Below, piece by piece: positions 1 to 64,000 of a DNA stretch of 64,000 bases. Under the pieces are notes generated by a model. It worked only from the letters and a program-made list of their open reading frames with translations. It was not told where the DNA came from and made no database searches. The translations under genes and the position numbers were made by a program. The number at the start of each line of letters is the position of its first letter. The first letter of the stretch is position 1. Origin of the DNA: Halomonas alkalicola. GTDB taxonomy: Bacteria; Pseudomonadota; Gammaproteobacteria; Pseudomonadales; Halomonadaceae. Location: positions 992,001 through 1,056,000 of the forward strand of contig NZ_CP131913.1 of assembly GCF_030704205.1 (NCBI RefSeq), read 5' to 3'.

Positions 1-490
1 CGCCGGCTTCCGCTCCGGCTGGATGATCCTCTCCGGCAACCTCGCCAAGCAGCGCGCCGCCGACTTCATCCGGGGGCTGACCATGCTCGCCTCCATGCGC
101 CTGTGTGCCAACGTGCCGGCCCAGCACGCCATCCAGACGGCGCTGGGCGGCTACCAGTCGATCAACGACCTGATCCTGCCCGGCGGGCGCCTGCTGGCCC
201 AGCGTGACATCACCCATGAGCGGCTCAACGCCATCCCCGGGGTGAGCTGCGTCAAGCCCAAGGGGGCGCTCTACGCCTTCCCGCGGCTCGACCCCAAGGT
301 CTACAACATCCGCGACGACCAGCAGCTGGTGCTCGACCTGCTGCTGCAGGAGAAGATCCTGCTGGTCCAGGGCACCGCCTTCAACTGGCCGGAGCCGGAC
401 CACGTGCGCATCGTCACCCTGCCTTGGGCCGACCAGCTCGGCGACGCCCTGGAGCGCTTCGAGCGCTTCCTGTCGCGCTATCGCCAGTAG
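1..490 (+). CDS. alaA: Glutamate-pyruvate aminotransferase AlaA, C-terminal part
   Basis: This is the 3' end of a fold-type I PLP-dependent aminotransferase; the reading frame is open from base 2, so the start lies outside the window. The visible 162 residues begin with GFRSGWM, the segment just after the PLP-binding lysine in this family, and end with the small C-terminal domain (KGALYAFPRLD, VRIVTLPW). AlaA makes alanine from pyruvate and glutamate. It lies directly upstream of htpX. The AlaA subgroup is inferred from overall resemblance to E. coli YfbQ/AlaA; the aminotransferase class itself is secure. The stop codon is TAG. Confidence 0.85.
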   Translation, partial: AGFRSGWMILSGNLAKQRAADFIRGLTMLASMRLCANVPAQHAIQTALGGYQSINDLILPGGRLLAQRDITHERLNAIPGVSCVKPKGALYAFPRLDPKVYNIRDDQQLVLDLLLQEKILLVQGTAFNWPEPDHVRIVTLPWADQLGDALERFERFLSRYRQ

Positions 491-515
491 TGGCGCAGGC
501 CCGGCGCCCGCGGCG

Positions 516-545
516 CTTGAAACCCGCGGGCTCCGGACGTATCTA
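516..545 (+). promoter_or_regulatory. Possible sigma-32 (heat shock) promoter of htpX
   Basis: CTTGAAA at 516-522 is a full match to the core of the sigma-32 -35 element. A weak -10-like stretch (CCGGACGTAT) follows after a plausible gap. It lies about 110 bases upstream of htpX, a gene under heat-shock control in E. coli. The -10 match is poor, so this is a suggestion. Confidence 0.35.
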
Positions 546-628
546 AGCCAAAGCTTCTGAACGCCGCGCCCCCGCGCGGCACCTCACTTCGGATCCCCTT
601 TCCCTCGATAACCATTGGAGACTGCACC

Positions 629-1531
629 ATGATGAGAATCCTGCTCTTTCTGGGCACCAACCTGGGCGTCATCATCGTCGCCAGCATCACCCTGCGGCTG
701 CTGGGGGTGGAAGGCTATCTGCGCGGCCAGGGCATCAACTTCAACAGCCTGCTGATCTTCTGCTTCATCGTCGGCATGGCAGGCTCGATGATCTCGCTGT
801 TCATCTCCAAGTGGATGGCCAAGCGCAGCACCGGCACCGTGATCATCGAGACGCCAAGCAACGCCACCGAGAAGTGGCTGCTCGACACCGTGGAAGAGCT
901 CTCCCGGGAGGCCGGCATCAAGACGCCCGAGGTGGGCATCTTCCCCGCCCAGCAGTCCAACGCCTTCGCCACCGGCTGGAACCGCAATGACGCCCTGGTG
1001 GCGGTCTCCGCCGGCCTGCTCAACCGCATGCGCCCCGAGGAGGTGCGCGCGGTGCTGGCCCACGAGATCGGCCACGTGGCCAACGGTGACATGGTGACCC
1101 TGGCGCTGATCCAGGGGGTGGTGAACACCTTCGTGATGTTCTTCGCCCGGGTGGTCGCCCACCTGGTGGACCAGTTCCTCAAGAGCCGCAGCGACGGCGC
1201 GGGGCTCGGCTTCATGGGCTACTTCGCGGTGGTGATCGTCGCCGAGATCGTGTTCGGCATCATCGCCTCGGCCATCGTCGCCTGGTTCTCGCGCTTCCGC
1301 GAGTACCGCGCCGACGCCGCCGGCGCCAAGCTGGCCGGCTCCGGCGCCATGATCAACGCCCTCGCCCGCCTCAAGGCGGAGACCGAGATGCCCGACCAGA
1401 TGCCGGACACCCTGCGCGCCATGGCCATCACCAAGGGCCAGACCAAGTCGCTGATGGAGCGCCTGTTCGCCAGCCATCCACCGCTGGACGATCGCATCCG
1501 CGCCCTGAAGGAATCCGCCTACCGTCAGTAA
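629..1531 (+). CDS. htpX: Protease HtpX (membrane M48 metalloprotease)
   Basis: HtpX is an inner-membrane zinc metalloprotease that degrades misfolded membrane proteins alongside FtsH. The 300-residue protein, close to the usual 290 or so, has two N-terminal hydrophobic helices (about 4-24 and 38-58), the zinc motif HEIGH at 145-149 with the active-site glutamate, two more hydrophobic helices around 160-215, and the third-ligand region [20 protein letters not shown] ribosome binding site 8 bases before the start ATG supports 629; a second ATG follows at 632. A CTTGAAA element upstream suggests heat-shock control. A strong terminator closes the unit. Confidence 0.97.
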
Positions 1532-1562
1532 CGGCGATCAGCCATTCCGACGGCCAGAATGC

Positions 1563-1593
1563 AGAGGGCCCGCCATTGGCGGGCCCTCTTGCG
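1563..1593 (+). terminator. Rho-independent terminator after htpX
   Basis: A perfect 12-bp stem (1563-1574 with 1578-1589) with a 3-base loop ends in CTCTTGCG. It lies 32 bases after the htpX stop and marks the left border of the cassette array. Confidence 0.8.
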
Positions 1594-1594
1594 T

Positions 1595-1671
1595 TGCAGC
1601 GTCTGTCATCACCGGTGGCAAATCCGCAGCGAAGCGTAAGTTTTGGCATCCGGCGCATGCCCTGGTTATGC
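1595..1671 (-). other. attC site, last in array, R' core lost
   Basis: On the minus strand it starts with the R'' core GCATAAC (1671-1665), which contains the stop of the cassette gene. By hand alignment about 55 of 65 positions match the attC at 6857-6933 without gaps. At the far end the expected GTT of the R' core is replaced by CGC, so the site looks inactivated. Confidence 0.7.
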
Positions 1672-1986
1672 TTGAAACTCGATATTCACAGCCGACTCGT
1701 CTCCACAATGAATGAATATCTTGCCTTTAGCTGAGCCTGCAGATTGAAACTGGAACCAACCACGGCCAGAGTTCTCGCGGCCATCGTCATTGCCGGACCA
1801 CGAGAATTCGACGCGCGCTCCATCATCAGTAACGCGATAATCGATTTCCCCCTCGACTGCGCCGAACATGAAGAAACCAAGGCCGTCTTTATCGAACTGA
1901 AAATACCCGGGCTCGATAAGATCAACAAAATCTTGATCCCACATCTCCATCCACTTGATTCGCCATCTTCCCACAATATTAATCAA
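1666..1986 (-). CDS. Integron cassette protein of unknown function
   Basis: A 106-residue acidic protein with motifs WRIKWMEMWDQDFVDL, GEIDYRV, FSWSGNDDG, SGRGW and KIFIHCGDES. I recognise this as a protein family seen repeatedly in integron cassettes, with no known function. The pattern of short hydrophobic stretches suggests an all-beta fold. Start choice: TTG at 1986 sits 4 bases after a strong AGGAGG at 1996-1991; the open frame continues upstream only through the attC of the next cassette. The stop TAA lies inside the attC R'' core. It is the last gene of the array. Base composition is AT-richer than the host. Confidence 0.75.
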   Translation of the reverse strand: MINIVGRWRIKWMEMWDQDFVDLIEPGYFQFDKDGLGFFMFGAVEGEIDYRVTDDGARVEFSWSGNDDGRENSGRGWFQFQSAGSAKGKIFIHCGDESAVNIEFQA

Positions 1987-2002
1987 GTTACCTCCTGAAT
2001 AA

Positions 2003-2060
2003 ATAACGCCCGCGCAAAGCGCGCGAGGCACGAGCGTCGCATTTTACGCGTCTGTTATGC
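2003..2060 (-). other. attC site (58 bp)
   Basis: On the minus strand it runs from GCATAAC (2060-2054) to GCGTTAT, with internal GC-rich imperfect dyads. It overlaps the TAA stop of the DUF5677-like gene and precedes the next cassette gene by 17 bases. Confidence 0.75.
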
Positions 2061-2753
2061 TTCATCATCTTCTGTATCGCCATCATCGTCGAAATAATTG
2101 TACCACCAGTCCATTGGCATAGGAGCTTGAACAACTAAGCTAAATTTTTCCATGAAGAGCTCGTAGGCCATATGGACGTACTTACATGATCTAAATAGAA
2201 AATCTATATCTATAGGAGCTTCGAATAAATCTGGAATGAGATGATGCTTGTGAAGTGGGCTATTGCAATCTTTACAGTTATAAATTGATACATGAGGCCA
2301 CATGTTATGAGCAGCATGGCTAAATGGCTTATATGCAAACTTATACAAACCTTCACAATCAGCTTCCTGAGACATTCGCCTGTAATCCAACTGCGCCCAA
2401 TTACCAAGATTGACCTCAACAAAAAAGTCACGACGCTGTGAATTTATCCAAGCAGATTTATAATCAACAAGCTGAATTAATTGTTCATTATTAGGGTTTT
2501 CAGGGTTATCCTCCAACTCTTTCTTGAAGTGCTCCATAAGAAGCTTCTCTTCGCCTAACCCATGCAATATATATTTTTTTGAACGCTCCTCTAAATCTAG
2601 CATGATCCACGACAACGCTATATGTAAATCTGTCATCGCTCGTAGAAACAATGGGGCCGAATGTCCGTTCCATATATTCGGCGATCTTGCCATTTGAATA
2701 GACATGGTGACCTGGCGGGACAAAAGCCCTCCAATCACAGAGTATGCCTCTAA
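2055..2753 (-). pseudogene. DUF5677-like cassette gene, C-terminal part cut off by IS1380
   Basis: This encodes the last 232 residues of a 267-residue protein resembling the DUF5677 family (IGGLLSRQ, the helix WNGHSAPLFLRAMTDLHIAL, HKHHLIPDLF). The first 35 codons are at 4581-4477, on the other side of an IS element. Removing the IS and one copy of its TCTAA duplication restores one frame across the junction (DK|LEAYSVIGGLL). The fragment has an internal ATG but no visible ribosome binding site, so it is probably not made in native form. The gene was the second of a two-gene cassette. The biochemical role of DUF5677 is not known to me, and the family name is from recall of motif style. Confidence 0.75.
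2749..2753. repeat. Target site duplication, left copy (TCTAA)
   Basis: TCTAA occurs immediately outside the left inverted repeat, and again at 4472-4476 outside the right one. Confidence 0.9.
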
Positions 2754-4471
2754 CCCGCCTTATTCATGAGACCGGCCTGAAAACGAAGATAGCGGATGGT
2801 ATCCTCTTGAAAATTCAGTGTGTTCCGCCAAGAACCTGATCCAAGGGAGCCATCCGCTATGGGTGAAAGCCTATCCACCTGGACGCCCTCGTGCAACGGC
2901 TCTGTCCGTGTCGAGCTGAGCGGCCACCGCACCACCAGCGACAGCGGCGCTTTGTTGCTGCGTGAAGCCCTCGACAACAGCGGCGTGATTGAGGCGCTCG
3001 AAGACAACCTGGTCGATCCGCGTCACCCGCTGCGTATCCGCCACTCCCTGGCCAGTCAGCTACGCACCCTGGTGCTGCAGCGCGCGATGGGCTGGATCGA
3101 TCTCAGCGATACCGACACGCTGCGCCGTGACCCGCTCTGGCAGTTGGCCTGTAGCGACGCGCGCGGGACGACGCCATTGGCGCAGGACCGGCCGTCTCAA
3201 GCCACGCTGTCGCGGCTGCTGACCTGCCTCGGCCGCAACGACAACATCGATGCCGTGCACGAAGGCCTGCTGCGGCTGGTGCTCTGGCGCCTGACCTCGC
3301 TGAAGAACGGCGAGCGCCCCAAGCAGCTGACGCTGGACATCGACGGCCTGCCGATCGAGGTCCACGGTCACCAAGGTGGCTCGGCCTACCATGGCCTTTA
3401 CGGTACCCGCATCTACTCGCCGCTGGTCGCCTCGCTGGCCGAAACAGGCGACATGGTCGGTGGCCTGCTACGCGAGGGCAACGCCGGCCCGGCTGAGAAT
3501 GCCGATACATGGATCCCCCATCTGGTGACGCGGCTCAACGAGAGCACTGGCGCCCAGGTTCGGGTGCGCATCGATGCCGGATTCACCGACAACGACACGC
3601 TGGAGGCGCTGGAAGAGCGCGACATCGAGTATCTGGGCCGGTTACGCAGCCACAAGGGCCTGCAAAAATTGGCGGCGCCCTACCTGAAGCGGCCCCGCGG
3701 CCGACCGCCTGAACAGCCTCGAGAATGGTGCCATGACCTTGAGTACCAAGCCGGTTCCTGGCCGGCACCACGGCGCGTCGTGCTGGTCGTGCAGGAGCGC
3801 CCCGATGACCTGCTGCTGCATGCCTTCTTCCTGGTCACCAACCTCAGCAAGTTCGACTGGCCGCCAGAGAAGGTCCTAGCACTCTATCGCAAGCGCGGCA
3901 GCGCCGAGGCGCACATGGGCGAAGTGAAGTCGGCGCTCGACGTGCACCTCTCGTCGACCGATCGCGGCGCCTCCACCGTTCAGGACGTGATGGCGCGCAA
4001 CGAGGTGAGCTTGCTGCTCAGTCTCTACGCCTACCAGGTCCTGCATGGCCTGCGCTGCCTCCTGGAGCGGCAAACCCGACAAGGCTGGAGCCTGAGCCGG
4101 ATGCGCGAGCAGGTGCTCAAGGTCGCCGCCACGCTGAGGCTGCACGCTCGGCGAATCACCGTTCATCTGGGTGCCGCCGCCGACAAGTGGTGGCCGACGC
4201 TGCTGAAGGGGCTACCGAAGCTGACCGCACTGAGCTGACGCTCCTGCGAGACCACCACAGCATCAGAAAGCGAGCGACGGAGCGGCGGTCGGCGATCACG
4301 GCTGCTTGGACGGCCGCCATTGATTCCAAAGAGCTATAAGTAAGTAGGAAAAAGGGCTGCGTTCTGGCATTACTCAACAGCCACTCGCGCTGAAGAGGCG
4401 AATCCTGATAAGCAATGCCAACAGCCAGTACCTTCAGACCGCTCAATCAGCGCCCTCGTGAATAAGGCGGG
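2754..4471 (+). mobile_element. IS1380-family insertion sequence (1718 bp)
   Basis: The ends are inverted repeats starting CCCGCCTTATTCA on both sides (2754-2766, and the complement of 4459-4471), with scattered further matches inward. The element is flanked by 5-bp direct repeats TCTAA and carries one full-length transposase gene. About 230 bases between the transposase stop and the right end hold no recognisable gene. Intact ends and target duplications indicate a fairly recent insertion, into a cassette gene. Confidence 0.93.
2859..4238 (+). CDS. IS1380-family transposase
   Basis: A DDE transposase of 459 residues. The first catalytic aspartate is in LTLDIDGLP (about residue 160) and the second probably in VRIDAGFTD. 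The C-terminal signature LYRKRGSAEAHMGEVK fits the Y-(2)-R-(3)-E-(6)-K pattern of IS4-like and IS1380 enzymes. ATG at 2859 has GGGAG 9 bases upstream and is preferred to the upstream in-frame ATG at 2820. No frameshift or stop interrupts it, so the element could be active. Its GC-rich codon use is unlike that of the cassettes around it and closer to the host. Confidence 0.93.
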   Translation: MGESLSTWTPSCNGSVRVELSGHRTTSDSGALLLREALDNSGVIEALEDNLVDPRHPLRIRHSLASQLRTLVLQRAMGWIDLSDTDTLRRDPLWQLACSDARGTTPLAQDRPSQATLSRLLTCLGRNDNIDAVHEGLLRLVLWRLTSLKNGERPKQLTLDIDGLPIEVHGHQGGSAYHGLYGTRIYSPLVASLAETGDMVGGLLREGNAGPAENADTWIPHLVTRLNESTGAQVRVRIDAGFTDNDTLEALEERDIEYLGRLRSHKGLQKLAAPYLKRPRGRPPEQPREWCHDLEYQAGSWPAPRRVVLVVQERPDDLLLHAFFLVTNLSKFDWPPEKVLALYRKRGSAEAHMGEVKSALDVHLSSTDRGASTVQDVMARNEVSLLLSLYAYQVLHGLRCLLERQTRQGWSLSRMREQVLKVAATLRLHARRITVHLGAAADKWWPTLLKGLPKLTALS

Positions 4472-4581
4472 TCTAACTTATCGTACTCAATTTTCACACT
4501 TCCCCAAAGCTCTTCAAAGCTTGATTTTAGATATGATTCATACGACTCAATCAACTCTGAAACTGGGTTTTTATCTTCCAT
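4472..4581 (-). pseudogene. DUF5677-like cassette gene, N-terminal fragment
   Basis: The fragment starts at ATG 4581, directly after the TAA of the upstream gene (TAAATG), and encodes 35 residues starting MEDKNPVSEL before running into the IS. It includes the right target-site copy at 4472-4476. The zero-gap junction with the upstream gene implies translational coupling of the two genes before the insertion. Confidence 0.75.
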
Positions 4582-5319
4582 TTATGAACAAGCCTCCAAG
4601 TCAAAACACTGACTCCAGAATGATTTTGACCATTCGTTTTCACCTCCTTCTGCATCCTGAAATCCTGCTCCGACATTTATGTTTGCACGCACAAAAGAAG
4701 CGACTCTTTTGCTTTCTTCCGAATCAGGAACTGTAAAAATTGAATTGAAATCAGGAAGGTCTATTGCTGAACTTAAAAACAACTTACCAGTAGCCACCAT
4801 TGAAACGAATGCTGTAGTCTGGACCTTGGTAGAGTGCATTGTAGATCGATCTAGCAAAGCCGAAACATCTTCTCTAAGTTGCTCCAATGCTTCTTCCTTA
4901 TCAACACCATAGGTATAATCTTCAAAAAGAAAGTCAAGGGGGTAATCTTCTAGAAGGTGATACTGATGAACCAAGCTTTCTCTAAGGAAATTGAGCACAG
5001 CCTGATTTTCGATACCATCCAAAATCCTTCTCTTTTGCTCAGCAGTCAGTTTGTCAAAGTTATTCAGAAACACTAGTGCTGGTGATTTGTCATCATCCAA
5101 AATATCCTTGCATCTGACAAGGAATTCGATGACATAATGAACGGATTGCCGATCAGGATTTCGAAGAAAAATAGCCGATAGCCAAATCAGACAAGGCAGC
5201 GTATTATCCCTAAATGACATTTCTTTCATATTGGGGAGCTGCATCAAAGGTGGTATGAATTTTTTCCCCACCTTCTTATGATCTCGTAATATCTGACCTT
5301 GGTGATTCCCTTTAACCAT
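4582..5319 (-). CDS. Hypothetical protein, first gene of a two-gene cassette
   Basis: A 245-residue protein I cannot assign to a known family. It starts with a basic segment (MVKGNHQGQILRDHKKVGKK), followed by predicted helices, including a fairly hydrophobic one (LPCLIWLSAIFL), and an acidic central part (DYPLDFLFEDYTYGVDKEE). No catalytic motif is evident. ATG at 5319 follows a GAGGAAG. The stop is immediately followed by the ATG of the DUF5677-like gene, so the pair moved as one cassette and probably works together. Integron cassettes with paired genes are often toxin-antitoxin or antiphage systems; that role is only an inference here. Confidence 0.7.
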   Translation of the reverse strand: MVKGNHQGQILRDHKKVGKKFIPPLMQLPNMKEMSFRDNTLPCLIWLSAIFLRNPDRQSVHYVIEFLVRCKDILDDDKSPALVFLNNFDKLTAEQKRRILDGIENQAVLNFLRESLVHQYHLLEDYPLDFLFEDYTYGVDKEEALEQLREDVSALLDRSTMHSTKVQTTAFVSMVATGKLFLSSAIDLPDFNSIFTVPDSEESKRVASFVRANINVGAGFQDAEGGENEWSKSFWSQCFDLEACS

Positions 5320-5337
5320 TCTTCCTCACTCTAAAAA

Positions 5338-5413
5338 CATAACGCACGCCATAAACGGCGAGTAAAATGAGGTCCGGCGACCGAAGGTAGCGAATTTAAT
5401 GGCTTTGTTAGTC
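5338..5413 (-). other. attC site (76 bp)
   Basis: On the minus strand it runs from GACTAAC (5413-5407), which contains the upstream gene's stop, to GCGTTATG. Outer arms AACAAAGCCATTAAA and the complement of ACGCACGCCATAAAC can pair with small bulges, as attC single strands do. Confidence 0.8.
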
Positions 5414-5950
5414 ATCTTCGCCTTCGAAGTACAAACGAGATACGGTAAGGATAAAGCCATTCCCCATTCCCCAAGGTCGCTTCCTATCTTCTATTGAATT
5501 CCCGATTCGATTACCCGCACCCATATTGGTGAAATTTCTGTTTGACCGAGGTGAAACCCAACTTTTCTGCACATATGGTTGAAGCTCAGACACTGTTTCA
5601 CCATTCAATACCACAGGAACATGAGCTTCTTCTGAGACGGAAGAAATATCTAGGCCCGTTATCTCACCGATTAAAATAGCAAGATGAGCTTGTGTCGGCT
5701 CCCTGAGTTGGTCTCCAAGCACTTCTAACAACCTTGCAATATCAGTATCAGCCTGGGAAGCCCACTCAGTAACTATCTCATTAAACTTTTGCTACTCCTT
5801 CTCACCCCAAGCACTACCTACGCCTGCTATTGCTCCACCCACAAATGGTATTCCTCCCATTGCATTCAGAAGATACCTTACTGCCTGTTTGCCGCTCGGC
5901 TTTTCAATGATCTTATTCAACTCGTCAATTAGACGGTCTTCTCCCTGCAT
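5408..5950 (-). pseudogene. Cassette gene of unknown function with an internal TAG stop
   Basis: From ATG 5950 the frame encodes 52 residues (beginning MQGEDRLIDELNKIIEKPSG, then a glycine-rich hydrophobic stretch GGIPFVGGAIAGVGSAWGEKE), meets TAG at 5794-5792, and continues in the same frame for a further 128 residues to the TAA inside the attC core. Read through, it would be 181 residues. The second half (AHLAILIGEITGLD, SPRSNRNFTNMGAG) could be restarted only from poor codons such as TTG at 5731. The glycine-rich segment could be membrane-active. I do not recognise the family. One base change (for example CAG or GAG to TAG) explains the break; a sequencing error is also possible. Confidence 0.7.
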
Positions 5951-5975
5951 GGGAACCTTCCTCGTTATCTTGAGT

Positions 5976-6059
5976 GACTAACGCCGCTAACACGCGCAGC
6001 TTTGCAGTGAAGGCGAAGCCGCAACGGAAAAGCTGTCGCTGTGCTTGGCCTTGTTATAT
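5976..6059 (-). other. attC site (84 bp)
   Basis: On the minus strand it runs from ATATAAC (6059-6053) to GGCGTTAGTC (ending 5976), with a GC-rich internal dyad around GCGGCTTCGCC. The stop TGA of the upstream gene is adjacent at 6062-6060. Confidence 0.75.
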
Positions 6060-6839
6060 TCAATCCATCGGTTCATAGCGCTGCCGGTTGACGTAAGCTG
6101 TATTTTCCTTTGGCTCAGCACCCGCTTCCGAAATCTCGACTTCCAAAACGTACGAAGGCAATCCAAACTTTTCGAGGTAACCACACGCCACTTCAATCGC
6201 TTCTTTTCCAAACTCTAGATCGAGCCCCTGAAAATACCGGCACGAGAGCATCATCGAAAGCGGCGTTGCATACCGATATAGTAGGGTATCTTTATACCCT
6301 GTTGCTTTAGCCACGTTCAGCGGCACACATACAGCGCTTGTTCGTAGAGCAACTGAACCAGTTTGCCAATTTCTTCGATAGAAATTTCTGATTTCATGAA
6401 GAAATGCCGGAGCAGACTGAAAGCCCGTAATATCTTCATAGTCGTACAGCAGATATTGAGCCCTTGGTGCATGCTTAAGGATTTTATTGACCTGTTGTGC
6501 ACGCATGGCGTCAAAGTTGGTCTTTCTTCGTTGTCGCCGCTTCGCCTCAAGGAATGCTGCCCCCTGAAGATGTTCACCGTCCTTGTAGTTAATCTTGACC
6601 AGCACTGCTATATCGCCAAACCGATTTTCGTAGGAACCACTCAGCTTATAGGCCTCCCAGTGCAGGTGGCTTCGGACGTCGTCGCCCATCAGCTCAACTC
6701 GACCAAGCTCTTGTCGCAATTGCGTCAGAATACTTCGCGTGATGTGGTCTTCATCCCAATCCCAAATCCCAACGTTTTTAACCGTTGTTCGAATGGTGTG
6801 TTCAAGGAGACCTGTGAGGTCAAAAAGATCATATGGCAT
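6060..6839 (-). CDS. Cassette protein with PD-(D/E)XK-like nuclease signature
   Basis: A 259-residue protein. Residues 74-100 read FGDIAVLVKIN, then GAAFLEAKR, giving Asp76, Glu98 and Lys100 in the D-x(n)-E-x-K layout of PD-(D/E)XK nucleases, each at the end of a hydrophobic strand. The rest is mixed alpha/beta (ILKHAPRAQYLLYDYEDI). Start choice: ATG 6839 (MPYDLFDL); the frame is open further upstream, but that part (MPNPSLRCGFFTGD) is only the translated attC of the neighbouring cassette. Nuclease-like cassette genes fit an antiphage or DNA-processing role, which is inference. A non-catalytic protein of the same fold is the main alternative. Confidence 0.65.
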   Translation of the reverse strand: MPYDLFDLTGLLEHTIRTTVKNVGIWDWDEDHITRSILTQLRQELGRVELMGDDVRSHLHWEAYKLSGSYENRFGDIAVLVKINYKDGEHLQGAAFLEAKRRQRRKTNFDAMRAQQVNKILKHAPRAQYLLYDYEDITGFQSAPAFLHEIRNFYRRNWQTGSVALRTSAVCVPLNVAKATGYKDTLLYRYATPLSMMLSCRYFQGLDLEFGKEAIEVACGYLEKFGLPSYVLEVEISEAGAEPKENTAYVNRQRYEPMD

Positions 6840-6856
6840 TAAATTTGGCTCCTTGA

Positions 6857-6933
6857 ATATAACGCTACCATCACCGGTGAAAAATCCGCAGCGGAGCGAA
6901 GGGTTTGGCATCCGGTGCATGGTCTGGTTATGT
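6857..6933 (-). other. attC site (77 bp)
   Basis: On the minus strand it runs from ACATAAC (6933-6927) to AGCGTTATAT. The inner part GCACCGGATGCC pairs with the later CACCGGTGATGG. It is nearly the same as the degenerate site at 1595-1671. The stop of the peptidase-like gene lies in its first core. Confidence 0.8.
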
Positions 6934-7344
6934 ATTTGTTACTTTGATGAACCACTTGGGCTGCATTTCACTGAAGTCCGTTCGAATATTTGATGGCAGG
7001 TAGCTCGCTGAATCCAAAACAAAACCCCGATCTTCTACGCGTTTGAAAACAACCCAGTGCCAGAAGTTTCTGCCATTTTCTTGATGGTGCTTGATGGACA
7101 GTAATGCCAAATCAGGCAACGCATCCCACGATTCAAATGGAATCTCACCAGCTGACGTCTCGACGCCTGCATGAGTTAACATCGTTCTCACATATTGAGT
7201 ATCAGACCAAAGCGACTCATCTTCAGCATAAATTCCCATTGCATTTGCGGTAGCTTTCATTTCCGAATACGTTTTTCCCAGAATGTTGGCTACAGACGCA
7301 ATTCCGCATCCTGAAATTTCTTCCTGTATCACGGGCTTCAACAC
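6928..7344 (-). CDS. C39-like cysteine peptidase family cassette protein
   Basis: A 138-residue protein with a papain-like layout: Gln7 and Cys13 in IQEEISGCGIASVAN, His96 in HWVVF and Asp111 in FVLDSAS. This is the order expected for C39-type and related peptidases. There is no transporter domain and no clear signal peptide, so it acts in the cytoplasm if active. The start is GTG at 7344, 6 bases after AGGAG. It lies 39 bases downstream of the lysE-like gene with no attC between them, so both appear to belong to one cassette. The substrate is unknown. Confidence 0.7.
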   Translation of the reverse strand: MLKPVIQEEISGCGIASVANILGKTYSEMKATANAMGIYAEDESLWSDTQYVRTMLTHAGVETSAGEIPFESWDALPDLALLSIKHHQENGRNFWHWVVFKRVEDRGFVLDSASYLPSNIRTDFSEMQPKWFIKVTNT

Positions 7345-7383
7345 TATTTACTCCTTTCTGCATTGCTGTGTGCAACGGTATTA

Positions 7384-8019
7384 CTACCTGGCACTTGACG
7401 CGAGGCGCACACCCAAGGTTACAAACACTCCCCCAAGAGCACGATTGGCCCACAATGCAACTTTCTGTTTTTTCTTGAAAAACGTCCCTAAACGAGATCC
7501 AATCATAACTAAAAAAGGATCTATGAAAGCAGCAATAATAATTATCAGACATCCATGGAGAAATAATTGAGCGCCAGGAGAACCAGCCCCCTCAACAACA
7601 AACTGCGGTAAGAACGCCAGAAAAAAGATGGCCACCTTCGGGTTGAGAGTTGCAACTAACACCCCTTGACCATAGATCGAATATTCATTTTTCCTTTTTG
7701 GTTCCTCGTTCGAAGCTGGTGAATCTTCACGCGACAGCAGCATCATGAACCCAAGCCATATCAAATATGCAGCGCCTAACCACTTTATAATCGAAAAAGC
7801 CACAGCTGATGTTGCGAGAATTGCCGAGAGGCCGGCGGCTGCCATGACCACATGCAGCCCCCCACCTGTCCAAGTTCCAAACATCGCGGCAAAGCCTTGT
7901 CTACGTCCATTTCGCAAGGTCTGGCCCAAAATGAAGGCACTTTCTGGGCCAGGGGACAGATTCAGAAGAACCGCCGCTGAAAAAAATGTCATCCAGTGAA
8001 CAAGCGTGTAGTCAAACAT
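7384..8019 (-). CDS. LysE/RhtB family amino-acid exporter
   Basis: A 211-residue inner-membrane protein with about six hydrophobic segments and the LysE-family signature NLSPGPESAFILGQTL near the N-terminus, then GLHVVMAAAGLSAIL and TLNPKVAIFFLAFLPQF. Members export amino acids or homoserine lactone-like compounds; the substrate cannot be told from sequence. Start at ATG 8019 (MFDYTLVHW), since the upstream in-frame extension runs into the attC. It is the first gene of a cassette shared with the C39-like protein. LysE-type exporters are known cassette cargo. Confidence 0.88.
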   Translation of the reverse strand: MFDYTLVHWMTFFSAAVLLNLSPGPESAFILGQTLRNGRRQGFAAMFGTWTGGGLHVVMAAAGLSAILATSAVAFSIIKWLGAAYLIWLGFMMLLSREDSPASNEEPKRKNEYSIYGQGVLVATLNPKVAIFFLAFLPQFVVEGAGSPGAQLFLHGCLIIIIAAFIDPFLVMIGSRLGTFFKKKQKVALWANRALGGVFVTLGVRLASSAR

Positions 8020-8067
8020 TTTAAGGCTTCCAATATGGGCAGCATCTGTTCCAGATGCCAAGTGTAA

Positions 8068-8193
8068 ACATAACGCCCGCTTAAGGGGCTGACAACGCTA
8101 CTACCAAGTTTCCGCATAACAATAAAACCACCAAAATCAACGCATAATGAAAATGCCACGCGTTGGAAGTCCCTCTTGAAGCGTTTGTTATGC
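8068..8193 (-). other. attC site resembling the Vibrio VCR (126 bp)
   Basis: On the minus strand it begins GCATAACAAACGC, continues with CAAGAGGGACT and CCAACGCGTGGC, and ends TGCGGAAA...GTTGTCAGCCCCTTAAGCG and GGGCGTTATG. These blocks match the Vibrio cholerae repeat from memory closely and in order, including its unusual length of about 125 bp. The TAA stop of the acetyltransferase lies in the first core. Confidence 0.85.
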
Positions 8194-8685
8194 ATGTGCC
8201 ACAACGCGAGCCATGTGGTAAACGTCAACGTAGCAGCCATTTCTGAACGCATAAGCTTTCGACTCACCTTCAATCTCAAAGCCAAATTTCTTGTACAAAT
8301 TAATCGCTCGTTCGTTATCCACATACACCGTCAATTCGATTCGTTTCAAATTTAGCCAGTTATCCGCTAAATCGATAACCGTTTTCAGTAAAGCACTACC
8401 AACACCTAAACCTTGAACATCGTCTTTGACGCCCATACCGAATGTACCAACGTGACGGCGTCGCGGATTGGCACATAGCTCAAAGCCTAAATTACCTACT
8501 ACTTCACCGTCCACTACTGCCACATACGCATAAACATGCTCTGGAATAGCCTGGAAACGTTTTTCCCACATATCTGAGGATGGAAGCGGAAGTTGTAATG
8601 TGCCAGTGTAAGCATTTGGGCACTCATAAATTCCTTTTATCGCTTTAGCATCTGATGGCTCTGCTCGCCTGACTTCAACAACCAT
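8188..8685 (-). CDS. GNAT family N-acetyltransferase (YhhY-like), cassette gene
   Basis: A 165-residue acetyltransferase with the full GNAT core: VRRAEPSDAKAIKGIY at the start, the acetyl-CoA loop GVKDDVQGLGVGSALL (Q/RxxGxG/A type), and the C-terminal motif NERAINLYKKFGFEIEG. It resembles E. coli YhhY, which acetylates amino acids and related small molecules. Start ATG 8685 has AGAGGAAC just upstream; the open frame upstream of this runs through the cassette junction. It is the first cassette from the presumed attI side and so the one most likely to be expressed from an external promoter. Substrate is unknown. Confidence 0.85.
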   Translation of the reverse strand: MVVEVRRAEPSDAKAIKGIYECPNAYTGTLQLPLPSSDMWEKRFQAIPEHVYAYVAVVDGEVVGNLGFELCANPRRRHVGTFGMGVKDDVQGLGVGSALLKTVIDLADNWLNLKRIELTVYVDNERAINLYKKFGFEIEGESKAYAFRNGCYVDVYHMARVVAHA

Positions 8686-9030
8686 AGTTCCTCTTTTCTC
8701 AAAAAATGCATAACAGGTATTAGACAGCACGCTCGTTTATTGACTTGAACGAGCGCCCGCGTTCAAGTCAATAAACGAGCGTGCAACTTTTCCACTAACC
8801 AGCTGATTTCTTTTGAAATTAAGAATAGCTTGGCTACATAAGAAGGATTCGCGTGCCTGCTCGCTTGGTCATTCAGGCACGCTACCGCCCCACTGCATGC
8901 TGGCTTGGCACCTGCCATCCATGCGGTGTGATGCGCCTCTTTGAGCTCGCTGGCCAGCCGCCTCGGCTGGCTTGCTGTATTTCAGCGTATGCCGGGGCCG
9001 CCAGGGATGCAAAGGGCAGTTCGGATGATC
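8686..9030. other. Intergenic edge of the cassette array with long inverted repeat, no gene seen
   Basis: This stretch holds the cassette boundary core GCATAAC (8708-8714), a perfect 25-bp inverted repeat (8727-8751 with 8760-8784, 8-base spacer) and a 9-bp dyad GCGTGCCTG / CAGGCACGC (8851-8882). No integrase, attI or other coding sequence is recognisable. The plus-strand frame opening at 8853 runs far into pdxB and looks spurious. Confidence 0.6.
8727..8784. repeat. Perfect 25-bp inverted repeat
   Basis: Arms 8727-8751 and 8760-8784 are exact complements, each containing CTCGTTTATTGACTTGAAC or its complement, separated by AGCGCCCG. The plus strand continues AACTTTT, so it could end plus-strand transcripts, but no plus-strand gene precedes it. 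Confidence 0.9.
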
Positions 9031-10212
9031 CTATCGACTCTTGCCATCATCGCCGTGTAGCAGCCGAAAGCCCGCTCCCGTCAGTAGCGCCGCCAGGGCG
9101 GCGTCGGGCTCGGTCAGCTCCACCTCAAGGGTGGAAAACTCCCGGCGCAGGGGGTAGTTCGCCCGGCAGGCGTCGAAGCCCTTGGCCATGCCCTGACGGC
9201 GGCTTTCACGTCGCAGGCTGTCGTGGTCCCGGCGCACGTCGTGAACGGCGCGCAGGCAGAGCCGCAGCGCTTCTTCGGGGTCGAGGCCCGGGCCCAGCGC
9301 CAGGCGGCGCAGGGGCGGGGAAGGCAGCAGCGCATCGAGGGTGACCCGAGCGGGGAGCCCGAGCTCACGGCAGAGCGCTCGGTAGACCATATGGGTGCCG
9401 CGCCGCTTGCCGTCCAGGCTGTGGCCGGCGATATGGGGCGTGGCGATCTCGGCCAGGTCGCACAGGGCGGTGTCGATGGCGGGCTCGTGTTCCCAGACGT
9501 CGAGCACCGCGCTGATATCGCCCTCCCCGGCCAGCCGCTGGCGCAGCGCCGCGCCGTCGACGCAGTCGCCGCGGCCGGCATTGAGCAGCACGGTACCGGG
9601 CGCCAGCTCGGCGATCGCTTCGGCGTCGAGCAGGTGATGGGTGGCATGGGGCCCCTCGCGCACCAGCGGGGTATGCAGGCAGAGCACGTCGCACTCATCG
9701 ATCAGCGTCTCGAGGTCGACGAAGCCGGACAGAGATTGCCCCGCGGCACTCTCTGCCGCGACCCTGGGCGGATCACAGGCCAGACAGTCGATGCCCATGG
9801 CGGCGAGGCGCCCCAGCAGCCGCCCGCCTACGTTGCCGGCGCCCACAACGCCCACCCGCCGCTCGGCAAGCCGCCACCCCTGGCGCTCGGCCAGGGTGGC
9901 GAGGCTGCCGAGCACATGATCCACCACCGCCTCGGCGTTGCAGCCCGGGGCACTGGCGAAGGCGATACCGCGCTCGGCGAGCAGCGCGGTCTCGATATGG
10001 TCGGTGCCGATGGTGCAGGTGCCCACGAAGCGCAGCCGGTTCGCTCGGGCCAGCAGCGCTTCGTCTACCCGGGTGATGGAGCGCACCACCAGGGCGTCCA
10101 CGTTGACCAGGTCATCGGCGGTGATCTCCCGCCCGGGCCGGCGGACAAGCTCGCCCAGCGAACCGAAGCAGGCCTCGGCGGCGGGGACGTTAGCATCGAC
10201 AAGGATTCGCAT
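9031..10212 (-). CDS. pdxB: Erythronate-4-phosphate dehydrogenase PdxB
   Basis: PdxB oxidises 4-phosphoerythronate in the DXP-dependent pathway to pyridoxal phosphate. The 393-residue protein has the D-isomer 2-hydroxyacid dehydrogenase layout: N-terminal MRILVDANVPAAEACF, the NAD-binding GAGNVGGRL around residue 125, catalytic Arg in NAGRGDCVD, the Glu in the WEHEP segment, and His in IAGHSLDGK. The C-terminal extension (VRRDHDSLRRESR) is the PdxB dimerisation domain. It stands alone, divergent from the WGR-like gene, with TTACAAT-like promoter sequence in the short gap. It is the first core gene right of the cassette array. Confidence 0.95.
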   Translation of the reverse strand: MRILVDANVPAAEACFGSLGELVRRPGREITADDLVNVDALVVRSITRVDEALLARANRLRFVGTCTIGTDHIETALLAERGIAFASAPGCNAEAVVDHVLGSLATLAERQGWRLAERRVGVVGAGNVGGRLLGRLAAMGIDCLACDPPRVAAESAAGQSLSGFVDLETLIDECDVLCLHTPLVREGPHATHHLLDAEAIAELAPGTVLLNAGRGDCVDGAALRQRLAGEGDISAVLDVWEHEPAIDTALCDLAEIATPHIAGHSLDGKRRGTHMVYRALCRELGLPARVTLDALLPSPPLRRLALGPGLDPEEALRLCLRAVHDVRRDHDSLRRESRRQGMAKGFDACRANYPLRREFSTLEVELTEPDAALAALLTGAGFRLLHGDDGKSR

Positions 10213-10305
10213 GGTCTCTTGTTCCCACTTCTCAGGCGATTACAATACGCCCCAACCTACCACTCCCCCGCCGCCACGGGGAGCCTCTGCATCTCAGGAG
10301 CCTCG

Positions 10306-10593
10306 ATGATCGTCCGCTGGGAAACCGACCACGACTATGTGCTGGTGCACATTCACCAGGACATGTTCGGCGACTGGATCTTCAGTCGCGCCTGGGGGCA
10401 GATCGGCACCCAGTTCGGGGGCCTCAAGCACCAGCTGGCCGACGATCATGACCAGGCGCTGATGTGGCTGGCCGACGAGGCCACCATCCAGGCCTCCCGG
10501 GGCTTTCGCAAGGTGCTGGAGGTGGAGGTGGAGGACGAAAGCCCCGAGGGACGCGAGGCGGTCAGCCAGCTGTCGCTGCTGGACGCCCTGTAG
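10306..10593 (+). CDS. Small WGR-domain-like protein
   Basis: A 95-residue protein made almost entirely of a WGR-like domain: a YVLVHIHQDMFGDW strand pair, then RAWGQIGTQFGG in place of the canonical WGRIG, then an alpha helix and SRGFRKV at the end (family: K..RGY). WGR domains occur in PARP enzymes and some bacterial DNA-associated proteins and can bind nucleic acid. Here the domain stands alone, so its role is unknown. ATG 10306 follows CAGGAG. It is convergent with the thioredoxin-fold gene, 4 bases apart at their stops. Confidence 0.65.
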   Translation: MIVRWETDHDYVLVHIHQDMFGDWIFSRAWGQIGTQFGGLKHQLADDHDQALMWLADEATIQASRGFRKVLEVEVEDESPEGREAVSQLSLLDAL

Positions 10594-10597
10594 GACG

Positions 10598-10945
10598 CTA
10601 TCCCAGGTAGCGCCGACCGTTGCGCATCTCGGCCCCGCGTACCTCGCGGGTCGGCTCCTCGCCCGCCAGCTGGCGGTGCAGGACCTCCCAGGCGTCGTCA
10701 TCCAGCCAGTCCCGCTCGGCCAGCCAGGCCGCCAGCCGTGGCGCATCGAAGCCGCGGTCCAGCTCCTTCCCCTCGGCATCCGCCAGCACCGGGATGCGCA
10801 CCCCGTAGCGCTCGACCAGGGCATCATCCTCGCTGATCTCGACCCGATCCAGGGCCACCGGCTCGCGGCTGAGGTGGCCCAGCAGCGCCTCGAGCTGGCT
10901 GCACAGATGGCAGCCCAGGGTGGTGTAAAGGGTCAGCCGGATCAT
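10598..10945 (-). CDS. Glutaredoxin-like thioredoxin-fold protein (DUF836 type)
   Basis: A 115-residue protein with an N-terminal thioredoxin-fold motif: LTLYTTLGCHLCSQLEALL, with the redox pair C12-H-L-C15, then RIPVLAD, containing the cis-proline, around residue 50. DUF836 proteins look like short glutaredoxins and are presumed dithiol reductases, though their partners are unknown. A C-terminal extension (AWLAERDWLDDDAW) is unlike classical glutaredoxins. It follows rlmKL on the same strand, with a duplicated piece of the rlmKL end between them. Confidence 0.8.
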   Translation of the reverse strand: MIRLTLYTTLGCHLCSQLEALLGHLSREPVALDRVEISEDDALVERYGVRIPVLADAEGKELDRGFDAPRLAAWLAERDWLDDDAWEVLHRQLAGEEPTREVRGAEMRNGRRYLG

Positions 10946-11027
10946 GCGCGCGCCTCCCGGTGACGAATCAGGAAGACGTGGTGAAGGTCAGGGTCCCTGG
11001 AACAAGTTAAAAAGCGGGTCGAAGGTC

Positions 11028-13232
<2,205 letters not shown>

Positions 13233-13476
13233 CGCGTCGATACCGCTTGGCAGATTCTCGGGGTCCACCGTGTCAGACAGGTGAACGGGTTGTTACAAAT
13301 CGGGGGTCGACAAGCCCGATCGAAGTGGGCTATCAATACCCCAGTAGCTACTGAAACACGCATGCGTTTGCTGTCAACGGGCTCGCTCTTCATGAACCGG
13401 CCCGTGGCACGTTAGGGTATGGCTCGCGCCTTCGGTCGGGGCCTGCCAGTTAGATACCTTTTCAAGAGGTAGTCCA

Positions 13477-13683
13477 ATGAAACGACAGAAACGTGATCGC
13501 TTCCAGCGTGCCTACATTCATGGCTACAAGGCAGGTATTTCAGGTCGCTCTCGCGATGACTGTCCGAGCCAGGACATCAATCTTCGCGAATACTGGATGA
13601 GCGGTTGGCGTGAAGGTCGTGGGGATCAATGGTCCGGCATGACGGGAGTCTCCGGCATCCACAAGAACCCCATGGTGATGTGA
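13477..13683 (+). CDS. rmf: Ribosome modulation factor RMF
   Basis: RMF pairs 70S ribosomes into inactive 100S dimers in stationary phase. The 68-residue basic protein begins MKRQKRDRFQRAYIHGYKAG and includes GISGRSRDDCP and REYWMSGWREGR, matching RMF along its length with a short extra tail (HKNPMVM). An AGAGGTAG precedes the ATG. It is monocistronic, with its own terminator and about 240 bases of upstream sequence available for growth-phase control. Confidence 0.95.
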   Translation: MKRQKRDRFQRAYIHGYKAGISGRSRDDCPSQDINLREYWMSGWREGRGDQWSGMTGVSGIHKNPMVM

Positions 13684-13746
13684 CCCCTACCCGCTTTCGG
13701 GTTCACACCCACCGATCTCGATAGACTGGAGATCCCAACTCGATGG

Positions 13747-13774
13747 AGCCCGTGGCACTCACCACGGGCTTTTT
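13747..13774 (+). terminator. Rho-independent terminator after rmf
   Basis: A 9-bp stem AGCCCGTGG / CCACGGGCT with loop CACTCA is followed by TTTT. It may also serve pyrD on the other strand. Confidence 0.85.
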
Positions 13775-13789
13775 GCGTGCCTCACCAAC

Positions 13790-14815
13790 TCATCGCGCGC
13801 CGGCCTGGGCCTTCAGGGCCCGGGCGCACTCGCCCACCAGGGCCGGGCCGCGATAGATGAAGCCCGAGTAGAGCTGCACCAGGTCGGCGCCGGCCTCGCG
13901 CTTGGCAAGGGCCGCCTCGCCGCTGTCGATGCCCCCCACGCCGATGATCGGCATCTCTGGCAGCTGCCGGCGCAGTTCGCGGATCACCGCATTGGAGGCC
14001 TCGAACACCGGACGGCCGGAAAGCCCCCCGGCCTCCTCGGCGTGGGGCAGCCCCGCCACCGCCTCGCGGGAGATCGTGGTGTTGGTGGCGATCACCGCAT
14101 CGATGGCGTTGCCGGCCAGGCAGCGCGCCACCAGGCAGACCTCCTCGGCCTCCATGTCCGGGGCGATCTTCACCGCCAGCGGCACCCGACGGCCGCCGTC
14201 GCGGTCGAGCCGGCTGCCCTCCTCACGCAGCGCCGAGAGCAGGCCATCGAGCTGTTCGCCGAACTGCAGGTTGCGCAGCCCCGGGGTGTTGGGCGAGGAG
14301 ATGTTCACGGTGATGTAGTGGGCATGGGCATGCACCTTGCGCAGGCAGGCGAGGTAGTCGTCCACCGCCTGCTCCACCGGCGTGGTGAGGTTCTTGCCGA
14401 TGTTGATGCCGATCACGCCGTCATAGCGGCTCGCCCTGACCTTCTCGACCAGGTGGTCGACCCCGGCATTGTTGAAGCCCATGCGGTTGATGATGGCGCC
14501 GGCCTCGGGCAGCCGGAAGAGCCGCGGCCGCGGATTGCCCGCCTGGGGCTTCGGGGTCACGGTCCCGACCTCGACGAAGCCGAAGCCCAGCGCCCCCAGG
14601 ACGTCGAGGTGGTCGGCGTTCTTGTCGAGGCCGGCCGCCAGGCCCACCCGGTTGGGAAAGCGCAGCCCCATCAGCTCCACCGGGTCCTCAACGCGCTCGC
14701 CGCCGAGGCGGCCCGCCAGCCCCAGGCGCCCGGCAAGGTCGAGCCCCTTCAGCGCCACCCCGTGGGCGGTCTCGGCATCGAGGCGAAAGAGGATCGAGCG
14801 GGCGAGGGAATACAT
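13790..14815 (-). CDS. pyrD: Quinone-dependent dihydroorotate dehydrogenase PyrD
   Basis: PyrD oxidises dihydroorotate to orotate in pyrimidine synthesis, passing electrons to quinone at the inner membrane. The 341-residue class 2 enzyme has an N-terminal membrane-associating helix ([19 protein letters not shown]), the FMN-binding [11 protein letters not shown], the catalytic serine in [12 protein letters not shown], and the phosphate loop [10 protein letters not shown] near the end. ATG 14815 gives the standard start; the upstream open frame is not family-like. It lies 119 bases downstream of the NAD-GDH gene on the same strand, with a hairpin between. Confidence 0.96.
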
Positions 14816-14883
14816 GGCGTCTCCAGGCGGCGAGGGGCTAGACGTGTCGGCGCAGGAGTATAGCAGCGCCCCCGCCCCATGAC

Positions 14884-14913
14884 GACGCACCCCGCCAGGC
14901 GGCGGGGTGCGTC
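14884..14913 (-). terminator. Possible terminator hairpin between NAD-GDH gene and pyrD
   Basis: A perfect 13-bp stem (14884-14896 with 14901-14913) with a 4-base loop lies just after the NAD-GDH stop. There is no T-run, so termination may be weak or need Rho. Confidence 0.5.
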
Positions 14914-14934
14914 GATTCCGGAGGCAGGGCGAGC

Positions 14935-17900
14935 TCAGCTCTCCTGGCTGCTCTCCGCCAGGTCCACCAGCTCGCGCACGGCCACGGCAAACAGCGGGAA
15001 GCCCCCCTGACCGCCGCTGCCCACCTGCTCGAGCAGCTTGCACCAGCGGCTGTGCATGCCGGCGTGCAGCTCAAGCCACTGATCGACCCGCTCGCCGGCC
15101 TCGCGGGCGCCGCCCTCCATGCGCAACACGCTGACGGTGAGCGCCAGCTGCTGGCGGTCGACGTCGTCCCGGAAGGTGTCCCGGGCCTGGGCCTGCCAGC
15201 TGTCGCGTACCTTGAGGTCGGTGATCTGGCCGATCAGCCACGGCAGCTCCAGGCGGTCGCCGATCTCGTAGAAGACCTCGGCAACGCGCTGCGGTTTCTC
15301 GTCGGCCTGGCGGGCCGCCTGGATGATGCCGAGCCCGGCATAGAGGCTGGCGGCCGCCGCCGAGGCGCCGGCCAGCGCCTCTGGCACGCCGGCCTCGATC
15401 AGCTCGGCGCGGCGCGCCTCCCAGGCCGCGAGCTCCTCGCCGCGCAGCCGCTTGCCGATGCCCTCCTGGAGCTGGGCCAGGCGCGGGGCGAAGTACTCGA
15501 TGGTCTCGCGGGTCTCCATACCCACCCGGGCACGCAGGAACCAGCGGGTCGCGCGGCGGATCAGGCGCATCAGGTCGATCATCATGCCGTACTGCACGGC
15601 GCTCGGTACCCGGTTGTCCAGCGCCTCGATACGCTCCCACAGGCTGGAGAGCTGGAAGCTGTCGCGGGCAATGACATAGGCACGGGCGATATCGGCCGGG
15701 CTGGCGCCGGTGGAGTCGATCAGCAGCCGCACGAAGACGATACCCATGTGATCGACCAGATCGTTGGCCACCTGAGTGGAGACGATCTCGCGCTTGAGGC
15801 GATGCTCGTACATCTCATCGGGGAAGCGTTCGACCAGTACCCGTGGGAAGATACGTTCCACGTACTGCTGGATATAGGGGTCGTCGGGCACGTCGGAGGC
15901 CAGCACCTCGCCCTTGAGCACGCTCTTGGAATAGGAGATCAATACCGACAGCTCAGGGTGGGTCATCCCCTGCTCACTGTTGGCGCGCTCCAGCAACTCC
16001 TCGTCGGAGGGCAGGAATTCCAGCTCCCGGTCGAGCTGGCCGGCGGCCTCCAGCCCGCTGATGAAGCGCCGGTAGGGGTCGATGCCCTGGCGCGAGAAGA
16101 TGGCCGAGATATCCAGCGCCTGGGTCTGGCGGTAGTTGTCGAGGATGACCAGATCGGCCACCTCCTCGGTCATGTCGGCGAGCAGCTGGTTACGCTGCTT
16201 GTCGGTCATGTCGCCGCGCTTGACCACCTCATCGATGAGGATCTTGATGTTGACCTCATGGTCCGAGCAGTTGACCCCGCCGGCGTTGTCGATGAAGTCG
16301 GTATTGACCAGCACGCCCTTGGCGGCGGCCTCCATGCGGCCACGCTGGGTCAGGCCCAGGTTGCCGCCCTCGCCCACCACCCGGCAGTTGAGCTCGCGAC
16401 CGTCGATGCGCAGGGCATCGTTGGCCTTGTCGCCCACCTGGGCGTCGCTCTCCTCGCTGCCCTTGACGTAGGTGCCGATGCCGCCGTTCCAGATCAGGTC
16501 GACCTCGGACTTGAGCATGGCGCGGATCAGCTCGCTGGGCGAGAGCCGCTCCTCCCGGATGCCGAAGAGGCGCTTCATCTGGGCCGAGATCGGGATCGAC
16601 TTGGCGCTGCGCTTGAAGATGCCGCCCCCCTCGGAGATCAGCGAGGCGTCGAAGTCCTCCCAACTGGAGCGCGGCAGCTCGAACAGGCGCTTGCGCTCGG
16701 CGAAGGTGGCCGCCGCATCGGGATTCGGGTCGACGAAGATGTGAAGGTGGTTGAAGGCCCCCACCAGGCGGATCTTGTCGGAGAGCAGCATGCCGTTGCC
16801 GAACACGTCGCCGCCCATGTCGCCGATGCCGACCACGGTGAACTCCTCTTCCTGGGTGTTAAGGCCCAGATTGCGGAAGTGGCGCTTCACCGACTCCCAG
16901 GCACCGCGGGCAGTGATGCCCATCTTCTTGTGGTCGTAGCCGTTGGCGCCACCGGAGGCGAAGGCATCGCCCAGCCAGTGGCCATACTCGGCGGAAATCT
17001 CGTTGGCGATATCGGAGAAGGTCGCCGTGCCCTTGTCGGCCGCCACCACCAGATAGGCGTCGTCATCGTCGTGACGCACCACGTCCCTGGGCGGCACCAC
17101 CTCGCCGCCGACCAGGTTGTCGGTCACGTCGAGCAGCGCCCGGATGAAGGTCTTGTAGCAGGCGATGCCCTCCTGCTGGATGGCGTCGCGGTCGCCCCCT
17201 TCGGGCAGGCGCTTGCAGACGAAGCCGCCCTTGGCACCCACCGGCACGATGACGGCATTCTTGACCTGCTGGGCCTTGACCACCCCCAACACCTCGGTGC
17301 GGAAGTCCTCATGACGATCCGACCAGCGCAGACCGCCCCGGGCCACCTTGCCGCCGCGCAGATGAACGCCCTCGAGGCGCGGCGAGCAGACGAAGATCTC
17401 GAAGGCCGGCCTGGGTTTCGGCATGCCGGTCACCCGGCCGGGCTCCAGCTTGAAGGCGATGTAGTCCTTGGGCCCGCCATCCTCGCGGGTCTGGTAGTAG
17501 TTGGTGCGCAGGGTGGCCTGGATCAGCTCCAGGTAGCGGCGCAGCAGCTGGTCGTCGTTGAGGCTCGCCACGTCGTCGAGCAGGCGCTGGATGCGTTCGA
17601 GGCAGGCCTCCTCCTCTCCCTCGGCGGGACGCTCCTCGGGGTCGAAGCGCAGCTCGAAGAGGGTCACCAGCTCGCGGGTGATCTCCGGGTGGCTGGTGAG
17701 GGTGTTGGCCATGTACTCCTGGGAGACGCCAAAGCGAATCTGCTTCATGTAGCGCGCATAGGCGCGCAGCATGGCCACCTCGCGCCAGGTCAGGTTGGCG
17801 CCGATGATCAGGCGGTTGAAGGCGTCGTTATCCGCCTCGCCGACCCAGATACGCTGGAAGGCCTCGATGAAGGGTTTGCGCATCTCCTGGAGGTTCACCT

Positions 17901-19776
17901 CGGCGCTGGTGTGGTGTTCCAGGTCGAAGTCGTGCAGCCAGTAACGCACGTCGGGAGTGACGATCTCGTAGGGGCGCTCGCCGATCACCCGCAGGCCGAG
18001 ATTCTCCATCATCGGCAGCACGTCGGAGAGCGGAATCGGCTTGTCGCGATGGAACAGCTTGAGGTTGACCCCGCTGCCCTCCTCTTCCACCAGCCGGTAG
18101 AGCGACAGGGAGAGCGGCGCACCCTCGTCCAGCTCGCCGATATGCTGCAGGTCATAGACCGCCGTGCGCGCGCTGAAGTCGTCGCGATAGCTGGCCGGGA
18201 AGGCATCGCGGAAGCGATCCATCAGGCGGTTGGCCTGTTCCTCACCGAAGCCCTCGATGCTGGCGGCCTGCAGGTCGTCGCGCCAGTTGCGGGCCAGCTG
18301 GGCCACCTTGGCCTCGAGACGCCTGACGTCATACTCCACCGGCCGGTCGCCCTCGAAGCGCAGGATGAACTGGATGCGGGCCAGCACCGACTCCGAGAGG
18401 TAGGTGTTGAAGTCGCCGAAGGTGGCGTCGAGCTCCTCGCAGAGCAGGTTCTGGATACGCACGCGCAGCTCGGTGGAGAAGACATCCCGCGGGATGTAGG
18501 CCAGGCAGGAGTAGAAGCGCCCGGGGCGGTCCTCGCGGATGAAGAGCCGCACCCGGCGCCGCTCGCGGATGCTGAGGATGCCCAGCGCGGTCTCGGCCAG
18601 CTCCTCGGTGTCGATCTGGAAGAGGTCGTCGCGGGGATAGACCTCGAGGATCTGCAGCAACTGCTTGCCGTTGTGCCCCTTGGGGTTGAAGCCGGCGATC
18701 TCCATGACCGCCTTGAGCCGGCGGCGCAGGATCGGCACGTTGCGCGGCGACTCGTTGTAGACGGTGGCGGTGAACAGGCCCAGGAAGCGGTGTTCGCCGA
18801 TCAGGTTGCCCTGCTCATCGTAGCGGTCGATGGAGATGTAGTCGGGGTAGGTCGGGCGATGCACCCGGGCGTGGTGGGCGCTCTTGGCAAACGACAGCAG
18901 CTCCGGCACCAGGACGAACTCGCCATTCTCGACGCCGAGCTCGGTGCGGATGCGCTCGCGATAGCGCGGCTGGTCGAGCCGGAACACCCCCAGCTCGCTG
19001 CCCTTGGCCTTGACCAGCTGCTGCTGGCCGCCCTTCTCGGTGACCTGGTAGGCGTCGTAGCCGAGGAAGGTGAAGTTGTCGTGCAACAGCCACTCGAGGA
19101 AAGCAATCGCCTCGCGGTGGTCCTCCGGATCGATCTGGGCCGGACAGGCGGCGCGCAGCTCCTCCAGGGCGGCCTTGACCTGCTCGCGCATCGGCTCGAA
19201 GTCGGTGACCGCCGTGCGCACGTCCACCAGCACCTCATGCAGGCTGGCCTGGAGCTCGGCCAGCGCGGCCGGGTCGGAGTGGCGATCGATCTCGATGACG
19301 ATCAGCGACTCCCGGCCGCTCGGCGCATCGGCATCGCGGGGCGAGGCGACCCGGGTCAGGCGACTCTCCTTGCCGCGCTCCGTGGCCAGGACGGCATTGT
19401 GAATGGCATGCACGGTGATGCCGCGACGATTGAGCTCGATGCGCACCGAGTCCACCAGGAAGGGCATGTCCTCATGCAGCACCGCCACGAAGGTGTGGGA
19501 CGACTGCCAGCCATGCTCCTCGTAGTCGGGGTTGAAGACCCGCACCTTGGGGGAGGCGGCGTCGAACTGCTGGAGGAAGTGCCAGACCGACAGGGTGGCC
19601 CCGTAGAGGTCGTCCAGGCGGCGATCCTCGAGGTCATCGAAGGGCACGGAGGCGTAGAAGTAGCGGGCGAAGGCGCCCACCTCCGCCGCCTTGCGCTCCT
19701 CGAGTCGGGTGCTCAGCCGCTCGGTAAGCTGCTTGAGAAAGTCCTGTCTGGCGTCATTGTTCGCAACATGCAGCAT
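14935..19776 (-). CDS. gdhB: NAD-specific glutamate dehydrogenase, large type
   Basis: This enzyme oxidatively deaminates glutamate to 2-oxoglutarate with NAD. At 1613 residues it belongs to the roughly 180-kDa GDH class of Pseudomonas and Streptomyces, with a long N-terminal regulatory part containing ACT-like segments ([21 protein letters not shown]), a catalytic core with [12 protein letters not shown] (catalytic lysine region), [23 protein letters not shown] sequence, and [11 protein letters not shown] for the dinucleotide. A long C-terminal helical domain ends the protein. The gene is alone on its strand between trmA and pyrD. An antisense frame almost as long exists but has no protein-like features. 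Confidence 0.95.
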
Positions 19777-19953
19777 CCTTCACCTCGTGCCTTGGGCCGC
19801 GACAGCGACCGGAAGTGTTCGACATGGCGCCCGCCCCGGGCGCCCTGTCGCCAGCTTACGCCACTCTCCGCACCGGCCCCACCGGGATGCCAACATGCTC
19901 ATGGAGCATGACGGTTGGGCATCGCCACTTGACAGGCACGCCCCGCGACCCGG

Positions 19954-21081
19954 TCAGTCGCGCCGCTCCAGCAGCACCCCGCACTCGCAGTGGTGGGTCC
20001 AGGGAAACTGGTCGAACAGCGCGAAACGGGTGATGGCGTGGGTCTCGGTCAGTCGCTCCAGGTTGTCCGCCAGCGTATCCGGATTGCATGAAATATAGAC
20101 GATGCGCTCATAGCCGCTGAGCTGGCGGCAGCTGGCCTCGTCCAGTCCGGCGCGGGGCGGATCCACCAGCACGGTGGTGAAGTCATAGTCGTCCAGCGCC
20201 CACTCGGCCACCCGCCGGCCGCCCTTCTCGCCCTGGAGGGCCGCGGCGAACTCCTCGGCCGACATGCGCCCCACGGTCACGTTGTCGAGGCCGTTGGCGG
20301 CGAGGTTCTCGCGGGCGCTGGCCACCGAGGTGCGCGAGATCTCGGTGGCCAGCACGCGGCGGAAGTTCTCGGCCAGCGCCACGGTGAAGTTGCCGTTGCC
20401 GCAGTAGAGCTCCACCAGGTCGCCGGCCTGGCTGCCCCGGGTCACCTCCCGCGCCCAGGCGAGCATCGAGCGGCAGATCTCGGCATTGGGCTGGGTGAAG
20501 CTGTTCTCCACCTGCTGGTAGACGAACTCGCGCCCCTCCACCGTCAGGCGCTCCCAGACGTGGTCGCGCTCGAGCACCAGACGCTGCTTGCGGGCGCGCC
20601 CGATGATCATCACCCCGAGCGTCTCCTGGAGGCGGCGCGCCTCGGCCTCCCAGGCCTCGTCCAGCGGGCGGTGGTAGACCAGGGTCACCAGCGCCTCGCC
20701 GGCGAGCGTGGTGAGGAACTCCACCTGGAAGAGCTTGCGGCGCAGCAGGGGCACCCCACGGATGGCGTCGAGCAGGGCCGGCATCAGCTCATTGATGCGA
20801 CGGCTGGCCACCGGGTACTCGTCGAGGCGAATCACCCTCTTCGTCTTTTTCTTCGGCTCCTCGGGGCCCGCCTCGGACTCCTGTATCTCGAACATGGCAT
20901 AGAAGAGGTCGTCACCCTCGTGCCAGATCCGGAACTCGCAGCGCTGGCGGTAGTGACTGGGCGGCGAGGGATAGACCTCGAGGGTCGGCGGCGAGAAGCG
21001 CGCAAAGTCGCGGGTGATGCGCTCGCGCTTGGCCTCGAGCTGCTGGTCATAGCGGGCGGGGTCGACAACAGGAATGGCCAA
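19954..21081 (-). CDS. trmA: tRNA (uracil-54-C5)-methyltransferase TrmA
   Basis: TrmA makes ribothymidine at position 54 of tRNAs (and a site in tmRNA). The 375-residue protein has HYRQRCEFRIWHEGD near the N-terminus, the SAM site LVELYCGNGNFTVAL, DPPRAGLDEASCRQL, the catalytic cysteine in VYISCNPDTLADNL and the final catalytic glutamate region HHCECGVLLERR. Length equals the family norm (about 366). The ATG at 21081 begins MAIPVVDPARYDQQL, close to other TrmA starts. It lies downstream of murI on the same strand with a 45-base gap, so the two may share a transcript. Confidence 0.96.
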   Translation of the reverse strand: MAIPVVDPARYDQQLEAKRERITRDFARFSPPTLEVYPSPPSHYRQRCEFRIWHEGDDLFYAMFEIQESEAGPEEPKKKTKRVIRLDEYPVASRRINELMPALLDAIRGVPLLRRKLFQVEFLTTLAGEALVTLVYHRPLDEAWEAEARRLQETLGVMIIGRARKQRLVLERDHVWERLTVEGREFVYQQVENSFTQPNAEICRSMLAWAREVTRGSQAGDLVELYCGNGNFTVALAENFRRVLATEISRTSVASARENLAANGLDNVTVGRMSAEEFAAALQGEKGGRRVAEWALDDYDFTTVLVDPPRAGLDEASCRQLSGYERIVYISCNPDTLADNLERLTETHAITRFALFDQFPWTHHCECGVLLERRD

Positions 21082-21126
21082 GAAGCCTCCTTCGGGGAAT
21101 GGCAGGAAACGGATGGGGGACTGCGC

Positions 21127-21906
21127 TCAGTCCAGCACCAGAAGTCGCGGCTCGGCAAAGCCGAAGCGGGCAAGGGCCGCGGTCAGCCGGGGGTCCAGGG
21201 CGGTGACATGGCTCTCTCCCGGACCGCGCCGGGGGGCCACGCCGCGCGCCACCTGGGCGGTGCGCCGGGCGATGGCCTCGCTGGAGTCGATCCACGCAAT
21301 CTCGCGGGGGGCAGCGGCGGCCAGGAAGTCCCGCAGCAGGGGAAAGTGGGTGCAGCCGAGCACCACGGTATCCAGCAGCGGATCCTCCCACAGCGGCGCC
21401 AGGGCCCGGCGGATCACCGCGGGGTCCGGGGCCTCGCCGGCCAGCCAGCGTTCGGCCTCGCGGACCAGCTCATCGGCGGCCACCCGGGTCACCCGGCAGT
21501 GGGCGGCGAAGGCCTCGATCAGGCCCAGGGTATAGGGACGCGCCACCGTGGCGGAGGTGGCCAGCAGGCCGAAGTGGCCGCTGCGCGAGGAGGCCGCGGC
21601 GGGCTTGATGGCCGGTACGGTGCCGACCACGGGGATCGCCAGCCGGCTGCGCAGGGCATCCAGCGCCAGGGTGCTGGCGGTGTTGCAGGCCACCACCAGG
21701 GTCACGCAGCGGCTGGCCGACACGGCGGCCTCGCATACGCGCAGGATGCGCGCCACCAGCCAGTTGTCCTCGCGCAGGCCGTAGGGGAGCATGGCATTGT
21801 CGCAGGCGTAGGCCAGCGCGGCCTCCGGCAACTGGTGACGCAGGGCCGTCACCACGGAGAGCCCCCCCACCCCGGAGTCGAAGACCAGGATCGGTCCGCC
21901 GCTCAT
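21127..21906 (-). CDS. murI: Glutamate racemase MurI
   Basis: MurI supplies D-glutamate for peptidoglycan. The 259-residue protein contains the N-terminal VFDSGVGGLSVV, the first catalytic cysteine in VVACNTASTLALD (about residue 73), TVPAIKPA, and the second catalytic cysteine in VVLGCTHFPLL (about residue 184). The start is set at ATG 21906 (MSGGPILVFDSG); an ATG two codons upstream is equally possible. It precedes trmA and follows the hemerythrin-like gene, all on the minus strand. Confidence 0.95.
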   Translation of the reverse strand: MSGGPILVFDSGVGGLSVVTALRHQLPEAALAYACDNAMLPYGLREDNWLVARILRVCEAAVSASRCVTLVVACNTASTLALDALRSRLAIPVVGTVPAIKPAAASSRSGHFGLLATSATVARPYTLGLIEAFAAHCRVTRVAADELVREAERWLAGEAPDPAVIRRALAPLWEDPLLDTVVLGCTHFPLLRDFLAAAAPREIAWIDSSEAIARRTAQVARGVAPRRGPGESHVTALDPRLTAALARFGFAEPRLLVLD

Positions 21907-22048
21907 GGGCACACCCCGGCCATGCCGCAGGCGGCATCACGGTGGGGGCGGCGGGAGAGCGTCGACGAGCGTCGGGGGTCTGGCATCACGAGGCACCGGC
22001 TGGGAGAGGCGACATTCTACCCCAGCCGGCGCGCGCTGGCAGCCCGGG

Positions 22049-22597
22049 TCAGGCGGGTTCGGGCGTCTCGCGCAGCTCGGCATAGAGCTCCGGATAGGCC
22101 TCCTGGAGGCGCTCCAGCTCGGCCGCGGCACCCTCGGGAAGTGCCTGGGCGAGGCGATCGAGGTCCTGTTCGTTGAAGTGCTCGCGAATCATCGGGAAGA
22201 GCAGCTCCCGCTCGTCGCGCAGGTAGGCGCGGTGGGCATCCAGGTACGCCTTGAGGTCGTCCGCGAAGCGATCCATGGGGATCACCGCATCCATCAGGAT
22301 CATGTCGATATCGCTGGAGAGGCGGCCCAGCTGGACCTTCAGCGCCTGATAGTCGGCGGCGAGACGCTCGGTCATCGGCCGGCTGCCGGGGTCGAGCTCT
22401 GCCAGGCGCTCACTGAACAGCCGCTCCAGGGGCAGGGTGAAACCTTCCATGTAGTCCAGGATGTAGTCCACCACCTCGCGCACCAGTTGGAAGTTGGGGC
22501 GCTCGCCTGCCGCGAGGGTCTTATGCTTCAGCTGCAGAACGTGCAACATGCGAGCCATGTTGGCATGATCCAGACGCAGTTGGGTCAGCACGGGCAT
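22049..22597 (-). CDS. Hemerythrin-like four-helix protein with degenerate metal site
   Basis: A 182-residue all-helical protein matching the bacterial hemerythrin HHE fold: LRLDHANMARMLHVLQLKH in helix 1, LVREVVDYILDYMEGF in helix 2, and AHRAYLRDERELLFPMIREHF in helix 4. Family members normally carry HHPKED after the YxxDYxD segment; here the corresponding text is TLPLERLF, so both histidines are missing, and the helix-4 HxxxEE motif reads HRAYLRDE. The di-iron site is therefore probably incomplete. ATG at 22597 follows GGAGGG. Role may be structural or sensory. Confidence 0.75.
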   Translation of the reverse strand: MPVLTQLRLDHANMARMLHVLQLKHKTLAAGERPNFQLVREVVDYILDYMEGFTLPLERLFSERLAELDPGSRPMTERLAADYQALKVQLGRLSSDIDMILMDAVIPMDRFADDLKAYLDAHRAYLRDERELLFPMIREHFNEQDLDRLAQALPEGAAAELERLQEAYPELYAELRETPEPA

Positions 22598-22774
22598 GTC
22601 GGGCCCTCCTGTGTAGTGACATCATTGCAGGGACGTAGGGAGTAGGCACACGCTTTCATTGGATGCGCCATCGGGGACGAGGTTCATCGACTGCCTGGCC
22701 AGCGATGATACCTCCCCACTCTAGCAGCCAGTCCCACGACCTGCCTCTGTCGAGATCAACGTAAGGAACCTGCC

Positions 22775-24124
22775 ATGGACCTCTTCGCCGACGAGAGCGA
22801 TCACGGCGCCCGGCTGGCCTGGCGCATGCGGCCCCGCACCCTGGCCGACTATGTGGGCCAGAAGGCGCTGGTAGGCCCCGGCCGCCCCCTGGCCCGTATG
22901 GTCGAGACCGGCGTGGTGCGCTCGATGATCCTCTGGGGGCCGCCGGGCAGCGGCAAGACCACCCTGGCGGAGATCCTGGCCGCCGAGTCCGGCGCCGAAC
23001 TGGAGCACCTCTCGGCGGTGATGGCCGGCGTCAAGGAGATCCGCGCCGCGGTGGAGCGGGCCAGGGCGCGCCAGGCTCACGGCCAGGCGACGCTGCTGTT
23101 TCTCGACGAGATCCACCGTCTCAACAAGAGCCAGCAGGACGCCCTGCTGCCCCATGTGGAGTCGGGGCTGCTGACCCTGATCGGCGCCACCACCGAGAAC
23201 CCCTCCTTCGAGGTCAACTCGGCGCTGCTCTCGCGGGCCCGGGTGCACGTGCTGACCTCACTCGGCGAGGCGGAGCTGGGCGAGGTGCTGCGCCGGGCGC
23301 TGGCCGACGAGGCCCGCGGCCTGGCGGCGGGCGCGCGACGCCTGCGGGTCGATGATGAGGTGCTGGCCCTGCTGGCCCGGGCCGCCGCCGGGGACGCCCG
23401 CCGGGCGCTGGGCCTGCTGGAGACCGCCTGCGACTTCGCCGAGCCCGATGGCGAAGGTGGCGAGGTGGTGCGCCGCGAGGCGCTGGTCGATGTGCTCGGC
23501 CACCAGGCCAGCGCCTTCGACAAGCAGGGCGATCACTACTACGACCTGCTCTCGGCGATCCACAAGTCGGTGCGCTCCTCGCCCCCCGATGCCGCCCTGC
23601 TCTACATCGCCCGTTTCGTGCAGGGCGGCGGCGACCCGCTGGACGTGGTCCGGCGCCTAGCCGCCATCGCCTCCGAGGACGTGGGCAACGCCGACCCGCG
23701 CGCCCTGCCACTGGTGATGGCCGCCTGGGACGCCTACCTGCGCCTGGGCGACCACGAGGGCCAGCGGGCCATCGCCCACGCCGCCATCCACCTGGCGGTG
23801 GCGCCCAAGAGCAATGCCATCGACCAGGCCTGGAAGCGTGCCCAGGCCTTCGTGGCCAGCCAGCCACGGCTTGAGGTGCCCGGCTACCTGCGCAACGCGC
23901 CGACGAAGCTGATGGAGAGCCTGGGCCACGGCCATGGCTACCGCTACGCCCACCATGAGCCCCATGCCTACCCCGCCGGCAGCAGCCACGACTGCTGGCC
24001 GGAGGAGACGCCCCGGGAGCGCTTCTACCGGCCGACCGAGCAGGGCCAGGAGAAGCGCTACGGCCAGCTGATGGCCTGGCGCGAGCAGCTCGACAGCGAG
24101 GCCGACGAAGGCGGCGGCGCCTAG
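22775..24124 (+). CDS. rarA: Replication-associated recombination protein RarA (MgsA)
   Basis: RarA is an AAA+ ATPase related to clamp loaders that acts at stalled replication forks. The 449-residue protein has [12 protein letters not shown], Walker [10 protein letters not shown] (about residue 54), Walker [17 protein letters not shown], sensor 1 [13 protein letters not shown], and the tetramerisation domain ([17 protein letters not shown], ...[15 protein letters not shown]). GTAAGGAAC lies just before the ATG. It converges on lolA across a two-hairpin terminator; ftsK, lolA and rarA are also neighbours in E. coli, there all co-directional. Confidence 0.96.
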
Positions 24125-24153
24125 CACCAGAGCGAGCGCCGGGAACATGGCGA

Positions 24154-24222
24154 GAGCCCGGCTCCGCCGGGCTCCCACCAGAAACGCCGGAGCCCCCGTC
24201 GGATGGCTTCCGACGGGGGCTC
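24154..24222. terminator. Two hairpins forming a bidirectional terminator between rarA and lolA
   Basis: Hairpin one pairs 24154-24161 with 24167-24174; hairpin two has a 14-bp perfect stem, 24190-24203 with 24209-24222. They lie between convergent genes. T-runs are short. Confidence 0.7.
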
Positions 24223-24271
24223 CCGAGCATGCGGCACCGGCCGCCCGTGACCGAGCGGCTGGCCGAAGGCC

Positions 24272-24901
24272 TCAGTGCGTATCGCGGATCACATCGGTGC
24301 CCTCGGGGATATCGAAGACGAAGCGACTGTCGTCGATGGCCTGGTTCATGGTGGCATCGCGGAACTCGATGGCGGTGCGCTGCCCGGTGCTGTCGGTCAT
24401 CTGCAGGGTGGTCAGCAGCTCACCGCGGAAGGTCATCTTCAGCTCCTCGAACAGGGTATCCGCCGACTTGGGCAGCAGGGTGAAGGTCTCGGCCCCCCCC
24501 TGCTGCTGGCGAGTCACGTCATAGCTGTCGACCAGGTCGCTGGCACTGCCGGAGAGCAGCAGGGCCGGGGTATGGGTGACGCGATGATCCAGGGCCTGGA
24601 TGGTGGCCTGCTCCAGGTCGGGGTCGTGCAGCATCACCTCCTGGCCGTCGGAGATCACCTCCTGCTGGTAGGGAGCCTCCACCTCCCAGCGGAACTTGCC
24701 GGGACGCGCGAGCCACATCTGGCCGTGGGCTTCCTGGAGACGCTCGCCGCTGGCGTCGAGGATCTGCTGCTCGAAGCGCGCCTCGAAGGTCTGCAGCGGC
24801 TCGAGCATGCGGGTCAGGCGATCCGCCCCTTCGCTGGCCAGGGCCGCGAGCGGCATGGCCAGGGTCATGGTGATAGCGGCAAGGGTCTTCTTTACTGTCA
24901 T
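24272..24901 (-). CDS. lolA: Outer-membrane lipoprotein carrier protein LolA
   Basis: LolA carries lipoproteins across the periplasm from LolCDE to LolB. The 209-residue precursor has a signal peptide (MTVKKTLAAITMTLAMPLAALAS, cut near residue 22) and the family segments TFEARFEQQILDASG, GQMWLARPGKFRWEVEAPYQQ, ISDGQEVMLHDPDLEQ and a C-terminal RFVFDIPEGTDVI. It lies downstream of ftsK on the same strand, separated by a terminator-like hairpin, and converges with rarA. Confidence 0.95.
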   Translation of the reverse strand: MTVKKTLAAITMTLAMPLAALASEGADRLTRMLEPLQTFEARFEQQILDASGERLQEAHGQMWLARPGKFRWEVEAPYQQEVISDGQEVMLHDPDLEQATIQALDHRVTHTPALLLSGSASDLVDSYDVTRQQQGGAETFTLLPKSADTLFEELKMTFRGELLTTLQMTDSTGQRTAIEFRDATMNQAIDDSRFVFDIPEGTDVIRDTH

Positions 24902-25013
24902 GGTGCTCTGTCTCCCTGGACGGTTCCAACTGGAATCCTGTCACTCGGACTGTGTGGACGCCGGCGGGTTGCAGGCCTGCCGGCGCTTTCATGCTGGTTG
25001 CATGGTTGAAGGG

Positions 25014-25037
25014 GGGCGTCTCCCAGGGGAGACGCCC
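25014..25037 (-). terminator. Terminator-like hairpin after ftsK
   Basis: GGGCGTCTCC (25014-25023) pairs with GGAGACGCCC (25028-25037), 22 bases after the ftsK stop on the minus strand. The minus strand continues CCCCTTC. Confidence 0.55.
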
Positions 25038-25058
25038 GCGTCGGTGGCGGGCGCGCTG

Positions 25059-28451
<3,393 letters not shown>

Positions 28452-28602
28452 GTGGTCATCCCCCTTGCGCCACCGCTGGCGTCTTCCAGTTGATTGGCGC
28501 CAATCATACCGAGCCAGGCCCGCCCATCACAGTGGCCCGAACGCCTTGAGCCGAGGCGCCGCGGGCGGCACACTGGCCTCCCCTACTGCTGGATGCCCGC
28601 CG

Positions 28603-29379
28603 ATGGTGCCCTGGCTGCTCGAGCGCCCGATCCGCTTCCCGCCCGTCACGGCGGCCCTGCGCGACCCCGACGGTCTGCTGGCCGCCGGCGGCGCCCTCGA
28701 TCCCGGCTGGCTGCTGGCCGCCTACCGGCGCGGGATCTTTCCCTGGTACGGGGACGATCAGCCGATCCTTTGGTGGAGCCCGGACCCGCGCATGGTGCTC
28801 TTCCCGGAGGAGCTCAGGGTGCGTCGCAGCCTCGCCAAGCGGCTGCGCCACGCCGGCTTCACGATCACCGCCAACCGCGCCTTCGACGCCGTGATGACCG
28901 CCTGCGCCGCGCCGCGTGCCGGGCAGCCAGGCACCTGGATCACCGACGAGATGCGTGCGGCCTACGCCCGGCTTCACGCCCTGGGGGCGGCGCACTCCGT
29001 CGAGGTCTGGCAACGGGAGCGCCTGGTGGGCGGCCTCTACGGCGTCGCGCTGGGACCGGCCTTCTTCGGCGAGTCGATGTTCACCCGGGTGGCGGACGCC
29101 TCCAAGGTGGCCCTGGTGCACCTGGCCCGGGCCATGTCGTCGGGCGGCGGGCGGCTGATCGACTGCCAGATGCACACCGCCCACCTGGCAAGCCTCGGCG
29201 CCCGGGATATCGCCCGCGCCGAGTTCATCGGCTATCTTGAGAAGTGGCTGGGCAAGCCCCAGGATGTGGAGCCCGACGCCCTATCCTTCCCCCCGGCCTG
29301 CTGGTCCTTCGAAGCCATCGGCGAGCCCCCCGGGGGCCCGCCATTGAACGCCACCAGGAGCCGGAGAGAGCCGTCGTGA
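28603..29379 (+). CDS. aat: Leucyl/phenylalanyl-tRNA-protein transferase Aat
   Basis: Aat adds Leu or Phe to proteins with N-terminal Arg or Lys, marking them for ClpS-ClpAP. The 258-residue protein has FPPVTAALRDPDGLLAAGG, the conserved RGIFPWYGDDQPILWWSPDPR, HSVEVWQRERLVGGLYGVALGPAFFGESMF-type sequence, and LIDCQMHTAHLASLGA. ATG 28603 (MVPWLLERP) is the family-consistent start even though the frame is open upstream. Its TGA overlaps the GTG of bpt, showing translational coupling, and both lie close to clpS-clpA, which use their products. Confidence 0.96.
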   Translation: MVPWLLERPIRFPPVTAALRDPDGLLAAGGALDPGWLLAAYRRGIFPWYGDDQPILWWSPDPRMVLFPEELRVRRSLAKRLRHAGFTITANRAFDAVMTACAAPRAGQPGTWITDEMRAAYARLHALGAAHSVEVWQRERLVGGLYGVALGPAFFGESMFTRVADASKVALVHLARAMSSGGGRLIDCQMHTAHLASLGARDIARAEFIGYLEKWLGKPQDVEPDALSFPPACWSFEAIGEPPGGPPLNATRSRREPS

Positions 29380-30113
29380 GCAGCAACGCCCCCCGCCAGC
29401 CCGTCCGGGATCTACGCTTCTTTCTGACCGTGCCCCATGCCTGCAGCTATCTGGCCGGGCGCGAGGCGACGACCCTGTTCCTCGACCCCCAGGAGTCGCC
29501 CGGGCAGGGCGTCTACGACTCCCTGGCACTGCTCGGCTTCCGGCGCAGCGGCCGCCATCTCTACCGCCCCCACTGCGAAGGCTGCAGCGCCTGCATCTCG
29601 GTGCGCCTGCCGGTGGCGGAGTTTGCCCCGAACCGCAGCCAGCGCCGGCTGGTCCGGCGCAATGCCGACCTGACCCTGCACCTGCGCCCGGCGATCTTCG
29701 ACCCGGAACACTACGGCCTCTATGCCCACTATATCCGCACCCGGCACGCCGACGGCGACATGTACCCGCCGAGCCACGAGCAGTACCGCACCTTCCTGAC
29801 CCTGGATCAGGAGTATGCGCGGCTGCTGGAGTTCCGCCTCGCGGGCCGGCTGGTGGCCGTCGCGGCCTTCGACCAGCTCGAGCACGGCCTGTCGGCCATC
29901 TACACCTTCTTCGACCCCGACCCCGCACTGGAGCGGCGCTCCCTGGGCACCTTCGCGGTGCTCACCCTGGTGGAACAGGCGCGTCGCCGCGGCCTGCCCC
30001 ATGTCTATCTGGGCTACTGGATACGCGAGTGCCGCAAGATGGCCTACAAGCAGGCGTTCCAGCCTCTGGAGATGCTCGAGGGCCGCCACTGGCGGCGCCT
30101 GATTCCCGCCTGA
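29376..30113 (+). CDS. bpt: Aspartate/glutamate leucyltransferase Bpt
   Basis: Bpt attaches leucine to proteins with N-terminal Asp or Glu, another route into the N-degron pathway. The 245-residue protein contains the N-terminal cysteine cluster [24 protein letters not shown], the acetyltransferase-like core [17 protein letters not shown] and the C-terminal [22 protein letters not shown]. The start is GTG at 29376, overlapping the aat stop by four bases (GTGA). Both transferases in one operon next to infA and clpA is a known gammaproteobacterial arrangement. Confidence 0.95.
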
Positions 30114-30234
30114 CCTCCCGCCGCCGAGTGCGATGCTTTGCCATGTCGGCCGGCATGCGGCACAATATCGCGCTATTCTTTCAGGGCGGCAGCGCCCTGC
30201 CGAGCGTCATATCCATCAGCGAGGAACCGCCTAT

Positions 30235-30453
30235 ATGGCACGTGAAGACCATATCGAAATGGAAGGCGTCATCGTCGACACCCTCCCCAACACCACCTTC
30301 CGCGTCGAGCTGGAAAACGGCCACGTGGTCACCGCGCACATCTCCGGCAAGATGCGCAAGAACTACATCCGCATCCTGACCGGCGACAAGGTCAAGGTGG
30401 AGCTGACTCCCTACGACCTGACCAAGGGTCGCATCGTCTACCGCTCCCGCTGA
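30235..30453 (+). CDS. infA: Translation initiation factor IF-1
   Basis: IF-1 binds the ribosomal A site during initiation. The 72-residue protein ([50 protein letters not shown]) is a single S1/OB domain of exactly the usual length. The start ATG 30235 is confirmed by family identity from the first residue and a GAGGAA upstream. It follows bpt on the same strand after 121 bases and converges with clpA. Confidence 0.98.
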
Positions 30454-30500
30454 GCCGCGGTCGAGCCTCCCCAAGCCCGACGCCAGCCGCACAGGACAAC

Positions 30501-30523
30501 GCCCCGTCGATCGACAGGGCGCT
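30501..30523. terminator. Hairpin between infA and clpA, possible terminator
   Basis: GCCCCGTCGATCGACAGGGC forms a stem with one mismatch around the palindrome GTCGATCGAC, between convergent gene ends. There is no clear T-run. Confidence 0.4.
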
Positions 30524-30546
30524 GCGTCGTGTGCGGGTGTCGGCCG

Positions 30547-32823
30547 TCAGGGCGCGTCGGCCAGCTCCGCTTCGGTGGAGAGATGGAGTTCGCCCTCCTC
30601 CACGGTGACGTGCACCACGCCGCCGTGCTCCGAGAGCTCGCCGAACAGGATCATCTCCGCCAGCGGCTTCTTGAGCTTCTCCTGGATCAGCCTCGCCATG
30701 GGGCGAGCGCCCATGTCCGGGTCGTAGCCCTTCTCGGCCAGCCAGTCCCGGGCCGCCAGGTCCACATCCAGCTGCACCCGCTTCTCGTCGAGCTGCGCTT
30801 GCAGCTCCACCAGGAACTTGTCCACCACGCTGCGCACCACCGAGGCGGGCAGGGCGTGGAACTGGATGATGCCGTCCAGGCGGTTGCGGAACTCCGGTGA
30901 GAAGGTCTTGCGAATCACCTCCATGGCATCGGTGGAGTGGTCCTGATGCTGGAAGCCGATGGAGCGCCGCGTGGCCTGCTCGACCCCGGCGTTGGAGGTC
31001 ATGATCAGGATCACGTGGCGGAAGTCCGCCTCGCGGCCGTTGTTGTCGGTCAGACGACCGTGGTCCATCACCTGCAGCAGCAGGTTGAAGACCTCGGGAT
31101 GCGCCTTCTCGATCTCGTCGAGCAGCAGCACGCAGTGCGGATGCTTGGTGATCGCCTCGGTCAGCAGGCCGCCCTGGTCGTAGCCCACGTAGCCCGGCGG
31201 GGCACCGATCAGCCGCGACACCGTGTGACGCTCCATGTACTCGGACATGTCGAAGCGCACCAGCTCGATCCCCATGATCTTCGACAGCTGGCGGGCCACC
31301 TCGGTCTTGCCCACCCCGGTGGGGCCGGCGAACAGGAAGCTGCCCACCGGCTTGTCCGGCGCCTTGAGCCCGGCCCGGGAGAGCTTGATCGCGGCAGAGA
31401 GGCTGTCGATCGCCTCGTCCTGGCCGAAGACCAGCATCTTGAGGTCGCGATCGAGGTTCTCGAGCAGCTTGCGGTCGGAGCTGGAGACGCTCTTCGGCGG
31501 AATCCGCGCGATGGAGGCGACCACCGCCTCGACCTGGGCGGTATCGATGGTGTCGATGCGCACCTCGGGCGGCAGCAGGCGCTGGTGGGCGCCGGCCTCG
31601 TCGATCACGTCGATGGCCTTGTCCGGCAGGTGGCGATCGCTGATGTAGCGGTCCGCCAGCCTCGCGGCGCTCTCGAGGGCCGCATCGGTGTACTTGAGCC
31701 GGTGATGCTCCTCGAAGCGTGAACGCAGCCCCTTGAGGATACGAATGGTGTCCTCCACCGAGGGGGCCGGCACGTCGACCTTCTGGAAGCGGCGGGCCAG
31801 GGCGCGATCCTTCTCGAAGATCCCGCGGTACTCCTGGAAGGTGGTGGAGCCGATGCAGCGCAGCTCGCCTGAAGAGAGCAGCGGCTTGAGCAGGTTGGAC
31901 GCGTCCATCACCCCGCCCGAGGCGGCACCGGCGCCGATCACAGTGTGGATCTCGTCGATGAAGAGGATAGCGTTGGGCTGCTTGCGCAGCTCCGCCAGGA
32001 GCCCCTTGAGGCGCTTCTCGAAGTCGCCGCGGTACTTGGTGCCGGCGAGCAGGGCGCCCATGTCCAGCGAGTAGACCACGGCATCGCTGATCACCTCGGG
32101 GACGTCCTCCTCGACGATGCGCTTGGCCAGACCCTCGGCGATGGCGGTCTTGCCCACGCCGGCCTCGCCCACCAGCAGCGGGTTGTTCTTGCGCCGCCGG
32201 GCGAGGATCTGCACCACCCGCTCGAGCTCCTGCTCGCGGCCGATCAGCGGGTCGATCTTGCCCATGCGGGCCTGCTCGTTGAGGTTGGTGGCATAGCCGG
32301 TGAGCGGGTTGCCCCCGTGCTCGTTCCCCCCCTCCTCGCTCTCCTCGGAATCCGAGGGGGCCGACGAGGGGCTCTGGCCGTACCCGGCCACCTTGGAGAT
32401 GCCGTGGGCGATGTAGTTGACGGCATCGACACGCGCAACGTTCTGCTGCTTCAGGAAGTAGACCGCCTGGCTCTCCTGCTCGGAGAAGATCGCCACCAGT
32501 ACATTGGCCCCGGTGACCTCGCTCTTGCCGGAGGACTGCACGTGGAAGACCGCCCGCTGCAGCACGCGCTGGAAGCCCAGGGTCGGCTGGGTCTCGCGGT
32601 CTGACTGATCCTCGGGAATCAGCGGCGTGGTGGAGTTGATGAAGTCCTGCAGGTCGGAGCGCAGCTTGTCGAGGTTGGCCCCGCAGGCACGCAGCACATC
32701 GGCCGCCGAGGCGTTGTCCAGCAGCGCCAGCAGCAGGTGCTCCACGGTCATGAACTCGTGCCGCTTGGAGCGCGCCACGGTGAACGCCGTGTTCAGGGTC
32801 AGTTCAAGTTCTTTGCTCAGCAT
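30547..32823 (-). CDS. clpA: ATP-dependent Clp protease ATP-binding subunit ClpA
   Basis: ClpA unfolds substrates and feeds them to ClpP. The 758-residue protein has a double Clp N-domain ([20 protein letters not shown] onward), first AAA+ module with Walker [10 protein letters not shown] and [13 protein letters not shown], second with [15 protein letters not shown] and [14 protein letters not shown], and the ClpP-binding loop in the D2 module. Length matches E. coli ClpA. It lies 144 bases downstream of clpS, its adaptor gene, on the same strand. Confidence 0.97.
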
Positions 32824-32967
32824 GGCAGTCCCCTTCTTGCCGCCCAGGGCATTGCGTCGGATCTTTCGTCATCCGGCATCATCAACATCGGGCACAAACG
32901 CCGCCGTTGCAAGCCTTGCTGCCAACGGCAGGCGGTGACCACCCGTCGCGACCATGTCCGGGGGGAG

Positions 32968-33291
32968 TCAGTCCGCCGCCTCGATGTCCGAGAGCAGCGG
33001 ATGTTGACACTCTCTAGCGTATTGATTGACCTGATGGCTTTTGGTTTCCGCGATATCGCGAGTGAAGATGCCGCAGGTCGCCTTGCCCTGCGTATGCACC
33101 GTCAGCATCACCTGCACCGCTGTCTCGCTGTCCATATGAAAGAAGGTTTGCAGCACCTCCACCACGAACTCCATGGGGGTGAAGTCGTCGTTGTGCAATA
33201 CCACCTTGTACATCGGCGGGCGCGCCAGCGCAGGCTCGGCGCTCTGCACCGCCAGGTCGCCCTCCTCGTCGGTCCCCGGAGGGCGGGTCAT
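32968..33291 (-). CDS. clpS: ATP-dependent Clp protease adaptor ClpS
   Basis: ClpS delivers N-degron substrates, including those tagged by Aat and Bpt, to ClpA. The 107-residue protein has a flexible acidic N-tail and the core [21 protein letters not shown], in which the NDD and methionine line the N-degron pocket, then [22 protein letters not shown] 33291 gives the usual length; an in-frame ATG at 33318 would add nine residues. It is directly upstream of clpA. Confidence 0.95.
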
Positions 33292-33520
33292 GCCGCACCA
33301 TATCTGTCGTTGCCACATAGCGGGAGACTACTCGTTTCACGGGCCGGCTAGCGGGCGGATCAGGACGTTTTGACGTCGCCCGGCCGGCGGGGTTCATCCT
33401 GCTCTTCAACGCAGCGCCAGGCCTCAACGCAACGGCCCCCGCCCGTCATCCAGGCAGGGGCCGATGCACTCGCGGCTGACAGCGCTACCGACCTCTCGGC
33501 ATCAACGGCGCCGAGAGAGC

Positions 33521-36000
<2,480 letters not shown>

Positions 36001-36085
36001 TCAGTCCGCCCGAGCCGGCGCATGAGCAATAAGGCTGACGCCCCTCCCCCTGCCATCCTGCCCCGCTTGCCGGTAAGCTTGCCCC

Positions 36086-36724
36086 ATGAGCACCCTCTAC
36101 CTGTTGCACAAGCCCTACCGCATGCTGTCCCAGTTCACCGACCGGGCCGGCGTGGACGGCGAGCGTCGCGCGACGCTGGCCGACGTCATCGACGTGCCCG
36201 GCATCTACCCGGCCGGGCGCCTCGACCACGACTCCGAGGGGCTGCTGCTGCTCTGTGACGACGGCGAGCTGATCCACCGCATCAGCCACCCGCGCCACAA
36301 GCAGCCCAAGACCTACCGCGTCCAGGTGGAGGGCGAGCCCGATGACGCCGCCCTGCAGGCGCTGCGCCAGGGCGTCGCGCTCGGCGACGGCATGACGAAG
36401 CCGGCCAAGGTGCGTCGCCTGGAGGCGAGCGGCCTGCCCGAGCGCGACCCGCCGCTGGACCCCAGGCGCCATCCGGTGACCACCTGGCTGGAGATCACCA
36501 TCAGCGAAGGACGCAACCGCCAGGTCCGGCGGATGACCGCCCACGTCGGCCACCCCACCCTGCGCCTGGTGCGCGTGGCCATCGGCCCCTGGCGCCTCGA
36601 CGGCCTGGCCCCCGGGGAGTGGCGCCGCGAGACCCTGCATGCCCCGACCCCGTCGCGTCGTGGCCGGCCGGGCCAGGGCCCTGCTCCGCGTCGCAAGCCC
36701 GCCACGCGAGGCGGCAGGCGATGA
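36086..36724 (+). CDS. rluE: 23S rRNA pseudouridine synthase RluE
   Basis: RluE makes pseudouridine 2457 in 23S rRNA. The 212-residue protein has the RsuA/RluB/E/F family motif GRLDHDSEGLLLLCDDG with the catalytic aspartate (about residue 47), KTYRVQVEGEPDD, and GRNRQVRRMTAHVGHPTLRL near the end, followed by a short basic tail (SRRGRPGQGPAPRRKPATR). There is no S4 domain, which fits RluE. Its TGA overlaps the ATG of nudJ (ATGA). The gene block rluE-nudJ-mnmA-hflD-purB matches E. coli. Confidence 0.93.
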   Translation: MSTLYLLHKPYRMLSQFTDRAGVDGERRATLADVIDVPGIYPAGRLDHDSEGLLLLCDDGELIHRISHPRHKQPKTYRVQVEGEPDDAALQALRQGVALGDGMTKPAKVRRLEASGLPERDPPLDPRRHPVTTWLEITISEGRNRQVRRMTAHVGHPTLRLVRVAIGPWRLDGLAPGEWRRETLHAPTPSRRGRPGQGPAPRRKPATRGGRR

Positions 36725-37170
36725 GTCGCTGGCAGCCCTACGTGACCGTGGCCTGCGTGGTGGAGCGCGCCGGCGCCTTCCTGATGGTGGAGGAGGACCG
36801 CGGCGGCCCCGCCACCCTCTTCAACCAGCCCGCCGGCCACCTGGAACCGGATGAGCAGATCCTCGACGCCGCCCTGCGCGAGGTGGCCGAGGAGACCGCC
36901 TGGCGAGTCGGCATCAGCGACTACCTGGGGATGTACGTCTACCGGGCCCCGGATGGCAAGACCTTCCACAGCCACGCCTTCTTCGGCATGGCGCTGGCCC
37001 ACCTGGGCAGCGAACTGGACCCGGCGATCCTGGCCGTGCACTGGCTGACCCTGGAGGAGGTCGAGACCCTGGATCGCGAGGGTCGCCTGAGAAGCCCGCT
37101 GGTGCTGCGCCGCATCCGCGACGCCCAGGCCGGGCGCTTCTACCCCATGGACGTCATCCACGAACGCTGA
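36721..37170 (+). CDS. nudJ: Nudix hydrolase NudJ
   Basis: NudJ hydrolyses thiamine pyrophosphates and nucleotide triphosphates in E. coli. The 149-residue protein carries the Nudix box GHLEPDEQILDAAL followed by REVAEETAW (about residues 40-62), with the catalytic RE..EE glutamates intact. ATG 36721 overlaps the rluE stop by four bases, so translation is coupled. mnmA follows after 72 bases containing a TATAAT. Confidence 0.93.
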   Translation: MSRWQPYVTVACVVERAGAFLMVEEDRGGPATLFNQPAGHLEPDEQILDAALREVAEETAWRVGISDYLGMYVYRAPDGKTFHSHAFFGMALAHLGSELDPAILAVHWLTLEEVETLDREGRLRSPLVLRRIRDAQAGRFYPMDVIHER

Positions 37171-37198
37171 GTGAGCCGCGCCCGGCGCTCAGATCATG

Positions 37199-37204
37199 TA
37201 TAAT
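37199..37204 (+). promoter_or_regulatory. Consensus -10 box upstream of mnmA
   Basis: A perfect TATAAT preceded by TG sits 39 bases before the mnmA ATG. No good -35 is visible 17 bases upstream. It probably gives mnmA-hflD-purB-roxA its own promoter inside the block. Confidence 0.6.
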
Positions 37205-37242
37205 CCTGCCCCATTTATGTCACACCGACTCCGAGGGCGCCC

Positions 37243-38375
37243 ATGACCGCCACCCCAGGCAAGGTGATCGTCGGCATGTCCGGCGGCGTCGACTCCTCCG
37301 TCTCTGTCTCTGCCCTGCTGCTGCTCGAGCAGGGCTATCAGGTCGAAGGCCTGTTCATGAAGAACTGGGACGAGGACGACGGCACCGAATACTGCACCGC
37401 CAAGGCCGACCTGGCGGACGCCGAGGCCGTCTGCGACAGGCTCGGCATCCGGCTGCACACCGCCAACTTCGCCGCCGAGTACTGGGACAACGTCTTCGAG
37501 CACTTTCTGGCCGAGTACCAGGCAGGCCGAACGCCGAACCCGGACATCCTCTGCAACCGCGAGATCAAGTTCAAGGTGTTCCTGGAGTACGCCGAGATGC
37601 TCGGCGCCGAGAAGATCGCCACCGGCCACTATGTTCGCCAGGGCGAGCGCCGCGGCCCGACGGACGGCCTGCTGCGGCCGCGGCTGCTCAAGGGGCTCGA
37701 CGCCAACAAGGACCAGAGCTACTTCCTGCACGCCGTGCCCGAGGCCGCCATTGCCCGCACCCTCTTCCCGGTGGGCGAACTGGAGAAACCCGAGGTGCGC
37801 GCCATCGCCGAGCGCCACGATCTGGTGACCGCCAGGAAGAAGGATTCGACCGGCATCTGCTTCATCGGCGAGCGGCGCTTCCGCGACTTCCTCAAGCAGT
37901 ACCTGCCGGCCCAGCCCGGGGTGATCGAGACCCCCGAGGGCGAGGCGATCGGTGAGCACATGGGGCTGATGTACTACACCCTGGGTCAGCGCCAGGGCCT
38001 GGGCATCGGCGGGCTCGCCAATCACCCGGAGGCCCCCTGGTACGTGGCCGCCAAGGATCTCGAGCGCAACGTGCTGATCGCCGTGCAGGGCAAGCACCAC
38101 CCGCTGCTCTACACCGACAGCCTGGCCACCGAGGCCATGGACTGGGTGGCCGGCGAGGCGCCCGCCGCCGAGGGGCGCTTCACCGCCAAGACCCGCTATC
38201 GCCAGAGCGACGTGCCCTGCCGCATGCGCACCCGGCCGGACGGCGGCGTCGAGGTGCGCTTCATTGATCCCCAGCGGGCCGTCACCCCCGGCCAGTCGCT
38301 GGTGCTGTACGATGGCGAAATCTGCCTGGGCGGTGGGGTGATCCGTGACACCTGGAACGCCGAGGAGCCTGCCCC

Positions 38376-38379
<4 letters not shown>
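37243..38379 (+). CDS. mnmA: tRNA-uridine 2-sulfurtransferase MnmA
   Basis: MnmA adds the 2-thio group to wobble uridine 34 of Lys, Glu and Gln tRNAs. The 378-residue protein has the PP-loop [11 protein letters not shown] near residue 10, the first catalytic cysteine in [12 protein letters not shown] (about 102) and the persulfide cysteine in [14 protein letters not shown] (about 205), then the beta-barrel tRNA-binding end ([15 protein letters not shown]). Its TGA overlaps the hflD start by four bases. Confidence 0.97.
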
Positions 38380-41628
<3,249 letters not shown>

Positions 41629-41787
41629 GGGGAATAGGCTCGAGGGGCGCCAGGGGCAGGCCAAAGAGGAGGTCTTTTGCCAGGGAAGGCAAAAGTAGCT
41701 TACAGGGATGTATTTACAGCGCCTCCTCGACGGTCCGGCGCTCCGGGGCCTGCCGCTGGATCAGCCCCGAGCATGGGGAGGGATAAC

Positions 41788-42225
41788 ATGCAAAATGCCA
41801 AGCTGGAGATTCGCGAGGGGAGCTGGGAGGCGCTGGGCGCCGAGGCCACCGAGATCCGCCGGATGGTCTTCATCGAGGAGCAGCGCGTCCCCCTCGAGGA
41901 GGAGTGGGACGGCCGCGATCCCGCGTGTCGCCACTTCCTCGCCCTGCTGGAGGGGCTCCCGGTGGGCACCGCCCGCCTGCTGCCCGACGCCCATATCGGC
42001 CGGGTCGCAGTGCTTGCCGAAGCTCGCGGCTCAGGGATCGGCGCGGCGCTGATGGCGGCGGCCATCGAGGCCGCCCGCCGCGACGGCCACCCCGCCGTGG
42101 AGCTCGCCGCCCAGACCCACGCCCTCGCCTTCTACGCACGGCTGGGCTTCATTCCCTTCGGTGACGAATTCCTCGACGCCGGTATCTTGCACCGCAATAT
42201 GCGCCTTCCGCTGGCCTGTTCCTGA
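41788..42225 (+). CDS. GNAT family N-acetyltransferase (YjcF/ElaA-like)
   Basis: A 145-residue acetyltransferase. It shows IRRMVFIEEQRVPLEEEWDGRD, a segment typical of the YjcF group, the acetyl-CoA motif VAVLAEARGSGIGAALM (R-x-x-G-x-G/A), and ALAFYARLGFIPFGDEFLDAG at the end. ATG 41788 follows GGGGAGGG by 8 bases; the frame extends upstream without family likeness. The substrate is unknown. It stands alone between roxA and aceA. Confidence 0.88.
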   Translation: MQNAKLEIREGSWEALGAEATEIRRMVFIEEQRVPLEEEWDGRDPACRHFLALLEGLPVGTARLLPDAHIGRVAVLAEARGSGIGAALMAAAIEAARRDGHPAVELAAQTHALAFYARLGFIPFGDEFLDAGILHRNMRLPLACS

Positions 42226-42552
42226 GCCGGCTAACCACCTTTCAAACGAAAATTGACTACACGGGCAGGGCCATTTCGGCCCTGTTTGTAGTCGAGTTAC
42301 AACGCCTTCTTCCCCAAAGAGCCCATTGTTGAAGCCCATGGCCATGGGCCATAGTGCTTGCCATGGCGGACGACGAAACGACTGTTTGACACCGGCCTTG
42401 CGAGCGCCTTCATACATTCGTTTCAAATTCGCCCGGGTTCGACCAAGGCCGCAGAGACAAGCCGCCGGCGATGAACGAACCTGACTCCACTTCGCAGGTG
42501 CAGCATAAGCGACACCGGCAAGCCAACGACCAGACCAGGAGAGGATGACACC
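42226..42552. promoter_or_regulatory. Upstream region of aceA: terminator hairpin, TTGTA-N7-TACAA motif, palindrome
   Basis: No gene is seen. It contains CAGGGCC / GGCCCTG (42266-42284) ending in TTTG, probably the terminator of the GNAT gene; an inverted pair TTGTA-GTCGAGT-TACAA at 42286-42302, shared with a site at 46197; and a 16-bp perfect palindrome GCCCATGGCCATGGGC at 42334-42349. These are candidates for control of the glyoxylate-shunt gene. Confidence 0.5.
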
Positions 42553-44148
42553 ATGTCATACCAGGACGATATCAAGGCACTGTCCCAGCTGCGTGAAGCC
42601 ATGCAAGGCAAGTGGGCGGACATCAGCCCCGAGAGCGCCGCCCGCATGCGTGCCCAGAACCGCTTCAAGACTGGCCTGGACATCGCCAAGTACACCGCCA
42701 AGATCATGCGGGAAGACATGGCGGCCTACGACGCCGACACCGCCCAGTACACCCAGTCCCTGGGCTGCTGGCACGGCTTCATCGGCCAGCAGAAGCTGAT
42801 CTCCATCAAGAAGCACTTCGGCACCACCAAGCGTCGCTACCTCTACCTCTCCGGCTGGATGGTCGCCGCCCTGCGCTCCGAGTTCGGCCCGCTGCCCGAC
42901 CAGTCCATGCACGAGAAGACCGCCGTCTCCGGCCTGATCGGTGAGCTCTACACCTTCCTGCGCCAGGCCGACGCCTGGGAACTGAACCACCTGTTCCGCG
43001 CTCTGGAAGAGGCCAACCAGGCCGGCGACAGCGCCAAGGCCGCCGAGCTGGTGAAGCAGATCGACAACCACGAGACCCACGTGGTGCCGATCATCGCCGA
43101 CATCGATGCCGGTTTCGGCAACGCCGAGGCCACCTACCTGCTGGCCAAGCAGATGATCGAGGCGGGTGCCTGCTGCATCCAGATCGAGAACCAGGTCTCC
43201 GACGAGAAGCAGTGCGGCCACCAGGACGGCAAGGTCACCGTGCCCCACGAGGACTTCCTGGCCAAGATCAACGCCGTGCGCTACGCCTTCCTGGAGCTTG
43301 GCGTTGACGATGGCGTCATCGTCGCCCGCACCGACTCCCTGGGCGCCGGCCTGACCCAGAAGATCGCCGTGACCAACGAGCCGGGCGACCTGGGCGACCA
43401 GTACAACAGCTTCCTCGACGGCGACTACATCGACAGCGCCGACCAGATCGACAACGGCGACGTGGTCATCAAGTCCGAAGGCAAGCTGAAGAAGCTCAAG
43501 CGTCTCGCTTCCGGCCTCTTCCAGTTCAAGCCGGGCACCGGCGAGGACCGCGTGGTGCTGGACTGCATCACCAGCCTGCAGAACGGCGCCGACCTGATCT
43601 GGATCGAGACCGAGAAGCCCCACGTCGGCCAGATCGCCGGCATGGTCAACCGCATCCGCCAGGCGGTGCCGGACGCCAAGCTGGTCTACAACAACTCGCC
43701 CTCCTTCAACTGGACCCTCAACTTCCGCCAGCAGGTGTTCGACGCCTGGGAGAAGGAAGGCAAGGATGTCTCCGCCTATGACCGCGCCAAGATGATGAGC
43801 CCGGAGTACGACGCCACCGAGCTGGCCCAGCTGGCCGACGAGTGGACCCGCAACTTCCAGCGCGACTCCTCTCGCGAGGCGGGCATCTTCCACCACCTGA
43901 TCACCCTGCCGACCTACCACACGGCGGCTCTCTCCACCGACAACCTGGCCAAGGGCTACTTCGGCGACGAGGGCATGCTGGCCTACGTGGAGGGCGTGCA
44001 GCGCCGCGAGATCCGTCAGGGTATCGCCACCGTCAAGCACCAGGACATGGCCGGCTCCAACATCGGAGACGACCACAAGGAGTTCTTCCACGGCGAGGCC
44101 GCACTGAAGGCCGGTGGCAAGGACAACACCATGAACCAGTTCGGCTGA
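42553..44148 (+). CDS. aceA: Isocitrate lyase AceA
   Basis: AceA splits isocitrate into succinate and glyoxylate, the first step of the glyoxylate shunt. The 531-residue protein is of the longer Pseudomonas type, with an extra internal segment compared with the 434-residue E. coli enzyme. The catalytic cysteine is Cys221 in DEKQCGHQDGKV; IIADIDAGFGNAEATYLL and LVYNNSPSFNW carry magnesium- and substrate-binding residues. AGGAGAGGATG lies before the ATG. It is monocistronic with a strong terminator. It competes for isocitrate with the icd product. Confidence 0.97.
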   Translation: MSYQDDIKALSQLREAMQGKWADISPESAARMRAQNRFKTGLDIAKYTAKIMREDMAAYDADTAQYTQSLGCWHGFIGQQKLISIKKHFGTTKRRYLYLSGWMVAALRSEFGPLPDQSMHEKTAVSGLIGELYTFLRQADAWELNHLFRALEEANQAGDSAKAAELVKQIDNHETHVVPIIADIDAGFGNAEATYLLAKQMIEAGACCIQIENQVSDEKQCGHQDGKVTVPHEDFLAKINAVRYAFLELGVDDGVIVARTDSLGAGLTQKIAVTNEPGDLGDQYNSFLDGDYIDSADQIDNGDVVIKSEGKLKKLKRLASGLFQFKPGTGEDRVVLDCITSLQNGADLIWIETEKPHVGQIAGMVNRIRQAVPDAKLVYNNSPSFNWTLNFRQQVFDAWEKEGKDVSAYDRAKMMSPEYDATELAQLADEWTRNFQRDSSREAGIFHHLITLPTYHTAALSTDNLAKGYFGDEGMLAYVEGVQRREIRQGIATVKHQDMAGSNIGDDHKEFFHGEAALKAGGKDNTMNQFG

Positions 44149-44192
44149 TACCGGATCGGTTGATCATGGCACTGCGGTAAAACTGGAACTTG

Positions 44193-44219
44193 GGGGAGGC
44201 AGCTGCCTCCCCTTTTTTT
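44193..44219 (+). terminator. Strong Rho-independent terminator after aceA
   Basis: A perfect 20-bp palindrome, GGGGAGGCAGCTGCCTCCCC, is followed by seven T residues. Confidence 0.95.
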
Positions 44220-44331
44220 GTGCCTGCTCGCCAGGCTTTCGCCGCCGTCGCTAGCGCAAACAGAAGGGGCAGCCCCCAGGCTGCCCTCTCTGTTACGTGC
44301 GGCGAGCGCCGCGTCGGCTGTCGGACACCGC

Positions 44332-44814
44332 TCAGTGCTGGTGACCGCCCTCGCCGTGCACGTGGCCGTGCTCGATCTCTTCCTGGCTGGCCTCACGCAC
44401 CGAGGCGATCTCGACGGCGAAGTTCAGGGTCTGGCCGGCCAGCGGGTGGTTGCCGTCGACAGTGACGGTGTCACCCTCGACCTTGGTCACGGTGACCATC
44501 AGCGGGCCGCCCTGAGTCTGGGCCTGGAACTGCATGCCCGGCTCGATGCCCTCGACGCCCTGGAAGGCATCGCGGGGCACTTCCTGCACCAGCTGCTCCT
44601 GCTTCTCGCCATAGCCTTCGGCCGGTGATACCACGGCGTTGAGGGAGTCTCCCGCCTGGCGGCCTTCCAGTTCCTTCTCGAGGCCCGGAATGATGTTGCC
44701 GGCGCCATGGAGGTAGGTCAGCGGCTCGCGGCCTTCCGAACTGTCCAGCACCTCACCTGAGTCGTTGGTCAGGGTGTAGTGGAACGCGACAACGGAGTTC
44801 TGCGCAATCTGCAT
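44332..44814 (-). CDS. slyD: FKBP-type peptidyl-prolyl isomerase, SlyD-like
   Basis: A 160-residue protein with the split FKBP domain and inserted chaperone flap of SlyD: VVAFHYTLTNDSGEVLDSS, LTYLHGAGNIIPGLEKELEG, VSPAEGYGEKQEQL and VDGNHPLAGQTLNFAVEI. The C-terminal tail HGHVHGEGGHQH is histidine-rich and likely binds nickel or zinc, as in SlyD, though shorter than the E. coli tail. ATG 44814 follows AAAGG; upstream in-frame sequence is not family-like. Confidence 0.92.
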   Translation of the reverse strand: MQIAQNSVVAFHYTLTNDSGEVLDSSEGREPLTYLHGAGNIIPGLEKELEGRQAGDSLNAVVSPAEGYGEKQEQLVQEVPRDAFQGVEGIEPGMQFQAQTQGGPLMVTVTKVEGDTVTVDGNHPLAGQTLNFAVEIASVREASQEEIEHGHVHGEGGHQH

Positions 44815-45072
44815 TAATGAACCTTTCGGTGAGTGCATGTCCCGGCATGGTAACGCGGCGCGGGGGTGGCTGTCAGGGGCATGGCGGATTTTCAGGATCG
44901 CAAACGGCATCCTGAAAGGCGTTCACGCACCCGGCCGGCAGCCGTCAGCCGCCGGTAAATGGCATGCCCCCAGGGTTGACCTATGGACGGTTGCGCCCGA
45001 GTGCGGCCGCGGCTAACCTAGCTCGCACCTTTTTGATGACCCGCCTTTCACCCCTTGTCTGGAGATCTGCCC

Positions 45073-45354
45073 ATGATCCAAGTAGTGCTCTGGCTGATCG
45101 CTTTCGCAGCGATTCTCTTCCTCACCTTCAAGCGCTGGGACAGCGTGAGTCCGGCGCTGGACCGCGTGCTGCCCTCGCTGCTCAAGAGCCGCGGCGACAA
45201 TCGCACCCTCTGGGGGCTTTCGCTTGCCATCCTGGGGGCCACCGTCCTGGTGCGCCCGGTGGACATCCTGCTGACCGTGGTGCTGGCCGTGATCATCGGC
45301 CTCGTCGGCTGGAAGCTTGCTAGCTGGGCGATGAACAAGGTCGACCTGCACTGA
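45073..45354 (+). CDS. Small membrane protein of unknown function
   Basis: A 93-residue protein with two or three hydrophobic helices (VVLWLIAFAAILFLTF, LWGLSLAILGATVLV, ILLTVVLAVIIGLVGWKLAS) and a basic loop between the first two. I do not recognise a family. ATG 45073 has GGAG about 9 bases upstream. It stands alone, between the divergent slyD-like gene and the convergent lipoprotein gene. Confidence 0.7.
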   Translation: MIQVVLWLIAFAAILFLTFKRWDSVSPALDRVLPSLLKSRGDNRTLWGLSLAILGATVLVRPVDILLTVVLAVIIGLVGWKLASWAMNKVDLH

Positions 45355-45360
45355 GCCAGC

Positions 45361-45430
45361 AGCGCTGCCGGAGTGGCAGCGCTTGATCGCCGAATGGCAG
45401 AAGGCCCGCGGATCTCTCCGCGGGCCTTCT
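45361..45430 (+). terminator. Two hairpins after the small membrane gene
   Basis: The first stem is AGCGCTGCC / GGCAGCGCT (45361-45383). The second is a 14-bp perfect stem (45399-45412 with 45417-45430) followed by GCTTTC. They also lie downstream of the minus-strand lipoprotein gene. Confidence 0.85.
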
Positions 45431-45505
45431 GCTTTCAGGACTGCACTATACCCGGAACTGGGCTACCCGAAACTTTTCCCGGAGCCGGGCCAGGCGTCGC
45501 GGCGC

Positions 45506-45973
45506 TCAGTAGGGAGCCACGGTCATGTTGGCACCGCTGCCGATCAGGCGCACGCGCTGGCCGGTCTGGAAACGTTGGTCGGCCTTCTGGACGATCACCA
45601 CGCGCTGGCCGTCATCGCGACGGATCTCCATCTCCAGGGCGTTGACGCGGTTGGTGGCCTCCTCGATGCGCGAGCCAGCCACGGCGCCACCGATCACACC
45701 GGCGGCAGTCGCCAGGTCGCGACCGCTGCCGCCACCTACCTGGCGGCCCAGCAGGCCACCGACCACGGCACCACCGCCGGTGCCGACGATGCCCCCGGCG
45801 CGGCTGTCGGCCTGGATCTGCACCTGGCGCACGGCCTCGATGGTGCCGAAGGTCACGGTCTGGGCGGTGCCGGCCTGGCTGCCACGGTAGACGTTGCCGC
45901 CCATCGTCGAGGTATTGGCGCAGCCAGCCAGGGTCAGGGCACCGATGGCAAGGATGGGAAGAAGTCGCTTCAT
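45506..45973 (-). CDS. Glycine-zipper 2TM lipoprotein (SlyB/Pcp-like)
   Basis: A 155-residue outer-membrane lipoprotein. It has a signal peptide with lipobox LAGC (Cys18), a glycine-zipper segment GGIVGTGGGAVVGGLLGRQVGGGSG and AAGVIGGAVAGS (split here; about residues 60-100), and a C-terminal domain with QRVVIVQKADQRFQTGQRVRL. SlyB-type proteins stabilise the outer membrane under stress. Gene is monocistronic, with AGGAGG before the ATG. Confidence 0.9.
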   Translation of the reverse strand: MKRLLPILAIGALTLAGCANTSTMGGNVYRGSQAGTAQTVTFGTIEAVRQVQIQADSRAGGIVGTGGGAVVGGLLGRQVGGGSGRDLATAAGVIGGAVAGSRIEEATNRVNALEMEIRRDDGQRVVIVQKADQRFQTGQRVRLIGSGANMTVAPY

Positions 45974-46356
45974 GAAAAACCTCCTGAAGAAAGGCTGCCG
46001 GTCCCCGTCATGTGGGAGCAGGCTCCGGGACGTCCGGAGAGGAATGGCCAGATTAGTGAACAGTGTTTGCTAACGGGATTCTATGCCAGTCTGTAACGCT
46101 TTGACCAGCGCAGGCTATCTATGTGCGACTCATTCTAGCCCGAAATCGCTCAAGGAATGTGAAAGACCCCTGCCCGGCCTCCCGGGCGGGGCGGCCATGT
46201 AGTCGAGCTACAACCGGGGGTTCACCCAATGATGCATTGCGGCAAAAAAGGGCCTGGACCATAGTGACATCATGGATCAGGAGTGTGTGCCGCCATCCCG
46301 ACTCCCCGCAGACAGCATTGACCAGCGCCGTGATGACCTGACACGAGGAAGACACC
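45974..46356. promoter_or_regulatory. Intergenic region with promoter and a shared dyad motif
   Basis: No gene is seen. A TTGCGG -35 (46237-46242) with 17-base spacing to CATAGT (46260-46265) could drive the 74-residue protein gene at 46357. ATGTA-GTCGAGC-TACAA at 46197-46213 matches the motif upstream of aceA at 16 bases (GTAGTCGAGyTACAAC). A GC-rich dyad GCCCGG / CCGGGC lies just before it. Confidence 0.5.
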
Positions 46357-46581
46357 ATGAACGCCACCGAACTGAGCGAACAGGCCGAGCGTATCGCCGA
46401 CAGCTTCAGCAAGCAGGACCTGGCCAGGCTGGTGGTTGCCCTGAAGGGCGACCGACAGTCCCTCCAGCACGCTCTCGAAGTGGTCGACACCCTCGACTCC
46501 CGCCTGAGCTGCACCCTGGAAGAGGCCTGGGCCGAAGTCCGCGCCGGCGAGAACCGCGAGGAGACCGCCCACGAGGAGTGA
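46357..46581 (+). CDS. Small hypothetical protein, 74 residues
   Basis: A short, acidic, helical protein (MNATELSEQAERIADSFS, LARLVVALKGDRQSLQHALE, CTLEEAWAEVRAGENREE). No family recognised. ATG 46357 has a GAGGAAG 6 bases upstream and a plausible promoter. The codon pattern fits the host. Confidence 0.7.
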   Translation: MNATELSEQAERIADSFSKQDLARLVVALKGDRQSLQHALEVVDTLDSRLSCTLEEAWAEVRAGENREETAHEE

Positions 46582-46641
46582 CAAGGCGTCACCCATCAGG
46601 CCGCTCCCCTCTCTTCGCCCCCTGCCATCGGCAGGGGTTTT

Positions 46642-47820
46642 TCATGGGCGCTGTCGTCGCCACAGCCAGGCGGCAATCGCCAGGGTGACGCCCAGCACCA
46701 ACCAGGAGGCCAGCGCGACCCCGGGCCAGGCCCCGACCTGCCAGAAGGGTTCCAGCCAGAAGGCCCCCAGACTGGCGCCGCTGTAGTAGAAGACCAGATA
46801 GAGCGCCGAGGCGCTGCCCCTGGCCTGTCCGGCATGGCGTCCCACCCAGCTCGAGGCCATGGCGTGGGCCAGGAAGAAACCAAAGGCGTTGATGGTCAGG
46901 CCGAGCACGATCAGCGCCAGCGACCCCGCCAGGGTCACCAGGGTCCCACCCATGAGGATCAGGATGCCCAGCATCATGCAGGCTGGCGGTGTCAGGCGCC
47001 GCGCCAGCCGGCCGGAGAGCGATGAGCCCAGGGTGCCCCCCAGATAGGTCAGGAAGACCAGCCCCAGCACGCTCGGCCCCAGCTCGAAGGGCGCCTGGGC
47101 CAGGCGGAAGGTCAGGTAGCTGTACTGGTTGATGAAGATCAGGAAGTTGAGCCCGCCCAGCAGGTAGGCGGCCAGCAGCAACGGGTTACGCAGGTGCCCG
47201 GCGAGATCTCGCGCTGCGCCGCGCAGCTCGAATCGGCGTGGCACGAAGCCCCTGGCCGTCGGCAGCAGCTTCCAGAACACCACCAGCCCCACCTGTGTGA
47301 TCACGCCTACCGCCAGGAAGCTGGCGGAACTGCCGGCCACCTCCCCCACGGCCCCGCCCACCAGGCGGCCGCTGATCCCGCCCAGGGAGTTGGCACCGAT
47401 ATAGAGGCCAATCGCCGGCAGCATCGCCGAAGGCTCGAACTCGTCCCCCATCCAGGCGATGGCCACCGCCGGCAGCCCGCCCAGCACGAAGCCCTGCAGC
47501 CCGCGCAGCACCAGCAGCACCTCGAAGCTGGGTGCCAGTGACAGACCCAGCGACAGCGCGCCGGCCGCCAGCAGCGTCAGGCGCATGATGGCCGCGCGAC
47601 CGATGGCGTCCGACAGCGGACCGAAGACCAGCAGCGAGGCCGCCAGGGCAAGGGTCGCGACCGACATCACCAGCCCCACGGCCAGGGTGGAGACCCCATA
47701 GGCCTCGCGCAGCTCCGGCAGCAGCGGCTGAGGGGCGTAGAGATTGATGAAGACGAGGAAGGAACCCAGGCTGAGAGCCAGGGTCGCGCGCCACCAGGCA
47801 CGGGTTCGAATCTGGATCAT
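46642..47820 (-). CDS. MFS transporter (YnfM-like, 12 TM)
   Basis: A 392-residue inner-membrane transporter with 12 hydrophobic helices. The loop 2-3 motif FGPLSDAIGRAAIMRL is the MFS signature, and the first helices (FLVFINLYAPQPLLPELREAYG) match the YnfM / arabinose-efflux group. The substrate cannot be inferred. ATG 47820 (MIQIRTRAWW) is preferred to the upstream in-frame GTG or ATG at 47841. It faces the 74-residue protein gene convergently. Confidence 0.9.
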   Translation of the reverse strand: MIQIRTRAWWRATLALSLGSFLVFINLYAPQPLLPELREAYGVSTLAVGLVMSVATLALAASLLVFGPLSDAIGRAAIMRLTLLAAGALSLGLSLAPSFEVLLVLRGLQGFVLGGLPAVAIAWMGDEFEPSAMLPAIGLYIGANSLGGISGRLVGGAVGEVAGSSASFLAVGVITQVGLVVFWKLLPTARGFVPRRFELRGAARDLAGHLRNPLLLAAYLLGGLNFLIFINQYSYLTFRLAQAPFELGPSVLGLVFLTYLGGTLGSSLSGRLARRLTPPACMMLGILILMGGTLVTLAGSLALIVLGLTINAFGFFLAHAMASSWVGRHAGQARGSASALYLVFYYSGASLGAFWLEPFWQVGAWPGVALASWLVLGVTLAIAAWLWRRQRP

Positions 47821-47911
47821 GGCGTGAACGCCTGCGGTCATGGAAGCAGCGGGCCGGCGGGCCGGCCCACGGGCGGCGACGGTCGCCGGCTCGCCGCGAC
47901 CGCGGCGCGAT

Positions 47912-48541
47912 TCAGCCCTGGTCGCCGACCATCACACGCTGGGCCAGGGTGGTGGGCTCCAGGGTGCGACGGGCCTGCCAGTAGTAGCGCTGCCAGTAGC
48001 GGTTGTCGAGTTCGGAGATCATCACCCCCCGGGAGGTGGAGGCATGCAGAAAGCGCCCCTCGCCCAGGTAGATGCCGACGTGGTCATAGCGGCCCGGCGG
48101 GCGGAAGAAGACTAGGTCGCCGGGTACCAGTTCGCTGCGTTCGACCGGCGCCCCCTGGTGGACCTGCTCGCCGGTGGTGCGCGGCAGGGAGACGCGGAAG
48201 GTCTCCTCGAAGACGCTCTGCACCAGCGCCGAGCAGTCGATCCCGCTGGAGGAGGTGCCGCCAATGCGGTAAGGCGTACCGACCCAGCGTTCATGCTGGG
48301 CCAGCAGCGCCTGCTGAATCAGGGCGGGCGGGGGATTGCCGAGGGCGCGCGCCTCCAGAATCGGATTGTCCACCGGCGACATGGCCAGCCCCCAGTCGCC
48401 GGATATCCCGGGCAGCTGACGGGCGAAGTAGGGCTCCTCGGCGTCGCGGGAGGCGACATCGCGAGGAGCGGAGGCACAGCCGGCCAGCAGGGCCAGCGAC
48501 ACGACAACACACAGGGCTCGGCACGACGAGGTGACGTCCAT
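47912..48541 (-). CDS. NlpC/P60 family lipoprotein, MepS-like endopeptidase
   Basis: A 209-residue lipoprotein with signal peptide and lipobox LAGC (Cys22), then an NlpC/P60 domain: catalytic cysteine in SSGIDCSALVQSVFE (about residue 105), histidine in RYDHVGIYLGEG and a third residue in FLHASTSRG. MepS/Spr-type enzymes cut peptidoglycan cross-links to allow growth. The linker between lipobox and domain is longer than in E. coli MepS. Confidence 0.9.
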   Translation of the reverse strand: MDVTSSCRALCVVVSLALLAGCASAPRDVASRDAEEPYFARQLPGISGDWGLAMSPVDNPILEARALGNPPPALIQQALLAQHERWVGTPYRIGGTSSSGIDCSALVQSVFEETFRVSLPRTTGEQVHQGAPVERSELVPGDLVFFRPPGRYDHVGIYLGEGRFLHASTSRGVMISELDNRYWQRYYWQARRTLEPTTLAQRVMVGDQG

Positions 48542-48761
48542 TCCAGCGGTGACCTCTGACCGGAGCCGCGCCCCGGCAGCGCCGGCGGGCGCCAGCCTTC
48601 GGGGGAGTCATCGCTGTGGCAGTGGTGCCGGCAACCGGTATCACTGCCAGAGCGGCCTGTCGGCGGCTCACTGTGGAACACGGCTCCCGACAGGTGGAGC
48701 CTTGTTTAGACTCGCCGACTATAAACCAGCCCCGAGCGGGTGGCGAGCCCTGAAAGCGCTC

Positions 48762-51227
48762 TCAGTGCAGGGTGCGCGAATCACCCGGCAGGGTGTCGAT
48801 ATGCATCGGCGCCCAGTGGCGCGGGCGTGCCCCGGGAAACTCCAGGCTTGCCCAGGGCCCGGCCAGGGGCGGGGCCGCGGACAGCCAGGCCACCAGGGCC
48901 TGCCGAAAGCCGGCAACGAAGCTCTCCCGCTCCGGGGTCTCGCCCATGAAGAAGGAGAAGCCGGCGTAGAGCCCGCGAGCATAGGCCTCCCACCCCGAGT
49001 AGTGGGCTGCCGCCAGGCCATGGGCACGCTCCAGCACCGCCACGAAGGCGCGCTCCTCCAGCCAGCCCAGCTGGCGTGCGGCGATGGCCAGATCCACCGC
49101 CTGAGCCACGTCCCAGGCGGCCATGTCGGTCTCGTTGCAGCCGTCCTCGTTGTCCCGCACCCGCTGCAGGCGCAGCAGGTGGGTGCGCTCCTCGTCGCTG
49201 CACTCGCCGGACTCCAGGGTAGCGATCTCGGAGCCGAGCCGGGCGGCGTTCAGGGTGTAGGGCGCGTAGTTGATCAGATACTCCGGACGGTCGCCGGACT
49301 CGAGCAGGAACTCCAGGAACTCGCCCAGCTCCTCGGCCCCCTGGAGCCCGTAGTGGCCATCGATCCACTCGCGGATCGATACGCGCTCACGCTCGCTTTC
49401 CGGATGGGGCAGGCTCCAGGCCGGGCTGTTGAGCGGCCCCACCAGTGCCATGGCGGTGAACAGGTTCAGGCTGGGACGCGGCCCCGGCTCCTGCCATTCG
49501 CCGGCACGCCAGTCGAGCCAGTGAAACAGGCTGCCGGGGTCCTCCTCATGCCAGCGGATCTCGACCACCAACGAAGGCTGCTCCTCCTCCGGCAGCAGTC
49601 CCTCCCAGGTCGCCCAGGCCTCCAGCAGGCGGCGGGGGTCCGGATAGAAGCGGCACAGCGAGGCGCGCAGGGCATCGGCCAGCGCCGCCAGCCCCTCGGC
49701 GTCGAAGGCCTCGCAGTCCATGGCCATCTGCAGATAGAAGGCGTACTTCTCGGCCATGTGGATGGTGGCCGCATGACGGCTGCCGCGGCGCAGCGCATCG
49801 CGGCTTGCCAGCCCCGCCGGGTCGGCGTGGCCAAAGGAGGTCTCCGCCGGCGGCAGGGCGCCATGGGCCGCATCGGCGGCCAGCTGGTTGAGGTGGTGCG
49901 CCTGGGCCGGCAGCCAGTAGCGGGAGAGCGCCGAGATGCCCTCGTCGGGGTGCAGGTCGAGGGTCTCGGCCAGGTACTGGAGGGCGTCCTCGCGGCGCGC
50001 TACCGCTACCGGCCCGGCGGGCCCCTGGCGAGCCGCCAGCTCGGGCTCACGCACCGCGGCCAGGGCCAGCACCCAGTGTCGGGGATCGGCTCGCCAAGCC
50101 CGAATGGCCTGCCGGGAGCGCTCCAGCGGCTCGTGCCCCACCAGCCCCTGCAGGGCCGGGCGCCAGGGACTGACCGGCGACTGCAGCAGCAGCCGCCAGT
50201 CGGCCTCGAAGGTGCTCAGCAGGTTGCGCCCCTCGAAGAGGCTCCTGCCGCGCTGATAGGCCCGGGCCAGGGCCGCCCAATCGCTGTAGCGGTGCATCAC
50301 CAGGTCGGCGCCGTGAAGCGCGAAGTCGGCGGCCTCCCGGCCGCTGAGCCAGCCCATGCAGGCCCCGGCCCAGGCCAGGTCGATCAGCCGCAGCCAGTCC
50401 CAGGCCGCCCACTCCAGGGGCTCGCCGTGCTCGATGAACTCGAGCAGCACCCGGCCATAGCGCTGATCCTCCCCCTCGAGCTTGTGAAGCCAGGCATAGC
50501 GGCTCGCCGGATCGCTCTCCAGCAGCCGCGTGGCGTCCAGGTCCCAGCCCTGACGATCGCCCTGCCCGCCCAGCCACAGCAGGGAACGGATCAGGTCGTC
50601 ACGGTGGTGGATCTGCCACGCCTCGCCCAGCCAGCCGGCCAGGCCCGACCAGTCCCCCTCGATGGCGGGCACGCTTATCACCGGCGCGAAGCCGGCGCGC
50701 AGGCGCCACACCTGTGCCTCCTCCTCGACGGGCCACAGCGGCGGCAGCGTATCGTGGATCGCCAGCCACTCGCCGAGACGCTCCCAGGTGATGCCATCGC
50801 CATCGTGCTCGAGGGCAGCCAGCGCCTCGCAGGCCTCGAAGAAGCCGTCATCGCCGCGCACCCATCCCTCGGCGCTGCGCGCCCGACGCAGTGCAGAAAG
50901 CCAGGCATCCAGGTCCCGGTGATGGGCGCTGATCTCGGCGGCCAGACGATGGGCCCAGGCGCGCCCGGCCCGCTCGTCCAGCCAGCCCGCGGCACCGGCC
51001 AGGGCGACCAGCTCCAGGGCCGCCAGCAGGCGAGCCGGGTCGGCCATGCTGCCGCCCACGCCGAAGGACTCCACCAGGCGCCAGCCGAGCTCGCCGCGGT
51101 CCGCCACGCCCAGCCCGTGCAGGCGCATCAGGGCGGCCTGAGGTTCCACGCTCAGCGGGTCGGGGTCGAAGGCCCAGTCACACAGCACCAGCTGCTGGGC
51201 CCACCAGGCATTCAGCGGATCGATCAA
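48762..51227 (-). CDS. Large DUF1266-type protein with repeated domains
   Basis: An 821-residue protein. Its C-terminal part, DMAAWDVAQAVDLAIAAR then HYSGWEAYARGLYAGFSFF, matches the DUF1266 family of E. coli YbeU/YbeR from memory. Similar units occur centrally (AAWDWLRLIDLAWAGACMGW, YSDWAALARAYQRGRSLFEG) and near the N-terminus (ARLLAALELVALAGAAGWLD, RDLDAWLSALRRAR), suggesting three copies. The start is TTG 51227 next to GAGGTGAG. No signal peptide or membrane helix. Function unknown; cytoplasmic. Confidence 0.75.
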   Translation of the reverse strand: MIDPLNAWWAQQLVLCDWAFDPDPLSVEPQAALMRLHGLGVADRGELGWRLVESFGVGGSMADPARLLAALELVALAGAAGWLDERAGRAWAHRLAAEISAHHRDLDAWLSALRRARSAEGWVRGDDGFFEACEALAALEHDGDGITWERLGEWLAIHDTLPPLWPVEEEAQVWRLRAGFAPVISVPAIEGDWSGLAGWLGEAWQIHHRDDLIRSLLWLGGQGDRQGWDLDATRLLESDPASRYAWLHKLEGEDQRYGRVLLEFIEHGEPLEWAAWDWLRLIDLAWAGACMGWLSGREAADFALHGADLVMHRYSDWAALARAYQRGRSLFEGRNLLSTFEADWRLLLQSPVSPWRPALQGLVGHEPLERSRQAIRAWRADPRHWVLALAAVREPELAARQGPAGPVAVARREDALQYLAETLDLHPDEGISALSRYWLPAQAHHLNQLAADAAHGALPPAETSFGHADPAGLASRDALRRGSRHAATIHMAEKYAFYLQMAMDCEAFDAEGLAALADALRASLCRFYPDPRRLLEAWATWEGLLPEEEQPSLVVEIRWHEEDPGSLFHWLDWRAGEWQEPGPRPSLNLFTAMALVGPLNSPAWSLPHPESERERVSIREWIDGHYGLQGAEELGEFLEFLLESGDRPEYLINYAPYTLNAARLGSEIATLESGECSDEERTHLLRLQRVRDNEDGCNETDMAAWDVAQAVDLAIAARQLGWLEERAFVAVLERAHGLAAAHYSGWEAYARGLYAGFSFFMGETPERESFVAGFRQALVAWLSAAPPLAGPWASLEFPGARPRHWAPMHIDTLPGDSRTLH

Positions 51228-51463
51228 GGCTCACCTCGGCATCAGTCAGAAGGACGGCAGCGGCCGCCAGCGTATTGCGGCGCCATAGTGTAGCGGAAAG
51301 CGCCGCCGGCGCCGATGGGTCGACGCGCGCCTTCTGCCGGTTCCGGTTCCGCTGCTGCCCCCGAGCGCCCTGCCCTTGCGCGCCCCGGCAAACCTGGCAG
51401 AGTGAACTAGACTGTGGGAGCGCGGACCGCTCTCGCCCCCCTTATTCTGCCACCGGAGGCATC

Positions 51464-52756
51464 ATGACCAACGCGGAACTCAACGACCTGAAGAAGCGCT
51501 ATGTCGCCAACGGCGCGGCCAGCCCCGCCACCCAGTTCGCCGATCGCGCCGAGAACGCCGTGATCTGGGATGCCGATGGCAACCGCATCATCGACTTCGC
51601 CGGCGGCATCGGCGTACTCAACATCGGTCACCGCCACCCCAAGGTGGTCGAGGCCGTCAAGGCGCAGCTCGACCGCGTGATGCACACCTGCCAGACCGTG
51701 ATGCCCTACGAGGGCTACGTGAAGGTGGCCGAGAAACTCAGCCAGATCACCCCGGTGCGCGGCCACGCCAAGGTGATGCTGGCCAACTCCGGGGCCGAGG
51801 CCCTCGAGAACGCCGTCAAGATCGCCCGCGCCGCCACCGGCAAGAACAACGTGATCTGCTTCGACGGCGGCTACCACGGCCGCACCTTCATGACCATGGC
51901 CATGAACGGCAAGGTCGCCCCCTACGCCGCCGACTTCGGCAGCATGCCGGGCAACGTCTTCCGCGCCCCCTACCCGGTGCCCTACCACGGCGTCAGCGAG
52001 GACGAGGCCCTGCGCGGCCTCAAGATGGCGCTGAAGACCGACGCCAACCCCCGCGATACCGCAGCCATCGTGCTGGAGCCGGTGCTCGGCGAAGGCGGCT
52101 TCTACCCCGCCCCGGCCAGCTTCCTCAAGGCGGTGCGCGAGATCTGCGACGAGCACGGCATGCTGATGATCGTCGACGAGGTGCAGTCAGGCTTCGGCCG
52201 CACCGGCAAGATGTTCGCCATCGAGCACAGCGGCGTCGAGCCGGATCTGATCACCATGGCCAAGAGCATGGCGGCCGGCATGCCGATCTCCGCCGTGGTA
52301 GGCACCGACGTGCACATGGACGCCTCCGGCCCCAACTCCCTGGGCGGCACCTACACCGGCAGCCCGGTCTCCTGTGCGGCCGTGCTGGCGGTGCTCGAGG
52401 TGTTCGAGGAGGAGAACATCCTCGCCAGGAGCCAGGCCTTGGGCGAGAAGCTGGGCAAGCGCTTCGCCAAGTGGCAGCAGGCCTTCGACTGCGTGGACAA
52501 CGGCCGCCACCTGGGCGCCATGGCGGCCATCGACCTCGTTTCCGACAGGGCCAACCACACCCCGGACGCCGACCTGGCCGCGGCGCTGTGCAAGCGCGCC
52601 CGCGAGAAGGGGCTGGTGCTGCTCTCCTGCGGCCTCTACGGCAATACCATCCGCTTCCTGATGCCCGTCACCATCGAGGACGAGGTGCTGGAGGAGGGCC
52701 TGGCCATCGTCGAGGCCTCCCTCAAGGAGCTGGTGGGCCAGCCCACCACCGCCTGA
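51464..52756 (+). CDS. gabT: 4-aminobutyrate aminotransferase GabT
   Basis: GabT transfers the GABA amino group to 2-oxoglutarate. The 430-residue class III aminotransferase has VMLANSGAEALENAVKIAR, FDGGYHGRTFMTM, the Asp of MLMIVDEVQSGFGRTG, and the PLP lysine Lys267 in TMAKSMAAGMP. ATG 51464 follows CCGGAGGC by 5 bases; the frame extends upstream without family likeness. No gabD neighbour is present. A related acetylornithine-type enzyme is the alternative, but the active-site text favours GabT. Confidence 0.9.
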   Translation: MTNAELNDLKKRYVANGAASPATQFADRAENAVIWDADGNRIIDFAGGIGVLNIGHRHPKVVEAVKAQLDRVMHTCQTVMPYEGYVKVAEKLSQITPVRGHAKVMLANSGAEALENAVKIARAATGKNNVICFDGGYHGRTFMTMAMNGKVAPYAADFGSMPGNVFRAPYPVPYHGVSEDEALRGLKMALKTDANPRDTAAIVLEPVLGEGGFYPAPASFLKAVREICDEHGMLMIVDEVQSGFGRTGKMFAIEHSGVEPDLITMAKSMAAGMPISAVVGTDVHMDASGPNSLGGTYTGSPVSCAAVLAVLEVFEEENILARSQALGEKLGKRFAKWQQAFDCVDNGRHLGAMAAIDLVSDRANHTPDADLAAALCKRAREKGLVLLSCGLYGNTIRFLMPVTIEDEVLEEGLAIVEASLKELVGQPTTA

Positions 52757-52782
52757 CCCGCCGCCTCGCGTCCAGCGGCTCA

Positions 52783-52812
52783 CCGCCCGGCTCTGCGCCG
52801 GGCGGCTTGTCT
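52783..52812 (+). terminator. Terminator after gabT
   Basis: CCGCCCGGC (52783-52791) pairs with GCCGGGCGG (52797-52805), followed by CTTGTCTT. Confidence 0.7.
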
Positions 52813-52850
52813 TGGGGGGCTTGTGTTGGGGGGCTTGCGTTGGGGGGCCT
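52811..52850 (+). repeat. Three G-rich tandem units of 14 bp
   Basis: Units TTGGGGGGCTTGTG, TTGGGGGGCTTGCG and TTGGGGGGCCTTG lie between gabT and the next gene. Each has six consecutive Gs. Confidence 0.85.
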
Positions 52851-52904
52851 TGTCATCGCCGGGCGCAGCCGGGAAGATGACGGCGTCCACCGCGAGGCCA
52901 TCCC

Positions 52905-53510
52905 GTGATACTGCGAACCCTCTCCCTGCTACGCTCCCTGCAGGGTGCCAGCCACACCGCCCAGGAGGCCCAGGCCACCGTGCAGCAGGCCTGCGACTAC
53001 CGCTGGCTGCGCGGGGAGCTTCACCACGGCGCCATCACCGAGCCGTCCACCGCCCTGGCCGACGGCACCCCCGGGGTCACCATCACCCTGGCCTACCCTG
53101 CCACCCGGGCGCGCCTGGCCGGCGGCCGCTGGCCCGAGACTCCCGAGGAGCGCGAGCGCTGCTTCGTGGAGGGGGCCCACGCCTGTCGGGCCGCGGGCGC
53201 CCCCGCCTATCGCACCCTGGAGAGCCTCTCCCGGGGGCTGGCCGAGGGCGCCGCCTCGGTGCTCACCGATGCCGCCCGCCTGCAGTACCTTCTCCAGCAG
53301 CGTGCCCTGCGCCTCGCCTGGCGGCGACCGGAGGCCCTGCCCCCGGCCCTGGCCCGGCGCCTGGACTCGGGGGAGCCCGCCGCCGACGGGGTCTTCCTGC
53401 TGGCGCTGAGCGTGCCGGCCCGGCGCGAGGAGGTGGTGCTGAACGGCGCCTGGCTCGACCGCACCCTGGACCGCTATCGGCGCATCCTGCCCCGCCCCGC
53501 AGGACGCTGA
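52905..53510 (+). CDS. Hypothetical protein, 201 residues
   Basis: A 201-residue Arg- and Ala-rich protein (MILRTLSLLRSLQGASHTAQ, ALADGTPGVTITLAYPA, RLQYLLQQRALRLAWRRP). No family or motif recognised. The start is GTG 52905, with only a weak GAGG upstream. Codon use with high GC at third positions supports real coding. It lies 149 bases after gabT and converges with the GlsB-type gene. Confidence 0.6.
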   Translation: MILRTLSLLRSLQGASHTAQEAQATVQQACDYRWLRGELHHGAITEPSTALADGTPGVTITLAYPATRARLAGGRWPETPEERERCFVEGAHACRAAGAPAYRTLESLSRGLAEGAASVLTDAARLQYLLQQRALRLAWRRPEALPPALARRLDSGEPAADGVFLLALSVPARREEVVLNGAWLDRTLDRYRRILPRPAGR

Positions 53511-53529
53511 GCCGCCGCCAGAGACGACG

Positions 53530-53549
53530 ACGCCCGGCCGGAGCCGGGC
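53530..53549. terminator. Hairpin between convergent genes, possible terminator
   Basis: CGCCCGGC (53530-53537) pairs with GCCGGGCG (53542-53549), 19 bases after the 201-residue protein's stop. No T-run. Confidence 0.5.
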
Positions 53550-53576
53550 GCCAGGCAGGCATCATGGCAGCGGGGG

Positions 53577-53819
53577 TCAGGCCTTCCTGACCTTCGAGAT
53601 CACCCACAGCAGCACCACGGCCCCGACGATGGCGGTGACCAGCGAGCCGACGAAGCCCCCGGCCTGCAGCCCCAGCAGGCTGAACAGGAAGCCGCCGATC
53701 ACCGCGCCCACCACGCCGACGCCGATATTGCCGAGGATGCCGAAGCCGCCTCCGCGCATGATGTGACCGGCGATCCACCCCGCCAGCCCGCCGATGATCA
53801 ACCAGGCAATCAGTCCCAT
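53577..53819 (-). CDS. GlsB/YeaQ/YmgE family stress membrane protein
   Basis: An 80-residue membrane protein with three glycine-rich hydrophobic helices: MGLIAWLIIGGLAGWIAGHI, IGVGVVGAVIGGFLFSLLG, and LVTAIVGAVVLLWVISKV. This is the family signature of transglycosylase-associated (YeaQ/YmgE) proteins, often stress-induced. ATG 53819 follows AAGGAGAG. Function is unclear. Confidence 0.92.
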   Translation of the reverse strand: MGLIAWLIIGGLAGWIAGHIMRGGGFGILGNIGVGVVGAVIGGFLFSLLGLQAGGFVGSLVTAIVGAVVLLWVISKVRKA

Positions 53820-53871
53820 ATCGCTCTCCTTGCAGTGTGTCGTGTTGAATCCAGGACAGCCCGAGCGGCGC

Positions 53872-54127
53872 TCAGAATGACGAGCCGGGCTGGTCGAGGA
53901 AGGCCAGCTCCTCCGGCGTGGAGGGGCGACCCAGTATCGCGTTAGAGGAAGGCGCGCCAGGGCACCTCCAGGCGGTGACCGATGCCGCTGGCCAGGGCCG
54001 CCAGCAGCTCGCCGAAGCGCGCCGCGATCTCGCCATCCAGCTCGAGAACCTTGCGAAACCACGGGGCCGGCGTGAGTTCGTCGAACCAGAAGCGAATCAC
54101 CGCCTCGGTATCCGGTAACCTGGCCAT
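53872..54127 (-). pseudogene. DUF924 family gene remnant with internal deletion
   Basis: From ATG 54127 the frame reads MARLPDTEAVIRFWFDELTP then APWFRKVLELDGEIAARFGE, the N-terminus of DUF924 proteins (usually near 180 residues), and stops after WRAFL at 53942. In another frame the next bases read NAILGRPSTPEELAFLDQ then PGSSF and TGA at 53872, the C-terminus of the same family. The middle of the gene, roughly 100 codons, is missing and the frame is shifted at the junction (near 53945). It is a broken gene unless the short N-terminal product has a role. Confidence 0.75.
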
Positions 54128-54210
54128 GCGCGTCCTCCTGGTCGGTCCTGCGGAGATACCCCGACACCTGATACCATTCCCCACACTGCACGGCAACCCG
54201 AGGAACACGC

Positions 54211-54399
54211 ATGTCGCCCCAGCATTTCATGGAGATGGCCTCCTTCACCCTCAACCTGGTGGGCATGCTGGTCCTCGGCGGCGGCCTGACCCTGGCCCAC
54301 CGCACCCGACATCGAGTGCCCGGCTACCTGCTGGCCGGCGCGGGCTTCGTGATCGCCGCGAGCCCACTGCTCTACACCATGTTTGCCGGCCCCCGCTGA
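54211..54399 (+). CDS. Small membrane protein, 62 residues
   Basis: A 62-residue protein with two hydrophobic helices (SFTLNLVGMLVLGGGLTLA and YLLAGAGFVIAASPLLYTMF). No family recognised. ATG 54211 has CCGAGGAAC about 8 bases upstream. It is 20 bases upstream of ycjX and probably cotranscribed. Confidence 0.65.
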   Translation: MSPQHFMEMASFTLNLVGMLVLGGGLTLAHRTRHRVPGYLLAGAGFVIAASPLLYTMFAGPR

Positions 54400-54419
54400 G
54401 CCCCGAGGAGGCCCTGCCC

Positions 54420-55811
54420 ATGCGCCAGCCCCTGGCTCGCGAGCTCCATGACCTGATCGAGCGCGGCCGCGACCGCCAGCTGCGCCTGGCGGTGACCGGC
54501 CTCTCCCGCTCCGGCAAGACCGCCTTCCTCACCTCACTGGTCAACCAGCTTCGCCATGTCGGCCTGGAGGCCAGGCTCGACCTGCTGCCGGCGGCCCGCC
54601 AGGGGCGGCTGCTGGGGGCCCGGCGGGTCAACCAGCAGGACCTGGGCGTCCCGCGCTTCCCCTACGACCAGGCCATGGCGGCACTGGCCGAGACGCCGCC
54701 GCGCTGGCCGGAGCCCACCCGCGGCATCAGCGAGCTGCGCCTGGTGCTGCGCTATCGCCCGGCGAAGCGTGGCTGGCTCGGCGGCGAATCCCGCCAGCTC
54801 ACCCTGGACCTCTTCGACTACCCCGGCGAATGGCTGCTCGACCTGCCGCTGCTGGCCCATGACTACCCCAGTTGGTGCCGCCGCCAGCAGGCCCTCGCGG
54901 GGGAGCAGCGCCGCGCCCACTTCGCCGCCTGGCACGCGGCCGTGGAGTCGCTCGACCCCACCGCCGAGGCCGACGAGGCGCGCCTGGCCGAGATCGCCGA
55001 GCACTATGCCGAGGGGCTGCGCGCCGCCCGGGAGGCGGGGTTCGCCGACCTGCAGCCGGGGCGCTTCCTGCTGCCGGGGGATCTCGCCGGCGCCCCGGTG
55101 CTGCAGTTCTTCCCGCTGCCCGGCGTGGCCGAGGCGGACCCCGCCGCGCTCGCCACCCTGCCGCCCGAGAGCAACTACGCCACCCTGGCGCGGCGCTTCG
55201 CGTACTACCAGCAGCACATCGTGAAGCCCTTCTACCGCGACCACTTTCGCCGCTTCGATCGCCAGATCGTGCTGGTGGACCTGCTCGGTGCGCTGAATGC
55301 CGGCCCGGAGCGCTTCCAGGACCTCTCCCGGGCACTCGCCAACCTGATGCAGAGCTTCGATTACGGCAAGCGCAGCCTGCTCTCGCGGCTCTTCGCGCCG
55401 CGCATCGACCGCCTGGCCATCGCCGCCACCAAGGCCGACCACGTCACCCCGGAGCAGCACCCCCGCCTGGTGGCGCTGCTCGAGGCGCTGCTGGCCGAGC
55501 CCCTGAAGGACCTGCGTTTCGCCAGCGTGCCGGTCCGTGCCCTGTCCCTTGCCGCCATCCGCGCCAGCGAGGCGCGCGAGGTGGAGCATCGCGGCCAGCG
55601 CACCCCCGCCCTGCGCGGCACCGGGCTCGACGGCGAAGCGCTGCTGCTCTATCCCGGCGAGGTGCCGGAACGCCTGCCCGATGACGCCTTCTGGGCGCGC
55701 CAGGGGTTCGCCTATCCGGCCTTTCGGCCGCTGCCCCTGGAGGGCGGTGCCCTGCCCCATATCCGCATGGATGCCGTCCTGGACTGGCTGATCGGAGACA
55801 AGCTGTCATGA
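54420..55811 (+). CDS. ycjX: YcjX-family P-loop NTPase
   Basis: A 463-residue protein of the YcjX/DUF463 family. It has the P-loop GLSRSGKTAFL near residue 25, LDLFDYPGEWLLDLPLL, which corresponds to the switch/DxxG region, and ATKADHVTPEQHP as the NKxD-like motif. In E. coli ycjX and ycjF are heat- or stress-induced and adjacent; members are thought to act as GTPases with a membrane partner. AGGAGG sits 8 bases before ATG 54420. It precedes ycjF by 10 bases. Confidence 0.92.
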   Translation: MRQPLARELHDLIERGRDRQLRLAVTGLSRSGKTAFLTSLVNQLRHVGLEARLDLLPAARQGRLLGARRVNQQDLGVPRFPYDQAMAALAETPPRWPEPTRGISELRLVLRYRPAKRGWLGGESRQLTLDLFDYPGEWLLDLPLLAHDYPSWCRRQQALAGEQRRAHFAAWHAAVESLDPTAEADEARLAEIAEHYAEGLRAAREAGFADLQPGRFLLPGDLAGAPVLQFFPLPGVAEADPAALATLPPESNYATLARRFAYYQQHIVKPFYRDHFRRFDRQIVLVDLLGALNAGPERFQDLSRALANLMQSFDYGKRSLLSRLFAPRIDRLAIAATKADHVTPEQHPRLVALLEALLAEPLKDLRFASVPVRALSLAAIRASEAREVEHRGQRTPALRGTGLDGEALLLYPGEVPERLPDDAFWARQGFAYPAFRPLPLEGGALPHIRMDAVLDWLIGDKLS

Positions 55812-55821
55812 GCGAGCCGAC

Positions 55822-56877
55822 ATGAACGAACCCCGCGACCCGCGACCGGGCCAGCGCTTCTCCCCCGAACCCAACGACCCCGCCGAGGCCCCCACGGCCC
55901 GCGACCCGCGCCCCGCCACGGCCTTCGCCACCGACCTGGAGAGCCGCCCGCTGGCCGAGGCGCCAGCGGACGCCGGCGAGCGCGCCCTGGAGACGAGCCT
56001 GGCCCGGCCACGCAGGCGACGCTGGGGCCTGCTCGCCCTGCTCGGCGGCACGCTTGGGCTCGGCGCCGTGGAGGCCGGCACGACCCTCTACGCCGCCGGC
56101 CTCGGCGGCAACTGGCTGGCCGGCGCCTGGAGCGGGCTGCTGCTGCTGGCCCTGGCCCTGGGAGGCTCTGCGCTGGGGCGCGAGCTGTGGCGGCTGCGCC
56201 GGCTGCGCCGCCATGACCGGCTGCGCGACCGTCTCACCGCCCTGCCCGAGTCGACGCCCCGCGAGGCCCTGGCCACCGCCGAGGCGCTGCGTCATGCCCT
56301 GGCCCTGGAGGACGACCACCCCCACTGGCAGGGCTTCCTGGCGGCCCGCCAGGCCCACCACGACGGCCGGGACATCCAGCTGCTGCTCGACCACCATCTG
56401 CTCGCCCCCCGCGACCGCGAGGCGAGCCGGCTCGTATCACGGATGTCCGGCGAGACGGCGATCATGGTGGCGGTCAGCCCCTTGACCCTGGTGGACATGG
56501 CGCTGGTGGCCTGGCGCAGCCTGGCGATGATCGACCGCCTGTGCCGTCTCTATGGCCTGGAGCTTAGCTATGCGGGGCGGATCCGGCTGCTGCGCGCGGT
56601 GCTCCACCAGATGGCCTTCGCCGGCGCCACCGAGATGGCCAGCGACGCCGGCATGGAACTGCTGTCGATGAACCTGGCCGGGCGACTCTCCACCCGGGCC
56701 GCCCAGGGCATGGGCGTGGGGCTGCTCGGCGCCCGGCTGGGGCTGCGCACCCAGCGGCTCACGCGACCGCTGCCCTTCGCGGAGAACGCGACCCCTCGCC
56801 TGGGCGATCTGCGCCGCGAGCTGTGGCAGCAGCTGCGCCGGCTGGAGAGCCGCGAGTCACCGGACGAGCGGCGCTGA
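55822..56877 (+). CDS. ycjF: YcjF-like membrane protein (TIGR01620/DUF697)
   Basis: A 351-residue protein with a disordered N-terminus (about 1-65), two hydrophobic helices (GLLALLGGTLGLGAVEAG and GAWSGLLLLALALGGSALG), and a C-terminal DUF697 region (SPLTLVDMALVAWRSLAMID). It is the partner of YcjX in gene order across many gammaproteobacteria. GAGCGAGCCGAC precedes the ATG without a strong ribosome binding site, so coupling with ycjX is likely. Confidence 0.9.
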   Translation: MNEPRDPRPGQRFSPEPNDPAEAPTARDPRPATAFATDLESRPLAEAPADAGERALETSLARPRRRRWGLLALLGGTLGLGAVEAGTTLYAAGLGGNWLAGAWSGLLLLALALGGSALGRELWRLRRLRRHDRLRDRLTALPESTPREALATAEALRHALALEDDHPHWQGFLAARQAHHDGRDIQLLLDHHLLAPRDREASRLVSRMSGETAIMVAVSPLTLVDMALVAWRSLAMIDRLCRLYGLELSYAGRIRLLRAVLHQMAFAGATEMASDAGMELLSMNLAGRLSTRAAQGMGVGLLGARLGLRTQRLTRPLPFAENATPRLGDLRRELWQQLRRLESRESPDERR

Positions 56878-56968
56878 GCCTCGGCCACCTTGACCGGGAT
56901 CATGACAGCGTGGCCCCGAAGCGCTACGATCAAGGCATCGTCCATCCAACCGAGCAAGGAAGTCCGCC

Positions 56969-57412
56969 ATGTTCAAGTCCATCCTGGTGCCCGTCGACGG
57001 TTCCAAGCACGCCAAGAAGGCCCTCTCCGTGGCCTGCCAGCTCGCCCGCCAGGAAGAGGGCTGCACCCTGCACCTGGTGCATATCCCGGAAGAGCTTGCC
57101 CACGAGACCACCCTGGTGTGGGGCATCGGCGCCATCGCCATCGAGGCCAGCCGCGAGGAGCGCCAGGAGGCCGGCAAGCAGGTAATGGACCGCGCCGCCG
57201 AGGCCGCCCGCGAGCAGGGCGCCACCAACATCGAGACCGTGATCGGCCAGGGCGACCCGGCCCGCACCATCCTCAGCGAAGCGCGCCGTCGCGGCGTCGA
57301 CGCCATCGTCATGGGCAGCCGCGGCCTGAGCAACCTGCAAGGCTTCGTGGTCGGCAGCGTCTCCCACAAGGTGGCCCATGCCGCCGACTGCACCGTCATC
57401 ACCGTGCGCTGA
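56969..57412 (+). CDS. Universal stress protein, UspA family
   Basis: A 147-residue single Usp domain. It begins MFKSILVPVDGSKHAKKALS and ends with the ATP-binding motif GSRGLSNLQGFVVGSVSHKV followed by CTVITVR (G-2x-G-9x-G-S type). ATP-binding Usps help survival under starvation or salt stress. AAGGAAG lies 6 bases before the ATG. It has its own terminator-like hairpin downstream. Confidence 0.92.
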   Translation: MFKSILVPVDGSKHAKKALSVACQLARQEEGCTLHLVHIPEELAHETTLVWGIGAIAIEASREERQEAGKQVMDRAAEAAREQGATNIETVIGQGDPARTILSEARRRGVDAIVMGSRGLSNLQGFVVGSVSHKVAHAADCTVITVR

Positions 57413-57434
57413 GCCCGCGGCGAACCCCAGCAAC

Positions 57435-57466
57435 GACGGCGCCTGCGGGCGCCGTCTGCGTTCCGG
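57435..57466 (+). terminator. Terminator-like hairpin after the usp gene
   Basis: GACGGCGCC (57435-57443) pairs with GGCGCCGTC (57448-57456), followed by TGCGTTCC. Confidence 0.6.
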
Positions 57467-57583
57467 TCGGGATGCGGGCGCCGGCTCAAGTGACTGATTC
57501 CCCTCGTCCGGCCTGTCCCGCGTTTGGCGCGCGCCCCGGGAGTCCGTATAGTGGCCCCCTACCCCCGCCACACGTTCGTGATC

Positions 57584-59524
57584 ATGCTGCAGAACAACGC
57601 CCTGCTTGCTCAGCTCAAGCAACAGATTCGCTCAAGCACTCCCCGGGTCGAGGGGGTGATCAAGGCCACCCAGAAGGGATTCGGCTTCCTCGAGACCGAC
57701 GAGGGCGACTCCTACTTCGTGCCGCCCCCCGCCATGAAGCAGGTGCTGCATGGCGATCGCGTCGGGGCCATCCTCCACGAGGAGGGCGACAAGAAGCGCG
57801 TCGAGCCCGACACCCTGATCGAACAGGGGCTCGACCGCTTCATCGCCCGGGTGCAGCTGCGCGAAGGTCGCCTGGCCGTGGTCCCCGACCACCCCTCCAT
57901 CAGCAACGTCCTCAAGGCGCGCATCAAGCGCAGCCTGGACGAGGCCACCATCGGCGACGCCGACTGGGTCGTCGCTCGCCTGGTGCGCCATCCGCTCAAG
58001 GCCGACGATCGCGGCTTCTTCACCCAGATCGACGAGCTGGTCGCCAAGGCCGACGACCCCGCAGTGCCCTGGCGCGTCACCCTGGCCCGCCACGCCCTGG
58101 AGCAGGAGTGCCCCGACGCCGGTGACGACTGGCCGCTGCGCGACGAGGGCCTCGAGCGCGAGGACCTCACCGCCGCGCCCTTCTTCACCATCGACGGCGA
58201 GAAGACCCGGGACATGGACGACGCCCTGCGCGTGGTGCCCCGGGAGGGCGGCGGCTGGGAGTTGACCGTGGCCATCGCCGACCCCACCGCCTACGTGGAG
58301 GAAGGCCACGCGGCGGACCTGGAGGCGCGCACCCGTGCCTTCACCGTCTACCTGCCGGGCCAGAACGTCACCATGCTGCCCGAGCAGCTGGCCGACGACC
58401 TCTGCTCGCTGTGGGAGGGCAAGGAGCGCCCGGTACTGGCCTGCACCCTGAACGTGGAGGCCGACGGCAGCCTGGGCGACTATCGCTTCTTCGCCGCCAC
58501 CGCCACCTCGCGAGCCAAGCTGGTCTATGACCGCGTCTCCGACTGGCTGGAGGGCCAGGGGGACTGGGCCCCGGCAGACGAGATCGCCGAGCAGCTCAAG
58601 GCCCTGCGCGACCTCACCGAGGCCCGCAGCGCCTGGCGCGCCGCCCATGCCCTGGTGTTCAAGGATCGTCCCGACTACGTCTTCGACCTGGACGAGGCCG
58701 GCAACGTGCTGGACGTGCGCACCGAGGAGCGCCGCATCGCCAACCGCATGATCGAGGAGTCGATGATCGCGGCCAACGCCTGCTGCGCGCGCCTGCTGGC
58801 CGAGCACGTGGGCCACGGCATCTTCAACGTCCACCGCGCCTTCGAGGACGACAAGGCCGAGGCGGCCCGCGACTTCCTGGCCAGCCAGGAGATCGAGGTG
58901 GCGCTCGAGGCCCTCACCGAACTGCCCCGCTACCGGGAGCTCAAGCGCGAACTGGAGGGCCGCGACGACGCCTGGCTCGACGCGCGCCTGCGCCGCTTCC
59001 AGGGCTTCACCAGCATGTCGGCGAAGCCCGGCCCGCACTTCGGCCTGGGGCTTGCCGCCTACGCCACCTGGACCTCACCGATCCGCAAGTATGGCGACAT
59101 GGTCAACCACCGCCTGATCAAGCGGGTGCTCAAGGGCGAGCAGGCCCCGGCCGAGGCGAGCCTCGCGCTCACCGAGCAGCTCACCGAGCGCCGCCGGCTC
59201 AACCGCATGGCGGAGCGCGACGTCAAGGACTGGCTCTACGTACGCTACCTGACCCCGGCCGCCGAGGCCCAGGAGAGCTTCGACGCCGAGATCATCGCCA
59301 TCAACCGCGGCGGCATGCGCGTGCGTCTCACCGCCAACGGGGCCACTGCCTTCGTGCCGGCACCGATGATCCACAGCGATCGCGACAAGGTGGCCATCGA
59401 CGACAAGGAGGGGCGTATCCAGGTGGAGAGCGAGGAGCGCTTCAAGCTGGGCGACCACATCCGCGTGGCCCTGCTGGAGGCCCGCGAGGAGACCCGCTCG
59501 CTGGTGGCGCGTCCCGCCGACTGA
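57584..59524 (+). CDS. rnb: Exoribonuclease II (RNase II)
   Basis: RNase II degrades single-stranded RNA 3' to 5'. The 646-residue protein matches E. coli Rnb from its first residues (MLQNNALLAQLKQQI, KGFGFLETDEGDSYFVPPP), with cold-shock domains, an RNB domain carrying the metal-binding aspartates in IDGEKTRDMDDAL, and a C-terminal S1 domain (AEIIAINRGGMRVRL). TATAGT at 57547-57552 could be the -10. ATG 57584 is consistent with homologues. Confidence 0.95.
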   Translation: MLQNNALLAQLKQQIRSSTPRVEGVIKATQKGFGFLETDEGDSYFVPPPAMKQVLHGDRVGAILHEEGDKKRVEPDTLIEQGLDRFIARVQLREGRLAVVPDHPSISNVLKARIKRSLDEATIGDADWVVARLVRHPLKADDRGFFTQIDELVAKADDPAVPWRVTLARHALEQECPDAGDDWPLRDEGLEREDLTAAPFFTIDGEKTRDMDDALRVVPREGGGWELTVAIADPTAYVEEGHAADLEARTRAFTVYLPGQNVTMLPEQLADDLCSLWEGKERPVLACTLNVEADGSLGDYRFFAATATSRAKLVYDRVSDWLEGQGDWAPADEIAEQLKALRDLTEARSAWRAAHALVFKDRPDYVFDLDEAGNVLDVRTEERRIANRMIEESMIAANACCARLLAEHVGHGIFNVHRAFEDDKAEAARDFLASQEIEVALEALTELPRYRELKRELEGRDDAWLDARLRRFQGFTSMSAKPGPHFGLGLAAYATWTSPIRKYGDMVNHRLIKRVLKGEQAPAEASLALTEQLTERRRLNRMAERDVKDWLYVRYLTPAAEAQESFDAEIIAINRGGMRVRLTANGATAFVPAPMIHSDRDKVAIDDKEGRIQVESEERFKLGDHIRVALLEAREETRSLVARPAD

Positions 59525-59554
59525 GACCCGGGCCCTCGCGGCCCGGCAGCAGCA

Positions 59555-59588
59555 AGCAGCACGGCGGCCAACTGGCCGCCGTGCTGCT
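59555..59588 (+). terminator. Terminator after rnb
   Basis: A 16-bp perfect stem, 59555-59570 with 59573-59588, lies 31 bases after the rnb stop. Confidence 0.7.
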
Positions 59589-59621
59589 GTCAGGCCCCGA
59601 TAGCCCACACCGCCCCACGAG

Positions 59622-59646
59622 AAAGGGCGCCCGAAGGCGCCCTTTT
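59622..59646. terminator. Bidirectional terminator between rnb and sucD
   Basis: AAAGGGCGCC (59622-59631) pairs with GGCGCCCTTT (59636-59645), loop CGAA, with T and A tracts on both flanks. It serves convergent rnb and sucD. Confidence 0.85.
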
Positions 59647-59673
59647 GGCATGTCCCGAGAGGGAGGGAGCGGC

Positions 59674-60546
59674 TTACCAGCCGGTCACTTCCTTCAGGGC
59701 ATCGCCGATCTGCGCCAGGGAGCGCACGGTCTTGACACCGGCGTCCTCGAGGGCGGCGAACTTCTCGTCCGCGGTGCCCTTGCCGCCGGAGATGATCGCA
59801 CCGGCGTGGCCCATGCGCTTGCCCGGAGGGGCGGTCACACCGGCGATGTAGGAGACCACCGGCTTGGTGACGTTGGCCTTGATGTAGGCCGCCGCCTCTT
59901 CCTCGGCGGTGCCGCCGATCTCGCCGATCATCACGATCGCCTCGGTGGCCGGATCCTTCTCGAACATCTCGAGGATGTCGATGAAGTTGGAGCCCGGGAT
60001 CGGGTCGCCGCCGATGCCCACGCAGGTGGACTGGCCGAAGCCGTGGTCGGTGGTCTGCTTGACCGCCTCATAGGTCAGGGTGCCGGAGCGCGACACGATA
60101 CCGACCTTGCCCGGCTTGTGGATGTGACCCGGCATGATGCCGATCTTGCACTCGCCGGGAGTGATCACGCCCGGGCAGTTCGGGCCGATCAGGCGCACGC
60201 CCAGCTCGTCGCACTTCACCTTGACGTCGAGCATGTCGAGGGTGGGGATGCCCTCGGTGATGCAGACGATCAGCTTGATGCCGGCGTTGGCGGCCTCGAG
60301 GATGGAGTCCTTGCAGAACGGGGCCGGCACGTAGATCACGCTGGCCTCGGCGCCGGTCTTCTCCACGGCTTCCTTGACGGTGTTGAACACCGGCAGGCCC
60401 AGGTGCTCCTGGCCACCCTTGCCCGGGGTCACGCCGCCGACCATCTGGGTACCGTAGGCGATCGCCTGCTCGGAGTGGAAGGTGCCCTGGCCGCCGGTGA
60501 AGCCCTGGCAGATGACCTTGGTGTTCTTGTCGATCAGGATACTCAT
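59674..60546 (-). CDS. sucD: Succinyl-CoA synthetase alpha subunit SucD
   Basis: SucD, with SucC, turns succinyl-CoA into succinate with formation of ATP or GTP. The 290-residue subunit has the CoA-binding start [18 protein letters not shown], the CoA site [19 protein letters not shown], and the phosphohistidine in [18 protein letters not shown] (about residue 247). Its ATG overlaps the sucC stop (TAATG), so the subunits are co-translated. It is the last gene of the suc operon here. Confidence 0.98.
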
Positions 60547-61712
60547 TACTTGCCCTCCGCTGCCTTGACAACCTGCTCTGCCGCATCGGTCAGGCTGGTA
60601 GCAGCGATGATGTTCAGACCACTGGAGGCCAGCTTCTCGGCGCCCAGCTCGGCGTTGGTGCCTTCCAGGCGCACCACGACCGGCACGTTGACGCCGACCT
60701 GCTCGACGGCACCGATGATGCCCTCGGCGATCATGTCGCAGCGCACGATACCGCCGAAGATGTTGACCAGCACGGCCTTCACATTATCGTCGGAGAGGAT
60801 CAGCTTGAACGCTTCGGCCACGCGCTCCTTGGTGGCACCGCCGCCCACGTCCAGGAAGTTGGCCGGGGAGCCGCCGTGCAGATTGACGATGTCCATGGTG
60901 CCCATGGCCAGGCCGGCGCCGTTCACCATGCAGCCGATGTTGCCATCCAGCGCCACATAGTTGAGTTCCCATGCGGCCGCCTCGGCCTCGCGAGCATCCT
61001 CCTGGGAGGGGTCGCGCATCGCCTGCAGGTCCGGATGACGGTAGAGGGCGTTGCTGTCCAGATTGAGCTTGGCGTCGAGGCAGTGGAGGTTGCCTTCGTC
61101 GGTGATCACCAGCGGGTTGATCTCCAGCAACGCCAGATCCTTGTCGTGGAACAGCTTGGAGAGGCCCAGGAAGATCTTGGTGAACTGCTTCACCTGGTCA
61201 CCCTTGAGGCCCAGGGCGAAGGCCAGCTCGCGCGCCTGGTAGGGCTGCGCGCCCACCAGCGGATCGATCTCGGCCTTGAGGATCTTCTCGGGAGTCTCCT
61301 CGGCAACCTTCTCGATCTCCACGCCGCCCTCGGTGGAGGCCATGAAGACCACGCGGCGGGTGGCACGGTCAACGACGGCGCCCAGGTAGAGCTCCTCGGC
61401 GATGTCGGTGCAGTTCTCGACCAGGATCTTGGCGACCGGCTGACCGTTGGCGTCGGTCTGGTAGGTCACCAGGTTCTTGCCCAGCCACTGCTCGGCGAAG
61501 GCCTTGGCCTCCTCCGGGCTCTTGATCAGCTTGACGCCGCCGGCCTTGCCGCGGCCACCGGCGTGGACCTGGGCCTTGACGACCCACATGTCGCCACCGA
61601 TCTTCTTGCAGGCTTCTGCGGCTTCTTCGGGGGTGTCGACGGCGAAGCCCTTGGACACCGGCAGACCGTAGTCGGCAAACAGCTGTTTGCCCTGATACTC
61701 GTGAAGGTTCAT
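60546..61712 (-). CDS. sucC: Succinyl-CoA synthetase beta subunit SucC
   Basis: The 388-residue beta subunit has the ATP-grasp domain ([39 protein letters not shown]) and the C-terminal GINPLVIT-type segment [15 protein letters not shown] and [21 protein letters not shown] 61712 matches homologues; the in-frame extension to 61787 does not. It follows lpd after 138 bases and overlaps sucD by one base. Confidence 0.98.
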
Positions 61713-61850
61713 CGATTCATGCCATTGGTTGCATGTGACTCGAACGGTGGTCCGGCTTCGCCTCGGGCGGACGTCTCGGACCACCACCGTCCCTGCCGAT
61801 ACATGGTCGGAAGGGGCGCGCCGCCCGATGGGCGGCGCTCGTTGTGCGGC

Positions 61851-64000
<2,150 letters not shown>

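Follow-up and report, generated by a model that had tools for sequence, protein, structure and literature searches.

A Halomonas cassette array between htpX and pdxB that probably lost its integrase gene, kept attI and went on exchanging cassettes

The DNA analysed here (the window: the whole 64-kb stretch, positions 992,001-1,056,000 of one 3.61-Mb contig; genome handle G000) carries an array of integron cassettes at 1594-8711, between htpX and pdxB, with all attC sites on the minus strand. On the basis of sequence comparison, and with a probability of about 0.8, the array is a chromosomal integron that lost its local integrase gene (intI) and kept attI, its cassettes still being exchanged by an IntI from elsewhere. 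The starting point would have been a chromosomal integron between htpX and pdxB, common to three known Halomonas genomes; a deletion would have taken the whole of intI, sparing attI and its leader on one side and a post-intI block on the other. An IntI from elsewhere (in this genome, from 618.9 kb) would then recombine cassette attC sites with the window attI and with the array's own attC sites, and cassettes would keep arriving and leaving without a local integrase at a platform that is still usable. The features of the array and its edge were as follows.

1594-1671, minus strand: terminal attC, degenerate (R1 model, 16.7 bits, E 0.06; the 3' core is no longer GTT)
1666-2031, minus strand: last cassette gene, 121 aa, function unassigned; this genome's intact integron has a paralogue (81% DNA, 79% aa)
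2001-2060, minus strand: attC (R1, 30.7 bits)
2055-2738, minus strand: DUF5677 ORF, matching 306-444 of 486 of PADLOC DitA
2754-4471, plus strand: IS1380-family element inside a cassette, transposase at 2820-4238
4582-5319, minus strand: 245-aa ORF, matching 6-234 of 486 of PADLOC DitA
5337-5413, minus strand: attC (R1, 26.8 bits, E 7e-5)
5408-5950, minus strand: cassette ORF with one in-frame stop, function unassigned
5976-6059, minus strand: attC (R1, 65.5 bits, E 4e-16)
6060-6845, minus strand: 261-aa cassette protein, no family match
6857-6933, minus strand: attC (R1, 48.9 bits)
6928-7344, minus strand: 138-aa cassette protein, no family match, in one cassette with LysE
7384-8019, minus strand: LysE-type amino-acid exporter (NCBIfam matches all below cut-offs)
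8068-8193, minus strand: long attC (R1, 45.8 bits)
8188-8685, minus strand: GNAT acetyltransferase, first cassette (the intact integron is headed by two copies)
8711-8866, minus strand: attI crossover (plus strand AACAGGTATTAG) and intI-type leader of about 155 bp, by homology to the intact integron
8727-8784, no strand: inverted repeat of 58 bp within the leader; the hairpin of the intact integron is shorter, with 11 pairs
8867-8875, no strand: junction of 9 bases where intI is missing
8876-8927, no strand: post-intI block, which elsewhere follows intI or intI fragments

The attC sites were detected with a covariance model (R1) built from 25 attC sites of other genomes, one of which (L032:2207-2276) is from the same locus in genome G118; the training sites came in part from an earlier attC detector. 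Covariation in the R1 alignment was 0.598 against a shuffled mean of 0.167, and 86.7% of cells paired against 60.1% in shuffles. Both sides varied in 20 of 25 pairs, a value not special alone (shuffled mean 18.2; reached by 52 of 500 shuffles). The window was searched over its full 64 kb, on both strands and with filters off. An earlier note on this DNA had proposed at least six attC-like sites in one orientation, and six were recovered on the minus strand, five at E<1e-4 and the terminal one marginal (E 0.06); the next-best matches had E-values of 1.5 and 1.8. A whole-genome scan, which was not exhaustive (scoring covered the best 150 of 1847 candidates, and the site at 2001-2060 was missed), gave 10 matches at E<=0.1 among those 150, four in the window array and six in the intact integron. 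Rfam, searched at gathering scores, gave no match. The terminal attC has a counterpart in genome G007 (L033:2060-2137), likewise at 16.7 bits.

From attI outward, the cassettes carry GNAT, LysE with the 138-aa gene, the 261-aa gene, the ORF with an in-frame stop, the DitA-like pair and the 121-aa gene. Gene stops had been placed in the R'' cores; when ORF ends and attC ends were compared by hand, this applied to five of six, the stop at 6060 lying just outside. The attC sites do generally separate the genes as had been described, with none between LysE and the 138-aa gene, and the description was incomplete in that one cassette is interrupted by the 1.7-kb IS1380 element. A TCTAA duplication, read from the sequence at 2749-2753 and 4472-4476, flanks the element, and a 99.9% identical copy is found at about 621,002-622,721 of the same chromosome, near the intact integron. 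The ORFs at 2055-2738 and 4582-5319, of one cassette, correspond to separate segments of PADLOC DitA, a candidate anti-phage protein; the second ORF is split by IS1380, and the original start of the 2055-2738 ORF seems to lie beyond the element.

The earlier note had seen no attI at the right edge. This has to be corrected: an attI platform, recognised by homology, is present from 8711 with an intI-type leader. The window attI edge is 91% identical to the intact integron over 76 bp, and the leader is 73% identical over 182 bp to the region before its intI, with the post-intI stretches in order. Where a linked functional intI would stand there is a deletion scar. The post-intI block is 76-84% identical to other genomes over about 52-66 bp, and in G057, G041, G067, G125 and G131 its place is directly behind intI or a fragment of it; in the window's own genome it is matched by two 14-base stretches, one exact and one with 1 mismatch, in order (E 0.019 and 0.16, weak alone). 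Since the block lies 9 bases past the leader without intI, intI appears to have been deleted with its flanks kept, and the comparison supports a removal running from upstream of the intI start to past its stop. The leader followed by the post-intI block thus bears out the suspected loss of the integrase, and tblastn of the genome's IntI against the 64-kb window (best E 0.66) agrees with the statement that none is encoded at the array. The array has at least two attC sites in one orientation and no neighbouring integron integrase, so that its description as an orphan array (CALIN) stands in this respect; attI and leader are kept, and the genome is not integrase-less.

No sigma-70-like consensus promoter was found in the leader (scan of 8680-9035). 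The 58-bp near-perfect inverted repeat is common to G007 and G118 and may record a template-switch event; L115, L123 and L129 have longer repeats as well. Direct insertion of cassettes at a non-classical site (attG), which needs no platform and which PMC12444791 mentions for E. coli, could also produce a CALIN. A full attI leader is present, however, and common to two other genomes. An attG-only origin was rejected on the leader together with the post-intI block, and we regard it as scarcely credible.

Across 90 genomes of the genus, pdxB was found in 88 and htpX in 89; the two genes were on one contig in 82 genomes and on different contigs in six. The gap between them was <=250 bp in 67 of the 82, these being empty sites, 251-700 bp in two, 701-3000 bp in ten and >3 kb in three (G000, G007 and G118). 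No attC match was obtained in the seven that were fetched of the ten 701-3000-bp gaps. The attI edge and deletion junction of G000 are common to G007 (98%) and G118 (85%), and the three loci would go back to a single ancestor that had already lost intI here. The attI-proximal cassettes are unrelated among the three, identity ending at the crossover AAC. The last cassette and terminal attC are common to G000 and G007, divergence beginning at the R' core of the next attC. The G007 insert is largely transposon-like DNA. G118 carries other cargo, with genes for an Eco57I-type methyltransferase and for a NucS-like protein; restriction-modification-like cassettes occupy L032:2207-6345 in this genome. 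At pdxB, G007 is 96% identical to G000 and G118, labelled as the same species, 92%; the closest named relative is Halomonas sp. Y3 (96%), in a search from which the window's own record may be absent. As G118 is less like G000 at pdxB than G007 is, homologous recombination may have carried the locus from one lineage to another. Because the deletion is shared and the cassettes differ up to the crossover, cassettes would have changed after the loss of intI, provided that a single loss created the junction; the breakpoints at the crossover in three genomes suggest that cassettes were exchanged at attI once intI had gone.

A whole-genome integrase profile search found a single integrase over the TIGR02249 cut-off (402 bits), a full-length intI at 618,957-619,886 with its own cassettes, about 374 kb from the window array. 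The distant trans-acting mobilisation that the earlier note had envisaged gains in this way a possible supplier: a distant intI exists and the cassettes appear to have turned over after the loss. That IntI acts in trans, with the distant intI as supplier, we infer from these comparisons, and it would account most simply for cassette change after intI loss. The intact array carries copies of the window GNAT cassette in first and second place (91-94%). Window cassettes reach at best 94% identity to the intact array, so recent trans activity in this genome has no support.

That ceiling of 94% also fits a different account, in which the array has been inert since intI was lost and the cassette differences either predate the loss or arose by homologous recombination with other integron loci. 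The signs of decay in the window array (the degenerate terminal attC, IS1380 and the in-frame stop) and the broken intI of G007 point the same way. We nevertheless consider such an inert array unlikely, since the G000/G007 junction is 98% alike whereas most cassettes are wholly different, with identity ending at the crossover base, and other loci lacking intI give two further arguments against it. In L112 and L113 just the first cassette behind attI differs: the two share 769 bp at 96%, starting at the cassette boundary and including the second cassette, behind different first cassettes. G026 has one 744-bp cassette in two arrays, the intI-linked one and L124, which lacks intI; the copies are 100% identical, with GCGTT at both edges. 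Among 24 pairs of intI-less loci with a common chromosomal flank, 0/24 have any sequence in common over the first 60 bp from attI towards the cassettes, although the flank match is offset in several pairs, which may therefore not represent the same site. When 43 unlinked loci were screened against 18 intI loci for same-genome sharing (>=250 bp at >=80%), the only matches were the G026 cassette, the window GNAT cassette and the window last cassette. Continued exchange by IntI from elsewhere is accordingly the reading retained below.

Platforms of this kind were surveyed with the 185-bp attI leader of the intact integron as query, and 113 core-bearing matches were kept among the matches listed (query start <=10). 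The leader was matched in at least 68 of the 90 genomes. A core match was counted as linked if an intI match of at least about 85 bits lay no more than 2.5 kb away. By this measure 27 of the 113 listed were linked and the other 86, spread over 47 genomes, were unlinked; at least 8 of these 86 hold shorter intI remnants. Forty of the unlinked loci were fetched: 37 were without IntI-like sequence in the fetched stretch and three had remnants. Cassette-side attC sites were found in 36 of the 40, the nearest 269-4984 bp from attI, and none in L116, L126, L134 or L138. The orientation tally, from which 5 of 105 matches with E-values of 0.01 or more were dropped, gave 94 sites in the right orientation, 0 in the wrong one and six on the far side. 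In 29 of the 47 genomes with unlinked attI, some of them incomplete assemblies, no intI exceeded the family cut-off; G007 has just a broken intI and a short remnant (L067). Some arrays may therefore be inactive today. Remnants alone were found in L067 and L122, the score of L067 being due to another recombinase; the intI remnant of L079 is 24 residues long.

A tree of 70 leaders (after removal of seven duplicates) splits 36 against 34 with support 0.973. The side of 36 comprises 14 leaders with full-length intI, 14 with remnants, five with none and the three htpX-pdxB loci, and every intI- or remnant-bearing leader falls in the clade of these three; all 34 on the other side are without intI. 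The many such loci in the genus, together with L115, which lacks intI in the fetched 12 kb and groups with the window leader (0.948), would accommodate an array belonging to a dispersed solo-attI lineage that never had intI at this site. In the tree, however, the window leader groups with the intI-linked leaders (0.973), and it is adjoined by the post-intI block. Solo leaders often have a different ending: under a loose pattern, a GGGTCG-type block closes 26 of 37 of them, and under the strict pattern TTTGGGTCG 16 of 37. On leader placement and the post-intI block, membership of the solo-attI lineage was rejected and is held to be very improbable; loss of intI from a resident integron is the reading that we keep.

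At their outer edge, many solo attI leaders close in a conserved hairpin, GCTTTGGGTCGATAGC, for example at L104:3189-3206. The GGGTCGATAGC hairpin of solo leaders occurs 1-4 times per genome in five of six genomes, sometimes without a listed attI nearby, and as an idea the outer end that it marks could be a transposon end. The L104 and L105 leaders are identical over 206 bp and then diverge, in different chromosomal settings. At four unlinked loci (L033:6198-7158, G006:C14, G129:C10 and G007 near 2,352,792) an open frame of 290-312 aa encodes a tyrosine recombinase whose match ends 122-125 bp from the attI core, which suggests an element targeting attI. The transposase-like ORFs beside the G007 recombinase are presumably of IS91 type.

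For the genus as a whole we lean towards a multi-platform integron, in which one IntI would serve several scattered attI sites. Some platforms, the window array among them, would be former integrons stripped of intI. Most of those fetched would form a distinct attI lineage; its members often have a conserved outer end, stand without adjacent intI in every locus examined, and would pass from one species to another as integrase-free platforms.

In open PMC text, no paper was found that describes integron platforms of Halomonas, or arrays headed by attI and free of integrase as a recurrent class. CALINs have been listed as clusters of attC sites whose origin and activity are unclear; here attI was found and the route by intI deletion is legible, turnover after the loss may be inferred by comparison at the window locus, and trans mobilisation of integrase-less arrays becomes directly testable in a natural complete chromosome. 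It is also suggested that integron capacity is set by the number of landing platforms per genome as well as by the presence of intI. Class 1 integrons with intI1 deleted and attI1 kept are known. PMC12444791 already states that a functional IntI can mobilise CALINs in trans, and IntegronFinder 2.0, according to PMC9024848, seeks no attI outside class 1. The window array resembles a CALIN in having at least two attC sites in one orientation without a nearby intI, and differs in having its own attI, leader and intI-deletion scar. With the sedentary chromosomal integron at Xanthomonas ilvD, as presented in PMC12444791, it has in common a chromosomal attI with an attC array, loss of intI along lineages and CALINs elsewhere; there, activity is described as progressively lost, whereas in the window intI is cleanly gone and attI appears to be in use. 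In delta-attI-type cassettes of mobile integrons, attI or partial attI outside the usual arrangement is an IntI substrate, according to PMC12901181. These and the intI1-deleted class 1 integrons are clinical mobile integrons, whereas the window platform is chromosomal and recurrent across the genus.
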